Shown here piece after piece: positions 1 to 64,000 of a stretch of DNA of 64,000 nucleotides (its first letter is position 1; the number at the start of each line of letters is the position of its first letter). Under the pieces are notes generated by a model, which saw only the letters and a list, made by a program, of their open reading frames with translations, had not been told where the DNA came from and did no database searches. The stretch lies in contig NZ_CP128988.1 in NCBI RefSeq assembly GCF_030406045.1, positions 1-64,000 on the forward strand. Reading direction: 5' to 3'. The stretch comes from Thiohalobacter sp. IOR34 (GTDB lineage Bacteria; Pseudomonadota; Gammaproteobacteria; Thiohalobacterales; Thiohalobacteraceae). Both the position numbers and the translations under genes were made by a program.

Positions 1-1044
1 CAGCCGCACGGCAGCGCGCCCAACAATTCCACGCTCAACCGCGACTTCACCTTCAATACCTTCGTCGAGGGCAAGTCCAACCAGCTGGCCAAGGCGGCCT
101 CGGTGCAGGTCGGCGAGAATCCGGGTGGTGCCTACAACCCGCTGTTCATCTATGGCGGGGTAGGGCTGGGCAAGACCCATCTGATGCACGCCGTCGGCAA
201 CCTGATCCTGCAGTCCAAGCCAAACGGGCGGGTGGTATACCTGCATTCGGAACGCTTCGTCGGCGACATGGTCAAGGCCCTGCAGCACAACGCAATCAAC
301 GAGTTCAAGCGCTATTACCGCTCGGTCGACGCCCTGCTCATCGACGATATCCAGTTCTTCGCCGGCAAGGAGCGCTCCCAGGAGGAGTTCTTCCACACCT
401 TCAATTCGCTGCTGGAGGGCCAGCAGCAGGTGGTGTTGACCTGTGACCGCTATCCGAAGGAGGTCGACGGCCTGGAGGAACGCCTCAAGTCACGCTTCGG
501 CTGGGGCCTGACGGTGGCCATCGAACCGCCGGAGCTGGAGACCCGGGTAGCGATCCTCATGGCCAAGGCCGCCCAGGCGCAGATCGAGCTGCCCAGCGAG
601 GTGGCCTTCTTCGTCGCCAAGCGCATCCAGTCCAACATCCGCGAGCTGGAAGGCGCCCTGCGACGCATCGTCGCCAGCTCGCACTTCTCCGGCCAGCCCA
701 TCACCCTGGAATTCGTCAAGGACGCCCTGCGCGACCTGCTCGCCTTGCAGGACAAGCTGGTTTCTATCGACAATATCCAGAAGACCGTGGCCGAGTACTA
801 CAAGATCCGCGTGGCCGACCTGCTCTCGGCGCGCCGCAGCCGCTCCATCGCCCGTCCCCGGCAGGTGGCGATGACCCTGGCCAAGGAACTGACCAGCCAC
901 AGCCTGCCGGAGATCGGCGACGCCTTCGGTGGCCGCGACCACACCACGGTGTTGCATGCCTGCCGCAAGATCAGCGAGTTGCAGGAAACCGACGCACGGA
1001 TCAAGGAGGACTACTCCAACCTGTTGAGAACCCTGACCACATGA
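1..1044 (+). CDS. dnaA: Chromosomal replication initiator DnaA (5' end outside window)
   Basis: DnaA is the AAA+ ATPase that binds DnaA boxes and opens the origin. The frame is open from base 1, so the N-terminal part (about 100 residues, the DnaB-interaction domain) lies outside; 347 codons are visible. Seen: Walker [10 protein letters not shown] (near base 154), Walker B LLIDDIQF, the sensor/lid region, and the C-terminal DNA-binding signature [15 protein letters not shown]. The first residues ([15 protein letters not shown]) are the usual start of the AAA+ domain. The stop TGA is immediately followed by a DnaA box, and dnaN lies downstream as in most bacteria. Confidence 0.98.
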
Positions 1045-1275
1045 TGTGGATAAGTTGTGCAAGGATGACCAGCCCCGGATTCATCCCGATTTGTCCACAG
1101 GCTGTCCACATCTAGCCAGCTACCTTCAGGGTAACTTGCTATACGAAATATTATATTGATTTAAAAGGAAAAATATGGGTTATCCACAGAAGATGGCCCG
1201 ACTAGTAACTTCAACAACAGGTTACTTATCCAAAGAGATAGTTATTTAAACAGGATTGCCAAAATAGGATCCCAG
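1045..1275. other. DnaA-box cluster, oriC-like dnaA-dnaN spacer
   Basis: The spacer holds perfect DnaA boxes at 1045-1053 (TGTGGATAA, minus orientation) and 1180-1188 (TTATCCACA). One-mismatch or related boxes lie at 1091-1099 (TTGTCCACA), 1102-1110 (CTGTCCACA) and 1226-1234 (TTATCCAAA). An AT-rich stretch at 1141-1176 could serve as a duplex-unwinding element; it stands out against the high-GC surroundings. In pseudomonads the functional oriC is often on the other side of dnaA, so this may be the origin or an auxiliary DnaA-binding region that also carries the dnaN promoter. Confidence 0.6.
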
Positions 1276-2376
1276 ATGAAATTCACCATCCAACGCGAGG
1301 CTCTACTCAAACCCCTGCAGCAGATCACCGGGGTGGTCGAACGCCGCCAGACCCTGCCGGTGCTGGGCAATGTCCTGGTCCAGGCTGACGAGAGCGGCTT
1401 GACCCTGACGGCGACGGACCTCGAGGTCGAGCTGGTGGCCCGGGTCGAGATGCCGATCGAGGACGGGGGTGAGATCACCCTGCCGGCCAGGAAGCTGCTC
1501 GACATCTGCCGCTCGCTGCCGGAAGGATCGGAACTCGAGATCGAGGTCGGCGACGAGCGGGCCAAGGTCCGCTCCGGCCGCAGCCGCTTCACCCTGACCA
1601 GCCTGCCGGCCTCGGATTTCCCGGTGATCGAGGAACTGAACAGCGCCCAGTCCTTCTCCCTGCCGCAGAAGGATCTGAAGGAGATCATCGAGCGCACCCA
1701 CTTCGCCATGGCCCAGTCGGACGTGCGCTACTACCTCAACGGCCTGATGCTGGAGCTGCAGCCGGAACAGATCCGGGCCGTGGCCACCGACGGTCACCGC
1801 CTGGCCCTCTCCGAGATGCCGGCACAGACCGGGGTCGACGACACCCAGCAGGTCATAGTGCCGCGCAAGGGCGTGCAGGAGCTGCTGCGCCTGCTGGAGA
1901 ATTCGGAAGGGGAGGTGAACATCCAGCTCGGCAGCAACCACATCCGGGTCAGCACGCCCGAGATCCGCTTCACCTCCAAGCTGATCGATGGTCGTTTCCC
2001 CGACTACCAGCGAGTGATCCCCAAGGGCGGAGACAAACTGGTCACCGCGGATGTCGGTACCCTCCGCCAGGCCCTGTCGCGGACCTCCATCCTCTCCAAT
2101 GAGAAATACCGTGGTATCCGCCTGAGTCTGGAGCCCGACGCCCTGCGCATCCAGGCCCACAATCCGGAGCAGGAGGAGGCCGAGGAAGAGGTCGAGATCA
2201 ATTACAGCGCCGATCCCATGGAGATCGGCTTCAACGTCACCTACCTGCTGGATGCCCTGGCGGCCATTCCCGGCAAGGAGGTGCGCATCCTGCTCAGCGA
2301 TTCCAACAGCAGTTGCCTGATCGATGATCCGGCCAGCGGACAGAGCCGCTACGTGGTCATGCCCATGCGGCTCTAG
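1276..2376 (+). CDS. dnaN: DNA polymerase III beta sliding clamp
   Basis: The 366-residue protein has the normal length of the beta clamp, the ring that tethers Pol III to DNA. It begins MKFTIQREALLKPLQQ and ends with SCLIDDPASGQSRYVVMPMRL-type residues, the conserved clamp C terminus that forms part of the partner-binding groove. Three clamp domains are implied by length and by the conserved YYLNG and TDGHRLA motifs near the middle. It sits between dnaA and recF in the canonical order. The TAG stop is the first triplet of a repeat described separately. Confidence 0.98.
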   Translation: MKFTIQREALLKPLQQITGVVERRQTLPVLGNVLVQADESGLTLTATDLEVELVARVEMPIEDGGEITLPARKLLDICRSLPEGSELEIEVGDERAKVRSGRSRFTLTSLPASDFPVIEELNSAQSFSLPQKDLKEIIERTHFAMAQSDVRYYLNGLMLELQPEQIRAVATDGHRLALSEMPAQTGVDDTQQVIVPRKGVQELLRLLENSEGEVNIQLGSNHIRVSTPEIRFTSKLIDGRFPDYQRVIPKGGDKLVTADVGTLRQALSRTSILSNEKYRGIRLSLEPDALRIQAHNPEQEEAEEEVEINYSADPMEIGFNVTYLLDALAAIPGKEVRILLSDSNSSCLIDDPASGQSRYVVMPMRL

Positions 2377-2504
2377 CCCGGATATTGCATCAGGCCCCCG
2401 GATGATGGCGTGGCTTGGCCCGCCGGGGATCGCGGCCTGGAGGCCGCTCCTACGGGGCATGGCGGCACAATGTGTTCTGTAGGAGCGGCCTCCAGGCCGC
2501 GATT
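2374..2504. repeat. REP-like inverted pair with stop-codon-abutting tail
   Basis: Two inverted copies of the palindromic core (2429-2453 and 2479-2503) are separated by about 25 bases, forming a BIME-like structure. The upstream tail 2374-2428 starts at the dnaN stop codon (TAGCCCGGATATTGCATC) and is nearly the same, in opposite orientation, as the sequence after grxC (39150-39201). REP pairs of this type stabilise or end transcripts and are mobilised by RAYT transposases in related genera; no RAYT is visible here. Confidence 0.85.
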
Positions 2505-2776
2505 GGCGCGGTGTTGACAGACTCCTAACCCGCATATTGCACGAAGGCGGCCTTGAAAGCGTAATTTATCCGGTATTTATCAAGCAGTGATCACCTATGC
2601 GAGCAATTGTGCCCTGTTACGGTTTGTGCCTGTTCGAGTTCAGAACGCATTCGGCTGCGCATTCTGCCCGATCCCCCTTGAACCCTAGCTACGGCCATGC
2701 TTCTACGGGCGATCGAACAAACTGCTTGGCCAGCTTCGCCCTGAAACTCGAATCCTTCGCGCAATATCCGGGCTAA
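2505..2776. other. Gene-free spacer before recF with a degenerate repeat tail
   Basis: No convincing gene is present. The last 50 bases (about 2728-2776, ending CAATATCCGGGCTAA next to the recF ATG) resemble the unit repeated near 59.8-60.4 kb and the tail of the REP module after dnaN and grxC. The rest shows nothing I can assign; a recF promoter would have to lie here. Confidence 0.5.
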
Positions 2777-6318
<3,542 letters not shown>

Positions 6319-6323
6319 AAAAC

Positions 6324-6352
6324 AGGATTCAGAATCCAGAATCCAGAATCCA
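6324..6352 (+). repeat. Short heptamer tandem (CAGAATC) after gyrB
   Basis: Just after the gyrB stop the heptamer CAGAATC is repeated about three times, followed by an AGGAGCT/AGGAGCT doublet. It lies between the converging gyrB and plsC genes. No terminator hairpin is obvious here. Confidence 0.6.
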
Positions 6353-6383
6353 GGAGCTAGGAGCTGGAAGGGGTTGAGGGGGC

Positions 6384-7115
6384 TTAGTCCGGAGGCTGCA
6401 ACAGCGCCGGGTCGGTGATCCGCTCCATGGTGCCCTCGATCCAGTCCTCGGCCTGTCGCAGGATCTCGGCGGCGCTCTGGCCCTCGCTGACGATCGGCGG
6501 GCCGATCACCACGCGGATGGTTCCCGGGCGCTTGATGAAACCGTGCCGGGGCCAGAATTCGCCCGCATTGTGGGCCACCGGGACCACCAGGGCGCCGCTC
6601 TTTTCGGCCAGGATGGCGCCACCCAGCTTGTAGCGGCCGCGCTGTCCCGGCGCCACCCGCGTCCCTTCCGGAAACACCGTCACCCAGAGTCCCTCCCTGA
6701 GCCGTTCGATCCCCTGGCTCACCAGCTGCTGAATGGCCCTGCGCCCGGCCTTGCGGTCGATGGCAATGGGTTTGAGGGTGGCGATGCCCCAGCCGAAGAA
6801 AGGGATGCGCAGCAGTTCGCGCTTCATGACCCAGACCTGGGGCGGGAAGATCTCCTGCAGGGCCAGGGTCTCCCAGGTCGACTGGTGTTTGCAGAAGATG
6901 ATCGAGGGTTGGTCGGGGATGTGCTCGCGGCCTTCCAGTCGATAGTCGAGACGGCAAACCAACTTCAGCCAGCGCAGGTTGAGCCGGGCCCAGGTGGAGG
7001 CCAGCCGGTAGCGGCGGGCATAGGGCATGGGGTAGCTGAGCACCACCAGCGGGGCGATCACCACCATGCTGAGGGCGAAGACCAGCCAGAACAGGAGAGA
7101 GCGGATCAGCAGCAT
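6384..7115 (-). CDS. plsC: 1-acyl-sn-glycerol-3-phosphate acyltransferase (PlsC family)
   Basis: The 243-residue inner-membrane enzyme is predicted to make phosphatidic acid from lysophosphatidate and an acyl donor. It has an N-terminal hydrophobic anchor (LIRSLLFWLVFALSMVVIAPLVVL), the catalytic HX4(D/E) block as KHQSTWE, and the glycerol-phosphate binding motif FPEGTR. The E in place of D is common in this gammaproteobacterial subgroup. It ends the leftward glyQ-glyS-mazG-gmhB run, 187 bases after gmhB, an order found widely in gammaproteobacteria. Confidence 0.9.
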   Translation of the reverse strand: MLLIRSLLFWLVFALSMVVIAPLVVLSYPMPYARRYRLASTWARLNLRWLKLVCRLDYRLEGREHIPDQPSIIFCKHQSTWETLALQEIFPPQVWVMKRELLRIPFFGWGIATLKPIAIDRKAGRRAIQQLVSQGIERLREGLWVTVFPEGTRVAPGQRGRYKLGGAILAEKSGALVVPVAHNAGEFWPRHGFIKRPGTIRVVIGPPIVSEGQSAAEILRQAEDWIEGTMERITDPALLQPPD

Positions 7116-7302
7116 CCCGGGCAGCCTGTCGGGTTGGGGGTGGGTCCAGGGGGCATGCGGGAGAAGATCTCGGATTTCCTAGAATTTATGTTGTTGTTTC
7201 CCACTCTGGATCTATAAATCGCGAACATTTGGTTTTGATTTCCCACCATTTTCGCTGTGATTGCCTGGCCCGACGGATCGTCAGCCCCGTCGTTGCCGGA
7301 CT

Positions 7303-7845
7303 TCAGCCGCCATCCTGCTGCAGCAGGGCGCTGACCGCTGCGGCGAGGTCGTCGTAGACCGGTACGCCCGCGGCCTCGGCAAGGGCCTCGGTGTCGCGGC
7401 CCTTGCCGGTGCGTACCAGGATCGGACTGGCGCCGACCGCCTGCGCGGCCTGCAGGTCGCGCAGGGCGTCGCCGATCACCGGCACGCCGTGCAGCGAGAC
7501 CTGCAGCCGGGAGGCGATGTCCAGCAGCAGGCCGGGCCGCGGCTTGCGGCAGTCACAGCCCTCGTCCGGGGCATGCGGACAGAAGAAGATGGCCTCCACC
7601 TTGCCGCCGACCTCGGCCAGCGCCTGGTGCATCCGCGCGTGGATGCGCGCCAGGGTGTCGAGATCGTACAGGCCACGGCCGATGCCGGACTGGTTGGTGG
7701 CCACCACCACCCGGTAGTCGGCGCGGTTCAGCTCGGCGATGGCCTCCAGGCTGCGCGGGATGGGATGCCATTCCTCCGGCGACTTGATGTAGGCCTCGGA
7801 ATCCTGATTGATGACGCCGTCGCGGTCGAGAATGATCAGGCGCAT
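7303..7845 (-). CDS. gmhB: D-glycero-beta-D-manno-heptose 1,7-bisphosphate 7-phosphatase
   Basis: The 180-residue HAD phosphatase makes heptose 1-phosphate for lipopolysaccharide inner core. It begins MRLIILDRDGVINQDS, the HAD DxDG nucleophile motif. The middle holds VATNQSGIGRG, and the zinc-binding loop reads CPHAPDEGCDCRKPRPG, diagnostic for GmhB. It starts seven bases after the stop of the MazG-like gene, so both are likely in one transcript. Confidence 0.95.
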   Translation of the reverse strand: MRLIILDRDGVINQDSEAYIKSPEEWHPIPRSLEAIAELNRADYRVVVATNQSGIGRGLYDLDTLARIHARMHQALAEVGGKVEAIFFCPHAPDEGCDCRKPRPGLLLDIASRLQVSLHGVPVIGDALRDLQAAQAVGASPILVRTGKGRDTEALAEAAGVPVYDDLAAAVSALLQQDGG

Positions 7846-7852
7846 GGCATCG

Positions 7853-8191
7853 CTACATGTCGCGGAATTCGGAGACCCGGATGCGGCCGCCGACCATCCG
7901 CGACTCGCGCTGCATCAGCGCCTGCATCTTGTCCCAGAAGGCCTGCCTGAGGTCGAAGTCCTGGGCGATGGCGGTGCCGATCAGCAGGATGAACAGATCG
8001 GCGACCTCCTCGGCCAGCTTGTCCTTGTCCTTGCCCTTGGTGACGCAGGCCGAGATCTCGCCCAGCTCCTCGGCCATCAGCGCCACCCGGTAGGTCATCT
8101 CCTCGCCCCCGGTGTTCTTGAAATCGTGCTTGTCGTGGAAGGCCTGCACGGCATCGAGCATGGCCTGGTAGGAATCGGGATTGTCGGTCAT
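7853..8191 (-). CDS. MazG-like nucleotide pyrophosphohydrolase
   Basis: The 112-residue protein has the all-alpha NTP pyrophosphatase pattern: an EE-x2-E type helix (RVALMAEELGEISACV) followed by an E-x2-D helix (LAEEVADLFILLIGTA). These acidic residues bind magnesium and hydrolyse NTP to NMP. It is single-domain and half the size of E. coli MazG. It lies between glyS and gmhB in the same direction, 76 bases after glyS. The natural substrate cannot be told from sequence. Confidence 0.8.
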   Translation of the reverse strand: MTDNPDSYQAMLDAVQAFHDKHDFKNTGGEEMTYRVALMAEELGEISACVTKGKDKDKLAEEVADLFILLIGTAIAQDFDLRQAFWDKMQALMQRESRMVGGRIRVSEFRDM

Positions 8192-8267
8192 GGTCGCGGT
8201 CCTCGGCAGCCGGGATGAATGTCATCTTGCTACAGACGGCGGGGCGGGACAAAAACGCCCTTCTCCC

Positions 8268-10343
8268 TCAGCCCTGCAGCTGACCCAGATCGGCGATGCG
8301 CAGAAACAGGCCCTGCAGCTGACGGAGCAGCGCCAGGCGGTTGCGGCGCAGGGCCTGGTCCTCGGCCATCACCATCACCTCGTCGAAGAAGCGGTCGACC
8401 ACCTCACGCAGCCCGGCCAGGCGCTGCAGGGCCTCGGTGTAGCGGCCGGCCTCCATCAGGGGTTCGACCTCGGCGGCCAGCTGGGCCAGACGCTCGGCCA
8501 GGGCCCGTTCGGCGGCTTCCTCGAGCTGTGCTTCGTCGAGCTGTTCCGGGATCGGCTCATCGGTCTTGCGCAGGATGTTGCCGATGCGCTTGTTGGCGGC
8601 CGCCAGGCTCTCGGCCTCGGCCAGGCCGGTGAATTTGGCGACCGCCTGGATGCGCCGGTCGAAGTCCAGCGGGCGGGTGGGCCGGCGGGCGCGCACCGCC
8701 TCGAACACCTTGAGGCCGACGCCCTGGTCGACATAGTAGGCGCGCAGCCGGTCCATCATGAAGTCGAATACGGCCGACACCGCCTCCAGGGCGCCGAGGG
8801 CCGGATCGAAGCGACCGGCCGCCGTCTGCAGCAGCCATTCGAGATCCAGGTCCAGTTCCCCCTCGATGAGGATGCGCAGCACACCGAGCGCGGCGCGGCG
8901 CAGGGCGAAGGGATCCTTGTCGCCGGTCGGCGCCTGGCCGATGGCGAAGATGCCGACCAGGGTATCCAGCCGGTCGGCGATGGCCAGCGCCCGGCCGGTC
9001 GGCGTGGCAGGCAGCTCGTCCCCGGCAAAACGCGGCATGTACTGCTCGTCCAGCGCCGTCGCGACCTCCTTCGGCTCACCGTCGTGAGCGGCATAGTAGC
9101 GGCCCATGATGCCCTGCAGTTCCGGGAACTCGTAGACCATGCTGGTCAGCAGGTCGCACTTGGCGAGCAGCGCAGCGCGTTCGGCCAGGGACGCCTCGCC
9201 ACCGATCCGCGGCGCGATCTCGGCGGCGCTGCCGGTGAGGCGGTTCTCCTTGTCCAGCAGGCTGCCCAGCTTCTCCTGGAAGACCATGTCCCCCAGGCGC
9301 GCGATGCGCCCCTCCAGCGGCTGCCGGCGGTCCTGTTCCCAGAAGAAGGCGGCATCGGCCAGGCGCGGGCGGATCACCCGCTCGTTGCCGGCCTGTACCT
9401 GGGTCGGGTCCCGGCTCTCGATGTTGCTGATGGTGACGAAGTGGGCCAGCAGGCCGCCGCTCTCATCCACCACCGGGAAGTATTTCTGGTGATCCTGCAT
9501 GGAGGAGATCAGCGCCTCGGCGGGCACCTCCAGGAAGCGCCTGTCGAAGCTGCCGCTGACCGCCACCGGCCACTCGACCAGGGCCGTGACCTCGTCCAGC
9601 AGCCCGTCGTCGATCAGCGCCTCGCCGCCCAGGGCGTGCGCCGCTTCGATCACCTGGCCGCGGATCGCCTCGCGCCGGGCATCGAGATCGACCAGCACCC
9701 GGCCCTCGGTCTCCAGCAGCGGGGCGTAGGCGGCCGGTTCGCCGATATACAGCGGCTCGGGGTGGTGGAAGCGATGGCCGCGGGTCTCGCGACCGGTGCG
9801 GACGCCGAGGATCTCCGCCTCGATCAGTTGGTCGCCGAACAGCAGCACCACCCAGTGCACGGGACGCACGAACTCGACATCGAGATCGCCCCAGCGCATG
9901 CGCTTGGGGATCGGCAGCCGGCGCAGCGCCTCGCCGACGATGTCCGCCACCAGTTCGCCGGCCGGGCGGCCCTTCTCCACGCTCCGGTAGGCCAGCCAGG
10001 TGCCCTTGTCGGTCTCCAGCTTCTCCAGGTCCTCGACCGCCACCCCGCAGGAGCGGGCAAAGCCGAGGGCGGCCGGGGTCGGGCAGCCCTCGTCGTCGAA
10101 GGCGGCGGCCAGCGCCGGGCCACGGCGCAACTGCTCGCGGTCCGGCTGGGCGGCGGCCAGTCCCTCGACCAGCAGCGCCAGCCGGCGAGGGCTGGCGAAG
10201 GCGCGGATGCCGCCGAAGCCCAGGCCGGCCTTGTCCAGACCCTGGTCGACCCCATCGCGGAAGGCCTCGCTCAGCCGGCGCAGGGCCTTGGGCGGCAGCT
10301 CCTCGGTGCCGATCTCGATCAGCAGGTCGTGGCGTTCACTCAT
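8268..10343 (-). CDS. glyS: Glycyl-tRNA synthetase beta subunit
   Basis: The 691-residue beta subunit of the alpha2beta2 bacterial glycyl-tRNA synthetase is full length. It starts [21 protein letters not shown], the family's invariant N terminus, and contains the HD-like motif [28 protein letters not shown]-terminal anticodon-binding region follows. Its ATG overlaps the glyQ stop as ATGA at 10340-10343, showing translational coupling. Confidence 0.98.
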
Positions 10344-11287
10344 GCCCCGTCCCCCTGTTTCAGCAGCGGAAAGCCGAGCCGTTCACGGGTCTCGAAGTAG
10401 GCCTCGGCCACCGCCCGGGCCAGGGCGCGCACGCGCAGGATGAAGCGCTGGCGTTCGGTGACCGAGATGGCGCTGCGCGCATCCAGCAGATTGAAGGTGT
10501 GCGAGGCCTTGAGCACCTGTTCGTAGGCGGGCAGCGGCAGGCCGGCCTCGATCAGCTTGCGGCTCTCGCGCTCGCAGTGGTCGAACCACTGGAACAGGGC
10601 CTCGGTGTCGGCCTGCTCGAAATTGTAGGCGGACTGTTCCACCTCGTTCTGGTGGAAGACGTCGCCATAGGTGACGTCGCCTTCGGGTCCGCGGGTCCAG
10701 ACCAGGTCGAAGACGCTCTCCACCCCCTGCAGGTACATGGCGATGCGCTCCAGGCCGTAGGTGATCTCGCCGCTGACCGGTTTGCAGTCCAGGCCGCCGA
10801 CCTGCTGGAAATAGGTGAACTGGGTGACCTCCATGCCGTTCAGCCAGACTTCCCAGCCGAGGCCCCAGGCGCCCAGGGTGGGGGATTCCCAGTTGTCCTC
10901 GACGAAGCGGATGTCGTGCACCAGGGGGTCGATGCCCAGGCGCCGCAGCGAGCCGAGGTAGAGTTCCTGGATGTCCAGCGGCGAGGGCTTGAGCAGCACC
11001 TGGAACTGGTAGTAGTGCTGCAGCCGGTTGGGGTTCTCGCCATAGCGGCCGTCGGTGGGCCGGCGCGAGGGTTGCACATAGGCGGTGCGCCAGGGCTCGG
11101 GGCCGATGGCGCGCAGAAAGGTCGCCGGGTGGAAGGTGCCGGCGCCGACCTCCATGTCCAGCGGTTGCAGCAGCACGCAGCCCTGTTCCGCCCAGTAGCC
11201 CTGGAGCGACAGGATCAGGCCCTGGAAGGTGGTCGGGTCGGGGGCCGTCTCGGCGACGGCGCTGGCCTTGGAATGGGGCGCGGACAT
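10340..11287 (-). CDS. glyQ: Glycyl-tRNA synthetase alpha subunit
   Basis: The 315-residue class II catalytic alpha subunit charges tRNA-Gly. From about residue 20 it matches the family closely: [32 protein letters not shown], then [17 protein letters not shown]. The first 18 residues are poorly conserved, so the true start could be slightly downstream. It is the first gene of the leftward operon. A TATACT -10-like hexamer in minus orientation lies about 37 bases upstream (11324-11329). Confidence 0.98.
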
Positions 11288-11323
11288 GGAAGTGATTCTT
11301 TTTTCCGGATCAAACAGCCCGCA

Positions 11324-11329
11324 AGTATA
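11324..11329 (-). promoter_or_regulatory. Possible -10 element for the glyQ operon
   Basis: TATACT read on the minus strand lies 37 bases before the glyQ ATG, preceded by a G-rich stretch. No good -35 hexamer is seen at 16-18 bases, so the call is weak. Confidence 0.3.
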
Positions 11330-11399
11330 CCCCAGGCCTGCCGGAGAGGGTGAGGTGAAGGCGCTGCGGCGCCTCGACGGCCACCGCAGCGCAACCTGC

Positions 11400-11939
11400 T
11401 CAGAAGTTGAGGGTCAGACCGATGGAGATCAGATCGACGTCGGCCTTGGCATTGTAGCGCTCCCAATCGAGCTGGATGCCGAACATCTCGTCGTAGACGT
11501 ACTTGGCGCCGATGCCGTAGACGGCGTCGACACCGTCGTTGCTGGCCGCGCCGTTGGGGGTGATGGCGATGTCCTGATCCCAGGCGTAGGCGCCCAGCTT
11601 GGCATGCACCGAGAAGCCACCGTCGCCGATCGGCAGCGAGCCGATGGCCGCGGCCATGAAGCCCTCGGTCTCGATGTCGACGTTGCCGCCCTCGTTCATG
11701 TCACCAAGGTCGGTCCAGCCGAGTTCCACGCCAAGGTTGTCGGTGATGAAGAAACCGCCGAACACCTTCCAGGCGGTGGAGTTCTCGTCGATGGCGCCGC
11801 TCAGGCCGCCCTCGCTGACGGTCTCGTCGATCGAGGCCTTGCCGAGGCCGACACCGAAGTAGCCGCCTTCGGCGCTGGCGCCGGCGGACCACAGCAGGGT
11901 GGCCGCAAGGGCCGCAGCGGTACGGATGCTCTTGTTCAT
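11400..11939 (-). CDS. Outer-membrane beta-barrel protein (OmpX/OmpA-like), copy 1
   Basis: A 179-residue exported protein with a clear signal peptide ([23 protein letters not shown], cut before EGGYF). The mature part is mostly alternating strands rich in Gly and aromatics and ends in Phe (SIGLTLNF), as outer-membrane barrels do. Length suggests an eight-stranded barrel. A strong Shine-Dalgarno (GGAGGA) precedes the ATG. It is adjacent to a paralogue at 12015-12635 in the same direction, with 75 bases between. Ligand or function is not evident. Confidence 0.75.
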
Positions 11940-12014
11940 CTGTTTGCTCCTCCAGGGTTTATTGTTTTCGCCGGGGGTGGCGGGTTTGCGCCCGCCGATT
12001 CTAGCACCAGGCCA

Positions 12015-12635
12015 TCAGAAGCGCAGCTGGACGCTGAGCGAGATCATGTCCAGGTTCTCGTCGGCCGCGACGCGGTCGTAGTCGACGCGGATGGCCAGGG
12101 CATCGGTGACGTCGAAGGCCCCGCCCAGCCCCAGGATGGCGCTGGTGCCGCTGTCGTCCAGCTGGCCGCGGAAGGTGGTGTCGAGCACGGTGGCGCTGAT
12201 CGCCGCGTCCAGCTTCCAGCGGGCGAAGCCGGCCTTGGCGTTGAAGGCGAAACCCGTGCCGAAAGGCACCCTGAGCACACCGGCCAGATACCAGGCGTTG
12301 GCGTCGACGTCACCGGTGTAGGTGAAGGGTGTGCTGCTCTCGGTGCCGTTCAGGGTAAAGGTGCCGAAGTCGAGGTAGCCGACCTCCAGTCCCCAGTTGT
12401 CGTTGAACAGGTGGCCGCCGTAGAGCTTCAGGCCGCCGTCCGAATCGTCCATGCTGGTGCTGGTGGTGTAGCCGTCGGCGGCAAAGGCCGTATCCAGTGC
12501 GGCGCTCTCGTCGTCCATGCCGGTCCGGCCCCAGCCGAGCCCCAGGTAGCTGCCCTCGGCGCTGACCGGCATGTTGCCGAGCAGGCCGAGACCGAGGGTG
12601 AGGCCGCTGACGGTGAGAATACGAGTGATGTGCAT
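12015..12635 (-). CDS. Outer-membrane beta-barrel protein (OmpX/OmpA-like), copy 2
   Basis: A 206-residue exported barrel. I chose ATG 12635 because AAGGAGGA sits five bases upstream and a signal peptide follows (MHITRILTVSGLTLGLGLLG to VSAEGSYLG); the longer open frame upstream has no such features. The protein ends in Phe (SVQLRF). It shares with its neighbour the pattern SAEGxYxGxGxG, LYGGHLFNDNWGLEVGYLDFG versus [21 protein letters not shown], and AIRVDYDR versus GIQLDWER, so the two arose by duplication. Confidence 0.75.
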   Translation of the reverse strand: MHITRILTVSGLTLGLGLLGNMPVSAEGSYLGLGWGRTGMDDESAALDTAFAADGYTTSTSMDDSDGGLKLYGGHLFNDNWGLEVGYLDFGTFTLNGTESSTPFTYTGDVDANAWYLAGVLRVPFGTGFAFNAKAGFARWKLDAAISATVLDTTFRGQLDDSGTSAILGLGGAFDVTDALAIRVDYDRVAADENLDMISLSVQLRF

Positions 12636-12841
12636 GATGTTCCTCCTTGGATGGCTTCCATCGGGCGAGCCCGCATGGGCGGACCCCGCTGCAGGGGATG
12701 ATACGCCCCCTGACAGCCATGACAAATCCCCAGAAAAAGCCCTGCCTTGCGGGCTTGCCTGGCCTGGAAAATGCATCGAATATTTCGGGGGTCAAGCCGC
12801 GACTCTGCCGTACCGATAGCTAGTATGCAGGAGGTCGAATC

Positions 12842-13411
12842 ATGAAATCATTGGTACTGGAACCCACCTCGACGGCCCAGTGGCATGCCCTGGTCAGCGA
12901 GGCCGAGGCGGCCTGTGAATGCCGGCTGGGTGAGGAACTGCAGAGCTACCTCGTCTTCCTGTTGATGCGCTTCGCCGCCCGCCCCGATCTGGCCGGACGG
13001 GTGATGGCGCTGGAGTTCCTGCGCGGGGTGACCGCCAGCGGCCGGTTCCAGGTCGAACAGCTGCGCGACGTCGGCGATCAGTGCCTGCTCTATTCCGGCT
13101 TCTATCCGCAGCAGGCCGAGCGCCGCCTGGTGCGGGTCAGCTATTTCGTCGGCCTCGGCCGCAGCGCCTATGGGATGCTGGCCGAGCGGCTGCGTCACGC
13201 CGCGGCCCAGGTCTACCAGAATCTCTCCGAAGGTTTCGTCAGCCTGCGTGACGTGCTGGCCGCGATGCGCGAACTGGATGGCGAACCGGTGCTCGATCCG
13301 CTGCACCAGGCCGAGCTCTGGCAGGATACCGGCAGCCGCCAGGCGCGGCGTGCCCTGGCCGGTCTGAGCGATGCCCTCCCTGTGCCGGGCGACGAGCGTC
13401 ACCGCCACTGA
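12842..13411 (+). CDS. Conserved protein of unknown function
   Basis: A 189-residue soluble protein I do not recognise. It is mostly helical, with no signal peptide or membrane segment, and one Cys pair near residues 25-27 (ACEC). The start is well supported by AGGAGG seven bases upstream (12829-12834). It lies 85 bases before the PP-loop/TusA pair in the same direction and could be cotranscribed. The codon use is like the chromosomal background, arguing for a resident gene. Confidence 0.7.
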   Translation: MKSLVLEPTSTAQWHALVSEAEAACECRLGEELQSYLVFLLMRFAARPDLAGRVMALEFLRGVTASGRFQVEQLRDVGDQCLLYSGFYPQQAERRLVRVSYFVGLGRSAYGMLAERLRHAAAQVYQNLSEGFVSLRDVLAAMRELDGEPVLDPLHQAELWQDTGSRQARRALAGLSDALPVPGDERHRH

Positions 13412-13496
13412 GGCCGTTCGCGTCACCGAGTGAGGAATCCGCCGCTTTGCGGTAAAATGCCCGGCCCTTTCCGAGTTTCCGGCGGTTCTCCAAATC

Positions 13497-14540
13497 ATGC
13501 AGTCTCAACGCAAGGCGGTGGCGCTGATCTCCGGCGGCCTGGATTCGCTGCTCGCGGCGCGGGTGATCCAGGAGCAGGGGGTGCACGTCGAGGGCATCAA
13601 CTTCTTCACCGGATTCTGCGTCGAGGGCCACACCCACGCCATCCGCAAGAAGGACCGCGCCAGGCCCAAGCGCAACAACGCCCTGTGGGTGGCGGAGCAG
13701 CTGGGCATCAAGCTGCACATCGTCGACATCATCGAGGAATACAAGCAGATCGTCTTCAATCCGAAGCACGGTTACGGCGCCAATCTCAATCCCTGCCTGG
13801 ACTGCAAGATCTTCATGGTGCAGAAGGCGCGCGAGTGGATCGAGGAACATGGCTTCGACTTCATCATCACCGGCGAGGTGGTGGGCCAGCGGCCCAAGTC
13901 GCAGCGCGCCGACACCATGCCGCTGGTGGCCCGGGAATCCGGTGCCGAGGATCTGCTGCTGCGGCCGCTGTGCGCCAAGAACCTGCCGGAGACCAAGCCC
14001 GAGCGCGAGGGCTGGGTGGACCGTGAGCGGCTGTACGACTTCTCCGGCCGTTCGCGCAAGCCGCAGATGGCCCTGGCCCGGCAGTTCGGTTTCGAGGACT
14101 ATGCCCAGCCGGCGGGCGGCTGCTGTTTCCTTACCGACAAACAGTACTCGGTCAAGCTGGCCGACCTCTGGCAGGCGCGTGGAGAGCGGCAGTACGAACT
14201 GGACGACATCATGCTGCTCAAGGTCGGCCGACACATCCGGCCGGCACCGCACTTCAAGCTGATCGTCGGCCGCGAGGAGGGCGAGAACCTGTTCCTGGAG
14301 GGTTACCGCAAGCAGTTCATCCATCTGAAGACCCTCAGCCATCCGGGGCCGCTGGTGCTGGTCGATGGGGTGGCCAGCGAAACGGATCTGCAACTGGCGG
14401 CGCGCATCACCGCCCGCTACAGTCAGGGGCGCGATGCGGACCAGGTCGAGGTGGAGATCGTGCGCCCCGGCGAGGCGCCGTACCCGCTGCTGGTGGCCCC
14501 CCTGCCGCCCGGCGAGCTGCCCAAGGAGTGGCTGCTGTGA
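13497..14540 (+). CDS. PP-loop tRNA-thiolation-type enzyme (ThiI/MnmA/TtuA-like)
   Basis: The 347-residue protein starts with the ATP pyrophosphatase PP-loop SGGLDSLLAARV. It lacks a THUMP domain, so it is not classical ThiI. Cysteines fall as NPCLDCK (near residue 100) and AGGCCFL (near residue 208). This CxxC plus distal Cys pattern recalls [4Fe-4S]-dependent thiolases such as TtuA and TtcA, and the motif RKPQMALA is also conserved in the family. Its stop overlaps the GTG start of a TusA-like gene, so it probably receives sulfur from TusA. The substrate, probably a tRNA, is inferred. Confidence 0.75.
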   Translation: MQSQRKAVALISGGLDSLLAARVIQEQGVHVEGINFFTGFCVEGHTHAIRKKDRARPKRNNALWVAEQLGIKLHIVDIIEEYKQIVFNPKHGYGANLNPCLDCKIFMVQKAREWIEEHGFDFIITGEVVGQRPKSQRADTMPLVARESGAEDLLLRPLCAKNLPETKPEREGWVDRERLYDFSGRSRKPQMALARQFGFEDYAQPAGGCCFLTDKQYSVKLADLWQARGERQYELDDIMLLKVGRHIRPAPHFKLIVGREEGENLFLEGYRKQFIHLKTLSHPGPLVLVDGVASETDLQLAARITARYSQGRDADQVEVEIVRPGEAPYPLLVAPLPPGELPKEWLL

Positions 14541-14770
14541 CGGTCCATGAACTGGATGCGCGCAATATCCTCTGCCCGCTGCCGGTGATCCGCACCCAGG
14601 ATGCCATCGCCGGGTTGGCGCCGGGTGACGAACTCTGCGTGTTCTGCACCGATCCCGGCGCCATCCAGGACATCCCCACCTGGTGCCGGATCAACGGCCA
14701 CCAGGTACTGGACATCGAACAGGACGGCCGCGAGATCCGCATCCGCATCCGGGTCGGCGGCGATGGCTGA
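14537..14770 (+). CDS. tusA: TusA-family sulfurtransferase
   Basis: The 77-residue protein has the TusA signature with the persulfide-carrying Cys in NILCPLPVIRT. I chose GTG 14537: AAGGAG (14523-14528) lies eight bases upstream and the GTGA overlap with the preceding stop is a typical coupled arrangement; an in-frame GTG at 14528 is less likely. Two more Cys occur near residues 35-38 (LCVFCTDP). TusA proteins carry sulfur for tRNA thiolation or for dissimilatory sulfur oxidation; coupling to a PP-loop enzyme favours the first. Confidence 0.85.
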   Translation: MTVHELDARNILCPLPVIRTQDAIAGLAPGDELCVFCTDPGAIQDIPTWCRINGHQVLDIEQDGREIRIRIRVGGDG

Positions 14771-14848
14771 GCGGTGGCGTTTGCATCCGCTGCCGTCGCC
14801 CGCTGAAATGGACCACCGACCTCTGTCACCTGCAATCGGGCCGATTCC

Positions 14849-16006
14849 ATGAGCCAACGCAGCGAAGCCGATCGCAAACTGGAACGTTATCACGACATCC
14901 GCCGGGTCACCCTGATCGGCTCGGTGGTCGATCTGGCGCTGGGCGTGGCCAAGATCCTGGTCGGATTGTCCGCCCACTCCCAGGCGCTGATCGCGGACGG
15001 CGTGCATTCGCTGTCCGACCTGGCCACGGATTTCATGGTCATCTTCGCTGCCAAGCATGCCCACCGCGAGGCGGACGAGGAACATCCCTATGGCCACGGC
15101 CGTATCGAGACCCTGATGACCATCGCCCTGGCCGCGGCCCTGTTGCTGGTGGCCGGGGGCATCGTCTGGGACGCCAGCCATCGCCTGTTCCATCCGGAGC
15201 TGCTGCTCCACCCCGGCCCCCTGGCCCTGTGGGTGGCGCTGGTGTCGGTGCTGTCCAAGGAGGCCATCTACCACTACACCATGCGCTATGCCCGCCGGCT
15301 CAACTCCAAGCTGCTGAGCGCCAACGCCTGGCACAGCCGCTCTGACGCCATCTCTTCCATCGTGGTGATGATCGGCGTCGGCGGCACCATGGCGGGTCTG
15401 CCCTACCTGGATGCCATCGCCGCGGCGGTGGTCGGCCTGATGATCGCCAAGATCGCCTGGAACCTGGGCAGGGAGAGCGCCCAGGAACTGATCGACACGG
15501 CGCTGGAGGCGCGGGAGGTGGAGCGCATCCGCACCACCATCAAGGAGGTCAAGGGGGTGCGTGCCCTGCACATGCTGCGCACCCGGATGAGCGGCGGCGA
15601 TGCGCTGGTCGACGTGCACATCCAGGTCGACCCCAAGCTCAGCGTCTCCGAGGGGCATCAGATCGGCGAGCGGGTGCGCAACCGGCTGATCGAGGACATC
15701 GACGTGGTGCGTGACGTGACCGTGCACATCGATCCCGAGGACGACGAGCTGAAGGCGCCCAGCGGCCATCTGCCGCTGCGTCACAGCCTGCTGCAACAAC
15801 TGCGGGCGCGCTGGGAAGACCTGCCGGAGGCGGCGCAGATCCAGGACGTCACCCTGCACTATCTGAACGGCAAGGTGCAGGTCGATCTGGTGCTGCCGCT
15901 CGAATTGGCGCAAAATCGGGCAGCCGCCGCCCGGTTGCAGGAAGCCTTCAATGCCCGGGCCCGGGAAATCGACGGGGTGGGCGAGGTGCGACTGCTGTTT
16001 CGTTGA
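14849..16006 (+). CDS. Cation diffusion facilitator (CDF/FieF-like) metal exporter
   Basis: A 385-residue inner-membrane metal/proton antiporter. The metal site is formed by DGVHSLSD (TM2) and HSRSD (TM5), typical of CDF proteins of the iron/zinc/manganese type. Six hydrophobic segments are followed by a ferredoxin-like cytoplasmic domain ending near residue 290. About 90 further residues look like a second such domain, making the protein longer than FieF (300). Metal specificity is not decidable here. The glnA NtrC site begins at the base after its stop. Confidence 0.9.
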   Translation: MSQRSEADRKLERYHDIRRVTLIGSVVDLALGVAKILVGLSAHSQALIADGVHSLSDLATDFMVIFAAKHAHREADEEHPYGHGRIETLMTIALAAALLLVAGGIVWDASHRLFHPELLLHPGPLALWVALVSVLSKEAIYHYTMRYARRLNSKLLSANAWHSRSDAISSIVVMIGVGGTMAGLPYLDAIAAAVVGLMIAKIAWNLGRESAQELIDTALEAREVERIRTTIKEVKGVRALHMLRTRMSGGDALVDVHIQVDPKLSVSEGHQIGERVRNRLIEDIDVVRDVTVHIDPEDDELKAPSGHLPLRHSLLQQLRARWEDLPEAAQIQDVTLHYLNGKVQVDLVLPLELAQNRAAAARLQEAFNARAREIDGVGEVRLLFR

Positions 16007-16023
16007 TGCACCTAAACGGTGCA
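16007..16023. promoter_or_regulatory. NtrC binding site upstream of glnA
   Basis: TGCACCTAAACGGTGCA is a perfect match to the NtrC dyad TGCACC-N5-GGTGCA. It lies 95 bases upstream of the sigma-54 promoter, a normal enhancer distance, and starts right after the stop of the CDF gene. Confidence 0.9.
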
Positions 16024-16038
16024 ATCGGGCCGCGATGC

Positions 16039-16055
16039 AGATCCATTGTGGTGCA
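16039..16055. promoter_or_regulatory. Possible second, weaker NtrC site
   Basis: A perfect half-site GGTGCA (16050-16055) is paired with a poor partner (AGATCC) at the right five-base spacing, 32 bases from the perfect dyad (three helical turns). Paired strong and weak NtrC sites are known upstream of glnA. Confidence 0.4.
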
Positions 16056-16117
16056 TCGGCACGGCCCGGGCGGCGCAGAACAGGGGTAATTGTCTGGTTT
16101 TTATGGTGTTTATTCCG

Positions 16118-16133
16118 TGGCATGGTTCATGCA
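16118..16133 (+). promoter_or_regulatory. Sigma-54 promoter of glnA
   Basis: TGGCATGGTTCATGCA matches the -24/-12 consensus TGGCAYR-N4-TTGCW except for one base (ATGC instead of TTGC). It lies 102 bases before the glnA ATG and downstream of the NtrC dyad, so glnA should respond to nitrogen limitation through the NtrBC system encoded 2.3 kb downstream. Confidence 0.85.
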
Positions 16134-16235
16134 CCGGGAGGGCACCAATATTCAGGCGCTGCATCGAGGGGTCGGCCGTGGCCAGGGTCCTGCGCAGCGG
16201 GCGTAGTTCATCACTGATGTGTGGAGAGAAATGCA

Positions 16236-17645
16236 ATGACAGCAGCCAAGGTCAATAAGATGATCAAGGACAACGACGTCAAGTTCGTTGACCTGCGTTT
16301 TACCGATACCCACGGCAAGGAGCAGCACGTCACCGTGCCTGCCCACACCATCGACAGCAGCTTCTACAAGGACGGCAAGATGTTCGACGGCTCGTCCATC
16401 GCCGGCTGGAAGGGCATCAACGAGTCCGACATGATCCTCATGCCCGACACCAGCACCGCCGTGCTGGATCCCTTCAGTGACGAGCCGCAGCTCAACATCC
16501 GCTGCGACATCCTCGAGCCCGCCACCATGCAGGGCTACGAGCGCGACCCACGTTCCATCGCCAAGCGTGCCGAGGCCTACCTCAAGTCCACCGGTGTCGG
16601 CGATACCGCCCTGTTCGGTCCGGAAAACGAATTCTTCATCTTCGACGACGTGCGTTGGGGGGCCGACATCAGCGGCGCCTTCTTCAAGGTCGATTCCGAG
16701 GAGGCCTCCTGGAACACCGAGCGCGTCTACGAGGACGGCAACATGGGTCACCGCCCGGGGGTCAAGGGCGGCTACTTCCCGGTGCCGCCGGTCGACTCCC
16801 TGAACGACCTGCGCGGCGCCATGTGCCTGGCCCTGGAAGAGATGGGCCTCGTCACCGAGGTGCACCACCACGAGGTGGCCACCGCCGGCCAGTGCGAGAT
16901 CGGCGTCGGCGCCAACACCCTGGTGAAGAAGGCCGATGAGGTGCAGATCCTCAAGTACGTGGTGCACAACGTCGCCCACGCCTACGGCAAGACCGCCACC
17001 TTCATGCCCAAGCCGCTGGTCGGTGACAACGGCAACGGCATGCACGTCCACCAGTCGATCGCCAAGAAGGGCAAGAACGTCTTCTCCGGCAACAAGTACG
17101 GTGGCCTGTCCGATACCGCCCTGTACTACATCGGCGGCATCATCAAGCACGCCCGTGCGCTGAACGCCTTCGCCAATGCCTCCACCAACTCCTACAAGCG
17201 TCTGGTGCCGGGCTTCGAGGCGCCGGTGATGCTGGCCTACTCGGCCCGCAACCGCTCGGCCTCGATCCGCATCCCCTTCGTCTCCAACCCGAAGGCGCGG
17301 CGCATCGAGATCCGCTTCCCGGATTCCACCGCCAACCCCTACCTGGCCTTCGCCGCCATGCTGATGGCCGGCCTGGACGGCATCCAGAACAAGATCCATC
17401 CGGGCGACGCCATGGACAAGGACCTGTACGATCTGCCGCCCGAGGAAGAGGCGCAGATCCCGCAGGTCTGCCACGCCTTCGACCAGGCCCTGGCGGCCCT
17501 GGACGCGGACCGCGAGTTCCTGCTCGCCGGCGGGGTGTTCACCGACGATGCCATCGACGGTTACATCGCCCTGAAGATGGAAGAGGTGCAGCGCCTGCGC
17601 ATGAGCACCCACCCGGTCGAGTTCGACATGTACTACAGCGTCTGA
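16236..17645 (+). CDS. glnA: Glutamine synthetase type I
   Basis: GlnA joins ammonia to glutamate. The start at ATG 16236 gives 469 residues, the standard length, with GGAGAG seven bases upstream. Seen motifs: [19 protein letters not shown], the metal/ATP region [21 protein letters not shown], and the adenylylation loop [11 protein letters not shown] with its Tyr, so activity is likely controlled by adenylylation. An upstream GTG at 16221 is in frame but has no ribosome site. Expression is predicted from a sigma-54/NtrC promoter, and a strong terminator follows. Confidence 0.98.
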
Positions 17646-17675
17646 CCGCGCCCCGCTTCGTGCACGACCTCACGA

Positions 17676-17701
17676 CCCCCGCTCCGGCGGGGGTTTTTTT
17701 G
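17676..17701 (+). terminator. Rho-independent terminator after glnA
   Basis: A seven-base-pair perfect stem (CCCCCGC / GCGGGGG) with a TCCG loop is followed by seven T. It lies 31 bases after the glnA stop and separates glnA from the DUF4124 gene. Confidence 0.93.
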
Positions 17702-17762
17702 TGTGCCGGTTTCCCTTGCCCGGTGATTGCATCCCCTACGCTGGCTGATTTAAGGTGGCGGT

Positions 17763-18347
17763 ATGAGATCCTGGCTGGCAATGTTCGGACTGGCGCTGCT
17801 GCCGCTGCTGGCGGAAGCGGCGGTCTACAAGTGGGTGGACGAGAACGGCACGGTCCACTTCAGTGACAAGCCCCATCCGAATGCTGAACAGATCCGCCTC
17901 CCCAAGCCGTCCACCTACACTCCGCCGCCCCTGCCCAGTTCCCAGCCGGCGGTGAAGAAACCGGCGGCTGCGCCGGGCTACGAGCGGCTGCAGATCCTCG
18001 AGCCGCAGAACGATGCCACCATCCGCAACGACGCGGGCGAGTTCAGCGTGCGTCTGCTGCTGCAGCCGGATCTGCGCCGGGGCCTCGGGCACCGCGTGCT
18101 GGTCGAGCTGGACGGCAAGGTGTATCCGCTCGACTCGGGGCTGGAATACCGCTTCCGCAACATCGACCGCGGCAGTCACGTGCTGCGTGCCCGGGTCGTC
18201 GACGGCGACGGCAAGGAACTGATCGCCAGCGAACCCCTGACCTTCCATCTGCTGCGCCATTCGGCGATCACCAGCGGTGGCAAGCGGGTGGCGCCTACCG
18301 CACCCGCGGCGCCGCAGGCGCCGATGGCCCCACGCCTGGAGCGCTGA
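17763..18347 (+). CDS. DUF4124-domain exported protein
   Basis: A 194-residue protein with a signal peptide (MRSWLAMFGLALLPLLAEAA) and, right after it, the DUF4124 motif VYKWVDENGTVHFSDKPHP. A Pro-rich linker and a beta-type domain follow (residues 75-160). The biochemical role of DUF4124 is unknown; such genes commonly sit between glnA and ntrB in Chromatiales-like genomes, as here. Confidence 0.8.
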   Translation: MRSWLAMFGLALLPLLAEAAVYKWVDENGTVHFSDKPHPNAEQIRLPKPSTYTPPPLPSSQPAVKKPAAAPGYERLQILEPQNDATIRNDAGEFSVRLLLQPDLRRGLGHRVLVELDGKVYPLDSGLEYRFRNIDRGSHVLRARVVDGDGKELIASEPLTFHLLRHSAITSGGKRVAPTAPAAPQAPMAPRLER

Positions 18348-18357
18348 GCCTCTCCTC

Positions 18358-18374
18358 TGCACTATACTGGTGCA
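18358..18374. promoter_or_regulatory. NtrC-type dyad upstream of ntrB
   Basis: TGCACTATACTGGTGCA differs by one base from TGCACC-N5-GGTGCA. It contains TATACT in its centre, so it may act as an operator on a sigma-70 promoter for ntrBC, like the glnL operator in enterobacteria, rather than as an enhancer. Confidence 0.65.
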
Positions 18375-18549
18375 CATGCGCCGTGACATCCCTGCCTTCG
18401 CCCGGTTGCCACCTGGTAGCAGCATGAGGGATCCGGCCTGAACTTTTTTATCCTGCTGTTTTCAAACGGCTTGCGACAAATGTCTGGAGCCCGGTGCTGC
18501 ATCCTAGGGCGTGTGGGGCAACTGGTTTGTTTTTTGCACAGGTGAGCCC

Positions 18550-19629
18550 ATGCCCGTGAAATCGAAGCGCCCCCTTTCGCCGGAGATGCGCATCCTCGAG
18601 AGCCTGAATACGGCCGTGCTGGTGTTCGACCAGGGGTTGGCCGTGCGCTACCTCAATCCCGCCGGCGAGATGCTGTTCGAGACCAGTGCCCGCCATGCGC
18701 GCGGCATCCCCCTGGAGGAGCTGGTCAGCAATCCGGAACAGCTGAGCGAACGCCTGCAGGGTGCCTTGCGCGAGAACCGGACCTACACCGACCGCGAGTT
18801 GCCGCTCAAGCTGCAGAACGGCAAGGAGGTCATCGTCGACTGCACGGTGACGCCCCAGCTGGAACCGGGACAGCCGACCGAGGTGCTGGTGGAGATGAAC
18901 CGGGTCGACCGCCACCTGCGCATCAGCCGCGAGGAGGGCCTGATCGAGCAGAACACGGCGATGCGTCAGCTGGTGCGGGGTCTGGCCCACGAGATCAAGA
19001 ATCCCCTGGGCGGGTTGCGCGGCGCGGCCCAGTTGCTGGAACGTGAGCTGGCGAACGAGGAACAGAAGGAATACACCCAGATCATCATCGGCGAGGCCGA
19101 TCGCCTGCGCAATCTGGTGAACCGCATGCTGGGTCCCAACAATCTGCCGCAGAAGCGCCCCTGCAACATCCACCAGGTGCTGGAGCACGTCGGCAGTCTG
19201 GTGGAGGCCGAGAACGAGGGCCGGCTCAAGCTGAGTCGCGACTACGATCCGAGCATCCCGGATTTCTCCGCCGATCCCGAGATGCTGATCCAGTCGGTGC
19301 TGAACATCGTGCGCAATGCGGTGCAGGCCCTGCAGGGCAAGGGTGAGGTGCGGCTGCGCACCCGCACCCAGCGCCAGTTCACCATCGGCCAGAAACGGCA
19401 CCGGCTGGTGGTGCGGGTCGACGTGATCGACCATGGACCCGGTATTCCGCCGGAGCTGCAGGAAACCATTTTCATGCCGATGGTCAGCAGCCATGCCGAG
19501 GGCAGCGGCCTCGGCCTGCCCATCGCCCAGTCGCTGGTCAATCTGCACGGCGGCCTGATCGAGTGCAGCAGCCGGGCCGGCGAAACCGTATTCACCATCC
19601 TGTTACCCCTGGAGCCCATCAATGAGTAA
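18550..19629 (+). CDS. ntrB: Nitrogen regulation sensor kinase NtrB (GlnL)
   Basis: The 359-residue soluble histidine kinase phosphorylates and dephosphorylates NtrC under PII control. It has an N-terminal PAS domain (ILESLNTAVLVFDQGLAVRYLNPAGEMLF), the H-box GLAHEIKNPLGGLRGAAQLL and the ATPase N, G1 and G2 boxes (NIVRNAVQAL, DHGPGIP, GSGLGLPIAQSLV). The chosen ATG starts MPVKSKRPLSPE; an in-frame GTG at 18511 would add 13 unlikely residues. It overlaps ntrC by eight bases. Confidence 0.95.
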   Translation: MPVKSKRPLSPEMRILESLNTAVLVFDQGLAVRYLNPAGEMLFETSARHARGIPLEELVSNPEQLSERLQGALRENRTYTDRELPLKLQNGKEVIVDCTVTPQLEPGQPTEVLVEMNRVDRHLRISREEGLIEQNTAMRQLVRGLAHEIKNPLGGLRGAAQLLERELANEEQKEYTQIIIGEADRLRNLVNRMLGPNNLPQKRPCNIHQVLEHVGSLVEAENEGRLKLSRDYDPSIPDFSADPEMLIQSVLNIVRNAVQALQGKGEVRLRTRTQRQFTIGQKRHRLVVRVDVIDHGPGIPPELQETIFMPMVSSHAEGSGLGLPIAQSLVNLHGGLIECSSRAGETVFTILLPLEPINE

Positions 19630-21025
19630 ACAGGAAAAGATCTGGATCATCGACGACGACCGCTCGATCCGCTGGGTGCTGGAAAAGGCACTCAAGCAGG
19701 CCGGCATGGAGGTGGCCAGCTTCGCCAGCGCGACCGGCGTGCTGGAAGCGCTGGCCAGCAGCCGTCCCGATGCGCTGGTCACCGACATCCGCATGCCGGG
19801 CATCAACGGCCTGGAACTGCTGGACAGCATCTGCAGGGACTATCCCGAGCTGCCGGTGATCATCATGACCGCCCATTCCGATCTGGACAGCGCGGTGGCC
19901 GCCTACCAGGGCGGTGCCTTCGAGTACCTGCCCAAGCCCTTCGATGTCGACGAGGCGGTGGCCCTGGTGCGCCGCGCAGTGGAGCACAGTCGCAAGCAGC
20001 AGGGTGAGCGGCCGGTTGCCAGCCTGGCCAACACGCCGGAGATCATCGGTGAGGCACCGGCCATGCAGGAGGTGTTTCGCGCCATCGGCCGCCTGAGCCG
20101 TTCCAACATCACGGTGCTGATCAATGGTGAATCCGGTACCGGCAAGGAGCTGGTGGCCCAGGCACTGCACCGGCACAGCCCGCGCGCCGGTGCCCCTTTC
20201 ATCGCCCTCAACATGGCCGCCATACCGCGCGACCTGCTGGAGTCGGAACTCTTCGGCCACGAGAAGGGGGCCTTCACCGGTGCCCAGAGCCGGCGCATCG
20301 GCCGCTTCGAGCAGGCCGACGGCGGCACCCTGTTCCTGGACGAGATCGGCGACATGCCGGCCGAGCTGCAGACCCGCCTGCTGCGGGTGCTGGCCGACGG
20401 CGAATTCTACCGGGTCGGTGGGCACACACCGGTACAGGTGGATGTGCGGATCATCGCCGCCACCCATCAGAACCTGGAACAGCTGGTGAAGGAGGGGCGT
20501 TTCCGCGAGGACCTGTTCCACCGCTTGAACGTGATCCGCATCCACATCCCGCCGCTGCGCGAACGGCGCGAGGATATCCCGTTGCTGCTGAACTTTTTCC
20601 TCGCCCGCGCCGCGCGCGAGCTCGGTGGCGAGGCCAAGCATCCCCTGCCCGAGGTTGAGCGCTACCTGACCCGGCTCGACTGGCCGGGCAATGTGCGCCA
20701 GCTGGAGAACCTGTGCCGCTGGCTGACGGTGATGGCCTCCAGCCAGGAGATCCACATGAGCGACCTGCCCCCGGAGCTGGCCACGGAAGCGGCGACCGGC
20801 GAGGCGGAGACGGTGGATTGGGCACGCGCCCTGCGCAGCTGGGCGGAGCAGGCCTTCAGCCGGGGCGAAGGGGAGCTGCTCGACCAGGCGCTGCCGCAGT
20901 TCGAGCGCATCCTCATCGAGACGGCCCTGCAGAAGACCGGCGGCCGCCGGCAGGAGGCGGCGCGACTGTTGGGCTGGGGCCGCAATACCCTGACCCGCAA
21001 GATCAAGGAGCTGGGACTGGGCTAG
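19622..21025 (+). CDS. ntrC: Nitrogen regulation response regulator NtrC (GlnG)
   Basis: The 467-residue sigma-54 activator has a receiver domain (phosphoacceptor Asp in DALVTDIRMPG), an AAA+ domain with GESGTGKE and the sigma-54 contact loop GAFTGA, and a C-terminal Fis-type helix-turn-helix (GGRRQEAARLLGWGRNTLTRKIKELG). It should act on the dyads upstream of glnA and ntrB. Its TAG stop runs into the 247-base tandem repeat (TAGCCCGC). Confidence 0.97.
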   Translation: MSKQEKIWIIDDDRSIRWVLEKALKQAGMEVASFASATGVLEALASSRPDALVTDIRMPGINGLELLDSICRDYPELPVIIMTAHSDLDSAVAAYQGGAFEYLPKPFDVDEAVALVRRAVEHSRKQQGERPVASLANTPEIIGEAPAMQEVFRAIGRLSRSNITVLINGESGTGKELVAQALHRHSPRAGAPFIALNMAAIPRDLLESELFGHEKGAFTGAQSRRIGRFEQADGGTLFLDEIGDMPAELQTRLLRVLADGEFYRVGGHTPVQVDVRIIAATHQNLEQLVKEGRFREDLFHRLNVIRIHIPPLRERREDIPLLLNFFLARAARELGGEAKHPLPEVERYLTRLDWPGNVRQLENLCRWLTVMASSQEIHMSDLPPELATEAATGEAETVDWARALRSWAEQAFSRGEGELLDQALPQFERILIETALQKTGGRRQEAARLLGWGRNTLTRKIKELGLG

Positions 21026-21685
21026 CCCGCAAACGGGGTCTCGCAGCGGGGTGCAGCTTGAGCTTTGTTCGATTGACTCCGGGTATCGCGGCCTGGAGGC
21101 CGCTCCTACGGGGCGTGGCGGCACAAGTTGCAGGAGCGGCCTCCAGGCCGCGATCGGGCGGGATCCCCGGTGGCCATGCCCGCCGCATTTGCCGCCGCTG
21201 GCCGCGCCCGCGGATATGGCGCCAAGGCGGTGCGCATGACCGGCGTGTAGGCTGACATACAAGCCCGGGCGGCTCGCAAACGGGTTCTCGCAGCGGGGTG
21301 CAGCTTGAGCTTTGTTCGATTGACTCCGGGTATCGCGGCCTGGAGGCCGCTCCTACGGGGCGTGGCGGCACAAGTTGCAGGAGCGGCCTCCAGGCCGCGA
21401 TCGGGCGGGATCCCCGGTGGCCATGCCCGCCGCATTTGCCGCCGCTGGCCGCGCCCGCGGATATGGCGCCAAGGCGGTGCGCATGATCGGCGTGCAGGCT
21501 GACATACAAGCCCGGGCGGCTCGCAAACGGGTTCTCGCAGCGGGGTGCAGCTTGTGCCTGTTCGATTGACTCCGGGTATCGCGGCCTGGAGACCGCTCCT
21601 ACGGGGCGTGGCGGCACAATAGGTTGTAGGAGCGGCCTCCAGGCCGCGATTGGGCGGGATCCCCGGTGGCCATGCCCGGCGTTGG
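21025..21685. repeat. Tandem duplication, period 247 bases, about 2.6 copies, each with a REP pair
   Basis: The anchor GTGCAGCTTG recurs at 21051, 21298 and 21545, exactly 247 bases apart. Copies 1 and 2 differ at only a few positions; copy 3 is cut short and slightly more diverged. Each copy carries an inverted REP pair (first pair 21085-21110 and 21131-21153). It fills the 660 bases between the convergent ntrC and mshI genes. No protein-coding potential is believed; short open frames here just read through the repeat. Confidence 0.92.
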
Positions 21686-22612
21686 CTAGAGCTTTTTCTC
21701 CTCCCGGCGCAGTGCGCAGCCGATGGCCAGGATGCAGGCGGCGGGTATCTCATCAGTCACGCCTGCCACGATCTCGGCGGGTGCCAGGGTGCGGCTGGCG
21801 AGGCCCAGGCTGGCGTCCATCACCTGATGGAGCTGCGGATGCTCGAAGGGGGCGGGTGTGGATACCAGGTGGCGTATGGGTGCCTGCTGGAAGTGACGGT
21901 CGTAATAGTCGAGGGTCCGCTGCACCTCCAGCGCCAGGTTGTCCAGCAGGACGGCGTGGGTCTCTGCGGCCTCAAAGGTCTGGTAACCGATGTCGAGGGT
22001 CCGCGCCAGGTACAGGGTGCTGCCGCGATAGAGGGCGATGAGGCCGCGTTGCGCCTCCTGGTAGAGGAGGGCCAGGCCCTTCTCGGCCTCGGGCAGGCGC
22101 ATGGCGATATTGCGCAGCGCCAGCTCCGGGATGTCGATCACCTCCAGTTCCAGTCCGGCCTCCTGCATGAGGCGGGCGCGGTCTTCCACCGCCTGGCGGC
22201 GGGCGACCACCACGTAGATGTGTTCACGGCTGCCGCGGGCGCTGCTGGTCGGGGCATCGAAGATGTCGAGCACGGCGTCGTCGATGTGGTAGTCGATCAT
22301 GTCCTTGATCTGCCAGCGCACCGCAGCCTTCATCTCCGGCGGCGGCACCTTGGGCATCTCGATCAGGAACAGATGGTAGCTGCCGAGATCCATCAGCGTG
22401 GCACAGGGCTGGTCACTCAGCCCCTGGCGCTTCACCAGCTGCTTCAACAGCGATGAGACCTCCTCCTCGCCGATCGTCAGACGCTCGCAGGCCTGCAGCC
22501 GGGGTGAGCCGTCTTCGCCCGGCGCGAGACAGACATGGCTCAGGCCGCCATCGTTGAAGACGATGGCATGCCGGCGGTTGCTGGATTTTCTGCGCAAGAG
22601 AGAAAAGACCAC
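21686..22612 (-). CDS. mshI: MSHA biogenesis protein MshI (PilM-like)
   Basis: A predicted 308-residue cytoplasmic actin-like protein of the inner-membrane pilus platform. I place the start at GTG 22612, shortly after AGGA, giving VVFSLLRRKSSNRRHAIVF; the upstream open frame is antisense to the preceding gene. The region MKAAVRWQIKDMIDYHIDDAVLDIF is the family hallmark. It is the last gene of the operon, 34 bases after the propeller-prepilin gene, whereas mshI opens the operon in Vibrio. Confidence 0.75.
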   Translation of the reverse strand: MVFSLLRRKSSNRRHAIVFNDGGLSHVCLAPGEDGSPRLQACERLTIGEEEVSSLLKQLVKRQGLSDQPCATLMDLGSYHLFLIEMPKVPPPEMKAAVRWQIKDMIDYHIDDAVLDIFDAPTSSARGSREHIYVVVARRQAVEDRARLMQEAGLELEVIDIPELALRNIAMRLPEAEKGLALLYQEAQRGLIALYRGSTLYLARTLDIGYQTFEAAETHAVLLDNLALEVQRTLDYYDRHFQQAPIRHLVSTPAPFEHPQLHQVMDASLGLASRTLAPAEIVAGVTDEIPAACILAIGCALRREEKKL

Positions 22613-22646
22613 CGTTCGAGTTCCTGTTGTGGTTAATCGCGGCCAG

Positions 22647-23927
22647 TCAGGGAATGATCTCACGCCAGCGCTGGATTGCAACACTGCCGCCGCCGCTGCC
22701 GGCGATGGCGACGTCGTGGAGGCGCTCGCTGCTGCCCGAGGCCTTGGCCGTCCAGCTGCTGCCATCCCAGTGCAGGATGGTGCCGTTGTCACCGACGGCG
22801 ATGCAGTTGCTGGCATTGCCCGGCTCACAGCCGAGGCCACGCAGCCGGCGGCTGGTGCCTGAACTCATGGCGCTCCAGCTGCCGCCGCTGGTGGTGAGGA
22901 TGACGCCGTTGTCGCCGACCACGAAGCAACGGCTGCTGGTCGGGCAGTCGATGTCGTTGAGGCGGCGGTTGGTGCCCGAGATGACACCCAGCCAGATGCC
23001 ACCGAAGAAACCGAAGTTGTAGCGGCGCAGGATGGTGCCGTTCCTGCCGACGGCGAAACAGGTATCGCTGCCAGCCAGGCAGCTGACGCCGTACAGATGG
23101 CGGTTGCTGAACGCCAGTTCGCCAGCCCAACTGCTGCCCCCTGTCCAGCGGCGGATGGTGGCATTCCTGCCGACGCTGTAACAACGGCCGGTGCCGCAGT
23201 AGACACCCTCCAGGTCGCGACTGGTGCCGGAGGTCGACGCCCCCCAGCTGCCGGTCCAGCGGCGGATGGTGCCGTTCCTCCCGACGGCGAAGCAGGCAGC
23301 GGGATCGCTCGGCTCGCAGTCTACCCGGTTGAGGTTCTGGCTGGTGCCGGAGACGGTGCTGCTCCAACTGCTGCCATCCCAGCGGAAGATCGTACCGCTG
23401 TCGCCGACGGTTAAGCAGATACCGGAGACGCAGGTGATGCCGTTGAGGTCGTTGGTGGTGAAGGCACTGTAGGCGCTCCAGCTACTGCCGTCATAACGCA
23501 GCACGGTGCCATTTCTGCCGACCGCCCAGCTGTCGCCGCTGGCAGACTGGATATCGCCCTCGATCAGCCGCTGGGCGCGGACGCTGCCGCCGAGCAGGGT
23601 CCGCCCCAGCACCCGCACCCGGCACAGGCCACTGCTCGTCGCCGCCGACTGGATCTGGAAATCGCCGCGGCCGAAGCCGATCTGTGTATCCGGCGCCAGG
23701 CTGGAGCAGGCCGTGCCGTTGGCCAGCCGCTGGGCGGCGCGTTCCAGACCGCTCTCGGCCAGGAACAGGGCGTGCAGTGCATCGTCAGCCAGGGCCGAGT
23801 CGGTGATGTCGGTGCTGGAGAGGCGCAGGCCGACCTGACCGATGATGAGGATGATCACCGCCAGGAAGACGGTGGCGATGAGCAGCGCCGCGCCACGCTG
23901 GCGGACAATCGGCGCATGGCCGTTCAT
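22647..23927 (-). CDS. PilX/MshP-like prepilin fused to a predicted seven-bladed propeller
   Basis: A 426-residue protein at the MshP position. The first 60 residues are PilX-like: basic leader MNGHAPIVRQRGAALLIATV, a hydrophobic helix, and AESGLERAAQRLA. From about residue 130 seven repeats of about 40 residues follow, with the pattern (C)xxVGxNGTIxRWxGSSW then SGTSxxLxGVxC. The repeat number fits a seven-bladed beta-propeller, with one Cys before each VG and one after each GV suggesting stapled blades. Ordinary MshP is only about 150 residues. Role inferred: a minor pilin presenting an adhesive or sensing head at the pilus tip. Confidence 0.8.
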   Translation of the reverse strand: MNGHAPIVRQRGAALLIATVFLAVIILIIGQVGLRLSSTDITDSALADDALHALFLAESGLERAAQRLANGTACSSLAPDTQIGFGRGDFQIQSAATSSGLCRVRVLGRTLLGGSVRAQRLIEGDIQSASGDSWAVGRNGTVLRYDGSSWSAYSAFTTNDLNGITCVSGICLTVGDSGTIFRWDGSSWSSTVSGTSQNLNRVDCEPSDPAACFAVGRNGTIRRWTGSWGASTSGTSRDLEGVYCGTGRCYSVGRNATIRRWTGGSSWAGELAFSNRHLYGVSCLAGSDTCFAVGRNGTILRRYNFGFFGGIWLGVISGTNRRLNDIDCPTSSRCFVVGDNGVILTTSGGSWSAMSSGTSRRLRGLGCEPGNASNCIAVGDNGTILHWDGSSWTAKASGSSERLHDVAIAGSGGGSVAIQRWREIIP

Positions 23928-24466
23928 AGGCGGTTCCTCAACTGCACGCGGCCGCGTTGCGGGTAGCTGTTGCCCTGGCTGTCGCTCAGCACCAGTTCGT
24001 ATTCGATGAAGGCGATGTCGCTGTTGTCGCTGGAGGCGGTGCTGCCATCGTCCTGCAGATAGCTGAAGGCAAGGCTGCTGAGCCTGTTGCTCAGCGTGTA
24101 ACTGCCGGCCGGGCTGTCATAAGCGATGCTGAGCAGCGGCGCGGCGGCGTTCAGGCTGACCTGGGTGACGGTCGTGCCGTCCGCCTCGGTGCGGCGGAAA
24201 TCGATGCGGCTGGCGGTGCGGACCAGGATGTCGTAGCTGCCGGGCGCGGCCGGGTCACGGCGGATGCTGCGCAGTTCGCGCGCCAGGCGCTCGCCGGCGA
24301 GACGCAGCTCACTGAGCGTGGCGATCACCTCCTGCTGGGCAAGGTAGGCGCGCACCGCCTGGGAGACCCCGAAGGCGGCGCCGGCGGCGAGCAGGGCGAC
24401 CACCATGAGAGTGACCACCAGCTCGATGAGAGTGAAGCCTGTGCAGTGTCTGGCGGGATGCGGCAT
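23924..24466 (-). CDS. mshO: MSHA minor prepilin MshO-like
   Basis: A 180-residue prepilin with a short leader and type III methylation/cleavage site (HCTG before FTLIELVVTLMVVALLAAGAAF). The downstream region with ERLARELRSIRRD is typical for the MshO/PilW type. It overlaps the next gene by four bases and begins one base after the mshD stop. It likely joins the initiation complex of the pilus. Confidence 0.75.
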   Translation of the reverse strand: MPHPARHCTGFTLIELVVTLMVVALLAAGAAFGVSQAVRAYLAQQEVIATLSELRLAGERLARELRSIRRDPAAPGSYDILVRTASRIDFRRTEADGTTVTQVSLNAAAPLLSIAYDSPAGSYTLSNRLSSLAFSYLQDDGSTASSDNSDIAFIEYELVLSDSQGNSYPQRGRVQLRNRL

Positions 24467-24467
24467 G

Positions 24468-24875
24468 TCAGTAGTCCGCCAGCATGAACTGGGTCAGGCT
24501 GCGCGAGGTCCCGTTGTAACTGACTTCGACCTCCACCAGGCGGCAGTCGCTGACCGGGCAGCCGGCGCCGCTGTAGGCGCTGACCGTGGTGGTGCGCACA
24601 TAGCCACTGAAGTTGCCGCCGAGAGTCTCGGTGGTGGTGCCGACGGGTACGCTGGCATAGCCGCCGAGGCGCCGGTTGCCGAGGGTCTGCTCGGCGCCCG
24701 CCTGGGCGAGCTGGGCGGCGGTCTGGATCTCGCGGTCGGTGCCGAGGCTGCTGACCATCTGGGTGAACTGGATGGCGATGGGCAGGGCGGCGATGGACAG
24801 CAGCATGATCACCATGACCAGCTCGATGAGGGTAAAGCCCCCGCTGCGGTTCCCTGGCTGGCGGCGCCGGCTCAT
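24468..24875 (-). CDS. mshD: MSHA minor prepilin MshD-like
   Basis: A 135-residue prepilin: leader MSRRRQPGNRSGG, then FTLIELVMVIMLLSIAALPI. It has a Cys pair near residues 108-113 (GCPVSDC). Start ATG overlaps the mshC stop as ATGA. It is shorter than Vibrio MshD, so the exact ortholog is inferred from operon position. Confidence 0.7.
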   Translation of the reverse strand: MSRRRQPGNRSGGFTLIELVMVIMLLSIAALPIAIQFTQMVSSLGTDREIQTAAQLAQAGAEQTLGNRRLGGYASVPVGTTTETLGGNFSGYVRTTTVSAYSGAGCPVSDCRLVEVEVSYNGTSRSLTQFMLADY

Positions 24876-25327
24876 GGTGTCACCGTGACGAAGCCCGAGA
24901 CCGGCTCGATGCTGATGCTGGCGCTGCGGCTGGTCCCGCTCAGGGTGAAGCTGACGGCACTGGCGAGCAGTGAGCCGGCGGCGACCGGCCGTCCCCAGGC
25001 ATCGAGGTCGATGCTGCCGCTGCTCAGGGTGACGCCATCCTCGAGGTTGATGCTGAAGGGTTGCTGGGTGGCCGGGTCGGTGAGGGTGCTGCCGCCTTCG
25101 GTCAACCGGTAGCCCGTGCCCAGGGATTCGAAGGTCAGGGTGGCGCCGCGCGCCATGGCCAGTATCTGCGCATGGCGCAGGTCGCGCGCCACCTGCCGGG
25201 CCTGGGCCTGGACGCTGCTGTCACCAAATGACCAGTGGCTTGCCGCCACCGCGCCGAGTACGCCGGTGATGAGCACGACCATCACCAGTTCGACGAGGGT
25301 GAAACCGGATTGTCTGCAGCTGAGCAT
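24872..25327 (-). CDS. mshC: MSHA minor prepilin MshC-like
   Basis: A 151-residue prepilin starting MLSCRQSG followed by FTLVELVMVVLITGVLGAVA. The GspH/MshC-type region contains QARQVARDLRHAQILAMARG. An alternative in-frame ATG at 25348 adds seven residues; the shorter leader looks more like prepilins. It follows mshA after a perfect 14-base-pair hairpin. Confidence 0.75.
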   Translation of the reverse strand: MLSCRQSGFTLVELVMVVLITGVLGAVAASHWSFGDSSVQAQARQVARDLRHAQILAMARGATLTFESLGTGYRLTEGGSTLTDPATQQPFSINLEDGVTLSSGSIDLDAWGRPVAAGSLLASAVSFTLSGTSRSASISIEPVSGFVTVTP

Positions 25328-25348
25328 GGGATAGGCCTGGCGCACCAT

Positions 25349-25382
25349 GAACAAAGGGTGGGACGAGGCCCACCCTTTGTTC
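25349..25382 (-). promoter_or_regulatory. Perfect 14-bp hairpin between mshA and mshC
   Basis: GAACAAAGGGTGGG (25349-25362) and its exact complement (25369-25382) flank a six-base loop. There is no U-run after it on the minus strand, so it is more likely an mRNA-stabilising or attenuating structure that raises pilin over downstream gene expression than a full terminator. Confidence 0.75.
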
Positions 25383-25418
25383 ACGATCGAGTGGGGAGCG
25401 CCTGATGCCCCCGTTCTA

Positions 25419-25805
25419 TCAGGTACAGCTGGCGTAGGAGCTGATGGTGCCCACGCATTGCACCGTATCGCCCACCGCCGTGGTCGCGGTGGAGCAATTG
25501 GCATCGGTGTAGGTCGGCACCGTACAGGTCTTGCTGTTGACAGTGACCTGGATGCCGGTGCTGGCGGCCGCCACGCCTTCGCCATTGACGTAGGTGGCCA
25601 GCTGGGTGACGGTGGGGAAACCCTGCAGGTCGGCGATCGCCACCGCGTGGGCCGACTTGACGGCGCCGCTGATGCCACGGATGGCGGCCGTCTCGGCGCT
25701 GCTGGACAGATCGACGAACTTGGGAACAGCCATGGCGGCGAGAATGCCGAGAATGACGATGACCATGACCAATTCAATGAGTGTGAAACCGGATTGGCGC
25801 TTCAT
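25419..25805 (-). CDS. mshA: Major MSHA-type pilin
   Basis: A 128-residue type IV pilin: leader MKRQSG, then FTLIELVMVIVILGILAAMAVPKFVDLSSSAE, typical of MshA. I chose ATG 25805 because AGGAGG lies seven bases upstream; the ATG two codons earlier would be only one base from it. The C-terminal 40 residues have four Cys (TCTVP, NCST, QCVG, ASCT) that likely form the pilin D-loop disulfides. It is shorter than Vibrio MshA (about 170). Confidence 0.88.
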   Translation of the reverse strand: MKRQSGFTLIELVMVIVILGILAAMAVPKFVDLSSSAETAAIRGISGAVKSAHAVAIADLQGFPTVTQLATYVNGEGVAAASTGIQVTVNSKTCTVPTYTDANCSTATTAVGDTVQCVGTISSYASCT

Positions 25806-25961
25806 ATTCATGCCTCCTGTGCACCGAAAGTTGGGGCGGCGGGTCTCGCTGCCATGCAATCAAACGGGTTATCGTTCGGGTGGTCCCATTTCTTTAGTCG
25901 TTCCGGGCACTTGTTGTGCCCCTTCTCCTCCGTCCCCAAGCGCGGGCCACTGGACCCGGAC

Positions 25962-27188
25962 TCAGCGATTCATCGCTGCCGTGGCCAGGTTCCACCAGGG
26001 GAGGAACACGGCCAGCGCCAGAACCAGCACCATGCAGCCGATGACCACGGTGAGGATGGGCTCGATGTTGCTGCTCAGGCGCTCGATGGCATATTCGACT
26101 TCCTGGTCGTAGTAGCGGCCGATCTCCATCAGCAGCTCGTCCAGGGTGCCGGATTCCTCGCCGACCACGATCATCTGCCGCACCAGGGGATCGAACATCC
26201 CCGAGTTGGCGGCAGTGACGCTGATCGATTCGCCGCGCTCGATTCCCTCGCGCATGCCCAGCACCCGTTCCTCCAGGAAGTCGTTGTCCAGGGCGCGGGC
26301 CACCACGGTGAGGCTGGTGATCAGTGGCACGCCGGCCTGCTGCGACATGCCGAACAGACGGCAGAAACGCGACAGCGTGGCCTTGTAGAGGATGTCGCCG
26401 ATCAGTGGCAGACGCAGCTTCAACTTGTCCCAGCGGTAACGTCCGCTCTCGGACTGCAGATAGAAATGCACCGCGACCAGGCTGCCGACCAGGCCGGCGA
26501 GCAGCAGTGGCCAGTGCTGGAGCATGAAATTGGAGATGCCGACCAGCAGCCGCGTGGCCAGCGGCAGGTCGGCGTCGAACTTGTCGAAGATCAGGCTGAA
26601 GGCCGGGATCACCCAGATGTTGATGACCACGATGGCGATACTGATCGCGGTCAGCACGAAGGCCGGGTAGCGCAGCGCCGAGCGGATCTGGTCGCGGGTC
26701 TGCTTTTCCCTTTCCAGGTAATAGGCCAGCTGCAGAAAGACCTCCTCCAGGCGACCGCTAGTTTCACCGACCCGGATCAGGCTGACGAAGAACTGGGAGA
26801 AGACCTCCGGGTGGTGACTCATGGCGCTGGCCAGGTCGTGGCCGGCCTCCAGCATCCGTGTGACTTCGCCCAGCACCCGGCGCATGGTGCGGTTCTGACT
26901 GGTCTCGGCGAGCACGTTGAAGGCGTTGAAGATGGGCACGCCGGCGCGGGTCAGGCTGTGCATCTGGCGGCTGAACTGAATCAGGTCGGCCAGCTGCACC
27001 TTGGGTGGAAACAGTGTCTCCAGGCTGCTGCCGCCCGTCTCCTTCTCCGCCTCGGCCGGGGTGATGTCGATCGGCGTCAGGCCGCTTTCCATCAGCCGGG
27101 CGGCCACGCTGTCGGCGTTGGCGGCCTCCTGGCTGCCTTCGATGGCGTCGCCGTGCGGGCCACGGGCCTTGTAGTTGAACAGGGGCAT
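25962..27188 (-). CDS. mshG: MSHA inner-membrane platform protein MshG (PilC/GspF family)
   Basis: The 408-residue protein begins MPLFNYKARGPHGDAIEG and has the two GspF repeats, each ending with membrane segments (residues 165-240 and 370-400). Family motifs LIQFSRQMHSLTRAGVP and VGEESGTLDELL are present. It starts two bases before the mshE stop codon end and works with the MshE ATPase. A 156-base spacer separates it from mshA, where a pilin promoter could lie. Confidence 0.92.
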   Translation of the reverse strand: MPLFNYKARGPHGDAIEGSQEAANADSVAARLMESGLTPIDITPAEAEKETGGSSLETLFPPKVQLADLIQFSRQMHSLTRAGVPIFNAFNVLAETSQNRTMRRVLGEVTRMLEAGHDLASAMSHHPEVFSQFFVSLIRVGETSGRLEEVFLQLAYYLEREKQTRDQIRSALRYPAFVLTAISIAIVVINIWVIPAFSLIFDKFDADLPLATRLLVGISNFMLQHWPLLLAGLVGSLVAVHFYLQSESGRYRWDKLKLRLPLIGDILYKATLSRFCRLFGMSQQAGVPLITSLTVVARALDNDFLEERVLGMREGIERGESISVTAANSGMFDPLVRQMIVVGEESGTLDELLMEIGRYYDQEVEYAIERLSSNIEPILTVVIGCMVLVLALAVFLPWWNLATAAMNR

Positions 27189-27190
27189 GA

Positions 27191-28894
27191 TCAGTCGATC
27201 CAGCTGGACAGGCGCATGGCCTCTTCCAGGGTGGTGATGCCGGCCTCGGCCAGAGACAGGGCGTGGCGGACCAGCGGCCGGAAGCCGTCCTGGGCGCGGG
27301 CGGCGCGTTCGAAGGCGCTGTGATCGTTGTGGCGCAGGGCGTCGATCAGCGGCTCGTCCATCACCAGCAGTTCATAGACACCGGTGCGTCCCGAGTAGCC
27401 GGTCTGGTTGCAGTGGTTGCAGCCACTGCCGGCATAGAAGGTCGGCAGCGTCGCCTGCTCCTCGTAGAAGGTCGGCTGCAGCCAGGCACGCTCGGCGCTG
27501 TCCGCTGCCTGCTCGCGTCGGCAGTGCGGGCAGATCTTGCGCACCAGGCGTTGAGCCATGATGGCATGCACCGAGGAGGCGATCAGATAGGGCTCCATGC
27601 CCATGTCGATCAGCCGCAGGGCGCTGTCCACGGCACTGTTGGTGTGCAGGGTGGAGAGCACCAGGTGGCCGGTGAGCGCGGCGCGAAGGGCGATCTCGCC
27701 GGTCTCGTGGTCGCGGATCTCGCCGACCAGGATGATGTCCGGGTCGTGGCGCAGCGCGGTGCGCAACACGCTGGCGAAGTCCAGGCCGATGCGCGCATTG
27801 ACCTGCACCTGATTGACGCGCGGCAGCTGGATCTCCACCGGATCCTCGACGGTGATGATCTTCTTCTGCGGTCGGTTCAGTTCGCTGAGCGCGGCATACA
27901 GGGTGGTGGTCTTGCCGCTGCCGGTGGGGCCGGTGACCAGAACCAGGCCGTGCGGCCGGTGCACCAGCTGGCGGAAGCGGGGCAGCATCTCGTCCGGCAT
28001 GCCGAGCTGTTCCAGCGACAGCAGGTTTTCGTCCTGGTCCAGCAGGCGCATCACCACCGCCTCGCCATGCTGGGTGGGCATGGTGGCCAGGCGCACGTCG
28101 ATGCGCCGGCCGTGGACGTGCAGGGTGAAACGGCCGTCCTGGGGCAGGCGTTTCTCGGAGATGTTGGCGCCGGCCATCAGCTTGAGGCGCGAGATCACGG
28201 CACCGGCGATGCGCTTTTCGTTCATCACCTGTTCGTGCAGCACGCCATCGATGCGCCGGCGGATGCGCAGCACCTCCTCGTCCGGCTCGATATGGATGTC
28301 GGAGGCGTGCTGGCGCACCGCGTCCTCGAACATGGTCTGGATCAGGCGCACCACAGGGGCGTCGCTCTGTGAGCTGTCGACGCCCAGCTCACCGAGATCG
28401 AAGGCGTTCTCGGCGAGCTCCTGGCCGACCTCGCTGGCCAGGGTGCTCAGCTCGGCACCCCCGGAATAGGCCTGGTCGATGGCCTGCAGCAGATCGGATT
28501 CCTTGACCACCGCCAGCTCGATCGGCTGCTTGAGGATGCGCCGCAGTTCGTCGTAGGCGAAGATGTCGGTGGGATCGGCCATGCCCACCAGCAGGCCGTT
28601 GTCGGTCTTTTTCAGCACCAGCGCGCGGAAACGGCGGGCGCTGGTCTCAGGCAGGCGCTGCACCAGTTCCGGGTCCAGCTCGAAGGTGGTCAGGTCGACG
28701 AAGGGAATGTCGAGCTGTTCCGAGAGCAGGCGCAGCAGATCGTTCTCGTCGATGAAGCCGTTGTCGATCAGCACCCGGCCCAGCTTGCGGCCGCTCTTGC
28801 GCTGATCGGCCAGGGCCGCCTGCAACTGGTTCTCGGAGATGACCTTCTTCTCGACCAGCAGGTCACCGATGCGGATGCGTTTCGGCAGCGCCAT
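27191..28894 (-). CDS. mshE: MSHA pilus extension ATPase MshE
   Basis: The 567-residue GspE/PilB-type motor has Walker A VTGPTGSGKTTTLYA, the Asp box, Walker B ILVGEIRDHETGEIA and a CxxC zinc pair set (CPHC, CNHC). The N terminus carries two consecutive MshEN motifs, RIGDLLVEKKVISENQLQAAL and KLGRVLIDNGFIDENDLLRLL, the known c-di-GMP binding module, so pilus extension is probably controlled by c-di-GMP. Confidence 0.94.
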   Translation of the reverse strand: MALPKRIRIGDLLVEKKVISENQLQAALADQRKSGRKLGRVLIDNGFIDENDLLRLLSEQLDIPFVDLTTFELDPELVQRLPETSARRFRALVLKKTDNGLLVGMADPTDIFAYDELRRILKQPIELAVVKESDLLQAIDQAYSGGAELSTLASEVGQELAENAFDLGELGVDSSQSDAPVVRLIQTMFEDAVRQHASDIHIEPDEEVLRIRRRIDGVLHEQVMNEKRIAGAVISRLKLMAGANISEKRLPQDGRFTLHVHGRRIDVRLATMPTQHGEAVVMRLLDQDENLLSLEQLGMPDEMLPRFRQLVHRPHGLVLVTGPTGSGKTTTLYAALSELNRPQKKIITVEDPVEIQLPRVNQVQVNARIGLDFASVLRTALRHDPDIILVGEIRDHETGEIALRAALTGHLVLSTLHTNSAVDSALRLIDMGMEPYLIASSVHAIMAQRLVRKICPHCRREQAADSAERAWLQPTFYEEQATLPTFYAGSGCNHCNQTGYSGRTGVYELLVMDEPLIDALRHNDHSAFERAARAQDGFRPLVRHALSLAEAGITTLEEAMRLSSWID

Positions 28895-28897
28895 GGT

Positions 28898-29974
28898 TCA
28901 GCCCCCGCTCCGGCGGCTGAGTTCGGCCAGTCGTGAAGCGACGAAGGCATCGAGCCGCGCCGCCAGGCCGCTGCGCCGTGCCTGGCGGTAGGCGCCCAGC
29001 GCCGCGGGGGCTTCGCCGTTCTGTTCCAGGGACAGGGCGAGGCCCAGCCACCACACGCCCTGGTCGGGACGCAGGCCGAGGGCCGCGCGCCAGGCCTGGA
29101 TGGCCGCCGGATGGCGCTCGCTGCGCTGGTAGAGGCCGGCCAGCAGGGCCAGATAGTCGGCATCCGTGGTGGCCTCCGGCAGGGCCGTCTCCAGCACCTC
29201 AATGGCCTGGGCCAGCCGACCCTGCTCGGCGAGCAGCCGGGCATAGAGGCGGGCAAAGGGGATGTGCTGCGGCGCCAGGGCCAGGCCCTCGGCCAGCAGA
29301 CGCAGCGCCTCGTCCGGGCGCTGCTGGCGCAGCAGCAGGGCGGCCCAGGTCTCGCGGGCCCGGTGGTGGGCGGGATCCACGGCCAGACTGTGCTGCAGGG
29401 TCGCCTCGGCCTCGCGATAGCGGCCGGCCGCGATCTGGTCGAGGGCCCGGGCAAAGATGCGTTCTGCCTGTTCGGCCGGTGTCTGCGGACGCAGCCGCTT
29501 GTGCATCGCCGGCGGCGCGGCGGTCGGCGCCGGTTCGGGGACGGCGGCCCGTGCCGGGGCAGGGGGCGCGGCGGTCTCCCGCGACGGCCCGCCGCTGGCG
29601 GCCGGGGCCGGTTCGGGTTCGGGTTCGGCGGCCGGGGCCGGTGCGGGTGGCGCGGCGGTCTCCCGGCGTGGCCCGGTGGTGTCGGCCGCGGCCTTGAGCG
29701 GCATGGCCGCCGGCGCGGCAGGCGGCGCTGCCGGGCTGGCGGCTGGAACGGTGGTCGGCTGGCTGGCCGGCAGCGCCGGGGGCGGACCCTGGCGCAAGCC
29801 GTAGGTGGTGCCGGCAGCGAGCAGCAGCAGGCCGAGGCCCGCCAGCAACAGGCGGCGTGCCCGTGGCGGCCGCGCCTCGGGGGCCGGCTGCAGGCCGTCC
29901 AGGGCCTGGCCGGCGCCGGCCGCAAGCGGCCGCTGCCGTTCCAGATCCTTGAGCATCTGGTTGATCAGGCTCAT
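28898..29974 (-). CDS. mshN: MSHA biogenesis protein MshN (TPR protein)
   Basis: A 358-residue protein starting MSLINQMLKDLERQR, the MshN hallmark. One transmembrane helix follows (about residues 45-60), then a very Pro/Ala-rich periplasmic linker (65-165), then TPR repeats to the C terminus. The ATG overlaps the mshM stop as ATGA. The strongly biased linker creates long open frames on other frames; those are not genes. Confidence 0.85.
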   Translation of the reverse strand: MSLINQMLKDLERQRPLAAGAGQALDGLQPAPEARPPRARRLLLAGLGLLLLAAGTTYGLRQGPPPALPASQPTTVPAASPAAPPAAPAAMPLKAAADTTGPRRETAAPPAPAPAAEPEPEPAPAASGGPSRETAAPPAPARAAVPEPAPTAAPPAMHKRLRPQTPAEQAERIFARALDQIAAGRYREAEATLQHSLAVDPAHHRARETWAALLLRQQRPDEALRLLAEGLALAPQHIPFARLYARLLAEQGRLAQAIEVLETALPEATTDADYLALLAGLYQRSERHPAAIQAWRAALGLRPDQGVWWLGLALSLEQNGEAPAALGAYRQARRSGLAARLDAFVASRLAELSRRSGG

Positions 29975-30876
29975 CGGCCGGCCGTCCACAGCAGCAGGCC
30001 CATGCCGGCACAGGCGGCGGTGCCCAGGGCGCCGAGCGCCCAGGGGCGGCGCCAGGCGGCCGGCAGGGGGCTGGCGTCCTCGGTGTCGGCCACGGCGCGA
30101 CGCACCTGCTCGGCATCGACCCGTTGCAGGCCGGCCCCGAAGGCAGCCATCAGCCCCTTGTGGGCGAGGACGTTGAGCAGCCGGGGGATGCCGCGGCTGG
30201 CGCGGTGCAGCAGGCGCAGGGCGCGGGGGGTGAAGCAGTCGCTCGCGGCGCCGGCCAGCTGCAGACGGTGCTGCAGGTAGCCGGCGGATTCGGCGGCGCT
30301 GAGCGGCCGCAGGCGATGGGAGAAGAGGATGCGCTGCCGGAGCTGGCGCAGGCGTGGCCGCTCGAGGCGCTGATCGAGCTCCGGCTGACCGAACAGCACC
30401 ACCAGCAGCAGCTTGTCCTTCTCCGTCTCCAGATTGGTGAGCAGGCGCAGGGCTTCCAGCGAATCGTCGGGGATCGCCTGGGCTTCGTCGATCAGCAACA
30501 CCACCCGCTTGCCGGCGGCGTTCAGCTCGATCAGCCGCTCGGTGATCAGCTTCAGCAGCCGGTGCTGGCCGATGTTGCGCGCGAATTCGAGCCCCAGTTC
30601 CTCGGCCAGCGCCATGCGCAGCGCGGTCGGGTTGAGGAAGGGGTTGGGGATGTAGGCGGTGACGAAGCTGTCGTCCAGGGTGTTGAGCAGGCGGCGGCAG
30701 AGCAGGGTCTTGCCGGTACCGACCTCGCCGGTCAGCTTGAGGAAGCCGGCACCGCTGCGCAGCGCCACCAGCAGCACGTTGAGCGCCTCCTGGTGGCTGG
30801 GCGAGCAGTAATAGAAATGGGTGTCCGGCGTGATGGCGAAGGGGGCCTCGCGCAGGCCGAAGTGTTCGAGGTACAT
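29971..30876 (-). CDS. mshM: MSHA biogenesis ATPase MshM (ExeA-like)
   Basis: The 301-residue AAA+ protein starts MYLEHFGLREAPFAITPDTHFYY as in ExeA/MshM. It has Walker A GEVGTGKTLLCRRLL, Walker B VVLLIDEAQ and a C-terminal hydrophobic segment (ALGTAACAGMGLLLWTA). I chose ATG 30876, with GAGGACG nearby upstream, over an ATG inside mshL. It probably helps insert or assemble the secretin. Confidence 0.88.
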   Translation of the reverse strand: MYLEHFGLREAPFAITPDTHFYYCSPSHQEALNVLLVALRSGAGFLKLTGEVGTGKTLLCRRLLNTLDDSFVTAYIPNPFLNPTALRMALAEELGLEFARNIGQHRLLKLITERLIELNAAGKRVVLLIDEAQAIPDDSLEALRLLTNLETEKDKLLLVVLFGQPELDQRLERPRLRQLRQRILFSHRLRPLSAAESAGYLQHRLQLAGAASDCFTPRALRLLHRASRGIPRLLNVLAHKGLMAAFGAGLQRVDAEQVRRAVADTEDASPLPAAWRRPWALGALGTAACAGMGLLLWTAGR

Positions 30877-30887
30877 GCCCGTCGTCC

Positions 30888-32657
30888 TCAGTCGCTCCGT
30901 GGTGCGCCCTGCAGTGCGCGGAAGCGTTCCGCGCTGGACTGCAGAACAGGGTTCCACTCGCCCTGACCCTCACCGACCACGATCGGCCGCAACAGGATCA
31001 CCAGTTCGCTCTTGGTCTTGCGCTGGCGCTGGTGCTGGAACAGGCCGCCGAGCAGCGGCAGGTCACCCAGCATCGGGGTCTTGGCCAGGTCGTCGCGCTG
31101 CTGGTCCTTCATCAGGCCGCCGATCACCACCACCTGACCGCTGCGGGCGCGGATGATGGTGTCGGATTCGCGGATCGAGGATAGCGCCAGCGGCACCGAC
31201 AGGGTGGTGGTGGTGGAGACGTTGATCTCCTTGGTCTTCTCGGTGACCTCGCTGACCGTCGGGTGGATGTGCAGCACCACGTTGCCCTCCTCGTCGATCT
31301 GCGGGATCACGTCCAGGGCGACGCCGGAGAAGAAAGGTGTCAGCTGGACGTTGACGTTCTGGTTGAGACTGGCGGTGCTGGTGGTGGTGGTCTGGGTGTC
31401 GACGTCGGTGACGAAGAACTCGTCGGTGCCGACCTTGATCACCGCCTTCTGGTTGTTGACCGTGGAGATGCGCGGGCTGGACAGCACCTGCACCTTGCCC
31501 TGGGTCTTGAGCAGCTCGATCAGGGCATTGAAGTCGTTGGCGTTGATGTTGAGCACGAACATGCCGCCGAAGGTACTGGTGACCAGACTGGTGGTGGTGA
31601 GACCGGGCTGCAGGGTGGCTGTGCCGTCGACCAGGCTGGATGTGCCATCGCTGAAGATGCGGCCGCCGCCGATCTGCCCGGCCTGCAGGGTCTCGCCCTT
31701 GGCCGGCCGGCCGATGGCGCCCCAGTTGATGCCGGACTGGAAGCCGTCGTTGAGTTCCACCTCGATGATCTTGGCCTCGAGGATCACCTGGCGCTGCACC
31801 ACGTTCTGCAGGGTGGCGAGATAGTCCTCGACGTCGCGCAGCTCGCCGGGCATGGCGCGGACCACGATGATCCCGGCCTGCGGATTGAGGACCACGCGAC
31901 GTCCGCCCTCGTCACCGATCAGCATGGTCAGCGCCTGCTTGAGTTCCTCCCAGAAATCGGACTGTGAGCGGGTCTCCACCTCGCTGCCGGAGACGCTGGT
32001 GGTCGGCGTGCCGCTGCCCTCGCTGCTGCTGTCGGTGCTGCTGGTGCCATCGCTGCCCTCGCTGCTGTTGCTGGCGGCCGTCTCCGAGACCTGGCCGGAG
32101 CTGACCCGGGTGCGCGAGGTGCCGCTGCGCTGCACGTTGAGATAGTCGATCTTGAAGATCCGCGAGCGCATCCGCGCCGGCATCACCTGGTACACCGAGC
32201 CCAGCTTGCGGTATTCGTAGCCGTAGACGTCACGCACCGTCTGCATCACCTCGTCGACGGTGATGTTCTTCAGGTTCAGGGAGATCATTCCCTCCACCTC
32301 GGGATGGACCACCATGTTGTAGGGCGTGTCCTCCACCAGCCCCATGAAGAAGCGCCGGGCCGGCACCTGGTTGACGGCGATGTCGAAGCGCGGCTCGCTC
32401 GGCGCGGCCGCCCTGGGCAGGGCCATGGAGAGCGGCGGCAGCAGGGCGGCCTGGACCTCGGCCGGTGGTTGGGGTGCGCTTTCCCGCGGCGCGCTGGCAG
32501 GGGAGGGTGCCAGGCTGTGTTCGATGGCGGGCAGATTGGCCGCCAGTGACGGTTCGTTGCGTGGCGCCAGGCTCTGGCAGCCGCTGACCAGCAGGCTGCC
32601 GAGCAGCAGACAGAGCGGCTGCAGCCGGCGGTGGGTGGGGTTTGCTGTCGTATTCAT
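30888..32657 (-). CDS. mshL: MSHA outer-membrane secretin MshL
   Basis: The 589-residue secretin has a lipoprotein signal (LLLGSLLVSGC), an STN/N0-type domain (residues 110-165), and the C-terminal secretin domain (GVALDVIPQIDEEGNVVLHIHPTVS, VPLALSSIRESDTIIRARSGQVVVIGGL). Between them, residues about 178-230 form a Ser/Thr/Gly-rich low-complexity stretch, longer than I would expect. It overlaps mshK by four bases. Confidence 0.93.
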   Translation of the reverse strand: MNTTANPTHRRLQPLCLLLGSLLVSGCQSLAPRNEPSLAANLPAIEHSLAPSPASAPRESAPQPPAEVQAALLPPLSMALPRAAAPSEPRFDIAVNQVPARRFFMGLVEDTPYNMVVHPEVEGMISLNLKNITVDEVMQTVRDVYGYEYRKLGSVYQVMPARMRSRIFKIDYLNVQRSGTSRTRVSSGQVSETAASNSSEGSDGTSSTDSSSEGSGTPTTSVSGSEVETRSQSDFWEELKQALTMLIGDEGGRRVVLNPQAGIIVVRAMPGELRDVEDYLATLQNVVQRQVILEAKIIEVELNDGFQSGINWGAIGRPAKGETLQAGQIGGGRIFSDGTSSLVDGTATLQPGLTTTSLVTSTFGGMFVLNINANDFNALIELLKTQGKVQVLSSPRISTVNNQKAVIKVGTDEFFVTDVDTQTTTTSTASLNQNVNVQLTPFFSGVALDVIPQIDEEGNVVLHIHPTVSEVTEKTKEINVSTTTTLSVPLALSSIRESDTIIRARSGQVVVIGGLMKDQQRDDLAKTPMLGDLPLLGGLFQHQRQRKTKSELVILLRPIVVGEGQGEWNPVLQSSAERFRALQGAPRSD

Positions 32658-32971
32658 CGTGTTTTCTTGAAACCTGCTGGCGTTAGGTGAAGCGTGAATG
32701 CCTTGCCATCGACTTCCAGCACCACCTCGCTGTGGCGCACGCGCAGGACGCGGGCCGAGTCGATGACACCCCCTTCGATAACCTGCTTGCCGTTGATGAC
32801 GGCGCGGCGCTGGCCGCGGCCGACAAAGGTCGAATCGAGCTGCCAGGCCGGTTTGCCGGTCGCGGCCGATGCTCCGCCCGGACCCGGGCTGGGACGGGTC
32901 GGATCGTTGAGCGCGGCGGCCTGCAGTGGCAGGGACAGCAGCAGAACGAGTGCAGGAAGGCGGTGCTGCAT
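32654..32971 (-). CDS. mshK: MSHA biogenesis protein MshK
   Basis: A 105-residue periplasmic protein with a signal peptide (MQHRLPALVLLLSLPLQAAA) followed by LNDPTRPSP, the common start of MshK/PilP-like pilotin partners, then VINGKQVIEGGVIDSARVLRVR. It likely connects the inner-membrane complex with the secretin. Coupled to mshL by overlap. Confidence 0.82.
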   Translation of the reverse strand: MQHRLPALVLLLSLPLQAAALNDPTRPSPGPGGASAATGKPAWQLDSTFVGRGQRRAVINGKQVIEGGVIDSARVLRVRHSEVVLEVDGKAFTLHLTPAGFKKTR

Positions 32972-32973
32972 GG

Positions 32974-33633
32974 TTATCCCCTGCGTCCGATGGTGTAGAG
33001 TCGCAGCCGGATCTCGGCCTGCGGATAGTCGATCACCCGGTAGTCCAGGTCTTCCCAGAACAGTTGCCAGGGCAGCCCTTCGATCTGTTCCAGGTAGCGC
33101 AGCGTCGCCAGATAGCTGCCGCGCATCTGCAGTTCCAGCTCATAGCGCCCGATGCCACCGGCCGCGGCCGTCTCCCCCTCGTCCGCCGCCTCGTCGTCGC
33201 TCGGCTCGGCCTGGCCCGCCAGGCGGATCAGTTCCAGGCCGGCGTTGTCGCGCAGCAGGTCGCGCAGCAGGCCGGCCGCCTGGTCGGGGCGGAGCAGGGT
33301 ACCGAGCCGGGCCTCCAGCGCCCGCTGCTGTTCGGCCAGGGCCGCCTCCAGCTCGGTGATGCGCCGCTGCCGTGACTCGATGGGATTGCGGGCCTCGGCC
33401 GCCTGCTGCCGGGAGGCCAGCTGCAGGGCGGCGAGCCGGCTCTGCCAGTCCTCGATGCGCTCTTCCTGCTCGGCGATGTCGGCCAGCAGCGGGGCCAGCC
33501 AGAGCTGGTTGAAGAGGAAATAGATCAGCAGCAGGCCGCCGAACAACAGGATGACCCGCTCGCGCAGGCTCAGTGCATCGACCCGCTGGGCCAGGTTCTG
33601 GAGTCGTTCGCGGCTCTGCTGCAATATGGCCAT
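32974..33633 (-). CDS. mshJ: MSHA biogenesis protein MshJ (PilO/GspM-like)
   Basis: A 219-residue bitopic protein: short cytoplasmic N terminus, transmembrane helix VILLFGGLLLIYFLFNQLWL, a coiled coil (residues 50-115), then a ferredoxin-like domain ending RLRLYTIGRRG. It starts three bases after the preceding gene. Confidence 0.82.
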   Translation of the reverse strand: MAILQQSRERLQNLAQRVDALSLRERVILLFGGLLLIYFLFNQLWLAPLLADIAEQEERIEDWQSRLAALQLASRQQAAEARNPIESRQRRITELEAALAEQQRALEARLGTLLRPDQAAGLLRDLLRDNAGLELIRLAGQAEPSDDEAADEGETAAAGGIGRYELELQMRGSYLATLRYLEQIEGLPWQLFWEDLDYRVIDYPQAEIRLRLYTIGRRG

Positions 33634-33636
33634 GGT

Positions 33637-34227
33637 TCAGCGCCCCTCCAGCAGGAAGGAGGCCTCACCCGGCCGCTCGTCCTGGCGCTGCAGCTCGACC
33701 TGCGAGAAGCGCAGTCCCTCGAAGGCCGGATCGCTGACCAGCCGGTCCATATAGGTGGGGACCAGCTTCGGGTTGCGGGTCATGCCGCGCAGGCTGAGTT
33801 GGCCCGGCTGCAGCCCGATATGGGTCAGCCAGAGCCCGGCGAGACCCTGGCGGCCGAGGCCCGCGAGGTAGTTGGAGAAACGTCCCGAGCTTGGCAGGCT
33901 CAGCGAATCCAGACTGGCCAGCAGCTGCCGGCCGCCGTCGAGGCGTGTCTGCAGGGCCTCGATGCGCTGATCGAGTGCCTTCACTTCCTGGCCGTTGCCT
34001 CGTGCCTTGAGCGCTTCCAGTTGTTGCGCCTGGCTGTTGTACAGACCTTCCAGTTGGGCCGCCGTCTCTTGCAGGCGGCCGAGCTGGGCCGAGAGATAGA
34101 GGCCGCTGCCCACCAGCAATACCAGGGCGAGCGCCGGGATCTGGGCCAGCGTGGTCGCCGACAGCCATTTCTCCTCGCGCCGGAAGACCGGCTGGTACAG
34201 GTTGATCTGTTGGTACAGCTCGCTCAT
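33637..34227 (-). CDS. MSHA biogenesis protein MshI2 (PilN-like)
   Basis: A 196-residue bitopic protein beginning MSELYQQINLYQPVFR, the PilN-type motif that binds the PilM/MshI partner. A transmembrane segment (IPALALVLLVGSGLYLSAQL) and a coiled coil follow. I chose ATG 34227 by conservation and AGGA seven bases upstream. It is the first gene of the pilus operon here; its presumed partner MshI is encoded at the opposite end. Confidence 0.82.
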   Translation of the reverse strand: MSELYQQINLYQPVFRREEKWLSATTLAQIPALALVLLVGSGLYLSAQLGRLQETAAQLEGLYNSQAQQLEALKARGNGQEVKALDQRIEALQTRLDGGRQLLASLDSLSLPSSGRFSNYLAGLGRQGLAGLWLTHIGLQPGQLSLRGMTRNPKLVPTYMDRLVSDPAFEGLRFSQVELQRQDERPGEASFLLEGR

Positions 34228-34460
34228 GGGCAGTCCTGTCAGGTGCCGGGCGCACGTCCGCCGTGGCCGGCCTACAGGTCCGCAAGCAAATTCCATTCCC
34301 GCTTCAGGGGCGGCTGGAAAAAAGAGGGTTCTCCAAGGACTTAGCGCCGGAAGCTGAGGTGGTCGGCAACTCCCGGGCGCGGCCGGGATTTGCGGGCAAA
34401 GGCAGGATAATCAATGGGTTGGGTGGTCGGCGCGGGGGAGGAACGGTGCCCGTGGCAGAC
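34228..34460 (-). other. Leader/promoter region of the pilus operon
   Basis: 233 bases between the dihydroorotate dehydrogenase stop and the first pilus gene. Any promoter for the operon must be here or upstream. I see no convincing -35/-10 pair, terminator or known riboswitch. Confidence 0.4.
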
Positions 34461-35453
34461 TCAGCGGGGGCCGATGGCATTGCAGCCGCAGCCGCGGCCG
34501 GCCTCGTTGAGGATCAGGGTGTCCGTCAATTGGCCGACGTTGCCCAATTCATGGCGCTGCAGATAGTCGAGAATCCCGGCGTTGATCTTGCGGCAGATCA
34601 GCGGGTCATAGAACAGCGCCGTGCCCACGCCGACCGCGGTGGCGCCGGCGATGAGGAATTCCAGCGCATCCTCCGCCGAGGCCACGCCGCCCTGGCCGAT
34701 GATGGGGATGCCGTGCGGGCGGCAGACCTGGGCCACCTGATGCACCTTGAGCAGGGCCACCGGCTTGATGGCGGGGCCGGACAGGCCGCCCTGGTTGTTG
34801 CCGATGATCGGCGTGCGGCTCTCGATGTCGATGGCCATGCCCATCAGGGTGTTGATCACGGCAAAGGCATCGGCGCCGGCCTCGATGCAGCGCCGGGCGT
34901 TTTCCGCGATGTCCGTCTGGTTGGGCGAGAGCTTGATGATCAGCGGTTTTTCGGTGGCCGCGCGGCAGGCCTCCACCACCCGCGCCGACATGTCCGGGTC
35001 GTTGCCGAAGGCCACGCCGCCCTGCTTGACGTTGGGGCAGGAGATGTTGACCTCGATGGCATCGATGGGTGAGGCGTCGAACTTGCGGGTGACCTCGGCG
35101 TATTCCTCCAGCGTCGACCCCGAGACGTTGGCGATGAAGCGGGTCTCGGAGAAGTCCAGCGCCGGCAGGATGTCGTTGACCACGGCGTCGACGCCCGGAT
35201 TCTGCAGGCCGATGGCGTTCAGCATGCCGCCCGGTGTTTCATAGACCCGGTGCGGCGGATTGCCGGGCCGGGCCGAGCCCGTCGTGCCCTTCAGGCACAC
35301 CGCGCCCACGTCGCGGTTGGAGAAGCCCTCCACCCGGGTGTATTCCTCGCCGAAGCCGACGCAGCCGGAGAGCAGCACCAGGGGGCTCGTGAATTCGAGG
35401 CCGCAGAAATCGATTTTCAGCCGTTCGGAATCTTCTTGCATGCTGTGGTTCAT
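34461..35453 (-). CDS. pyrD: Dihydroorotate dehydrogenase, class 1B-type catalytic subunit
   Basis: The 330-residue FMN protein has the class 1 catalytic Cys in EVNISCPNVKQGG and phosphate-binding loops GQGGVASAEDAL and AVGVGTALFYDP. Class 1B enzymes usually pair with an iron-sulfur subunit PyrK, but no pyrK is nearby, and gammaproteobacteria normally use class 2. The C terminus ends with a Cys pair (GRGCGCNA). The start could be ATG 35453 or 35441. Other members of the fold (dihydropyrimidine dehydrogenase-like) are possible. Confidence 0.8.
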   Translation of the reverse strand: MNHSMQEDSERLKIDFCGLEFTSPLVLLSGCVGFGEEYTRVEGFSNRDVGAVCLKGTTGSARPGNPPHRVYETPGGMLNAIGLQNPGVDAVVNDILPALDFSETRFIANVSGSTLEEYAEVTRKFDASPIDAIEVNISCPNVKQGGVAFGNDPDMSARVVEACRAATEKPLIIKLSPNQTDIAENARRCIEAGADAFAVINTLMGMAIDIESRTPIIGNNQGGLSGPAIKPVALLKVHQVAQVCRPHGIPIIGQGGVASAEDALEFLIAGATAVGVGTALFYDPLICRKINAGILDYLQRHELGNVGQLTDTLILNEAGRGCGCNAIGPR

Positions 35454-35470
35454 GTGTGTCCCTGCGGGTT

Positions 35471-35626
35471 TTGCCGCGGTCGGGTTTCCGTTCCGGTCTC
35501 CGACGCTCCGGCTGCTCTCCCGCCCGGCGGGGGCGGATGAAGTCGCTTCGCTCCGGTTATCCGCCTTTTTCCCGCCGGCCGGGAGGTCTCCACGAGTCGA
35601 CCGGAACGGGAACCCGACCGCGGCAA
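35471..35626. repeat. 156-base long-hairpin element with 28-bp inverted ends
   Basis: Termini 35471-35498 and 35599-35626 are inverted copies matching at 27 of 28 positions. Inside, 35518-35531 pairs with 35571-35584, 35532-35538 pairs with 35559-35565, and 35566-35570 is TTTTT; a small GAAG/CTTC hairpin caps it. The whole can fold into one extended hairpin. It lies between the divergent pyrD and trmL genes. It may be a small non-autonomous element or a structured leader of trmL. Confidence 0.8.
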
Positions 35627-35679
35627 TATTCGATCCGGGTTAACATTGGCTGAATTTGAAAACATGACCCGAGCGAACA

Positions 35680-36144
35680 GTGTTTCACGTCGTCCTCTAT
35701 CAGCCGGAGATACCGCCCAATACCGGCAATATCATACGCCTTTGCGCCAACACCGGCAGCCATCTGCATCTGATCCGGCCGTTGGGATTCGAGCTGGACG
35801 ACAAGAGGTTGCGCCGCGCCGGGCTGGATTACCACGAATGGGCGAATGTGAGGGATTACCCCGATCTGGGTGCCTTCGTCGAAGACGTCCGGCCGCCGCG
35901 GCTGTTCGCCCTCTCGACCCGCGGCCGCCGCTGCCATGCCGATGTCCGTTTCGCCACCGGCGATGCCTTGCTGTTCGGACCCGAGACCCGTGGTCTGCCG
36001 CAGGCCCTGCTCGATACCCTGCCGGCGGAACGGGTGCTGCGCCTGCCGATGCAGCCGGGCAGCCGCAGCCTCAATCTGTCCAATGCCGTGGCGGTGGTGG
36101 TGTTCGAGGCCTGGCGGCAGACGGGATTCGAAGGGAGTGGCTAG
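35680..36144 (+). CDS. trmL: tRNA (cytidine(34)-2'-O)-methyltransferase TrmL
   Basis: The 154-residue SPOUT methyltransferase modifies the wobble base of two leucine tRNAs. It follows the family closely: [23 protein letters not shown] at the start, [24 protein letters not shown], and the knot region [19 protein letters not shown]. The start codon is GTG. It is commonly linked to gpsA and secB, as here. Confidence 0.95.
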
Positions 36145-36145
36145 C

Positions 36146-36808
36146 CGTCGCGGCAAGAATCCGCTCTACAGGCCATAGCGCACACCAGCCAGGGAAGTTT
36201 CCGTGTTTTCCGTGGCCATCGATCTTTTCGCGGGTTTCGCGGGTTTCGCGGGTTTCGTGGCCATCCTCGGTGCCGCCTGACGAGGCCACAACGGTTGATG
36301 CCCCTCGATCGCGGCCTGGAGGCCGCTCCTACAATGAATCATGCCGTCACCCCATCGTAGGAGCGGTCTCCAGGCCGCGATTGCCACAGTCGCGGCAAGA
36401 ATCCGCTCTACAGGCCATAGCGCACACCAGCCAGGGGAGTTTCCGTGGATTCCGTGGCCATCGGTCTTTTCGTGGGTTTCGCGGGTTTCGCGGGTTTCGT
36501 GGCCATCCTCGGTGCCGCCTGACGAGGCCACAACGGTTGCTGCCCCTCGATCGCGGCCTGGAGGCCGCTCCTACAATGAATCGTGCCGCCCGGCCCCTGT
36601 AGGAGCGGCGTCCCCGCCGCGATTGCCGCCGTGGCGGCGCGTGGATTCCGTGGCCATCGATCTTTTCGCGGGTTTCGCGGGTTTCGTGGCCATCCTCGGT
36701 ACCGCCTCGACGAGGCCACAACGGTTGATGCCCCTCGATCGCGGCCTGGAGGCCGCTCCTACCACATTGCCGCCACACCCCGTAGGAGCGGCCTCCAGGC
36801 CGCGATGG
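36146..36808. repeat. Tandem repeat block (period 242, third copy shortened) with REP pairs and 9-base microrepeats
   Basis: The anchor CGGCAAGAATCCGCTC occurs at 36151 and 36393, 242 bases apart; the flanking ACGGTTG anchor recurs at 36291, 36533 and 36721. Each unit has the nonamer GCGGGTTTC repeated two to three times, then an inverted REP pair (36307-36383, 36549-36624, 36737-36806). It fills the 705 bases between trmL and gpsA, which converge. I see no gene in it. Confidence 0.92.
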
Positions 36809-36849
36809 GCCGCGTCCCCGGAATCGATCGGACAGGCAACAGGCCCTGG

Positions 36850-37848
36850 TCAGGCCGTCTCCGCCTTGGGTTCGCGGGCCAGCAGGTCATGCACGGCCTG
36901 CTGCGGTGGCAGGCCCTCATAGAGCACCCGGTAGACTTCCTCGCAGATCGGCATCTCGACGTTCCTTGCCTTGCCGAGCTTGTGGATCTCGCGCGCCGTG
37001 TCCGCACCCTCCACCACCTGGCGGATCTCCCGTTCCGCCGCCTCGCGGCTGCGGCCCTGTCCCAGCGCCAGCCCAAGGCGGCGGTTGCGCGACTGGTCGT
37101 CGGTGCAGGTCAGTACCAGGTCGCCGACACCGCCGAGACCCATGAAGGTCTCGCGCCGCCCGCCCAGCGCCTCGCCGAGGCGCATCATCTCGGCCAGGCC
37201 GCGGGTGATCAGCGCCGCCCGGCTGTTGGCGCCGAAGCCGAGGCCGTCGGAGATGCCGGCGGCGATGGCCAGCACGTTCTTGATGGCACCGCCGAGTTCC
37301 AGGCCGACGATATCGTCGCTGGTATAGGCGCGGAAGGTCTCGCCGCGCAGCAGGTCGGCGAAATGGGCCGCGGTGGCCGGGTCGTCGGCGGCCACCGTCG
37401 CCGCGGTGGGCAGCCCGGCCGCCACCTCGCGGGCAAAGGTCGGGCCGGAGATCACGGCGCGTGGCATGTCGGTGCCCAGTTCCTCGGCGGCGACCTGGTG
37501 CAGCAGTTTGCCACTGGCCATCTCCAGGCCCTTGGTGGCCCAGGCCAGGCGGTGGCCGGGTTCCAGCCGTTCGGCGATCCGGCGCAGCACCTCGCGGAAG
37601 GCGTGACTGGGTACCACCACCAGCAGGTTCGGGCAGCCGAGGGCCGCCGCGAGGTCGCTGGTCGGCTCGATCCCCTCGGGGAAGCGGATGCCGGGCAGGT
37701 ACTCGGGGTTCTCGCGCCGCTGCCGCAACACCGCGATCTCTGCCTCCAGGTGGCCCCAGAGGCGCACGCGGTGGCCGTTGCGGGCGAGCAGGATGGCCAG
37801 CGCCGTGCCCCAGGAGCCGGCACCGAAGACCGCGATTTCAGCCGCCAT
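36850..37848 (-). CDS. gpsA: NAD(P)H-dependent glycerol-3-phosphate dehydrogenase
   Basis: The 332-residue enzyme reduces dihydroxyacetone phosphate to glycerol 3-phosphate for phospholipids. The Rossmann motif GAGSWGTALA is at the N terminus; the catalytic region shows NVLAIAAGISDGLGFG and GVGDLVLTCTDDQSRNRRLG. It starts 12 bases after secB ends, part of the rhodanese-grxC-trxC-secB-gpsA leftward run. Confidence 0.97.
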   Translation of the reverse strand: MAAEIAVFGAGSWGTALAILLARNGHRVRLWGHLEAEIAVLRQRRENPEYLPGIRFPEGIEPTSDLAAALGCPNLLVVVPSHAFREVLRRIAERLEPGHRLAWATKGLEMASGKLLHQVAAEELGTDMPRAVISGPTFAREVAAGLPTAATVAADDPATAAHFADLLRGETFRAYTSDDIVGLELGGAIKNVLAIAAGISDGLGFGANSRAALITRGLAEMMRLGEALGGRRETFMGLGGVGDLVLTCTDDQSRNRRLGLALGQGRSREAAEREIRQVVEGADTAREIHKLGKARNVEMPICEEVYRVLYEGLPPQQAVHDLLAREPKAETA

Positions 37849-37860
37849 GCCGGACCGGTC

Positions 37861-38343
37861 TCAGTGGGAGGCGGGCTGGCCGGGGTCGGTGACCTGGGCC
37901 TGCATCTCCTGTACCTTCTGGGCATAGAGGGCGTCGAAGTTGATCGGTGCCAGCACCAGCTGCGGGAAGCCGCCCTTCATGACCAGGTCGCAGATCGCCT
38001 CGCGGGCGAAGGGATAGAGGGTGTTGGGGCAGAAGGCGCCGAGCATGGGGTGCAGCTCGGCCTCGCTGAAGCCCGCCATGGTGAAGATCCCCGACTGCTG
38101 GACCTCACACAGGTAGGCCGTCTGGTCGCCCAGCTTGGCGGTCACGGTCACCGACAGCACGACCTCGTAGACGTCCTCGGCGATACTGTTGGAATCGCTG
38201 CTCAGGTTGAGGTTGATCTCCGGCTGCCAGTCCTTGGTGAAGATCTCCGGCGAGTTGGGGGTCTCGAAGGAGACGTCCTTGAGGTAGATCTTCTGGATGG
38301 CGAACTGCTTGTCTTCGGGGTTCTGTGCGTTGGCTTCGGTCAT
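37861..38343 (-). CDS. secB: Protein-export chaperone SecB
   Basis: The 160-residue tetrameric chaperone keeps preproteins unfolded for SecA. It has [19 protein letters not shown] near the start and the conserved [34 protein letters not shown]. Located as usual beside gpsA and grxC. Confidence 0.97.
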
Positions 38344-38435
38344 GTCGTCTATTACCTGTGCTGGGTTGGCGGTTGATGGGCGTCAGCGAAGGGGCCGGGG
38401 CATCCGCGCGGGCGCCATTATGTTCGGTGTTCTTC

Positions 38436-38873
38436 TCAAAGGTGTTGTTCCACCCAGTTGAGCAGGCCCTGCAGGTTGGTCGCGCCGGAGGTGCGGGCGA
38501 TCTCCTGGCCCTGGCGGAACAGGATCAGGGTCGGGATGCCGCGGATGCCGAGCTGGGTGGACAGGGCGCGTTCGCGCTCGGTGTCGATCTTGGCCAGCCT
38601 GACCCGGGGTTCCAGCTGCCGGGCCGCCTGTTCGAAAACGGGCGCCATCATCTTACAGGGGCCGCACCAGTCTGCCCAGAAATCGACCAGCAGCGGCAGG
38701 TCGCTGCGGCTGAGATGTTTCTGGAAGCGCGCAGCGTCCAGGGTCAGCGGTTGGCCGGTGAACAACTTGAGGTGACACTTGCCGCATTTGCCGCCGGCCG
38801 CGAGGCGCTCGGCCGGCACCCGGTTGACGGCGTCACAATGGGGGCAGACGACATGTAGCAGCGAAGTGTTCAT
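38436..38873 (-). CDS. trxC: Thioredoxin 2 (zinc-containing)
   Basis: The 145-residue protein has the N-terminal zinc module VCPHCDAVNRVP and GKCGKCH (two CxxC), then a thioredoxin domain with active site WADWCGPCKMMAP. I chose ATG 38873 because AAGGAG precedes it at seven bases and homology begins there. TrxC is a redox-stress-related disulfide reductase. Its insertion between grxC and secB is a local variation of the usual cluster. Confidence 0.94.
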   Translation of the reverse strand: MNTSLLHVVCPHCDAVNRVPAERLAAGGKCGKCHLKLFTGQPLTLDAARFQKHLSRSDLPLLVDFWADWCGPCKMMAPVFEQAARQLEPRVRLAKIDTERERALSTQLGIRGIPTLILFRQGQEIARTSGATNLQGLLNWVEQHL

Positions 38874-39073
38874 GGTCGATCTCCTTTTCTCGACAGCCGG
38901 TCCGGGTCGGGAGTCACGGCGCGTGCCGCCGGGGCGACCCGCTTGTTCCCGGCTTTTCGTTGTCCAGGCCCGGCGGGCACTGGAAGTCACACCGCAATCC
39001 GTCCGCAGTCCACGTCTGTGTGCCCGGTGGCTGAACACGGCTATTCAGTTGCCGGGTTAATAACACCACGCCA

Positions 39074-39201
39074 ATCGCGGCCTGGAGGCCGCTCCTACAA
39101 CAGATTGTGCCGCCATGCCCCGTAGGAGCGGTCTCCCAGGCCGCGATCCCCGGCGGGTCCGGCCACGCCATCATCCGGGGCCGGATGCAATATCCGGGCT
39201 A
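39074..39201. repeat. REP inverted pair plus stop-abutting tail, upstream of trxC
   Basis: Inverted palindromes at 39074-39098 and 39122-39147 are followed by a 50-base tail ending at the TAG stop of grxC. The tail is the reverse complement of the one after dnaN (2374-2428), with few differences. The second palindrome has one extra C. The rest of the 325-base gap (38874-39073) shows nothing assignable apart from a likely trxC promoter zone. Confidence 0.85.
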
Positions 39202-39453
39202 GTCCCGCAGCAGGCTGTCCAGCCGCTCCTCGGCCTCCAGGGCGTAGAGATCGTCGCAGCCGCCGACGTGGGTGTCGCCGATGAAGATCTGCGGCACCGA
39301 GGTCCGGCCGCTGCGCGCCTCCATCTCGGCCCGCAGCGCCGGCGTCTCGTCGATGCGGATGTCCCGGTACTCGACCCCCTTGCGCTCCAGCAGCATCCGG
39401 GCGCGGATGCAATAGGGACAGAATGCGGTGCTGTACATGACGACGTCCGGCAT
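39199..39453 (-). CDS. grxC: Glutaredoxin 3
   Basis: The 84-residue glutaredoxin has the CPYC active site (TAFCPYCIRA), TSVPQIFIGD with the cis-Pro, and GGCDDLYAL for glutathione binding. I start at ATG 39453 (MPDVVMYST); the longer frame is antisense-like inside the rhodanese gene. It begins four bases after the rhodanese stop. Confidence 0.95.
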   Translation of the reverse strand: MPDVVMYSTAFCPYCIRARMLLERKGVEYRDIRIDETPALRAEMEARSGRTSVPQIFIGDTHVGGCDDLYALEAEERLDSLLRD

Positions 39454-39457
39454 GGGC

Positions 39458-39883
39458 TTACTTCCTGGTGATCGGCAGGTTGGCATTCTCCCAGGCCATG
39501 ATGCCACCTGCCAGGTTGTAGATGGACTCGAAACCGGCCTTGCGCAGCAGGCTGCCGGCCCGGTTCGAGCGGCTGCCGCTGCGGCATACCAGGAGCAGGG
39601 GCCGGTCGCGGTATTTCTCCAGTTCCGCCAGGCGCTGATCGAGCTGGCCAAGCGGGATGTGCAGGGCATGGGCGATGTGCCCCTTGCGGTATTCCTCGTC
39701 CTCGCGCACGTCCACCGGTATGGCGTCCTCGTGGCTCATCAGCTGGGTGGCTGCCAGCGGTCCCAGCTGGGGGATGCCGAAGCGGCGCCGGCTGATTTCC
39801 TCCTGCACCAGGAGGACCAGGATGACCACCAGGGCCGTCGACAGCATCCAGTGATTGGTGATGAATTCGATGAACTGTTGCAT
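39458..39883 (-). CDS. Membrane-anchored rhodanese (YibN-like)
   Basis: A 141-residue protein with an N-terminal transmembrane helix (MLSTALVVILVLLVQ) and one rhodanese domain with active-site loop LVCRSGSRS. It transfers sulfane sulfur; the physiological partner is unknown. It lies 107 bases downstream of an ArsR-type regulator gene in the same direction and directly before grxC, so all may share sulfur-responsive control. Confidence 0.9.
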   Translation of the reverse strand: MQQFIEFITNHWMLSTALVVILVLLVQEEISRRRFGIPQLGPLAATQLMSHEDAIPVDVREDEEYRKGHIAHALHIPLGQLDQRLAELEKYRDRPLLLVCRSGSRSNRAGSLLRKAGFESIYNLAGGIMAWENANLPITRK

Positions 39884-39990
39884 GGTTCGGTTGCGGTAAT
39901 TGGGCCGGGCGGGCGGATTTCAATGCCGGGCGCGGCCCGGGCGGTGTGTGTCGGCGTCGTTGGGGGTCAGGGACTGTCTGTTGACACGCC

Positions 39991-40314
39991 CTAGTTTTCC
40001 CGGGTGCAGAAGACGTCGCGCATCATGCCGATCAGGGCCAGGGTGCGGGCGTCGCCGACCCGGTAATAGACCCGGTTGGCGTCCTTGCGCGAGGCGAGGA
40101 TGCCCTTGTCGCGGAGGATGGCGAGATGCTGGGAGATGTTGCTCTGTGAGGTGCCGACGTGCTCGACGATGTCCTGGACGCTGACCTCCTGGTCGCCCAG
40201 GGTGCAGAGGATCTTCAGCCGCAGCGGGTGCGACATCGCCTTCAACGAACGCGAGGCGCGTTCGATATCCTCGTCTCGGGTGATCAGTTCTTCGCTAGTG
40301 GGTTCCAGGTTCAT
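39991..40314 (-). CDS. ArsR/SmtB-family regulator, SqrR/BigR-like
   Basis: A 107-residue winged-helix repressor. The start ATG 40314 is chosen for GAGG eight bases upstream and homology. The recognition helix region reads VGTSQSNISQHLAILRDKGIL and the wing RKDANRVYYRVGD. It has exactly two Cys, at residues 37 (LKILCTLG) and 103 (DVFCTREN). Their 66-residue spacing is that of the persulfide-sensing Cys41/Cys107 of SqrR. No metal-binding Cys cluster (CVC) is present. Likely to respond to sulfide/persulfide and to control the rhodanese downstream, by inference. Confidence 0.8.
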   Translation of the reverse strand: MNLEPTSEELITRDEDIERASRSLKAMSHPLRLKILCTLGDQEVSVQDIVEHVGTSQSNISQHLAILRDKGILASRKDANRVYYRVGDARTLALIGMMRDVFCTREN

Positions 40315-40608
40315 CGCTTTCGCCTCGAGGGGTGCGCAATTTGGAGTACAGAACAAGGGGGAATACGACATGCCGCTCCTGCTGATGCCTCTCCCCGAGG
40401 GGAGACTGACTTTTATAACTAAAACACTATACAATAATAAACCATTCGGGGAACCTGACAACGCCCTATTCGGCGAGGAGCCTGTCCCCGCCCCTTCCGC
40501 CGGCTGCCCCCCGTCGCCCGGGTGCGCCCCTGGCTGCCTGCGGGGTTTTCGGAATAGACTTCTTCTAGACTGGTTCTAGATTTGCGGAATTAAGGACAGA
40601 GAGACGCC

Positions 40609-42201
40609 ATGTCGGGCACGCCCAAACCGATGGTCCTGATCATCCTCGATGGATGGGGCTACAGCGAAGAAACGGACTACAACGCCATTGCCGCCGCCGA
40701 CACCCCGGTCTGGGACCGGCTGTGGTCGGACTATCCCCACACCCTGATCCGCACCTCGGGTGCCGCGGTCGGCCTGCCCGGTGACCAGATGGGCAATTCC
40801 GAGGTCGGCCACCTCAACCTCGGCGCCGGCCGGGTGGTCTACCAGGAGTTCACCCGGGTCAGCCGGGCCATCAAGACCGGCTCCTTCTTCAACAACAAGA
40901 CCCTCACCGGGGCCGTCGACCTGGCCATCGAGACCGGCAAGGCGGTGCATGTGCTGGGGTTGCTCTCGCCGGGCGGGGTGCACAGCCACGAGTGCCACAT
41001 CCACGCCATGGTCCAGCTGGCCGTGGAGCGCGGGGCGAGCAAGGTCTACCTGCACGCCTTCCTCGACGGCCGCGACACCCCGCCGCGCAGCGCCATGGAA
41101 TCCATCGAGAAGATGGAGGAGAAGTTCCGCGAGTTCGGCGGCGGTCGCTTCGCCTCGCTGATCGGGCGTTACTATGCCATGGACCGCGACCACCGCTGGC
41201 CGCGGATCCAGGCCGCCTACGACCTGATCACCCAGGGCAAGGGCGAATTCCAGGCGCCGGATGCCCACAGCGCGCTGGAGATGGCCTACGCGCGCGGCGA
41301 GAGCGACGAATTCGTCAAGGCTACTGCCATCGTCCCGCCGGGCAGCGAGCCGGTGCGGGTCGAGGACGGCGACGTGGTGGTGTTCATGAACTACCGCTCC
41401 GACCGTGCCCGGCAGATCACCCGGCCGTTCATCGAGCCCGATTTCGACGGCTTCGAGCGGGCCGTGATGCCCAGGCTCGGCCGCTTCGTCAGCCTCACCG
41501 AATACAATTCGGAGTTCGACATCCCGGTGGCCTTCCCGCCGGAACGGCTGCAGAACGTGTTCGGCGAGTACATCTCCGCGCTGGGCCTGCGCCAGCTGCG
41601 CATCGCCGAGACCGAGAAATACGCCCACGTCACCTTCTTCTTCAACGGTGGCCGCGAGGAGCCCTTCGAGGGCGAGGAGCGGATCCTCATCCCCTCCCCC
41701 AACGTCGCCACCTACGACCAGCAGCCGGAGATGAGCGCCCCCGAGCTGACCGACCGCCTGGTCGAGGCCATCGAGGGCGGCAGTTACGACGTCATCGTCT
41801 GCAACTACGCCAACCCCGACATGGTCGGCCACACCGGCAACTACGAGGCCGCGGTCAAGGCCATCGAGGCCCTCGACGGCTGCCTGGGGCGGGTGATCAC
41901 GGCCCTGCAGAAGGTCGGCGGCGAGGCGCTGATCACCGCCGATCACGGCAATGCCGAAAAGATGCGCGACCGTGAGACCGGCCAGCCGCACACCGCCCAC
42001 ACCAGCAATCCGGTGCCCTTCCTCTACGTCGGGCGGCCGGCGCAGATGGCGTCGACCGGCTCGCTGTGCGACGTGGCGCCGACCCTGCTGCACCTGATGG
42101 GGCTGGAGAAGCCGATGGAGATGACCGGTACCTTCCTGGTCGAATTCCCCGACGCCGAGACAGCGCCCGTCGAAGTCGAACAGGAGCGGCGTGGGGCCTG
42201 A
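40609..42201 (+). CDS. gpmI: 2,3-bisphosphoglycerate-independent phosphoglycerate mutase
   Basis: The 530-residue two-domain, manganese-dependent mutase interconverts 3- and 2-phosphoglycerate. Motifs: [10 protein letters not shown] with the metal Asp, [14 protein letters not shown] with the catalytic Ser, [10 protein letters not shown], and [13 protein letters not shown]. It begins the common cluster gpmI-envC-ctpA-yibQ; envC overlaps its end by 11 bases. Confidence 0.97.
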
Positions 42202-43384
42202 GCGGCGAGGCCGCGGCCTGCGGCCGGCCGCGAGCCTGCTCTGTCTGCTGCTCGCCCAGCCGGTCCAGCCGGCCACCGACCCCGACCAGACCAGCCGCCA
42301 GCTCGACCAGCTGCGGCAGCGTATCGCCGCGGTGCAGCAGCGGCTGGAGACCGCGCGGCGCAAGGAATCCCGCCTCAGCCAGGCGCTCAGCGAGGCCGAG
42401 CGGCGCATCGGCCGCACCGGTCGCCGGCTGCACGAGCTGAACGCCCGTCTCGAGCGGCAGCAGCGGCGTCTCGACGAGCTGCGCGCGCAGCGCCAGCAGC
42501 AGCAGGTCCGGCTGGACGCGGACCGCGAGCGCCTGCGCGGGCAGGTGCGTGCCGCCTACCTGCTCGGCCGCCAGGAACAGCTCAAGCTGCTGCTCAGCCC
42601 CGAGGATCCGCAGGCCCTGGGCCGCACCCTGGTCTATTACCGCTATCTCAACCAGGCGCGGGTGCGGCAGATCCGCGGCCTGCGCGAGACCCTGGCCACG
42701 CTGGCCCGGCTGGAGACGGAGATCGGCGCCGAGGTCGAGCAACTGGCCGCTACCCGCCGCGAGCAGCAGGCCGCGCTGGCCCGGCTGGAGAAGCAGCGCG
42801 CCGAGCGTGCCGCGCTGCTGGCCGGGATCCGCGCCGGGATCCGCGGCGGCAGCGCCGAGCTGGAGCGGCTGCGCAGGGACGAGCAGCGCCTGCAGGGGCT
42901 GCTCGAGGAACTGCGCCACGCGCTGGCCGACGTCGAGCAGGCCGGCGCCCCGCAGCTCGCCTTCGCCAAACAGCGCCGCAAGCTGCCCTGGCCGGTGGCC
43001 GGCCGGCTGCGGGCCCGCTTCGGTCAGCCACGCGGCGTGGGTGGCCTGCGCTGGCGCGGGGTGTTCATCAGCGCCCCGGCCGAGCAGCCGGTGAAGGCCG
43101 TCTCCCACGGCCGGGTCGCCTTCGCCGACTGGCTGCGCGGCTTCGGCCTGCTGATCATCCTCGATCATGGCGACGGCTACATGAGCCTCTATGGTCACAA
43201 CCAGGCCCTGTTCCGCGAACCCGGCGACTGGGTGGAGGCGGGCGAGGTGATCGCCGCCGTGGGCGACAGCGGCGGCATGGAGCGCAGCGGGCTGTATTTC
43301 GAGCTGCGCCATCGCGGCAAGCCGATCGATCCCCTCAAGTGGTGTGCCGGGCGGCCGACAGCCTTGGCGGCGGCGCGGCGCTGA
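42191..43384 (+). CDS. envC: Murein hydrolase activator EnvC
   Basis: A 397-residue periplasmic protein: signal peptide, a long coiled coil (residues about 30-255) that binds the FtsEX complex in E. coli, and a degenerate LytM (M23) domain. The domain lacks the metal-binding H-x-H pair (GLYFELRH in that place) but keeps LYGHNQ, as in EnvC, which activates amidases and is not itself a hydrolase. The GTG start overlaps gpmI. Confidence 0.9.
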
Positions 43385-43525
43385 CGGAAACCCGCGGGTG
43401 TGCTATGTTCTGGCGCAGCTTTGACGGACTTCAAGTTCAAACAGCGACTTAAGCCGGGGCCGGCAGGCGGGCCGCCCGGACCAACTCAGGATGATGGAGA
43501 CGGGCCCGGCCCGTTACGATAGCGG

Positions 43526-44830
43526 ATGAAACAGACGACTCAAAAGACCCTGCTGGTCCTCAGCGGTGCCCTGCTGGGCTTGACCCTCAGCATCGGCCAG
43601 GGCGTGTTTGCCGACCGCGAGACAGTGCGCGCCAGCCTGCCGCTGGAGGAGCTGCGCGCCTTCAGCGACGTGTTCGCCCGCATCAAGAGCGACTATGTCG
43701 AGCCGGTGGAGGACAAGCAACTGCTGGAGAATGCCATCCGCGGCATGCTCAGCGGCCTCGATCCGCATTCCGCCTACCTCGATCCCGAGCAGTTCCGCGA
43801 GCTGCAGGTCGGCACCAGCGGCGAATTCGGCGGCCTGGGCATCGAGGTCGGCATGGAGGACGGCTTCGTCAAGGTCATCGCGCCCATCGACGATACCCCC
43901 GCCCAGCGTGCCGGGGTGCAGGCCGGCGACCTGATCATCCGCCTCGACGACACCCCGGTGAAGGGCATGAGCCTGAACGACGCGGTGAAGATCATGCGCG
44001 GCAAGCCCGGCACCGACATCACCCTGACCATCGTTCGCGAGGGTGAGGAGAAGCCGCTGAAGATCACTATCACCCGCGCCATCATCAAGGTGCGCAGCGT
44101 CAAGAGCCGGGTGCTGGAGCCGGGCTTCGGCTATGTGCGCATCTCCCAGTTCCAGGCCAAGACCGCCGATGGCCTGTTGCGTGCCATCAACAAGCTGCAG
44201 AAGGAGGAGGGCCAGCTCAAGGGGCTGGTGCTCGACCTGCGCAACAACCCGGGCGGCGTGCTGAACGGTGCGGTCTCGGTGTCCGACGCCTTCCTCGACA
44301 AGGGGCTGATCGTCTACACCGAGGGCCGGGTGGCCGATTCGCGGCTGCGCTTCAACGCCACGCCGGGCGATGTCCTCAAGGGCGCCCCGCTGGTGGTGCT
44401 GGTCAACCAGGGTTCGGCATCCGCCTCGGAGATCGTCGCCGGTGCCCTGCAAGACCACAAGCGGGCGATCCTGGTCGGCAAGCAGACCTTCGGCAAGGGC
44501 TCGGTGCAGACCATCATCCCGCTGTCCGGTGGCACGGCGGTCAAGCTGACAACGGCGCGTTACTACACGCCGTCCGGCCGCTCCATCCAGGCCGAGGGCA
44601 TCAAGCCCGACATCGAGCTGGAGAACGTGCGGGTGGCTGCGGTGGAGAGCGCCTTCAAGCCGATCAAGGAGGCCGACCTGTCCCGTCACCTGGAGAACGG
44701 CAACGCCAAGAACGGCAAGAAGCAACCCAAGAAGGCCAAGAAGGCCTCGCTCGCCAAGTCCGACTACCAGTTGTACGAGGCCCTCAACCTGCTCAAGGGT
44801 CTGGCGATCCAGGCGGAGCGGGTGCGGTGA
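43526..44830 (+). CDS. ctpA: Carboxy-terminal processing protease CtpA (S41)
   Basis: The 434-residue periplasmic serine protease has a signal/anchor (LLVLSGALLGLTLSIGQGVFA), a PDZ domain (residues 85-165) and the catalytic core with Ser in GSASASEIVAGALQD and Lys in VGKQTFGKGSVQ. A Lys-rich tail (NGKKQPKKAKKAS) near residue 400 is notable. It overlaps the next gene as GTGA. Confidence 0.95.
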   Translation: MKQTTQKTLLVLSGALLGLTLSIGQGVFADRETVRASLPLEELRAFSDVFARIKSDYVEPVEDKQLLENAIRGMLSGLDPHSAYLDPEQFRELQVGTSGEFGGLGIEVGMEDGFVKVIAPIDDTPAQRAGVQAGDLIIRLDDTPVKGMSLNDAVKIMRGKPGTDITLTIVREGEEKPLKITITRAIIKVRSVKSRVLEPGFGYVRISQFQAKTADGLLRAINKLQKEEGQLKGLVLDLRNNPGGVLNGAVSVSDAFLDKGLIVYTEGRVADSRLRFNATPGDVLKGAPLVVLVNQGSASASEIVAGALQDHKRAILVGKQTFGKGSVQTIIPLSGGTAVKLTTARYYTPSGRSIQAEGIKPDIELENVRVAAVESAFKPIKEADLSRHLENGNAKNGKKQPKKAKKASLAKSDYQLYEALNLLKGLAIQAERVR

Positions 44831-45642
44831 CCCGGCGGGGCTTGCGCCCCCTGCTCGCCTTTCTCGCCCTGCTGTGGCTGATCCCGGCGGCGGCCGATGT
44901 GCCACCCTGGGCCCAGCAGGGCGACGCCAGCGGCCTGCCGCCGCGCATCGCCCTGATCATCGACGATCTCGGCGGCCGGCGCGCCGCCGGCGAGCGGGTC
45001 ATCGCCCTGCCCGGCCCGGTGGCCTGCTCCTTTCTGCCGTACGCCACCCATACCCCGATGCTGGCGCGCCAGGCACACCGGGCCGGCAAGGAGGTCATGC
45101 TGCACCTGCCGATGCAGGCGGTGGAGCCGCGGCCGCTGGATGCCGGCGGCCTCACCCTGGACATGAACCGGCGCCTCTTCCTGCAGACCCTGAACGACGA
45201 CCTGGCCCGGGTGCCCCATCTCGCCGGCATCAACAACCACATGGGCAGCCTGCTGACTCGCCATCCCGGCCACATGCGCTGGCTGATGGAGGCGCTGCGC
45301 CGCCAGCCGGGGCTGTTCTTCGTCGACAGCCGCACCAGCCGCGCCAGCGTGGCCCGGCGGCTGGCCTTCGAGCACGGCATCCCCAGCCTGTCGCGCGACG
45401 TCTTTCTGGATGCCGAGCCGGGGGGCGAGGCGGTGCGCGGACAGTTCCGGCGCTTGCTGCAGCGGGCGCGCCGCCAGGGATTTGCGGTGGGTATCGGCCA
45501 TCCCTATCCTGATACCCTGAAAGCGCTCGAAACGCTGCTGCCCGCGCTGGCTGCCGAGGGCGTGCGGCTGGTGCCGGTCAGTGAACTGGTCGAACGGCAA
45601 TACGCGAGGGATTCGGCATGGCGACTGTCCTTGTACCACTAG
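44827..45642 (+). CDS. Divergent polysaccharide deacetylase (YibQ-like)
   Basis: A 271-residue exported protein, GTG start coupled to ctpA, signal peptide LLAFLALLWLIPAAADV. The divergent polysaccharide deacetylase domain shows IALIIDDLGGRRAAGERV, LHLPMQA, INNHMGSLLT and FFVDSRTS. Its substrate is unproven; genes of this family almost always follow envC and ctpA, suggesting a cell-wall role. Confidence 0.9.
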   Translation: MTRRGLRPLLAFLALLWLIPAAADVPPWAQQGDASGLPPRIALIIDDLGGRRAAGERVIALPGPVACSFLPYATHTPMLARQAHRAGKEVMLHLPMQAVEPRPLDAGGLTLDMNRRLFLQTLNDDLARVPHLAGINNHMGSLLTRHPGHMRWLMEALRRQPGLFFVDSRTSRASVARRLAFEHGIPSLSRDVFLDAEPGGEAVRGQFRRLLQRARRQGFAVGIGHPYPDTLKALETLLPALAAEGVRLVPVSELVERQYARDSAWRLSLYH

Positions 45643-46175
45643 CCCAGGGTTGCGAAGAACTGGAGGCGGTGACCATCATCGACCTGCTGCGCCGCGCAGG
45701 GATCGAGGTGATCACGGCCGGCCTCGACGATCGGCCGGTGCGCGCCTCGCGCGGCACGGTGCTGCTGCCGGACACCACCCTGGACGCGGTCGCCGACCGC
45801 GACTTCGATCTGATCGTGCTGCCCGGCGGCCTGCCCGGCGCCGACCACCTGGAGGCGGATTCCCGCCTGCGCCAGATGCTGCAGCGCCAGGCCGAGGCCG
45901 GCCGCTATCTGGCCGCGATCTGCGCCGCGCCCAAGGTGCTGGCCAGCGCTGGCCTGCTCGACGGCCGTGAGGCGACCAGCTACCCGGGGGTGCTCGACCG
46001 CCAGCCGGCGCCTGGGATGCGCTACATCGACGCCCCGGTGGTGACCGACGGACGCATCATCACCTCCAAGGGGCCGGGCACGGCCATGGACTTCGCGCTC
46101 AGCCTGATCGAGGCGCTGGCCGGGCGGGCCAGGCGCGACGAGGTCGAGGCTGCCCTGCAGCGCCCGTCCTGCTGA
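45618..46175 (+). CDS. DJ-1/PfpI family protein (YajL-like)
   Basis: A 185-residue protein with the DJ-1 nucleophile Cys in AAICAAPKVLA, the glutamate in GCEELEAV and the loop VLPGGLPGADHL. YajL/DJ-1 proteins protect against oxidative and carbonyl stress; exact activity is debated. It overlaps the 3' end of the deacetylase gene by 25 bases, an unusually long overlap that places its ribosome site inside that gene. Confidence 0.9.
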   Translation: MATVLVPLAQGCEELEAVTIIDLLRRAGIEVITAGLDDRPVRASRGTVLLPDTTLDAVADRDFDLIVLPGGLPGADHLEADSRLRQMLQRQAEAGRYLAAICAAPKVLASAGLLDGREATSYPGVLDRQPAPGMRYIDAPVVTDGRIITSKGPGTAMDFALSLIEALAGRARRDEVEAALQRPSC

Positions 46176-46195
46176 GTGTTGCGGGAAGGCAGCCC

Positions 46196-47176
46196 ATGCG
46201 CATCATCGAGGTGGTTGCCGACGCCGGCCACACCGACAGCCTGAGCGGCATCGCCCGCCAGCATGGCGCACTCGATCTCTGGTGGAGCGCACGGGCCGAC
46301 GACGGCCGCCGCGCCTTCCGCATCCTGGTCAGCGCCGAACAGCGCCAGGCGGTGGTCGACGCCCTGCAGAGCCTGATCGGCAGCGAGGAAGGCGCGCGGA
46401 TCCTGATCCTGCCGGTGGACGCGGTGCTGCCGCAGGCCGGGGACGAGGAGCCCGGCGGCCGCAAGACGGTCAGCGCCACCCGCGAGGAACTCTATGCCCA
46501 GATCGAGCGCGGTGCGCGGCTGGACAGCAACTACCTGTGGATGGTGCTGCTCTCCACCCTGGTCGCGGCCATCGGCCTGATCGAGGACAACGTCGCCGTG
46601 GTGGTCGGGGCGATGGTCATCGCCCCGCTGCTCGGCCCCAACATCGCCCTCGCCTTCGCCACCTCCCTTGGCGACAACGCCCTGCTCTGGCAATCGTTCA
46701 AGACCGAGCTGGCCGGACTCGGCCTGGCGCTTGGCGTCTCGCTGCTGATCGGCGTCCTGCTGCCGCTGGATCTCGACAGCCACGAGATCCTGGCCCGCAC
46801 CGACGTCGGCCTGGATGGCGTGGTGGTGGCGCTGGCCTCGGGCGCCGCGGCCGTGCTCTCGCTGACCGCCGGCCTGTCCACGGTGCTGGTCGGGGTGATG
46901 GTCGCCGTGGCCCTGCTGCCGCCGACCGCAACCCTCGGCCTGATGCTGGGCAGCGGCCAGCAGTCCCTGGCCGCGGGTGCCGCGTTGCTGCTGGCGGTGA
47001 ACGTGGTCTGCGTCATTCTCGCCGCCAAGCTGGTGTTCCTCGCCAAGGGCGTCAAGCCGCGAACCTGGCTGGAAAAACGCCAGGCCCGCCAGTCCACCAC
47101 CACCTACTTCATCCTCTGGGCCGTGCTGCTCGCCATCCTCGTCGGCGTCATCTACCTGCGCAGCCACCTGCGCTAG
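46196..47176 (+). CDS. DUF389 (TIGR00341) membrane protein
   Basis: A 326-residue protein with a soluble N-terminal part (about residues 1-110) and at least six membrane helices after it. The family motif region is LVAAIGLIEDNVAVVVGAMVIAPLLGPN, and TLGLMLGSGQ is also visible. Function unknown. It is the last gene of the housekeeping run; beyond it base composition changes and the accessory region begins. Confidence 0.85.
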   Translation: MRIIEVVADAGHTDSLSGIARQHGALDLWWSARADDGRRAFRILVSAEQRQAVVDALQSLIGSEEGARILILPVDAVLPQAGDEEPGGRKTVSATREELYAQIERGARLDSNYLWMVLLSTLVAAIGLIEDNVAVVVGAMVIAPLLGPNIALAFATSLGDNALLWQSFKTELAGLGLALGVSLLIGVLLPLDLDSHEILARTDVGLDGVVVALASGAAAVLSLTAGLSTVLVGVMVAVALLPPTATLGLMLGSGQQSLAAGAALLLAVNVVCVILAAKLVFLAKGVKPRTWLEKRQARQSTTTYFILWAVLLAILVGVIYLRSHLR

Positions 47177-47950
47177 CGGCGGCAATCGCAACGCGGTCGC
47201 GTAGGAGCGGCCTCCAGGCCGCGATTCCCGCACCTGGTTTCCCATGCACGGTTTCAGGCAAACTACTAACGCCGCACCCTGGCATGCTGAAGAAAAACAG
47301 CAAACCGATTCTGGAAGCATAGAGGGTACATTGCCGCGATAACCGCTTAACTGCGCCGCCAGGGCCTATGGATCGCGGCGCGACCCACCCAGTCGCGTAG
47401 GAGCGGCCTCCAGGCCGCGATCCCCGCACTTGGTTTCCCATGCACGGCTTCAGTCAACCCACCAATGCCGCAAAGGGAGCCCTGGCTGGTTCAAGGCAAG
47501 AGCTGCGAACGATACCCTGGCATGCTGAAGAAAGACAGGAAACAGTTTCTGGAGGCCTGGGAAGAACACATTGCTAGTTGAAACTTATCCACTGGCTCGG
47601 AATATAGACTTTCACGATGATGAGTGAAAGAGCATGGTCACGTTCAACCAAGGGAAGCCTTGATCAATTGACATAGCCGCCAAGGCGCCAGGAATGCCAG
47701 ATTGCTTTTATTGAATGCATAAGCTTTCTTGGCGCCCTTGGTGGTTTATAACCCGATTTGATCAGACATTCCCTGGATGCTGCGAACCAATGGGGAACGG
47801 CGCCGGTAATCACGGATTCAAACACGGCTGCTCGCTGTATTGACAACAGATAAAACATGGGCGAATATTGAACACGAAACGAACGCGCCGATTTGTCTCA
47901 GCTTGCGGGCGCGAAATAAATACAGCTAAACCGAGTTTCGGAACAGAATC
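47177..47950. repeat. Gene-free stretch with a duplicated REP module
   Basis: Two single REP copies (47201-47225 and 47397-47421) are each followed by TGGTTTCCCATGCACGG and then an imperfect copy of ACCCTGGCATGCTGAAGAAA (47276 and 47514), so a segment of roughly 200-240 bases is duplicated. At 47672-47750 an imperfect inverted repeat of the CCGCCAAGGCGCCA type is present. No gene is credible in it. Confidence 0.75.
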
Positions 47951-47957
47951 ATCGAGA

Positions 47958-47988
47958 CCCGCTTTAGCGCAAGCTGAGCGGGTTTTTT
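47958..47988 (+). terminator. Orphan rho-independent terminator
   Basis: An 11-bp stem (CCCGCTTTAGC / GCTGAGCGGG with one G-U and a GCAA tetraloop) is followed by six T on the plus strand. No plus-strand gene ends within 780 bases upstream, so it either ends a small RNA or is the remnant of a lost gene. Confidence 0.85.
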
Positions 47989-48118
47989 ATTGCCTGTCAC
48001 AAGCCGCCTGATTTGATGCCAGATTGCAGGGGCGGTTGATAAATTGCCTGCTAAAGCGGTGTTCGGTCTCCCCTTCGCTGACCGGCACCAGCCGGCCAAC
48101 GTAACAAGGAGACCTTTC

Positions 48119-48262
48119 ATGCAAAAGCCTGAAAATATTCTGCAACTTTCCCTCCCCCTCGGTGAAACTTTGCTGGATCAGGAAGAACCGCCAAAGCTCG
48201 ATCACGACCTCGAGTGGTTACATGCGGACATGGCGCTAGGATTACGTAAGCACGCGGGATGA
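48119..48262 (+). CDS. Small unknown protein, possibly frameshifted
   Basis: A 47-residue frame (MQKPENILQLSLPLGETLLD...) with an excellent ribosome site AAGGAG seven bases upstream. Shifting the frame by +1 near 48252 opens a further 38 codons (TRDELVAYCREEGFGPLL..., stop at 48366) directly up to the next gene, which suggests that one base was gained or lost and the intact protein had about 83 residues. No family recognised. Confidence 0.5.
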   Translation: MQKPENILQLSLPLGETLLDQEEPPKLDHDLEWLHADMALGLRKHAG

Positions 48263-48383
48263 ACTGGTGGCCTATTGTCGTGAGGAAGGGTTCGGGCCCC
48301 TCCTGCGCTTGTTTCCGGAACGTCCGCGGCTGGCCAGCCTGGGCTCCCATTTCCGTGCGGCTTCATGAAACAGAAGGACTAAA

Positions 48384-49049
48384 ATGATGGAACAGATTCA
48401 TGATATCGATCTTTCTTACCGTCCGGCTACATACTGGCCCGAGGCGCTGACACAGGAACAACTCATAAGTCGTATCAGTGGCAAGGTTCGTCAGGATATT
48501 GCGAGAGAGATATTGCAGACGGAGGGCTTCCCGGGGCTTACACCATTCCTCGCACGAGAGGAGCTACCGGAAGATGAAAAACAGGCGTGGGGCAGGATAC
48601 ATCCGGATCTTATGGGCGGGGAGTATCTGCCGCCACTTCTGGACGGCGAGGTCGAGATCGCGCATGTCAGCCTGGCATCCACGACCAGTGATCAGATCAG
48701 TATCAGGGCGAGGCGCGAAGACGACGTTATCATTTACAGGATCGTAAATGAATATGAAGAAGAGGGTTTTGTATACCAGCCGTTGTTCGACCGTTCAGAT
48801 GAGCCACTAACGCTGGGAGAGCTGGTGAGGCTGCTCGATGGTTCGGAGATTCAGGGGGACATCTTTAGCGGTGGAGTGATCAGGGCGCATTGGGAACAGT
48901 GTATTGAATTTGATCCTGATGTAGACGCGGCGTTGCAGTTTGTGTCTGCCCATTCCTGTTTCTACCCGCAATTGGCGGATTATTATGAAGGGGTCGGTGA
49001 GGAATGGCGTAAAAAGCATGAAACTCACGATGAAGAAGAATGGGATTAA
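48384..49049 (+). CDS. Hypothetical acidic protein
   Basis: A 221-residue soluble, acidic protein with no signal peptide or membrane segment; it ends in an acidic tail (HETHDEEEWD). Two adjacent ATGs offer starts, AAGGA lies just upstream. GC content is below the chromosomal background. It is followed at once by the phosphoesterase gene and probably forms a unit with it. I do not recognise the family. Confidence 0.65.
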   Translation: MMEQIHDIDLSYRPATYWPEALTQEQLISRISGKVRQDIAREILQTEGFPGLTPFLAREELPEDEKQAWGRIHPDLMGGEYLPPLLDGEVEIAHVSLASTTSDQISIRARREDDVIIYRIVNEYEEEGFVYQPLFDRSDEPLTLGELVRLLDGSEIQGDIFSGGVIRAHWEQCIEFDPDVDAALQFVSAHSCFYPQLADYYEGVGEEWRKKHETHDEEEWD

Positions 49050-49069
49050 GCAATGAGCATGAGCAATCC

Positions 49070-50026
49070 ATGATCTCGAATGGAGCGCACAAGGCCTATG
49101 ATATCGTGGGTGATATCCACGGCTGTTACCAGTCGCTCGTGGCGCTGCTGGATCGGCTGGGCTATGTGAAGGATGATGGCGTCTACCGTCATGTGGATCG
49201 CAAAATGATTTTTCTGGGCGATTTTATTGATCGGGGTCCGGCGCAACATGAGGTTATCGATACTGTTCGCCGCATGATCGAGGCTGGGACGGCGCTGGCC
49301 GTCATGGGCAACCATGAGTTCAATGCCATCGCCTACGCAAGCCCCGATCCGAAATCCGGTAATTACCTGCGGCCACACTCGGATAAGAACAGACGCCAGC
49401 ATCAGGCGTTTCTCGAAGCCTACGTGGATGATTCCAAAGGCTATGCAAAGGCAATCGAGTGGTTTAAGACCCTGCCGTTGTGGCTGGATCTGGGTAATCT
49501 ACGTGTTGTGCACGCCTGCTGGGACAGTGGCATGATCCGGCGCATCGAGGATGTGCATGGTTCCCAATACCTGTATCAGGATCTGCTTTACGCCGCTTCG
49601 CAGCGGAGCGCCTGGCAGTTTGGGGCGATCGAGACGATCCTCAAAGGGAAGGAAATTCCACTTGGAGAAGGGGCGAGTTTCAGGGATAAAGACGGCAATA
49701 GACGTCATCACATCCGGGTGCGCTGGTGGGACAAGGATGCAACGACCTACCGCCAGGCCTTCATGGGACCGGAAAGCGTGATTGCGCACATACCCGAGGA
49801 TGATATCGGGACAGAGCATTTACTCGAGTATGCACATGACGAGCCGCCACTCTTCTTTGGGCATTACTGGCTTGAGGGTGAACTCGGTCCATTGACAAAT
49901 AATATTGCTTGTGTCGACTACAGTGTCGCCAAGCCTGGCGGCAGGCTGGTGGCTTACCGATGGAATGGTGAGAGAGTATTGAGTAAAGACAGGTTTGTAT
50001 GGGTAGATCGTCAGGAAGTCGCTTAG
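49070..50026 (+). CDS. PPP-type metallophosphoesterase (ApaH/PrpE-like)
   Basis: A protein of about 318 residues with all three calcineurin-like motifs near the N terminus: GDIHG, GDFIDRGP and GNHE, and later a Cys-His metal/active loop (VVHACWDS). Such enzymes act as protein phosphatases or dinucleoside-polyphosphate hydrolases. ATG 49070 precedes the conserved part; an in-frame ATG at 49040 overlapping the previous gene adds ten residues. Lower GC than neighbours suggests acquisition. Confidence 0.85.
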   Translation: MISNGAHKAYDIVGDIHGCYQSLVALLDRLGYVKDDGVYRHVDRKMIFLGDFIDRGPAQHEVIDTVRRMIEAGTALAVMGNHEFNAIAYASPDPKSGNYLRPHSDKNRRQHQAFLEAYVDDSKGYAKAIEWFKTLPLWLDLGNLRVVHACWDSGMIRRIEDVHGSQYLYQDLLYAASQRSAWQFGAIETILKGKEIPLGEGASFRDKDGNRRHHIRVRWWDKDATTYRQAFMGPESVIAHIPEDDIGTEHLLEYAHDEPPLFFGHYWLEGELGPLTNNIACVDYSVAKPGGRLVAYRWNGERVLSKDRFVWVDRQEVA

Positions 50027-50328
50027 TCACCAGAATTATCGCTGGTCGTACCTGCATTGGAGGGTTTAGAGGAGGTTTCGAATAATGAGGCCAATGCCCG
50101 AAGTTATTTTCCAGAAACATATATAAAAGACCTGTCCATATTTTTAAATGCCAATATGGTTGGTTTGCGCGGCGCGCTAGCAAGCATTTGTGGCTGTAGC
50201 CTTGAAAGCTTAATTTAATTCGAATTCACTGAGCGCCATAGTTTCATTCACACAGAATTCTAGAGACAGTATGCATATTTTGCCTGCAACAGAGTTCGAT
50301 ACGAATCCGCTCTCAGGCCTGGATTCTT
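50027..50328. other. Unassigned spacer left of the cassette array
   Basis: About 300 AT-richer bases without a supported gene. The sequence next to the array (50300-50328) is the flank onto which the last attC-like site is joined. I see no repeat or promoter that I can defend. Confidence 0.4.
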
Positions 50329-50384
50329 CTACTCCGAGCGCAGCCGCGCGCGATAGCGCGTCTGACTAGCACGACTTGTTAAGC
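50329..50384 (-). other. attC-like site 3 (end of cassette array)
   Basis: Read on the minus strand it starts with GCTTAAC (RYYYAAC type) overlapping the stop of the cassette gene and has a GC-rich stem (CAGACGCGC / GCGCGGCTG). The 3' core stops at AGTAG: the expected TTRRRY is missing and unrelated sequence follows. This marks a damaged or terminal site. Confidence 0.5.
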
Positions 50385-50744
50385 GCCGCTGCGCAGACCA
50401 TGCCTATAAGCTGATCTCCCGGCTACCAATCCTAACGATAATACTAGGGTTATAGGGATAAGTAATATTTGAGGATTTGCTTTCCCAGAAAATAGCTCGG
50501 CTAAAAACCATGCTATGCCCGGCACTGTTAACAGCATGGCGGGGTACCACCAAGCGACTTTTAATATTTTGACGAAAAAGTAGGCTAAGAGATATGGGGT
50601 TACCAGCAGTATAACTAGCAATACTACTTGCTTGACATTTGATATATCACCAGAAAAAGCTAGCGCAAATGCCATGCTGACGATTGCCGACCCTATTGTG
50701 GGAAGTAACAAAGTAGTGACAGCATATCGCATCCAACTCGCCAT
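50379..50744 (-). CDS. Small integral membrane protein (integron cassette 3)
   Basis: A 121-residue protein with about four hydrophobic helices (residues 8-30, 40-60, 67-85, 92-108) and no known motif. The gene fills a cassette between attC-like sites 2 and 3, reading leftward away from intI, as expression from an integron promoter would require. Function unknown. Confidence 0.7.
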   Translation of the reverse strand: MASWMRYAVTTLLLPTIGSAIVSMAFALAFSGDISNVKQVVLLVILLVTPYLLAYFFVKILKVAWWYPAMLLTVPGIAWFLAELFSGKANPQILLIPITLVLSLGLVAGRSAYRHGLRSGA

Positions 50745-50761
50745 AATATTGCAACCTAGGT

Positions 50762-50828
50762 GCTTAACTACTGAGGCCAGCCGCGTGCGGTACGCGCGTT
50801 GGACTGGGCCGATTGGTCATGTGCTTAC
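50762..50828 (-). other. attC-like site 2
   Basis: On the minus strand: a central GC-rich hairpin (CGCGCGTACCGCACGCGG), then GGCTGGCCTCAGTA followed by GTTAAGC, which matches GTTRRRY. The opposite R'' end overlaps the stop of the ParE remnant and is degenerate (GTAAGCAC). Confidence 0.6.
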
Positions 50829-50986
50829 CCACCAAATCTATCCTCGATATTCTCAATAAGACGCTTTCCATGTATTACGGCGACGATGAGGATTCTTTCC
50901 TGCTCTATTTTGTACACTAAACGATAGCTATAAATGAAACGCTCCCGGATATTTTCATTGCCGATTTCAGGAAGCACACGGCCGAT
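50825..50986 (-). pseudogene. ParE/RelE-family toxin, 3' fragment (cassette 2)
   Basis: 53 codons in frame to a TAA. The end NIRERFIYSYRLVYKI, ILIVAVIHGKR is typical of the ParE/RelE plasmid-stabilisation toxins. The N-terminal half is missing: the fragment begins at the IS630 insertion and, on the other side of that IS, attC site 1 is only about eight bases away. So the toxin start and any antitoxin were lost, presumably in an IS-linked deletion. Confidence 0.75.
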
Positions 50987-51061
50987 TATTGAGCCTTGCA
51001 TAAATAGTGAACATTATTCTGTTTTCGTTGTCTATGGAATCGGGTATGTTGGGAGGATTCC

Positions 51062-51550
51062 ATGGACAGCAAGACGCAATGCAAAGAGCTGGAGAAGCGG
51101 CGACTGCGGGCCGGCCGCCTTCTCTTGAAAGGCGTCCCCCAGGCGGAAGTGGCGCGACGCGTGGGAGTAGCCCGATCAACGGTCTGCGGGTGGGCCCGGC
51201 GCCTGGAACAAGGCGGATTGGATGCGCTGCGGTCGACAGGTCTGCGCGGCCGTCCGGGTTCGCTGGACAAGGCCGACCTGCGTGAGCTGAAGCGGATCCT
51301 GTTGAAAGGCGCGCTGGCCAGCGGGTTTGCCACCGAGGTCTGGACCCTGGGGCGTGTGCGGAAGGTGCTGGACGAGCAGTTCGGGGTGCAGCTGTCAGAG
51401 TCGCAGGTCTCCCGCGTGCTGGGGCGCATGGGGTTCAGCTGCCAGCGGCCGGCCCGGCGCGCCTTGCAGCGCGATGAGCGTGCGGTGCGGGAGTGGAAGA
51501 CCAAGCGCTGGCCGGCACTAAAAAAAACGCTGCAAAAGAGGGGCGTGTGA
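51062..51550 (+). CDS. IS630 transposase, OrfA (helix-turn-helix part)
   Basis: A 162-residue protein with a helix-turn-helix (PQAEVARRVGVARSTVCGWARRL) and a second winged-helix region with LRGRPGSL between. It is the DNA-binding half of the transposase. It ends shortly after a run of eight A (51520-51527), where a -1 shift would continue into OrfB. Confidence 0.88.
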   Translation: MDSKTQCKELEKRRLRAGRLLLKGVPQAEVARRVGVARSTVCGWARRLEQGGLDALRSTGLRGRPGSLDKADLRELKRILLKGALASGFATEVWTLGRVRKVLDEQFGVQLSESQVSRVLGRMGFSCQRPARRALQRDERAVREWKTKRWPALKKTLQKRGV

Positions 51551-52065
51551 TCGTGTTTGTCGATGAATCGGGTCTGTCGGAACGGCCCACACTGGTGCGC
51601 ACCTGGGCACCGAAGGGACAGACGCCTGTCATCCAGTACAGCTTCACCTGGAAGCAGCTGTCGGTGATCGCCGGGGTCAGCTTCTGGCGTTTCTACTTTC
51701 GTCTGTTCCCCGGTACGATCCGTGCCCCCCAGTGCATCGAGTTCCTCAAGGCACTCAAGCGCCAGATCGGCAGGAAGCTGCTGATCATCTGGGATGGCCT
51801 GCAGGTCCACAAGAGCCGCCTGGTCCGTCAGTATGTCGAGGATTGCAATGGGCAGATTCAGATCGAGTTCCTGCCGGCCTATTCGCCGGAGCTCAACCCG
51901 GTTGAATATCTGTTCGGGCATCTCAAACCGCATGAGCTGGGTAACTTCTGTCCCAGGGACATCGGTGAATTGAGTGACTATGCCCGGCGCAGGCTCCGTT
52001 CCATGCAGCGACGCCAGAAGACACTGGTGACCGCGTTCTGGAAACAGGCCGAGCTTCCTTTGTGA
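51493..52065 (+). CDS. IS630 transposase, OrfB (DDE catalytic part)
   Basis: The 190-residue frame holds the DDE triad: FVDESG, IIWDGLQVHKS and PAYSPELNPVEYLF. It is in the -1 frame to OrfA and overlaps it by 58 bases, so the working enzyme is most likely a frameshift fusion made at the A8 run; independent start at 51493 is the alternative. The real coding begins around GRVIVFVDE. Confidence 0.88.
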   Translation: MEDQALAGTKKNAAKEGRVIVFVDESGLSERPTLVRTWAPKGQTPVIQYSFTWKQLSVIAGVSFWRFYFRLFPGTIRAPQCIEFLKALKRQIGRKLLIIWDGLQVHKSRLVRQYVEDCNGQIQIEFLPAYSPELNPVEYLFGHLKPHELGNFCPRDIGELSDYARRRLRSMQRRQKTLVTAFWKQAELPL

Positions 52066-52095
52066 TGTGTTCATCATTTATGCAAGGCTCAATAA

Positions 52096-52170
52096 TATAA
52101 CGCCTCGCGTAACCGGCTGGCAATGGAGCGCAGCGGAATTGCCAGTCCGAGTTGACGCGTTTGTTAGAGC
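52096..52170 (-). other. attC site 1 of the integron
   Basis: A 75-base imperfect palindrome. On the minus strand it opens with CTCTAACAAACGCGTCAA and closes with GGTTACGCGAGGCGTTATA; the inner stem CTGGCAAT/ATTGCCAG is perfect. R''-L'' and L'-R' pairs are clear and the layout equals classical 59-base elements. It lies 14 bases after the stop of cassette 1's second gene. Confidence 0.82.
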
Positions 52171-52184
52171 ATCTACACTGCACT

Positions 52185-52364
52185 CTAAAAAAGCATATTT
52201 ATTATTTCGCTGGCTAGATTCATACCAGCACGATGGTCACTGCTAGTTTTTGGAATTGATACGGTATAGCGGTTATCACCCATAAAAATTGCCTTATAGT
52301 GTTTTCCATCGCCTGATATCTCAAACCCAAGCTCTTCAAGAAAACGTCGGACATCATTAGTCAT
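52185..52364 (-). CDS. Small unknown protein B of integron cassette 1
   Basis: A 59-residue protein (MTNDVRRFLEELGFEISGDG, then KHYKAIFMGDNRYTVSIPKT). The Gly-x-His-Tyr-Lys and beta-strand pattern faintly recalls HicA-like small folds, but I do not assign it. The start is supported by AAAAGG ten bases upstream. It follows gene A of the same cassette and precedes attC 1. Confidence 0.6.
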   Translation of the reverse strand: MTNDVRRFLEELGFEISGDGKHYKAIFMGDNRYTVSIPKTSSDHRAGMNLASEIINMLF

Positions 52365-52625
52365 TGTTCGGTAACCTTTTAACTGCGCTTTAATTGAGGC
52401 GGCCTTAGATTCAATGTAAGCGCAAAATGACCGACGCCCTTGCGCTGTGGTGCCAAGTGACATTTGGGGGTGGGGTCCAGGGCTTGCAGGACGAGACGGG
52501 CGTGTTACATTGAGCCTCGGCAGGGATGCCGGGATCGCGACAGGGAGCGTCGATGTGAAGGTGCTGTAGGCGCCCGAGGTATCCAATGGCCGTGGCTGCA
52601 GGGAGGCGGCCACGGTCCTGCCGTC

Positions 52626-54179
52626 TCAGGCGCCGGGCAGCAGCGCCTCGATGGCTTCAATGGTATTGGCCCGGGGCAGTTCGCTGAACACCCGCCGCAA
52701 GTAGGCATAAGGCTCCAGCCCGTTCGCTTTGGCCGTCTCGATCAACGAGTACAGGTTGGCGCTGGCTTTCACGCCTTTTACGGATGTGCTGAACAGCCAG
52801 TTCTTGCGTCCAACCACGAATGGCCGGATGGCATTCTCCGCCCCGTTGTTGTCGATCTCCAGGCGGCCGTCCTCCAGGTAGCGAACTAGCTTGGGCCATT
52901 CGTTGTTCAGGTAGTTCAGCGCCTTTCCGGTGGCCGTGGCCGGCGGTACCTGTGGCAGGACCTCGTCCAGCCAGGTCCGCAGGGTTTCGAGCAGGGGTTT
53001 GGCGTGGCGCTGCCGATGCGCATGGCGGTCTTTCGGTTCGAGCGTGCGCGCCTGCTTTTCTACCCGGTACAGCTTCTGGATCAGCGCCAGACCCCGATGG
53101 GCATGGCCGCCTTTGCGGTTTTTGTGCTTGCCCTTGCCCTGCGCCTGCACCGCCTCGTGGAACTTGCGCCGTGCATGCGCCATGCAGCCCACGTGCGTCA
53201 GGCCATGGGCCGCCACAACAGCATTGTATCCATCATAGCCATCCGTTTGCAGATAGCCCGTAAAGCCCTCCAGCAGGCGCTTCGGCACCGTCTGGCTCCG
53301 GCTCGGGTCGTAGTCGTACAGCACCACCCGTTGCTCCGGTGGCCCGCCACGCTGCACCCACAGGTAGGACTTCGACCGGGCGGTCTTGCCCGGTGCCTTC
53401 AGCACCTGCACCGGCGTCTCGTCCATCTGCACGATGTCATAGGCCAGCAACCGGTCTCGCAGCAGGTTGATCACCGGCTGGACGAGCGCTCCGGCCTGGA
53501 TCATCCAGTTTGCCAGCGTCGCCCGGGGCAGATCCACCCCGATCCGGTTCAGGATCGTCGCCTGCCGGTACAGCGGCAGCGCATCCTGGTACTTCGAGAC
53601 CGTGATGTGCGCCAGCAGGCCCGGTGAGGCCAGGCTTTTGGGGATCGGCTGGGGCGGCAGCGGTGCGGTCTTGATGCACTGGCCGCAGGTGCAGGCGTAC
53701 TGCTTGCGGATGTGCCGGATCACACGGATCTTCGCCGGGACGATATCCAGCTGTTCGGAACTCACCTCGCCGATCTCGGCCAGCCGGGCACCATCGCGCG
53801 GGCAGAACCGGTCCGGCTCCGGTAACTCGTGGACCACCTCGATACGAGGCAGTGTGTCGGGTAATGGCTTGCGACCGCGCTTCCTGCGGGTGTGTGCGGG
53901 GACCGCGACGACGGCGTCTTCATCAGACTCCGCAGCCTCGGCCTCAACCTCGGCTTCGTCGAACAGCCGGATCTGGTCGGGCGAGAGTTTTTCGCTGCTG
54001 GCCGCATAGCGCCGGGCCAGTGCGAGGTTCAGTTGTTCGGTGAGGGTGAGTACCTGCGCCTTGTAGCGCTGGTTCTCCGTGGTGAGTTGTTCGTTGCGGC
54101 TGAGCTGGTCGGCGACCAGTGCCTTGAGGGCTTCGACGTCATCCGGCAGCTGATCCAGTGCAATCGGCATGCACTCCAT
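52626..54179 (-). CDS. tnpC: IS66 transposase TnpC
   Basis: The 517-residue transposase has an N-terminal leucine-zipper-like region, a zinc-ribbon area (CPRDG, CTCGQC), and a DDE core with VQMDETPVQ, LQTDGYDGYN and LEIDNNGAENAIRP. It appears complete. Confidence 0.95.
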   Translation of the reverse strand: MECMPIALDQLPDDVEALKALVADQLSRNEQLTTENQRYKAQVLTLTEQLNLALARRYAASSEKLSPDQIRLFDEAEVEAEAAESDEDAVVAVPAHTRRKRGRKPLPDTLPRIEVVHELPEPDRFCPRDGARLAEIGEVSSEQLDIVPAKIRVIRHIRKQYACTCGQCIKTAPLPPQPIPKSLASPGLLAHITVSKYQDALPLYRQATILNRIGVDLPRATLANWMIQAGALVQPVINLLRDRLLAYDIVQMDETPVQVLKAPGKTARSKSYLWVQRGGPPEQRVVLYDYDPSRSQTVPKRLLEGFTGYLQTDGYDGYNAVVAAHGLTHVGCMAHARRKFHEAVQAQGKGKHKNRKGGHAHRGLALIQKLYRVEKQARTLEPKDRHAHRQRHAKPLLETLRTWLDEVLPQVPPATATGKALNYLNNEWPKLVRYLEDGRLEIDNNGAENAIRPFVVGRKNWLFSTSVKGVKASANLYSLIETAKANGLEPYAYLRRVFSELPRANTIEAIEALLPGA

Positions 54180-54205
54180 TATACGACAATGACCGGTAAA
54201 ATACG

Positions 54206-54565
54206 CTACAAAACACTGCGATAGTGCAACCGTTCATGCGGCTGGAGGCGCATGACATCGTAACCGTCCAGCAGCCAGTTCAGTTGCTGGCCGGTCAGCG
54301 TGATGACCTCCGCATCCACCTTGCGCGGCCACTTGAAGCGGTCCCGCTCCAGGCGCTTGTGCCACAGGCAGAAGCCGTTGCGTTCCCAGTACAGGATCTT
54401 GACCTTGTCCCGCCGCCGGTTGCAGAACACGAACAGCTGCTCGGAGAACGGATCCAGCGCCAGGACCTCTTCTACCAGCACCGCCAGACCGTTGATCCCC
54501 TTGCGGAAGTCGACCACGTCCCGGCACAGGTACACAACGGGCAGGTCGTTCGAGGGCCGCATCAT
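54206..54565 (-). CDS. tnpB: IS66 accessory protein TnpB
   Basis: The 119-residue protein matches the IS66 Orf2 family: VVDFRKGINGLAVLVEE, LFVFCNRRRDKVKILYWERNGF, LWHKRLERDRF. It overlaps tnpA by four bases. Needed for IS66 transposition. Confidence 0.95.
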   Translation of the reverse strand: MMRPSNDLPVVYLCRDVVDFRKGINGLAVLVEEVLALDPFSEQLFVFCNRRRDKVKILYWERNGFCLWHKRLERDRFKWPRKVDAEVITLTGQQLNWLLDGYDVMRLQPHERLHYRSVL

Positions 54566-54897
54566 CTGAGCGTGGCCGCCGTGTTCAGGACGATCGCCAG
54601 GGCAGCGCTGTCCACCTCGCCAGAGAACGCCACCGACACACCGTTCGGTAACTGGATACGCCAGTCGTCACCGGCCGGGATCGGGGCTATCTGCACCCGC
54701 TGGAACCGGCTTGGCGGTGTGCGCGGCAGAACCCCCTTGCGAATCAGCGTCTGCTTCCCGGCGTACATCGCCGAGGCGGAGAAACCCTGTTCCGCCGCAT
54801 ACTCGGCAACCGTCTTTCCCGAGGCCTCACAGGCACGGACCTGTTCCAGCCAGTAGCGCTGACGCTCCGTCAGCTCGTTCTCTTCAACTCGATCCAT
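54562..54897 (-). CDS. tnpA: IS66 accessory protein TnpA
   Basis: The 111-residue Orf1 protein has a helix-turn-helix-like N terminus (RYWLEQVRACEASGKTVAEYAAEQGFSASAMY, shown here in part) typical of IS66 TnpA. First gene of the element. Confidence 0.9.
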   Translation of the reverse strand: MDRVEENELTERQRYWLEQVRACEASGKTVAEYAAEQGFSASAMYAGKQTLIRKGVLPRTPPSRFQRVQIAPIPAGDDWRIQLPNGVSVAFSGEVDSAALAIVLNTAATLR

Positions 54898-54965
54898 CTT
54901 CTTGCTCCGCCATGTTTGAAATGGCGGAGCTTGCAGAAAACAGCTTCAGGCAGGTAGGGCGTCGT

Positions 54966-55712
54966 TTATTTTGCGGTTACCTTCAATTGATCGATACGGC
55001 GCCTTGCACTTAATTCTTTCAGGTACCCCCATGTGCAAGTACGTGGGGGACGGAGAGCGTTCAATCCCTCACGAAGTGAATCGGATATCTCGCGCTCCAT
55101 ATACAATGGATCGAATCCATAAGAGCTTGGCAATAATATTTCTCGACCTGCACTATGTGGCCAATATATACCTACTGCACCACCATATGCATTTCGGTTT
55201 GCCACTTCATGCATTAATCTAAATGAGAATTCCCTATTTGGCTCAACAACTACATGTGCCATCCCAGCAAACCAACGCGCCAGTTTTTCAGCATTGACAA
55301 AAGGCTGATTGTTTCCTCCGGAGCTAGCATAGACGACGGGCAAATCAAGACCGGACTGGCCATTTATTAAACTAGCCGCAAGATCAATTTCATCATTCTT
55401 CAGAGAGCATGGAACGTCCTGAACATGGAGATCGCCATCTGATCCACCGCCGATATTTTCGAGCAATTGTCTTACAATGTAGGGCTTTTTCGGATTGGGT
55501 ATAAATGTCCCTGGATTGCTTGCATCACATGATACCTGAACAGATATAAGGAATTTATTATCATCCTTCGATCCTATTATGTCCGTTATCCATCGCAGAT
55601 CGTTTTCCAATTTCGAATATCTAAGCCCGAATACCTTGTTTTCGTCACTATCGAACTGAATGTAGCTGAGTGTTTCAGAGTCAATGCTATGTTCCCACTC
55701 TAAATCGTTCTT
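54966..55712 (-). pseudogene. Unknown protein A of cassette 1, 3' fragment (between two ISs)
   Basis: About 246 codons of an unrecognised protein, low in GC. Motifs seen: VQVSCDASNPGTFIP, LPVVYASSGGNNQPF, LARWFAGMAHVVVEP, GGAVGIYWPHS and TWGYLKELSARRRI. The first codon (GTG) and the last five codons come from IS ends: the IS4-type element cuts the gene at KND and the IS66 cuts close to the natural C terminus. Joined in frame with the 57040-57183 fragment across the 9-base duplication, the original protein had roughly 290-300 residues. Confidence 0.75.
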
Positions 55713-57045
55713 CACTAGTGTCCGGAAAAACCGTTCTTCTTTGTCGCTAACTCATTGTTAATACGAGAGTAATATGCCATTTTCGCCTGTCACCGACTTG
55801 AACTGGCCATTGGGCCAGGGGCACGCTTTAGCCCGGTATCCCGGGTCGGAGCGGTCAAGTCATGTACACAGGCAAACTCGTGTTCGCACAGGCGATGGAT
55901 CATCTGCCTTTGCACACCCTTCGGCGCTGCATCCAGCGCTACAACGGCAACCGCCACGTAAAACGCTTCAGCTGCCAGGATCAGTACCGGTGCATGGCCT
56001 TCGCACAACTCACCTACCGGGAGAGCCTGCGCGATATAGAGGCCTGCCTCAATGCCCAAAGCAACAAGCTCTACCACATGGGTATTCGCTCTCGCGTAGC
56101 CCGCAGTACCCTGGCCGAGGCCAACGAAAAACGCGACTGGCGGATCTACGCAGACTTTGCCCAGTCGCTGATCCAAATCGCACGACGGCTTTATGCCGAC
56201 GAGGAACTCGGGCTCGAACTCGACAACACGGTCTACGCGCTCGACGCCACCACCATCGACCTTTGCCTGTCGGTCTTTCCCTGGGCTCGCTTCCGGCGAA
56301 CCAGGGCGGCTGTCAAGCTGCATACCCTGCTCGATCTACGAGGCAATATCCCCTCGTTTATCCATATCTCCGATGGAAAACTCCACGATGTCAACGTGTT
56401 CGACCTGCTATTGCCAGAGCCCGGAGCCTTCTACGTCATGGACCGCGGCTATACAGACTTCGAGCGTCTCCATCAGCTCCACCATGCGTCGGCTTTTTTC
56501 GTCATTCGCGCCAAGTCCAACCTGAAATTCCGTCGGATCTACTCTCATCCCGTGGACAAGAACTCCGGCCTGCGTTGCGACCAAACCGTAGCGCTGACCG
56601 GGTTCTATACCGCCCAGTACTATCCCGACCGACTACGCCGGATCAAATATTACGATGCCGAGACCGACAAGCGGTTGGTCTTTCTGACCAACAACTTCAG
56701 CATTCCGGCGATCACTATCACCGAGCTTTATCGCTATCGCTGGCAGGTGGAGCTGTTCTTCAAATGGATCAAGCAGCACCTGCGAATCAAGTCGTTTTTC
56801 GGTACCTCGGAGAATGCCGTCAAGACTCAGGTCTGGATCGCCGTCTCCGTCTATGTGCTGGTCGCCATCATCAAGAAGCGTCTCAATATCCAGGCCAGCC
56901 TCTACTCGATACTACAGATTCTGAGTGTGACCGCTTTCGAAACAACATCAATAGATCAACTACTTACAAGATGCGACCAAGCAATAAGCGATGCAAATTT
57001 CAGTAACCAGTTGAATCTATTTGACTAATATTCCGGACACTAGTG
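55713..57045 (+). mobile_element. IS4-family-type insertion sequence
   Basis: 1333 bases with identical inverted tips CACTAGTGTCCGGAA. The nonamer ATCGTTCTT flanks it on both sides (55704-55712 and 57046-57054), a perfect 9-base target duplication. One transposase gene fills it. Removing the element and one nonamer restores the reading frame of gene A. Confidence 0.95.
55862..57028 (+). CDS. IS4-family transposase
   Basis: The 388-residue transposase has the DDE RNase-H core: YALDATTIDLCLS, YVMDRGYTDFERL and the YREK-like RYRWQVELFFKWIKQHL motif of IS4 elements. The N-terminal region resembles the DUF4372 domain. It appears intact. Confidence 0.92.
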   Translation: MYTGKLVFAQAMDHLPLHTLRRCIQRYNGNRHVKRFSCQDQYRCMAFAQLTYRESLRDIEACLNAQSNKLYHMGIRSRVARSTLAEANEKRDWRIYADFAQSLIQIARRLYADEELGLELDNTVYALDATTIDLCLSVFPWARFRRTRAAVKLHTLLDLRGNIPSFIHISDGKLHDVNVFDLLLPEPGAFYVMDRGYTDFERLHQLHHASAFFVIRAKSNLKFRRIYSHPVDKNSGLRCDQTVALTGFYTAQYYPDRLRRIKYYDAETDKRLVFLTNNFSIPAITITELYRYRWQVELFFKWIKQHLRIKSFFGTSENAVKTQVWIAVSVYVLVAIIKKRLNIQASLYSILQILSVTAFETTSIDQLLTRCDQAISDANFSNQLNLFD

Positions 57046-57183
57046 ATCGTTCTTATGACTTTCAATCTCTTCTTCTTTTAGCTGCGAGTGTGGACTTCCA
57101 AGAATCCAGGTATTTGCAATTGAAATCAGCTCATCTACCTCTGCTTCCGGTCTTACTGGGAAAAGCGTATTGAATTTCAACAT
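57040..57183 (-). pseudogene. Unknown protein A of cassette 1, 5' fragment
   Basis: 46 native codons from ATG 57183 (MLKFNTLFPVRPEAEVDELI...) to the Asp of KND, then two codons from the IS end before a stop. The start lies 26 bases inside the cassette, after a junction GTTAGAGC, with a weak AGGA 10 bases before. Same gene as the 54966-55712 fragment. Confidence 0.75.
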
Positions 57184-57208
57184 GGGCTGAGTTTCCTCGT
57201 TATTTATT

Positions 57209-57270
57209 GCTCTAACAGTGTGTATCCGGAAAACGTCCATGTTTAAACACGGAAGGTTTCCGTATAGTCC
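57209..57270 (-). other. Probable attI recombination site
   Basis: On the minus strand ACACTGTTAGAGC is the cassette junction (cut between G 57216 and T 57215). The same GTTAGAGC core occurs at the end of attC 1. The site lies about 270 bases from the intI start, on its 5' side, where attI is expected. Boundaries are approximate. A Pc promoter for the cassettes should be between here and intI, but no hexamer pair is convincing. Confidence 0.6.
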
Positions 57271-57423
57271 TCCAGCCCCTTTTCCGCCAGGGGCGATCAT
57301 TTCCATGAAGCTAGCGCGTCTTTTGGGCTATTTCAATAGGACATCGTTGATTTTGTCGCCGGGTTTCAGGCTGGAGGCCGGGCTTATGATTCGTCAATTA
57401 CGGAAGTTTTCCATCTAGCCCGC

Positions 57424-57465
57424 TTGCTTTCGACGTTGCCGGCGCTATACTGTATGGACGTACAG
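57424..57465 (+). promoter_or_regulatory. intI promoter with LexA box
   Basis: TTGCTT (57424-57429) and TATACT (57446-57451) are 16 bases apart. CTGTATGGACGTACAG (57450-57465) is a perfect CTGT-N8-ACAG LexA operator that overlaps the -10 element and start site. The integrase should therefore be induced by the SOS response, as in other integrons. Confidence 0.85.
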
Positions 57466-57483
57466 GTCATGGGGGATGCATGG

Positions 57484-58500
57484 ATGCAGCATGACAGTCG
57501 CACGTCGCCTTTTCTGAAACTTGTCCGCAACGCCATCCGGGTTAGGCATTACAGTATCCGGACGGAGCAGGCGTATGTGGATTGGATCAAGCGCTTCATT
57601 TTGTTTCATGGCAAGCGGCACCCCGCTGAAATGGGGGAGGCTGAGGTGGGTGAGTTTCTCACCTATCTGGCGGTGCGGCGTAAGGTGGCGCCTTCTACGC
57701 AGAATCAGGCGCTGAATGCGCTGGTGTTTCTTTACCGGTATGTATTGGGGCGTCCGCTGGGTGAAATCGTCAACGCGGTCCGTGCAAAGAGGAAGCAGCG
57801 GTTACCGGTGGTGCTGACGCACAACGAGGTGCGCGCCCTGTTGCGGCATCTGGATGGCGAACACTGGCTGGGGGCCTTCCTCATGTATGGGGCAGGCCTG
57901 CGCGTGATGGAATGCGTTCGCCTTCGGGTACAGGATGTCGATTTCGATCACCGCGCCATTCTGGTTCGTAACGGTAAGGGCGGAAAGGACCGGGTGGTGA
58001 CCCTTCCTGATGAACTGATCGTTCCGTTGCGGCGGTACCTGGACGCGGTGCGAAATGTTCACGACAAGGATCTCCGGGATGGCTTTGGCGAGGTATGGTT
58101 GCCCTATGCGCTTGCCCGGAAATATCCGTATGCGGCTAGAGAGTGGGGCTGGCAGTATGTATTTCTCGCCAGCCGGCGCAGTGTCGACCCGCGTTCCGGC
58201 ATCGAACGGCGCCACCACATCGACGAGAGCAGCTTGCAGAAGGCGGTAAAAAAGGCGGTGCGGCGGGCTGGCATCCGCAAGCCGGCGAGTTGCCACACCC
58301 TGCGGCATTCATTCGCCACCCATCTTCTCGAACGCGGCATGGATATCCGTACCGTGCAGGAGCAGCTCGGTCACAAGGGTGTGCGCACTACGCGGATCTA
58401 TACCCATGTGTTGCGGCGGGGTGGCAATGCGGTGGTCAGTCCTTTGGGCGGGGTGCTGGATTCACGGCAGCAGGATATTGCGTACGCACATGTTATATGA
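57484..58500 (+). CDS. intI: Integron integrase IntI
   Basis: The 338-residue tyrosine recombinase integrates cassettes at attI. Catalytic residues: Arg in [13 protein letters not shown], HxxR in [11 protein letters not shown], His in LGHKGV and Tyr in RIYTHVL. The IntI-specific extra segment is present between them ([20 protein letters not shown]). I chose ATG 57484 because GGGGGA is seven bases upstream and the LexA box occupies the promoter; ATG 57454 and 57469 lie too close to the likely transcript start. Confidence 0.93.
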
Positions 58501-58518
58501 TGATATGAGCGTACGCAC
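58479..58518. promoter_or_regulatory. Candidate operator of the toxin-antitoxin operon
   Basis: The palindrome GCGTACGC with a following AC occurs twice (58480-58489 and 58509-58518), 29 bases apart, directly before the antitoxin gene and overlapping the end of intI. Antitoxins of this class bind their own promoter; two sites about three turns apart suit cooperative binding. Confidence 0.55.
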
Positions 58519-58530
58519 CAGACGTGGGTC

Positions 58531-58899
58531 ATGACCATGAGCGCCCAGGCAACTCCCGATGCCCTTGAGGAAACGGCTGTTTTGGCGCAGGCCACCTTGA
58601 ATGCCGCCAAGGCGCTTGGGGTAGCTCTGCAGGACCTCCAGTCCATCATCGGCAAACACCCTTCCAACATCCGCCGCCACGGCCTGGACCCCGCAAGCAA
58701 ACCGGGGGAACTGGCGCTGCTGCTGATTCGCATCTACCGCGGCTTGTATGCGCTGGTTGGAGGCGACGCGGCCGCCATGAAGCACTGGATGCGCACACCC
58801 AATCGGGATACCGGCGGCATTCCCGCGGAGCAGATCCGGTCGGTACCGGGGCTCCTGGAAGTATTGGTCTATCTCGATGCCATGCGGGGCGTTCATTAG
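58531..58899 (+). CDS. Xre/MbcA/ParS-family antitoxin (DUF2384)
   Basis: A 122-residue protein with an N-terminal helical DNA-binding region and the C-terminal toxin-binding domain, recognised by LLLIRIYRGLYALVGGD, MKHWMRTPNRDTGGIPAEQI and PGLLEVLVYLDAMRG. Its stop directly abuts the ATG of the RES gene. It should neutralise the RES toxin and repress the operon. Confidence 0.85.
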   Translation: MTMSAQATPDALEETAVLAQATLNAAKALGVALQDLQSIIGKHPSNIRRHGLDPASKPGELALLLIRIYRGLYALVGGDAAAMKHWMRTPNRDTGGIPAEQIRSVPGLLEVLVYLDAMRGVH

Positions 58900-59639
58900 A
58901 TGGATTGGCAGGACTGTGTGGAAAGGGCCGAGTGCCGCCTGCTAAACGGAACCCTCGTGCGGATGGTGGAAAGCCAGGAGCAGGTTGCAAGCAGTAACAT
59001 CGTTGACTCCCTTTCCGCCCAGGTGCTGCTGGAAACCATGATTGAGCGCTCCAAGCCGCGTCTCCAACCGGGCACGGAATCGCTTCACTATCTTTTGGCC
59101 ACGCCTTTCCGCTATCCACCGCTGAAACATGGATCCCGATTCGGCAAGCGCCACGAACCCGCTTTGTTTTATGCTCCGGAAGCGAACACACGCTTCTCCA
59201 TGAATGTGCCTATTACCGTTTTGTATTCTGGACCGGCATGGCAGAACCGCCACCATCCCTTCTCCTTACCCAACATACTCAATTCTCGGCCACCTATCAT
59301 GGCCAGGGACTGTGCCTGCAAGCCCCTCCTTTCATCGCTTATCGCGACACCCTGAGGAGCCCCGATGACTACAGTGCGAGTCAGGCACTGGGGAGCACCA
59401 TGCGGCAGGCAGGTGTCCAGTTGTTCGAATATGAATCCGCCCGCGACCCTGAAGCCGGCATCAATGTTGCTCTATACACACCGATTGCTCTGGTCTCGAA
59501 GACGCCCAGTGATCAGAAATCCTGGCTGTGTGAAACCAGCGGGAGTTCGGTCACCTTTTCCAGCACTGGTGGAGAAGCGCTGCGGTTCGATCGCTCGTTG
59601 TTCGAACTGGATCGTGGATTCCCGCGCCCCGCGGCTTGA
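58900..59639 (+). pseudogene. RES-domain toxin, frameshifted
   Basis: RES toxins deplete NAD+. The first frame reads LVRMVESQEQVASSNIVDSL... up to LFYAPEANT (about 59188); the second half continues only in the -1 frame (LLHECAYYRFVFWTGMAEPP, FSATYHGQGL, YESARDPEAGINVALYTP). One indel around 59185-59195 separates them. The Arg, Glu and C-terminal Ser regions are all present, split over the two frames. Sequencing error is the alternative to real inactivation. Confidence 0.8.
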
Positions 59640-59679
59640 TTGCGGAATATGCCGCTGGCGCCAGATGCAATCCAGAAAT

Positions 59680-60375
59680 ACCAGCGGCTTTCAGTGGCGA
59701 GCCGTGAGCAGGCCTTGGATGCCAGGGCTTTTCTCTGTGCTGAGGGATGGGTCGGGAACGGTGCAGTGTGTTGGAGGCGGAGGTGATCGCGGCCTGGTGG
59801 CCGCTCCTACAGGAGGCTTCTGCGGGTGATCGGCCAACCAGCTTTGTCAGCTTCATCTTGAGAATCGAATCCTTGATGCAATCTGCGGATTAAGCAAAAG
59901 GGATGTCGCCTGCTTTCTGTCCTGTCTTGTACTTGAGCGGTGGCTTTCGGTGACGAGCCGGGAGCAGGCCTTGGATGCCAGGGCTTTTCTCTGTGCTGAG
60001 GGATGGGTCTGGGAACGGTGCAGTGTGTTGGAGGCGGGGTGATCGCGGCCTGGTGGCCGCTCCTACAGGTGGGCTTCTGCGGGTGATCGGGCAACCAGCT
60101 TTGTCAGCTTCATCTTGAGAATCGAATCCTTGATGCAATCAGCGGACTGAGCAAAAGAGATGTCGCCTGCTTTCTGTCCTGTCTTGTACTTGAGCGGTGG
60201 CTTTCGGTGACGAGCCGTGAGCAGGTCTTGGATGCCAGGGCTTTTCTCTATGCTGAGGTATTGGGAAAGCCTTTGGGGAAGGCTGATGGGGGGCAGGGAA
60301 AGGTGTGGTGTGTCGGGGCGCGGGTGATCGCGGCCTGGTGGCCGCTCCTACAGGAAGCTTCTGCGGGTGATAGGC
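59680..60375. repeat. Tandem repeat block, period 256-257 bases, with single REP copies
   Basis: The anchor GCCGTGAGCAGG-type sequence recurs at 59701, 59957 and 60214. Each unit carries one REP palindrome variant (GGCCTGGTGGCC) at 59785-59811, 60042-60068 and 60327-60353 and, in units 1 and 2, a tail GAATCGAATCCTTGATGCAAT that resembles the bases before recF. It fills the 755 bases between the RES pseudogene and ubiB. Open frames inside are not believed to be genes. Confidence 0.9.
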
Positions 60376-60394
60376 CGCCAGATTTGTCGCTGCT

Positions 60395-62050
60395 TCAGTC
60401 CTCCCCCGACCAGGCGCTCAGCAGCAGCATGGCGCCGGCACCGCCCAGCATCCAGGTCAGCAGCGGTGCGCCGCCGACCATCAGCGGGGCGAAGCCGTCC
60501 AGGCCGTAGATCACGGCCGCGGAGACCACCAGCGCGCTGCCGGTGATGGCGGAGACGGTGCGCCGGTTGGCGCGGCGCATCTCCTCGCGCAGCCGGTCCA
60601 GTTCCTTTGAGGACCATTGCAGTTCCAGGCGGCCGTTGGCGGCCTTCTGCAGGGTGCTGTGCAGCAGCTCGGGCAGTTCCGGCAGGGTCTCGGCCCAGGT
60701 TGGCAGGCTCTGCTTGAGGTTGCGGGCGAAGGCGCGGGCGCCGACCTGCTCGCTCATCCAGCGTTCCAGGAAGGGCTTGGCGGTCGACCACAGGTCGAGG
60801 TCCGGGTAGAGCTGGCGGCCCAGGCCCTCGATGTTGAGCAGGGTCTTCTGCAGCAGCACCAGTTGCGGCTGCACCTCCATGTCGAAGCGGCGCGCGGTCT
60901 GGAACAGGCGCAGCAGCAGCTGGCCGAAGGAGATGTCCTTCAGGGGGCGTTCGAAGATCGGCTCGCAGACGGTGCGGATCGCCGATTCGAACTCGTCCAC
61001 CCGGGTGTCGCGCGGTACCCATTCCGATTCCACGTGCAGCTCGGCGACCCGGTGGTAGTCGCGGCGGAAGAAGGCCAGCAGGTTCTCCGCCAGATAGCGC
61101 TGGTCCTCGGGACTCAGGGTGCCCATGATGCCGAAGTCGACGGCGATGTAGCGGCTGTCCTCGGCGACGAAGATGTTGCCCGGGTGCATGTCGGCGTGGA
61201 AGAAGTTGTGGCGGAACACCTGGGTGAAGAAGATTTCCACGCCGCGTTCGGCGAGCAGCTTGAAGTCCACCCCCTGGCGACGCAGCGCCTCGATGTCGCT
61301 GATCGGCGTGCCGCTGATGCGCTCGATGACCATCACGCTGCGCCGGCACAGCGGCCAGTGCACCTCGGGCACGTAGAGCATGGGTGAATCCAGGAAGTTG
61401 CGCCGCAGTTGGGAGGCGTTGGCCGCCTCGCGCAGCAGGTCCAGCTCGTCGAGGATGGTGGTCTCGAACTCGCGTACCACCTCCACCGGCCGCAGGCGCC
61501 GCGCGTCGCGCGAGTAGCGCTGGGCCATGGCGGCCACGTAGTAGAGCAGCGAGACGTCGCGACGGATGACCCGCTCGATGCCCGGGCGCAGCACCTTGAC
61601 CACCACCTGCTCGCCGCTGTGCAGGGTGGCGGTGTGCACCTGGGCGATGGAGGCCGAGGCCAGTGGTGTCTCGTCGAAGGCGGCGAACAGCTCGCCGACC
61701 GGGTGGCCGAGTTCGCGTTCGATCAGCGCCCGCGCCTGTTCGCCGGGGAAGGGCGGCACCCGGTCCTGCAGACTGGCCAGCTCGTCGGCGATGTCGTCCG
61801 GCAGCAGGTCACGGCGGGTGGAGAGGATCTGCCCGAACTTGACGAAGATGGGCCCCAGTTCCTCGAGTGCCTGGCGGATGCGTTCGCCGCGCGGCCGGCG
61901 CTTGCGCGGCAGCCAGTTCCAGGGCAGCAGATAGAGCAGGTAGCGGACCGGCCGGAACAGGTGGGTGGCGAAGATGATCTCGTCCAGCCCGTTGCGGACC
62001 AGCACCAGGTTGATGTACAGCACGCGCCACAGTTGTCCGGGACTGAGCAT
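60395..62050 (-). CDS. ubiB: Ubiquinone biosynthesis ATPase/kinase-like UbiB
   Basis: The 551-residue ADCK-type protein begins [19 protein letters not shown] and carries the KxGQ motif [16 protein letters not shown], the invariant [10 protein letters not shown] lysine, HADMHPGNI catalytic loop and AVDFGIMG metal motif. Two hydrophobic segments at the C terminus anchor it. Located after ubiE and ubiJ as usual; starts 11 bases after ubiJ ends. Confidence 0.96.
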
Positions 62051-62061
62051 CGCGGGCGGCC

Positions 62062-62691
62062 TCAGGCGTCGTCCCGTTGCCGCCGGGCGAGCCGCGTCTC
62101 GAGCCGCTTGACCCGCGCCTCCAGCCGGTCGACGTCCTCGCGGCAGCGGTCCACCTCGGCCATGAAGTCCTCGATCTCGTAGCGGGTCGGCAGCAGCCGG
62201 GCCTCCTCGCGCAGGTATTCGCCGAGGTCCTGGCGCAGGGTGTCGGCACTGTGCTGCAGGAAGCTGCCGGTCTCGCGCAGCAGCCGGCCGGCCTGGTGGG
62301 CGGCGGCGTCGCCCACCAGGCGCGACAGCCATTCCTCCCAGTCGAACTCGAGGCTGGCGAGCAGGGCCTGGAAGCGGTGACCGACGGCGCTGTCGCCGCG
62401 GATCTGCACCTCGCCGCCGAACAGGCCCTCGCCGGTCTTGCCGAGTCCCATCCGCGCCAGCGCCAGGGGGGTGCCGCTGATCAGGGTGTCGGGGCTGCCC
62501 TCGTAGTTGAGCATCACCGCGATGCGGCCCTCCGCCGGCAGGAAGTAGAGGGTCTGGCCGAGGCCGCGCAGCTCCACGGCGATCACCTTGCCGTCGAGGG
62601 CCGTGAGGCCGGCGGCCGCCTCCGGGTCTGCGGCGAGCAGCCCGTCGAGGGCCGCCTCCAGCGCGGCGGTGAACAGGGTGGCGGTGCTCAT
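62062..62691 (-). CDS. ubiJ: Ubiquinone biosynthesis accessory factor UbiJ
   Basis: The 209-residue protein has an SCP2 lipid-binding domain (residues about 15-115) and a C-terminal coiled coil ([20 protein letters not shown]). UbiJ and UbiK scaffold the soluble Ubi complex. It starts 13 bases after the ubiE stop. Confidence 0.92.
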
Positions 62692-62704
62692 GCCGGGCTC
62701 CGCA

Positions 62705-63454
62705 TCAGAACTTGAAGCCGCGGTGCAGGGCGACGATGCCGCCGCTCAGGTTGTGGTAGTCGCAGTTCTCGAAGCCGGCCTGCTCCATCATGCCCTTCAG
62801 GGTCTCCTGGTCCGGGTGCATGCGGATGGATTCGGCGAGATAGCGGTAGCTGTCGGCATCGTCGGCGATCAGCTTGCCCATCAGCGGCAGGATCTTGAAG
62901 GAATAGAGATCGTACAGCGGCTGGAAGGCCGGCACGGTGACCTTGGAGAACTCCAGCACCAGGGCGCGGCCGCCCGGCTTCAGTGCCCGGTACATGGAAT
63001 CCAGGGCGGCCTGCTTGTCGGTGACGTTGCGCAGGCCGAAGGCGATGCTGATGCAGTCGAACTGGTTGTCGGGAAAGGGCAGGCGCTCGGCGTTGGCCAG
63101 CACGTATTCCACGTTGCCGGCGATGCCCTGGTCGAGCAGCCGGTCACGGCCGGCGCGGAGCATGGCGGCGTTGATGTCGGACAGCACCACCAGGCCCTCG
63201 CGGCCGACCAGTCGGGCGAAGCGCGCGGTCAGATCGCCGGTGCCGCCGGCCAGGTCCAGCACCCGGTGGCCGCGGCGCACGCCGCTCATCTCGATGGTGT
63301 AGCGCTTCCACAGACGGTGGATGCCGAGCGACATCAGGTCGTTCATGATGTCGTACTTGTCGGCCACCGAGTCGAACACCGCCCGCACCCGCCGGGCCTT
63401 TTCCTCGACCGGAACCTGCTGGAAGCCGAAGTGGGTGCTCTGCTTGTCGTTCAT
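62705..63454 (-). CDS. ubiE: Ubiquinone/menaquinone C-methyltransferase UbiE
   Basis: The 249-residue SAM methyltransferase has [26 protein letters not shown], motif [13 protein letters not shown], and [17 protein letters not shown] place the start at [11 protein letters not shown] (63454), the conserved N terminus, rather than 13 residues upstream. First gene of ubiE-ubiJ-ubiB. Confidence 0.97.
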
Positions 63455-63565
63455 GGCCGGATTGTCCTGTGCTGGAGCGGGCCGGCGCCACATGCGGCCG
63501 GCCTCAGGGGCGGCAATACCATACCATTTCCATGGCTGCGGCGGACAGCGCGCCGGCCCGGCGGG

Positions 63566-63937
63566 TCAGATGATCTCGTCCGGGCTGCGGCGCTTGTGGC
63601 CGGCGGCGGCCAGCCGCTCGAGGTAGTCCTGCCAGTGCTGCTCGTAGTTCTTGCCCAGGTCGTAGAGGGTGTCCCAGGCATAGATGCCGGTGTTGTGGTT
63701 GTCGTCGAAGTAGATCTGCACGCCGTAGTTGCCGACCGGCACCACGTTCTCGATGTTGACGTCCTCTTTGCCGACCTGCAGCACGCCCTGGCCCGGTCCG
63801 TGGCCCTGGACCTCGGCAGAGGGCGAATAGACCCGCAGATACTCGGCCGGCAGGTTGAAGCTCTCGCCGCTCTCGAAGCTGATCTCCAGGGTGCGTGACT
63901 TGGTGTGAACCTTGATCTCGGTGGGATGCATGCTCAT
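63566..63937 (-). CDS. DUF971 (GBBH-like N-terminal domain) protein
   Basis: A 123-residue single-domain protein: EIKVHTKSRTLEISFESGESFNLPAEYLRVYSPSAEV (family start, shown elsewhere in part) and YFDDNHNTGIYAWDTLYDLG. Function unclear; the domain is linked to iron-sulfur or carnitine metabolism in other proteins. GAGGAA lies eight bases before its ATG. It is commonly upstream of ubiE in this class. Confidence 0.88.
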   Translation of the reverse strand: MSMHPTEIKVHTKSRTLEISFESGESFNLPAEYLRVYSPSAEVQGHGPGQGVLQVGKEDVNIENVVPVGNYGVQIYFDDNHNTGIYAWDTLYDLGKNYEQHWQDYLERLAAAGHKRRSPDEII

Positions 63938-64000
63938 GGGTGTTCCTCGAATCTATGGGTTGGCGGCAGGGGTGTCGTCGGCGGCGGCCCCTGCGCGGGC

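Follow-up and report, generated by a model that had tools for sequence, protein, structure and literature searches.

The gene at the mshP position of an MSHA pilus operon in Thiohalobacter sp. IOR34 was found to encode a modular minor prepilin of 426 amino acids, with a predicted seven-bladed propeller placed after the third pilin strand and ahead of a conserved C-terminal W-x-E tail. Gammaproteobacterial genomes with such a built-in domain were almost always devoid of MshQ, the putative adhesin of classical MSHA loci, and thus the fused domain probably does the job of this adhesin at the pilus tip. The gene lies in a stretch of 64,000 nucleotides (positions 1 to 64,000 of contig NZ_CP128988.1), which is referred to here as the window.

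The MSHA operon

The operon was read in the order PilN-like gene, MshJ, K, L, M, N, E, G, major pilin, three minor prepilins, mshP-position gene and PilM-like MshI (Table 1). Assignment to the MSHA system was based on this gene order and on a secretin that scored above the curated cut-off of its MshL model. The operon genes other than MshL were named by position and family, with the assembly ATPase taken to be MshE from family features. The ATG of the mshP-position gene overlaps the mshO stop codon (ATGA), and its limits in the ORF list agreed with those of the earlier note. MshI occupies the place expected for mshQ, and this order is repeated in relatives. In Thiohalobacter thiocyanaticus and family f72 the operon ends in the same way, with mshI behind a modular mshP and then a convergent ntrC-like gene; the two-component pair near the operon is ntrB/ntrC-like.

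Table 1. Coordinates of the modular prepilin, its parts and neighboring MSHA genes in the window.
Feature	Position	Strand	Basis
Modular minor prepilin with propeller insert, mshP position	22647..23927	-	ORF, repeats, AlphaFold2
Leader, residues 1-12 (ends QRG), and long N-terminal helix to residue 69	23721..23927	-	AlphaFold2 helix 7-69
Pilin strands, residues 88-129, flanked by Cys74-Cys102	23541..23666	-	AlphaFold2 strands 88-98, 101-112, 115-129
Predicted seven-bladed propeller, residues 133-409, six Cys pairs	22701..23531	-	repeats, AlphaFold2, Foldseek
C-terminal strand and tail, residues 414-426 (SVAIQRWREIIP plus the preceding residue), conserved W-x-E	22650..22688	-	AlphaFold2 strand 415-424
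MshI (PilM-like), directly downstream of the mshP-position gene	21686..22612	-	PF11104, 43 bits; GTG start at 22612
mshO-position minor prepilin	23924..24466	-	N_methyl above cut-off
mshD-position minor prepilin	24468..24875	-	N_methyl above cut-off
mshC-position prepilin (GspH-like)	24872..25327	-	profile search
mshA-type major pilin	25419..25811	-	profile search
MshG platform protein (GspF/PilC family)	25962..27188	-	profile search
MshE assembly ATPase (presumed)	27191..28894	-	sequence and position
MshN (TPR protein; start codon uncertain)	28898..29980	-	ORF list, profile search
MshL secretin	30888..32657	-	TIGR02519, 278 bits (cut-off 250)

Other features of the window were also recorded. 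Intergenic tandem arrays of ~245-nt units (two to three copies, 92-98% alike over the whole unit) lie at 21025-21681 and 36147-36823, one of them directly behind the MSHA operon, and the units contain a palindromic GTAGGAGCGGCCTCCAGGCCGCGAT-like core that resembles REP elements. At 11400-11939 and 12015-12776, on the minus strand, two adjacent genes encode related small proteins that resemble outer-membrane beta-barrels (OmpA/OmpW type by eye).

A prepilin with a predicted propeller

The N terminus of the mshP-position protein reads MNGHAPIVRQRG^AALLIATVFLAVI, where ^ is the predicted cleavage point. This is a class III leader that ends in Gly (QRG^AALLIATVFLAVIILII) and is followed by a hydrophobic helix; QRGAA was invariant among aligned orthologues and an ALFLAES-type motif was also present. 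A prepilin peptidase gene is encoded by the genome. The N-terminal processing presumed in the earlier note is consistent with this leader and peptidase gene, with cleavage itself predicted from the sequence. Residue +5 is Ile instead of Glu. The type IVa pilus (T4aP) PilX of the same genome is likewise without Glu at +5, as are GspK-type tip-most pilins. Absence of this residue is expected for the tip-most type, and membership among the minor pilins of MshP/PilX/GspK type stands. In profile searches the N terminus was not matched by the N_methyl model and the protein was matched by no library model for MshP; the name MshP was therefore given by position and pilin type.

The region between the pilin strands and the tail was found to hold seven repeats, as had been claimed from a reading of the letters; they are 35-44 residues long. 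The repeats gave a summed pairwise BLOSUM62 score of 1742, whereas 500 shuffles averaged 442 (sd 22) and reached 517 at most, which rules out chance as the origin of the repeats. Six Cys pairs fall within the repeats (166/171, 204/212, 244/249, 283/290, 328/334 and 367/375) and, together with the 74/102 pair of the pilin part, account for all 14 Cys of the protein.

An AlphaFold2 model built from 10 natural sequences (pLDDT 81.5, pTM 0.66) placed the pilin helix and sheet before 28 strands, arranged as seven blades of four, and a final strand. Confidence was lower near the tail (pLDDT ~58 at residues 411-420, 77 at the end). In a Foldseek search of the PDB, the model was matched best by designed propellers with seven blades (7bid; TM 0.83, by target) and by YCF48, the latter at rank 8-14. 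The protein is thus predicted to form a closed ring of seven four-stranded blades. Taken together, the model, the Foldseek matches and the class III leader support the architecture proposed in the earlier note, a prepilin helix covalently joined to a propeller.

The scores for PSII_BNR (PF14870; 20.1 bits, cut-off 27) and NCBIfam Ycf48 (17.9, cut-off 326) were below threshold, and therefore a propeller fold is claimed and family membership is not. PilY1 membership was rejected, as PF05567 did not match; the genome encodes a separate PilY1 at 2.458 Mb. A sequence search of solved structures with the mshP-position protein gave no useful match.

Relatives and the insertion site

The search for this architecture outside the window was productive, with examples across its own family and in other gammaproteobacterial groups. 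Full-length or near-full-length orthologues were detected in seven further genomes of the family (one broken into two frames), and named records with orthologues included T. thiocyanaticus Hrh1, Thiohalobacter sp., and Ectothiorhodospiraceae and Legionellales MAGs. A homologue from a marine gammaproteobacterium has 14 WxG..W units, exactly 2x7. In view of the orthologues and the operon end repeated in relatives, a sequencing or fusion artefact is excluded.

The site of the propeller was revealed by a short protein from a genome of the same family (G005), in which the pilin strands run straight into the tail GSIHLAHWHEV, equivalent to GSVAIQRWREI of the window protein. Thus, the propeller has been inserted ahead of the last strand and is not an appended domain. 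Inserts of other kinds occupy this site in other relatives, the propeller being one of several. In genus g77, six of the seven proteins read have the propeller and the seventh (G272) an unrelated insert; the helix regions of G272 and the propeller-bearing G270 are 71% identical and the tail is kept in both. The insertion site thereby shows whole modules swapped within one genus. Another alternative insert (L044) was modeled with a pLDDT of 55 and gave weak jelly-roll and carbohydrate-binding-module-like matches.

Further arrangements were observed among the relatives. One MSHA-like locus of UBA6915 (L047:6379-9101) encodes two consecutive modular pilins with W-x-E tails, the first with a long GGSMGGS repeat linker inside its insert. 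In the propeller pilins of L042, L043, L048, L049 and L018, from Legionellales-like MAGs and one record labeled Myxococcales (which may be a mislabeled bin), an extra beta-rich domain (IPVxSTxGYxxxGRxxID...YxxVTRG) is placed between the pilin strands and the propeller. Large non-pilin proteins with many AVGxxGTI...W-type repeats, encoded in G029 and G032 (L017, L019, L024, L026), are a possible source of the propeller repeats.

The C-terminal tail

A W-x-[EQ] motif within the last 14 residues was present in 18/18 named modular MshPs, compared to 0/40 short MshPs. In the sampled census described below, 12 of 14 modular proteins had the tail if WQD is allowed; G045 and G020 were without a clear one. 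Among long ORFs from the window and from the named loci (420 in all), the motif was found mostly on modular pilins; the ends of MshE (GWIE), a second group, were taken as coincidence. All 20 MshQ C termini read have a related form, such as IYxREVY (IYLREVY, IYTREVY) or LFWQEVQ, and most PilY1 C termini read as GRxSW[RQE][QE]L (e.g., GRQSWRQL). In the T4aP cluster of the window genome, PilX is tail-less, and the PilY1 encoded next to it ends in GRMSWQQLK. In published AlphaFold-Multimer models, PilX receives an additional strand from the C terminus of PilY1 (PMC11046646, with an extension in PMC13190605). The likeness of the tails of modular MshP, MshQ and PilY1 is suggestive of a common docking role; the shared stretch is only 5-8 residues of sequence, which is too short to prove that the tails are homologous.

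Tails of this kind were also noted in other settings. In Gallionella and Nitrospirota (L055:3128-5903 and L057:7863-9190), the gene behind that of a tail-less pilin encodes a surface protein of another family, with a signal peptide and the ending WREEFR or KWREVD; these pairs are possibly further tip adhesins of split type. A second large pilin-like protein of the window genome (380 aa, ARGAATLVMALGLIL; L176:2120-3262, G000:C1:2451619-2452761), encoded in another prepilin cluster, ends in GSWSDL, a W-x-acid tail after a large insert.

Co-occurrence with MshQ

MshQ of classical MSHA loci has been termed a 'putative MSHA adhesin', and its loss in V. cholerae reduces surface piliation and does not stop retraction (PMC7096442). 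A search of the complete genome of the window with PF20419 (DUF6701) gave no match, indicating that MshQ is absent. DUF6701 was found in 0/11 genomes of the family, and MshL-related secretins were found in 11/11. In G003 and G004 the contigs end next to MshL, and MshP of these two genomes is left out.

For a census, 232 gammaproteobacterial genomes were sampled with an MshP N-terminal profile that was built mostly from modular forms. The 72 matched genomes were searched for DUF6701 and MshL, and true MshP lengths were read from the DNA. By this approach, DUF6701 was detected in 1/14 genomes with a modular MshP compared to 38/39 with a short MshP (Fisher 2e-10), in classes drawn after the proteins had been seen and among genomes that are related and in some cases incomplete. 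Counted by family, the numbers were 1/11 and 32/33. The exceptions were G083, which has both a modular MshP and MshQ, and G233, which has a short MshP and is without DUF6701. In the genomes of the named loci, a set that partly overlaps the sampled census, DUF6701 was present in 0/24 with a modular MshP; the one extra match came from a Gallionella with a tail-less pilin. The co-absence of MshQ with modular MshP is thus a correlation on related genomes. None of the open-access papers listed for MshQ mentioned DUF6701.

Discussion

We consider it probable that the propeller of modular MshP is a tip adhesive module that replaces MshQ, with the tail as a docking strand in cis. Prepilin peptidase would cleave after QRG, and the N-terminal helix and sheet would let the pilin join the tip complex, probably at the tip-most place because, like GspK, it is without Glu5. 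The last strand would close the pilin sheet in cis and so fix the propeller on top; for MshQ on MshP, and for PilY1 on PilX, a similar tail would be supplied in trans. The propeller, of YCF48/BNR type, would most likely bind a ligand at the tip and do the work of MshQ. The 'self-anchored tip adhesin' of the earlier note is indirectly supported by the near mutual exclusion with MshQ and the MshQ/PilY1-like tail; from these patterns we infer the tip location, adhesion, MshQ replacement and strand docking. A broader rule for type IV pilus tips is more tentative, and we would rate it slightly below an even chance. By this rule, the sheet of the tip-most minor pilin would be completed by a short W-x-E-like strand, either in trans from a secreted adhesin (PilY1, MshQ and the L055/L057-type families) or in cis, behind an inserted module that can be exchanged (propeller, sandwich-like or other). 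Lineages would switch between the two, so that MshQ would be lost when a module is fused.

Other roles of the propeller are less likely. YCF48, the closest natural fold match, is a photosystem II assembly factor, and since propellers of its type act in assembly elsewhere, a non-adhesive role is conceivable, in which the module primes assembly by stabilizing the minor-pilin tip complex or by contacting the secretin or machinery in the periplasm, with no ligand outside the cell. The reduced number of surface pili after mshQ loss (PMC7096442) and the priming of assembly by PilY1 and minor pilins (PMC7541494) agree with such a role, as would the loss of MshQ, because MshQ would then also be mainly a priming factor. 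However, the site holds unrelated inserts in sister species, the repeats of one homologue would suffice for two propellers, and this fast turnover of modules is easier to reconcile with a variable ligand than with a conserved partner in the envelope. We thus regard a priming module as unlikely.

The mechanosensor or surface-contact sensor raised in the earlier note appears quite improbable, even if tip proteins of type IV pili are candidates in surface sensing. A minor pilin-like gene does affect surface sensing in Caulobacter (PMC12607857). By contrast, no fusion-specific signaling partner was seen beside the window gene, the adjacent pair being ntrB/ntrC-like, and the propeller, with its six predicted disulfides, looks rigid. 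Minor pilins of MshP type resemble GspK in being without Glu5, and so the gene could be imagined in a pseudopilus-like or secretion system with the propeller as an enzyme or cargo-binding domain. The secretin score and full MSHA gene order argue against this assignment, as does the finding of no enzyme family match in profile and structure-sequence searches, and we regard it as about as improbable as the sensor.

Under the preferred reading, in which the propeller is a tip adhesive module, the fusion bears on two standing questions, the occupant of the MSHA tip and the attachment of MshQ, as it is a natural one that nearly always replaces MshQ. It points to MshP as the docking partner of MshQ, marks out the short C-terminal tail as a candidate docking element, and makes modular MshP a one-protein system for examining docking of the MshQ type. 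The propeller class also adds pilins that an N_methyl-based census would probably miss. In the open-access literature, outside of which most subscription papers lie, no account was found of MSHA loci with a propeller pilin, of modular MshP and MshQ excluding each other, or of a tail common to these proteins.

Comparison with known systems

Classical MshP shares the position, leader, helix and first pilin strands of the window protein; it differs in its length of ~130-170 aa, in stopping after the third strand with no W-x-E tail, and in nearly always occurring with MshQ. MshQ (DUF6701) has a similar C-terminal tail and is proposed to do the same job as the modular insert, but it is a separate large protein of another family. 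YCF48/PSII_BNR proteins have the same repeat type and fold, with the sequence match weak and below cut-off, and YCF48 is not a pilin. A domain inserted into the minor-pilin sheet is also found in ComZ; the inserts of GspK and ComZ are an alpha domain or a beta solenoid, whereas that of the window protein is a propeller. For GspK, PMC8179133 describes a domain within the minor-pilin sheet, at a position comparable to that of the window propeller.

PilY1/PilC (PF05567) of T4aP has a seven-bladed propeller at the tip and, in most cases, a W-x-[EQ] tail with predicted strand addition to PilX (PMC11046646, PMC13190605). Unlike the window protein, it is a separate secreted protein and not a pilin, and its propeller family is unrelated by sequence. 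In the portion of PMC8179133 available to us, a propeller is mentioned only for PilC/PilY1. Modular pilins are described there as very diverse, with adhesive modules at the tip. Among them are PilB with a vWA module and PilC with a lectin module in S. sanguinis, which likewise carry the module on a minor pilin, probably at the tip. By contrast to these, the module of the window protein is a propeller, is placed before the conserved last strand and not at the C terminus, and belongs to an MSHA system; its N terminus, moreover, is not matched by the N_methyl model on which that published census was based. Modular pilins are already known (PMC8179133), and the window protein is thus a variant of them and not a new principle.
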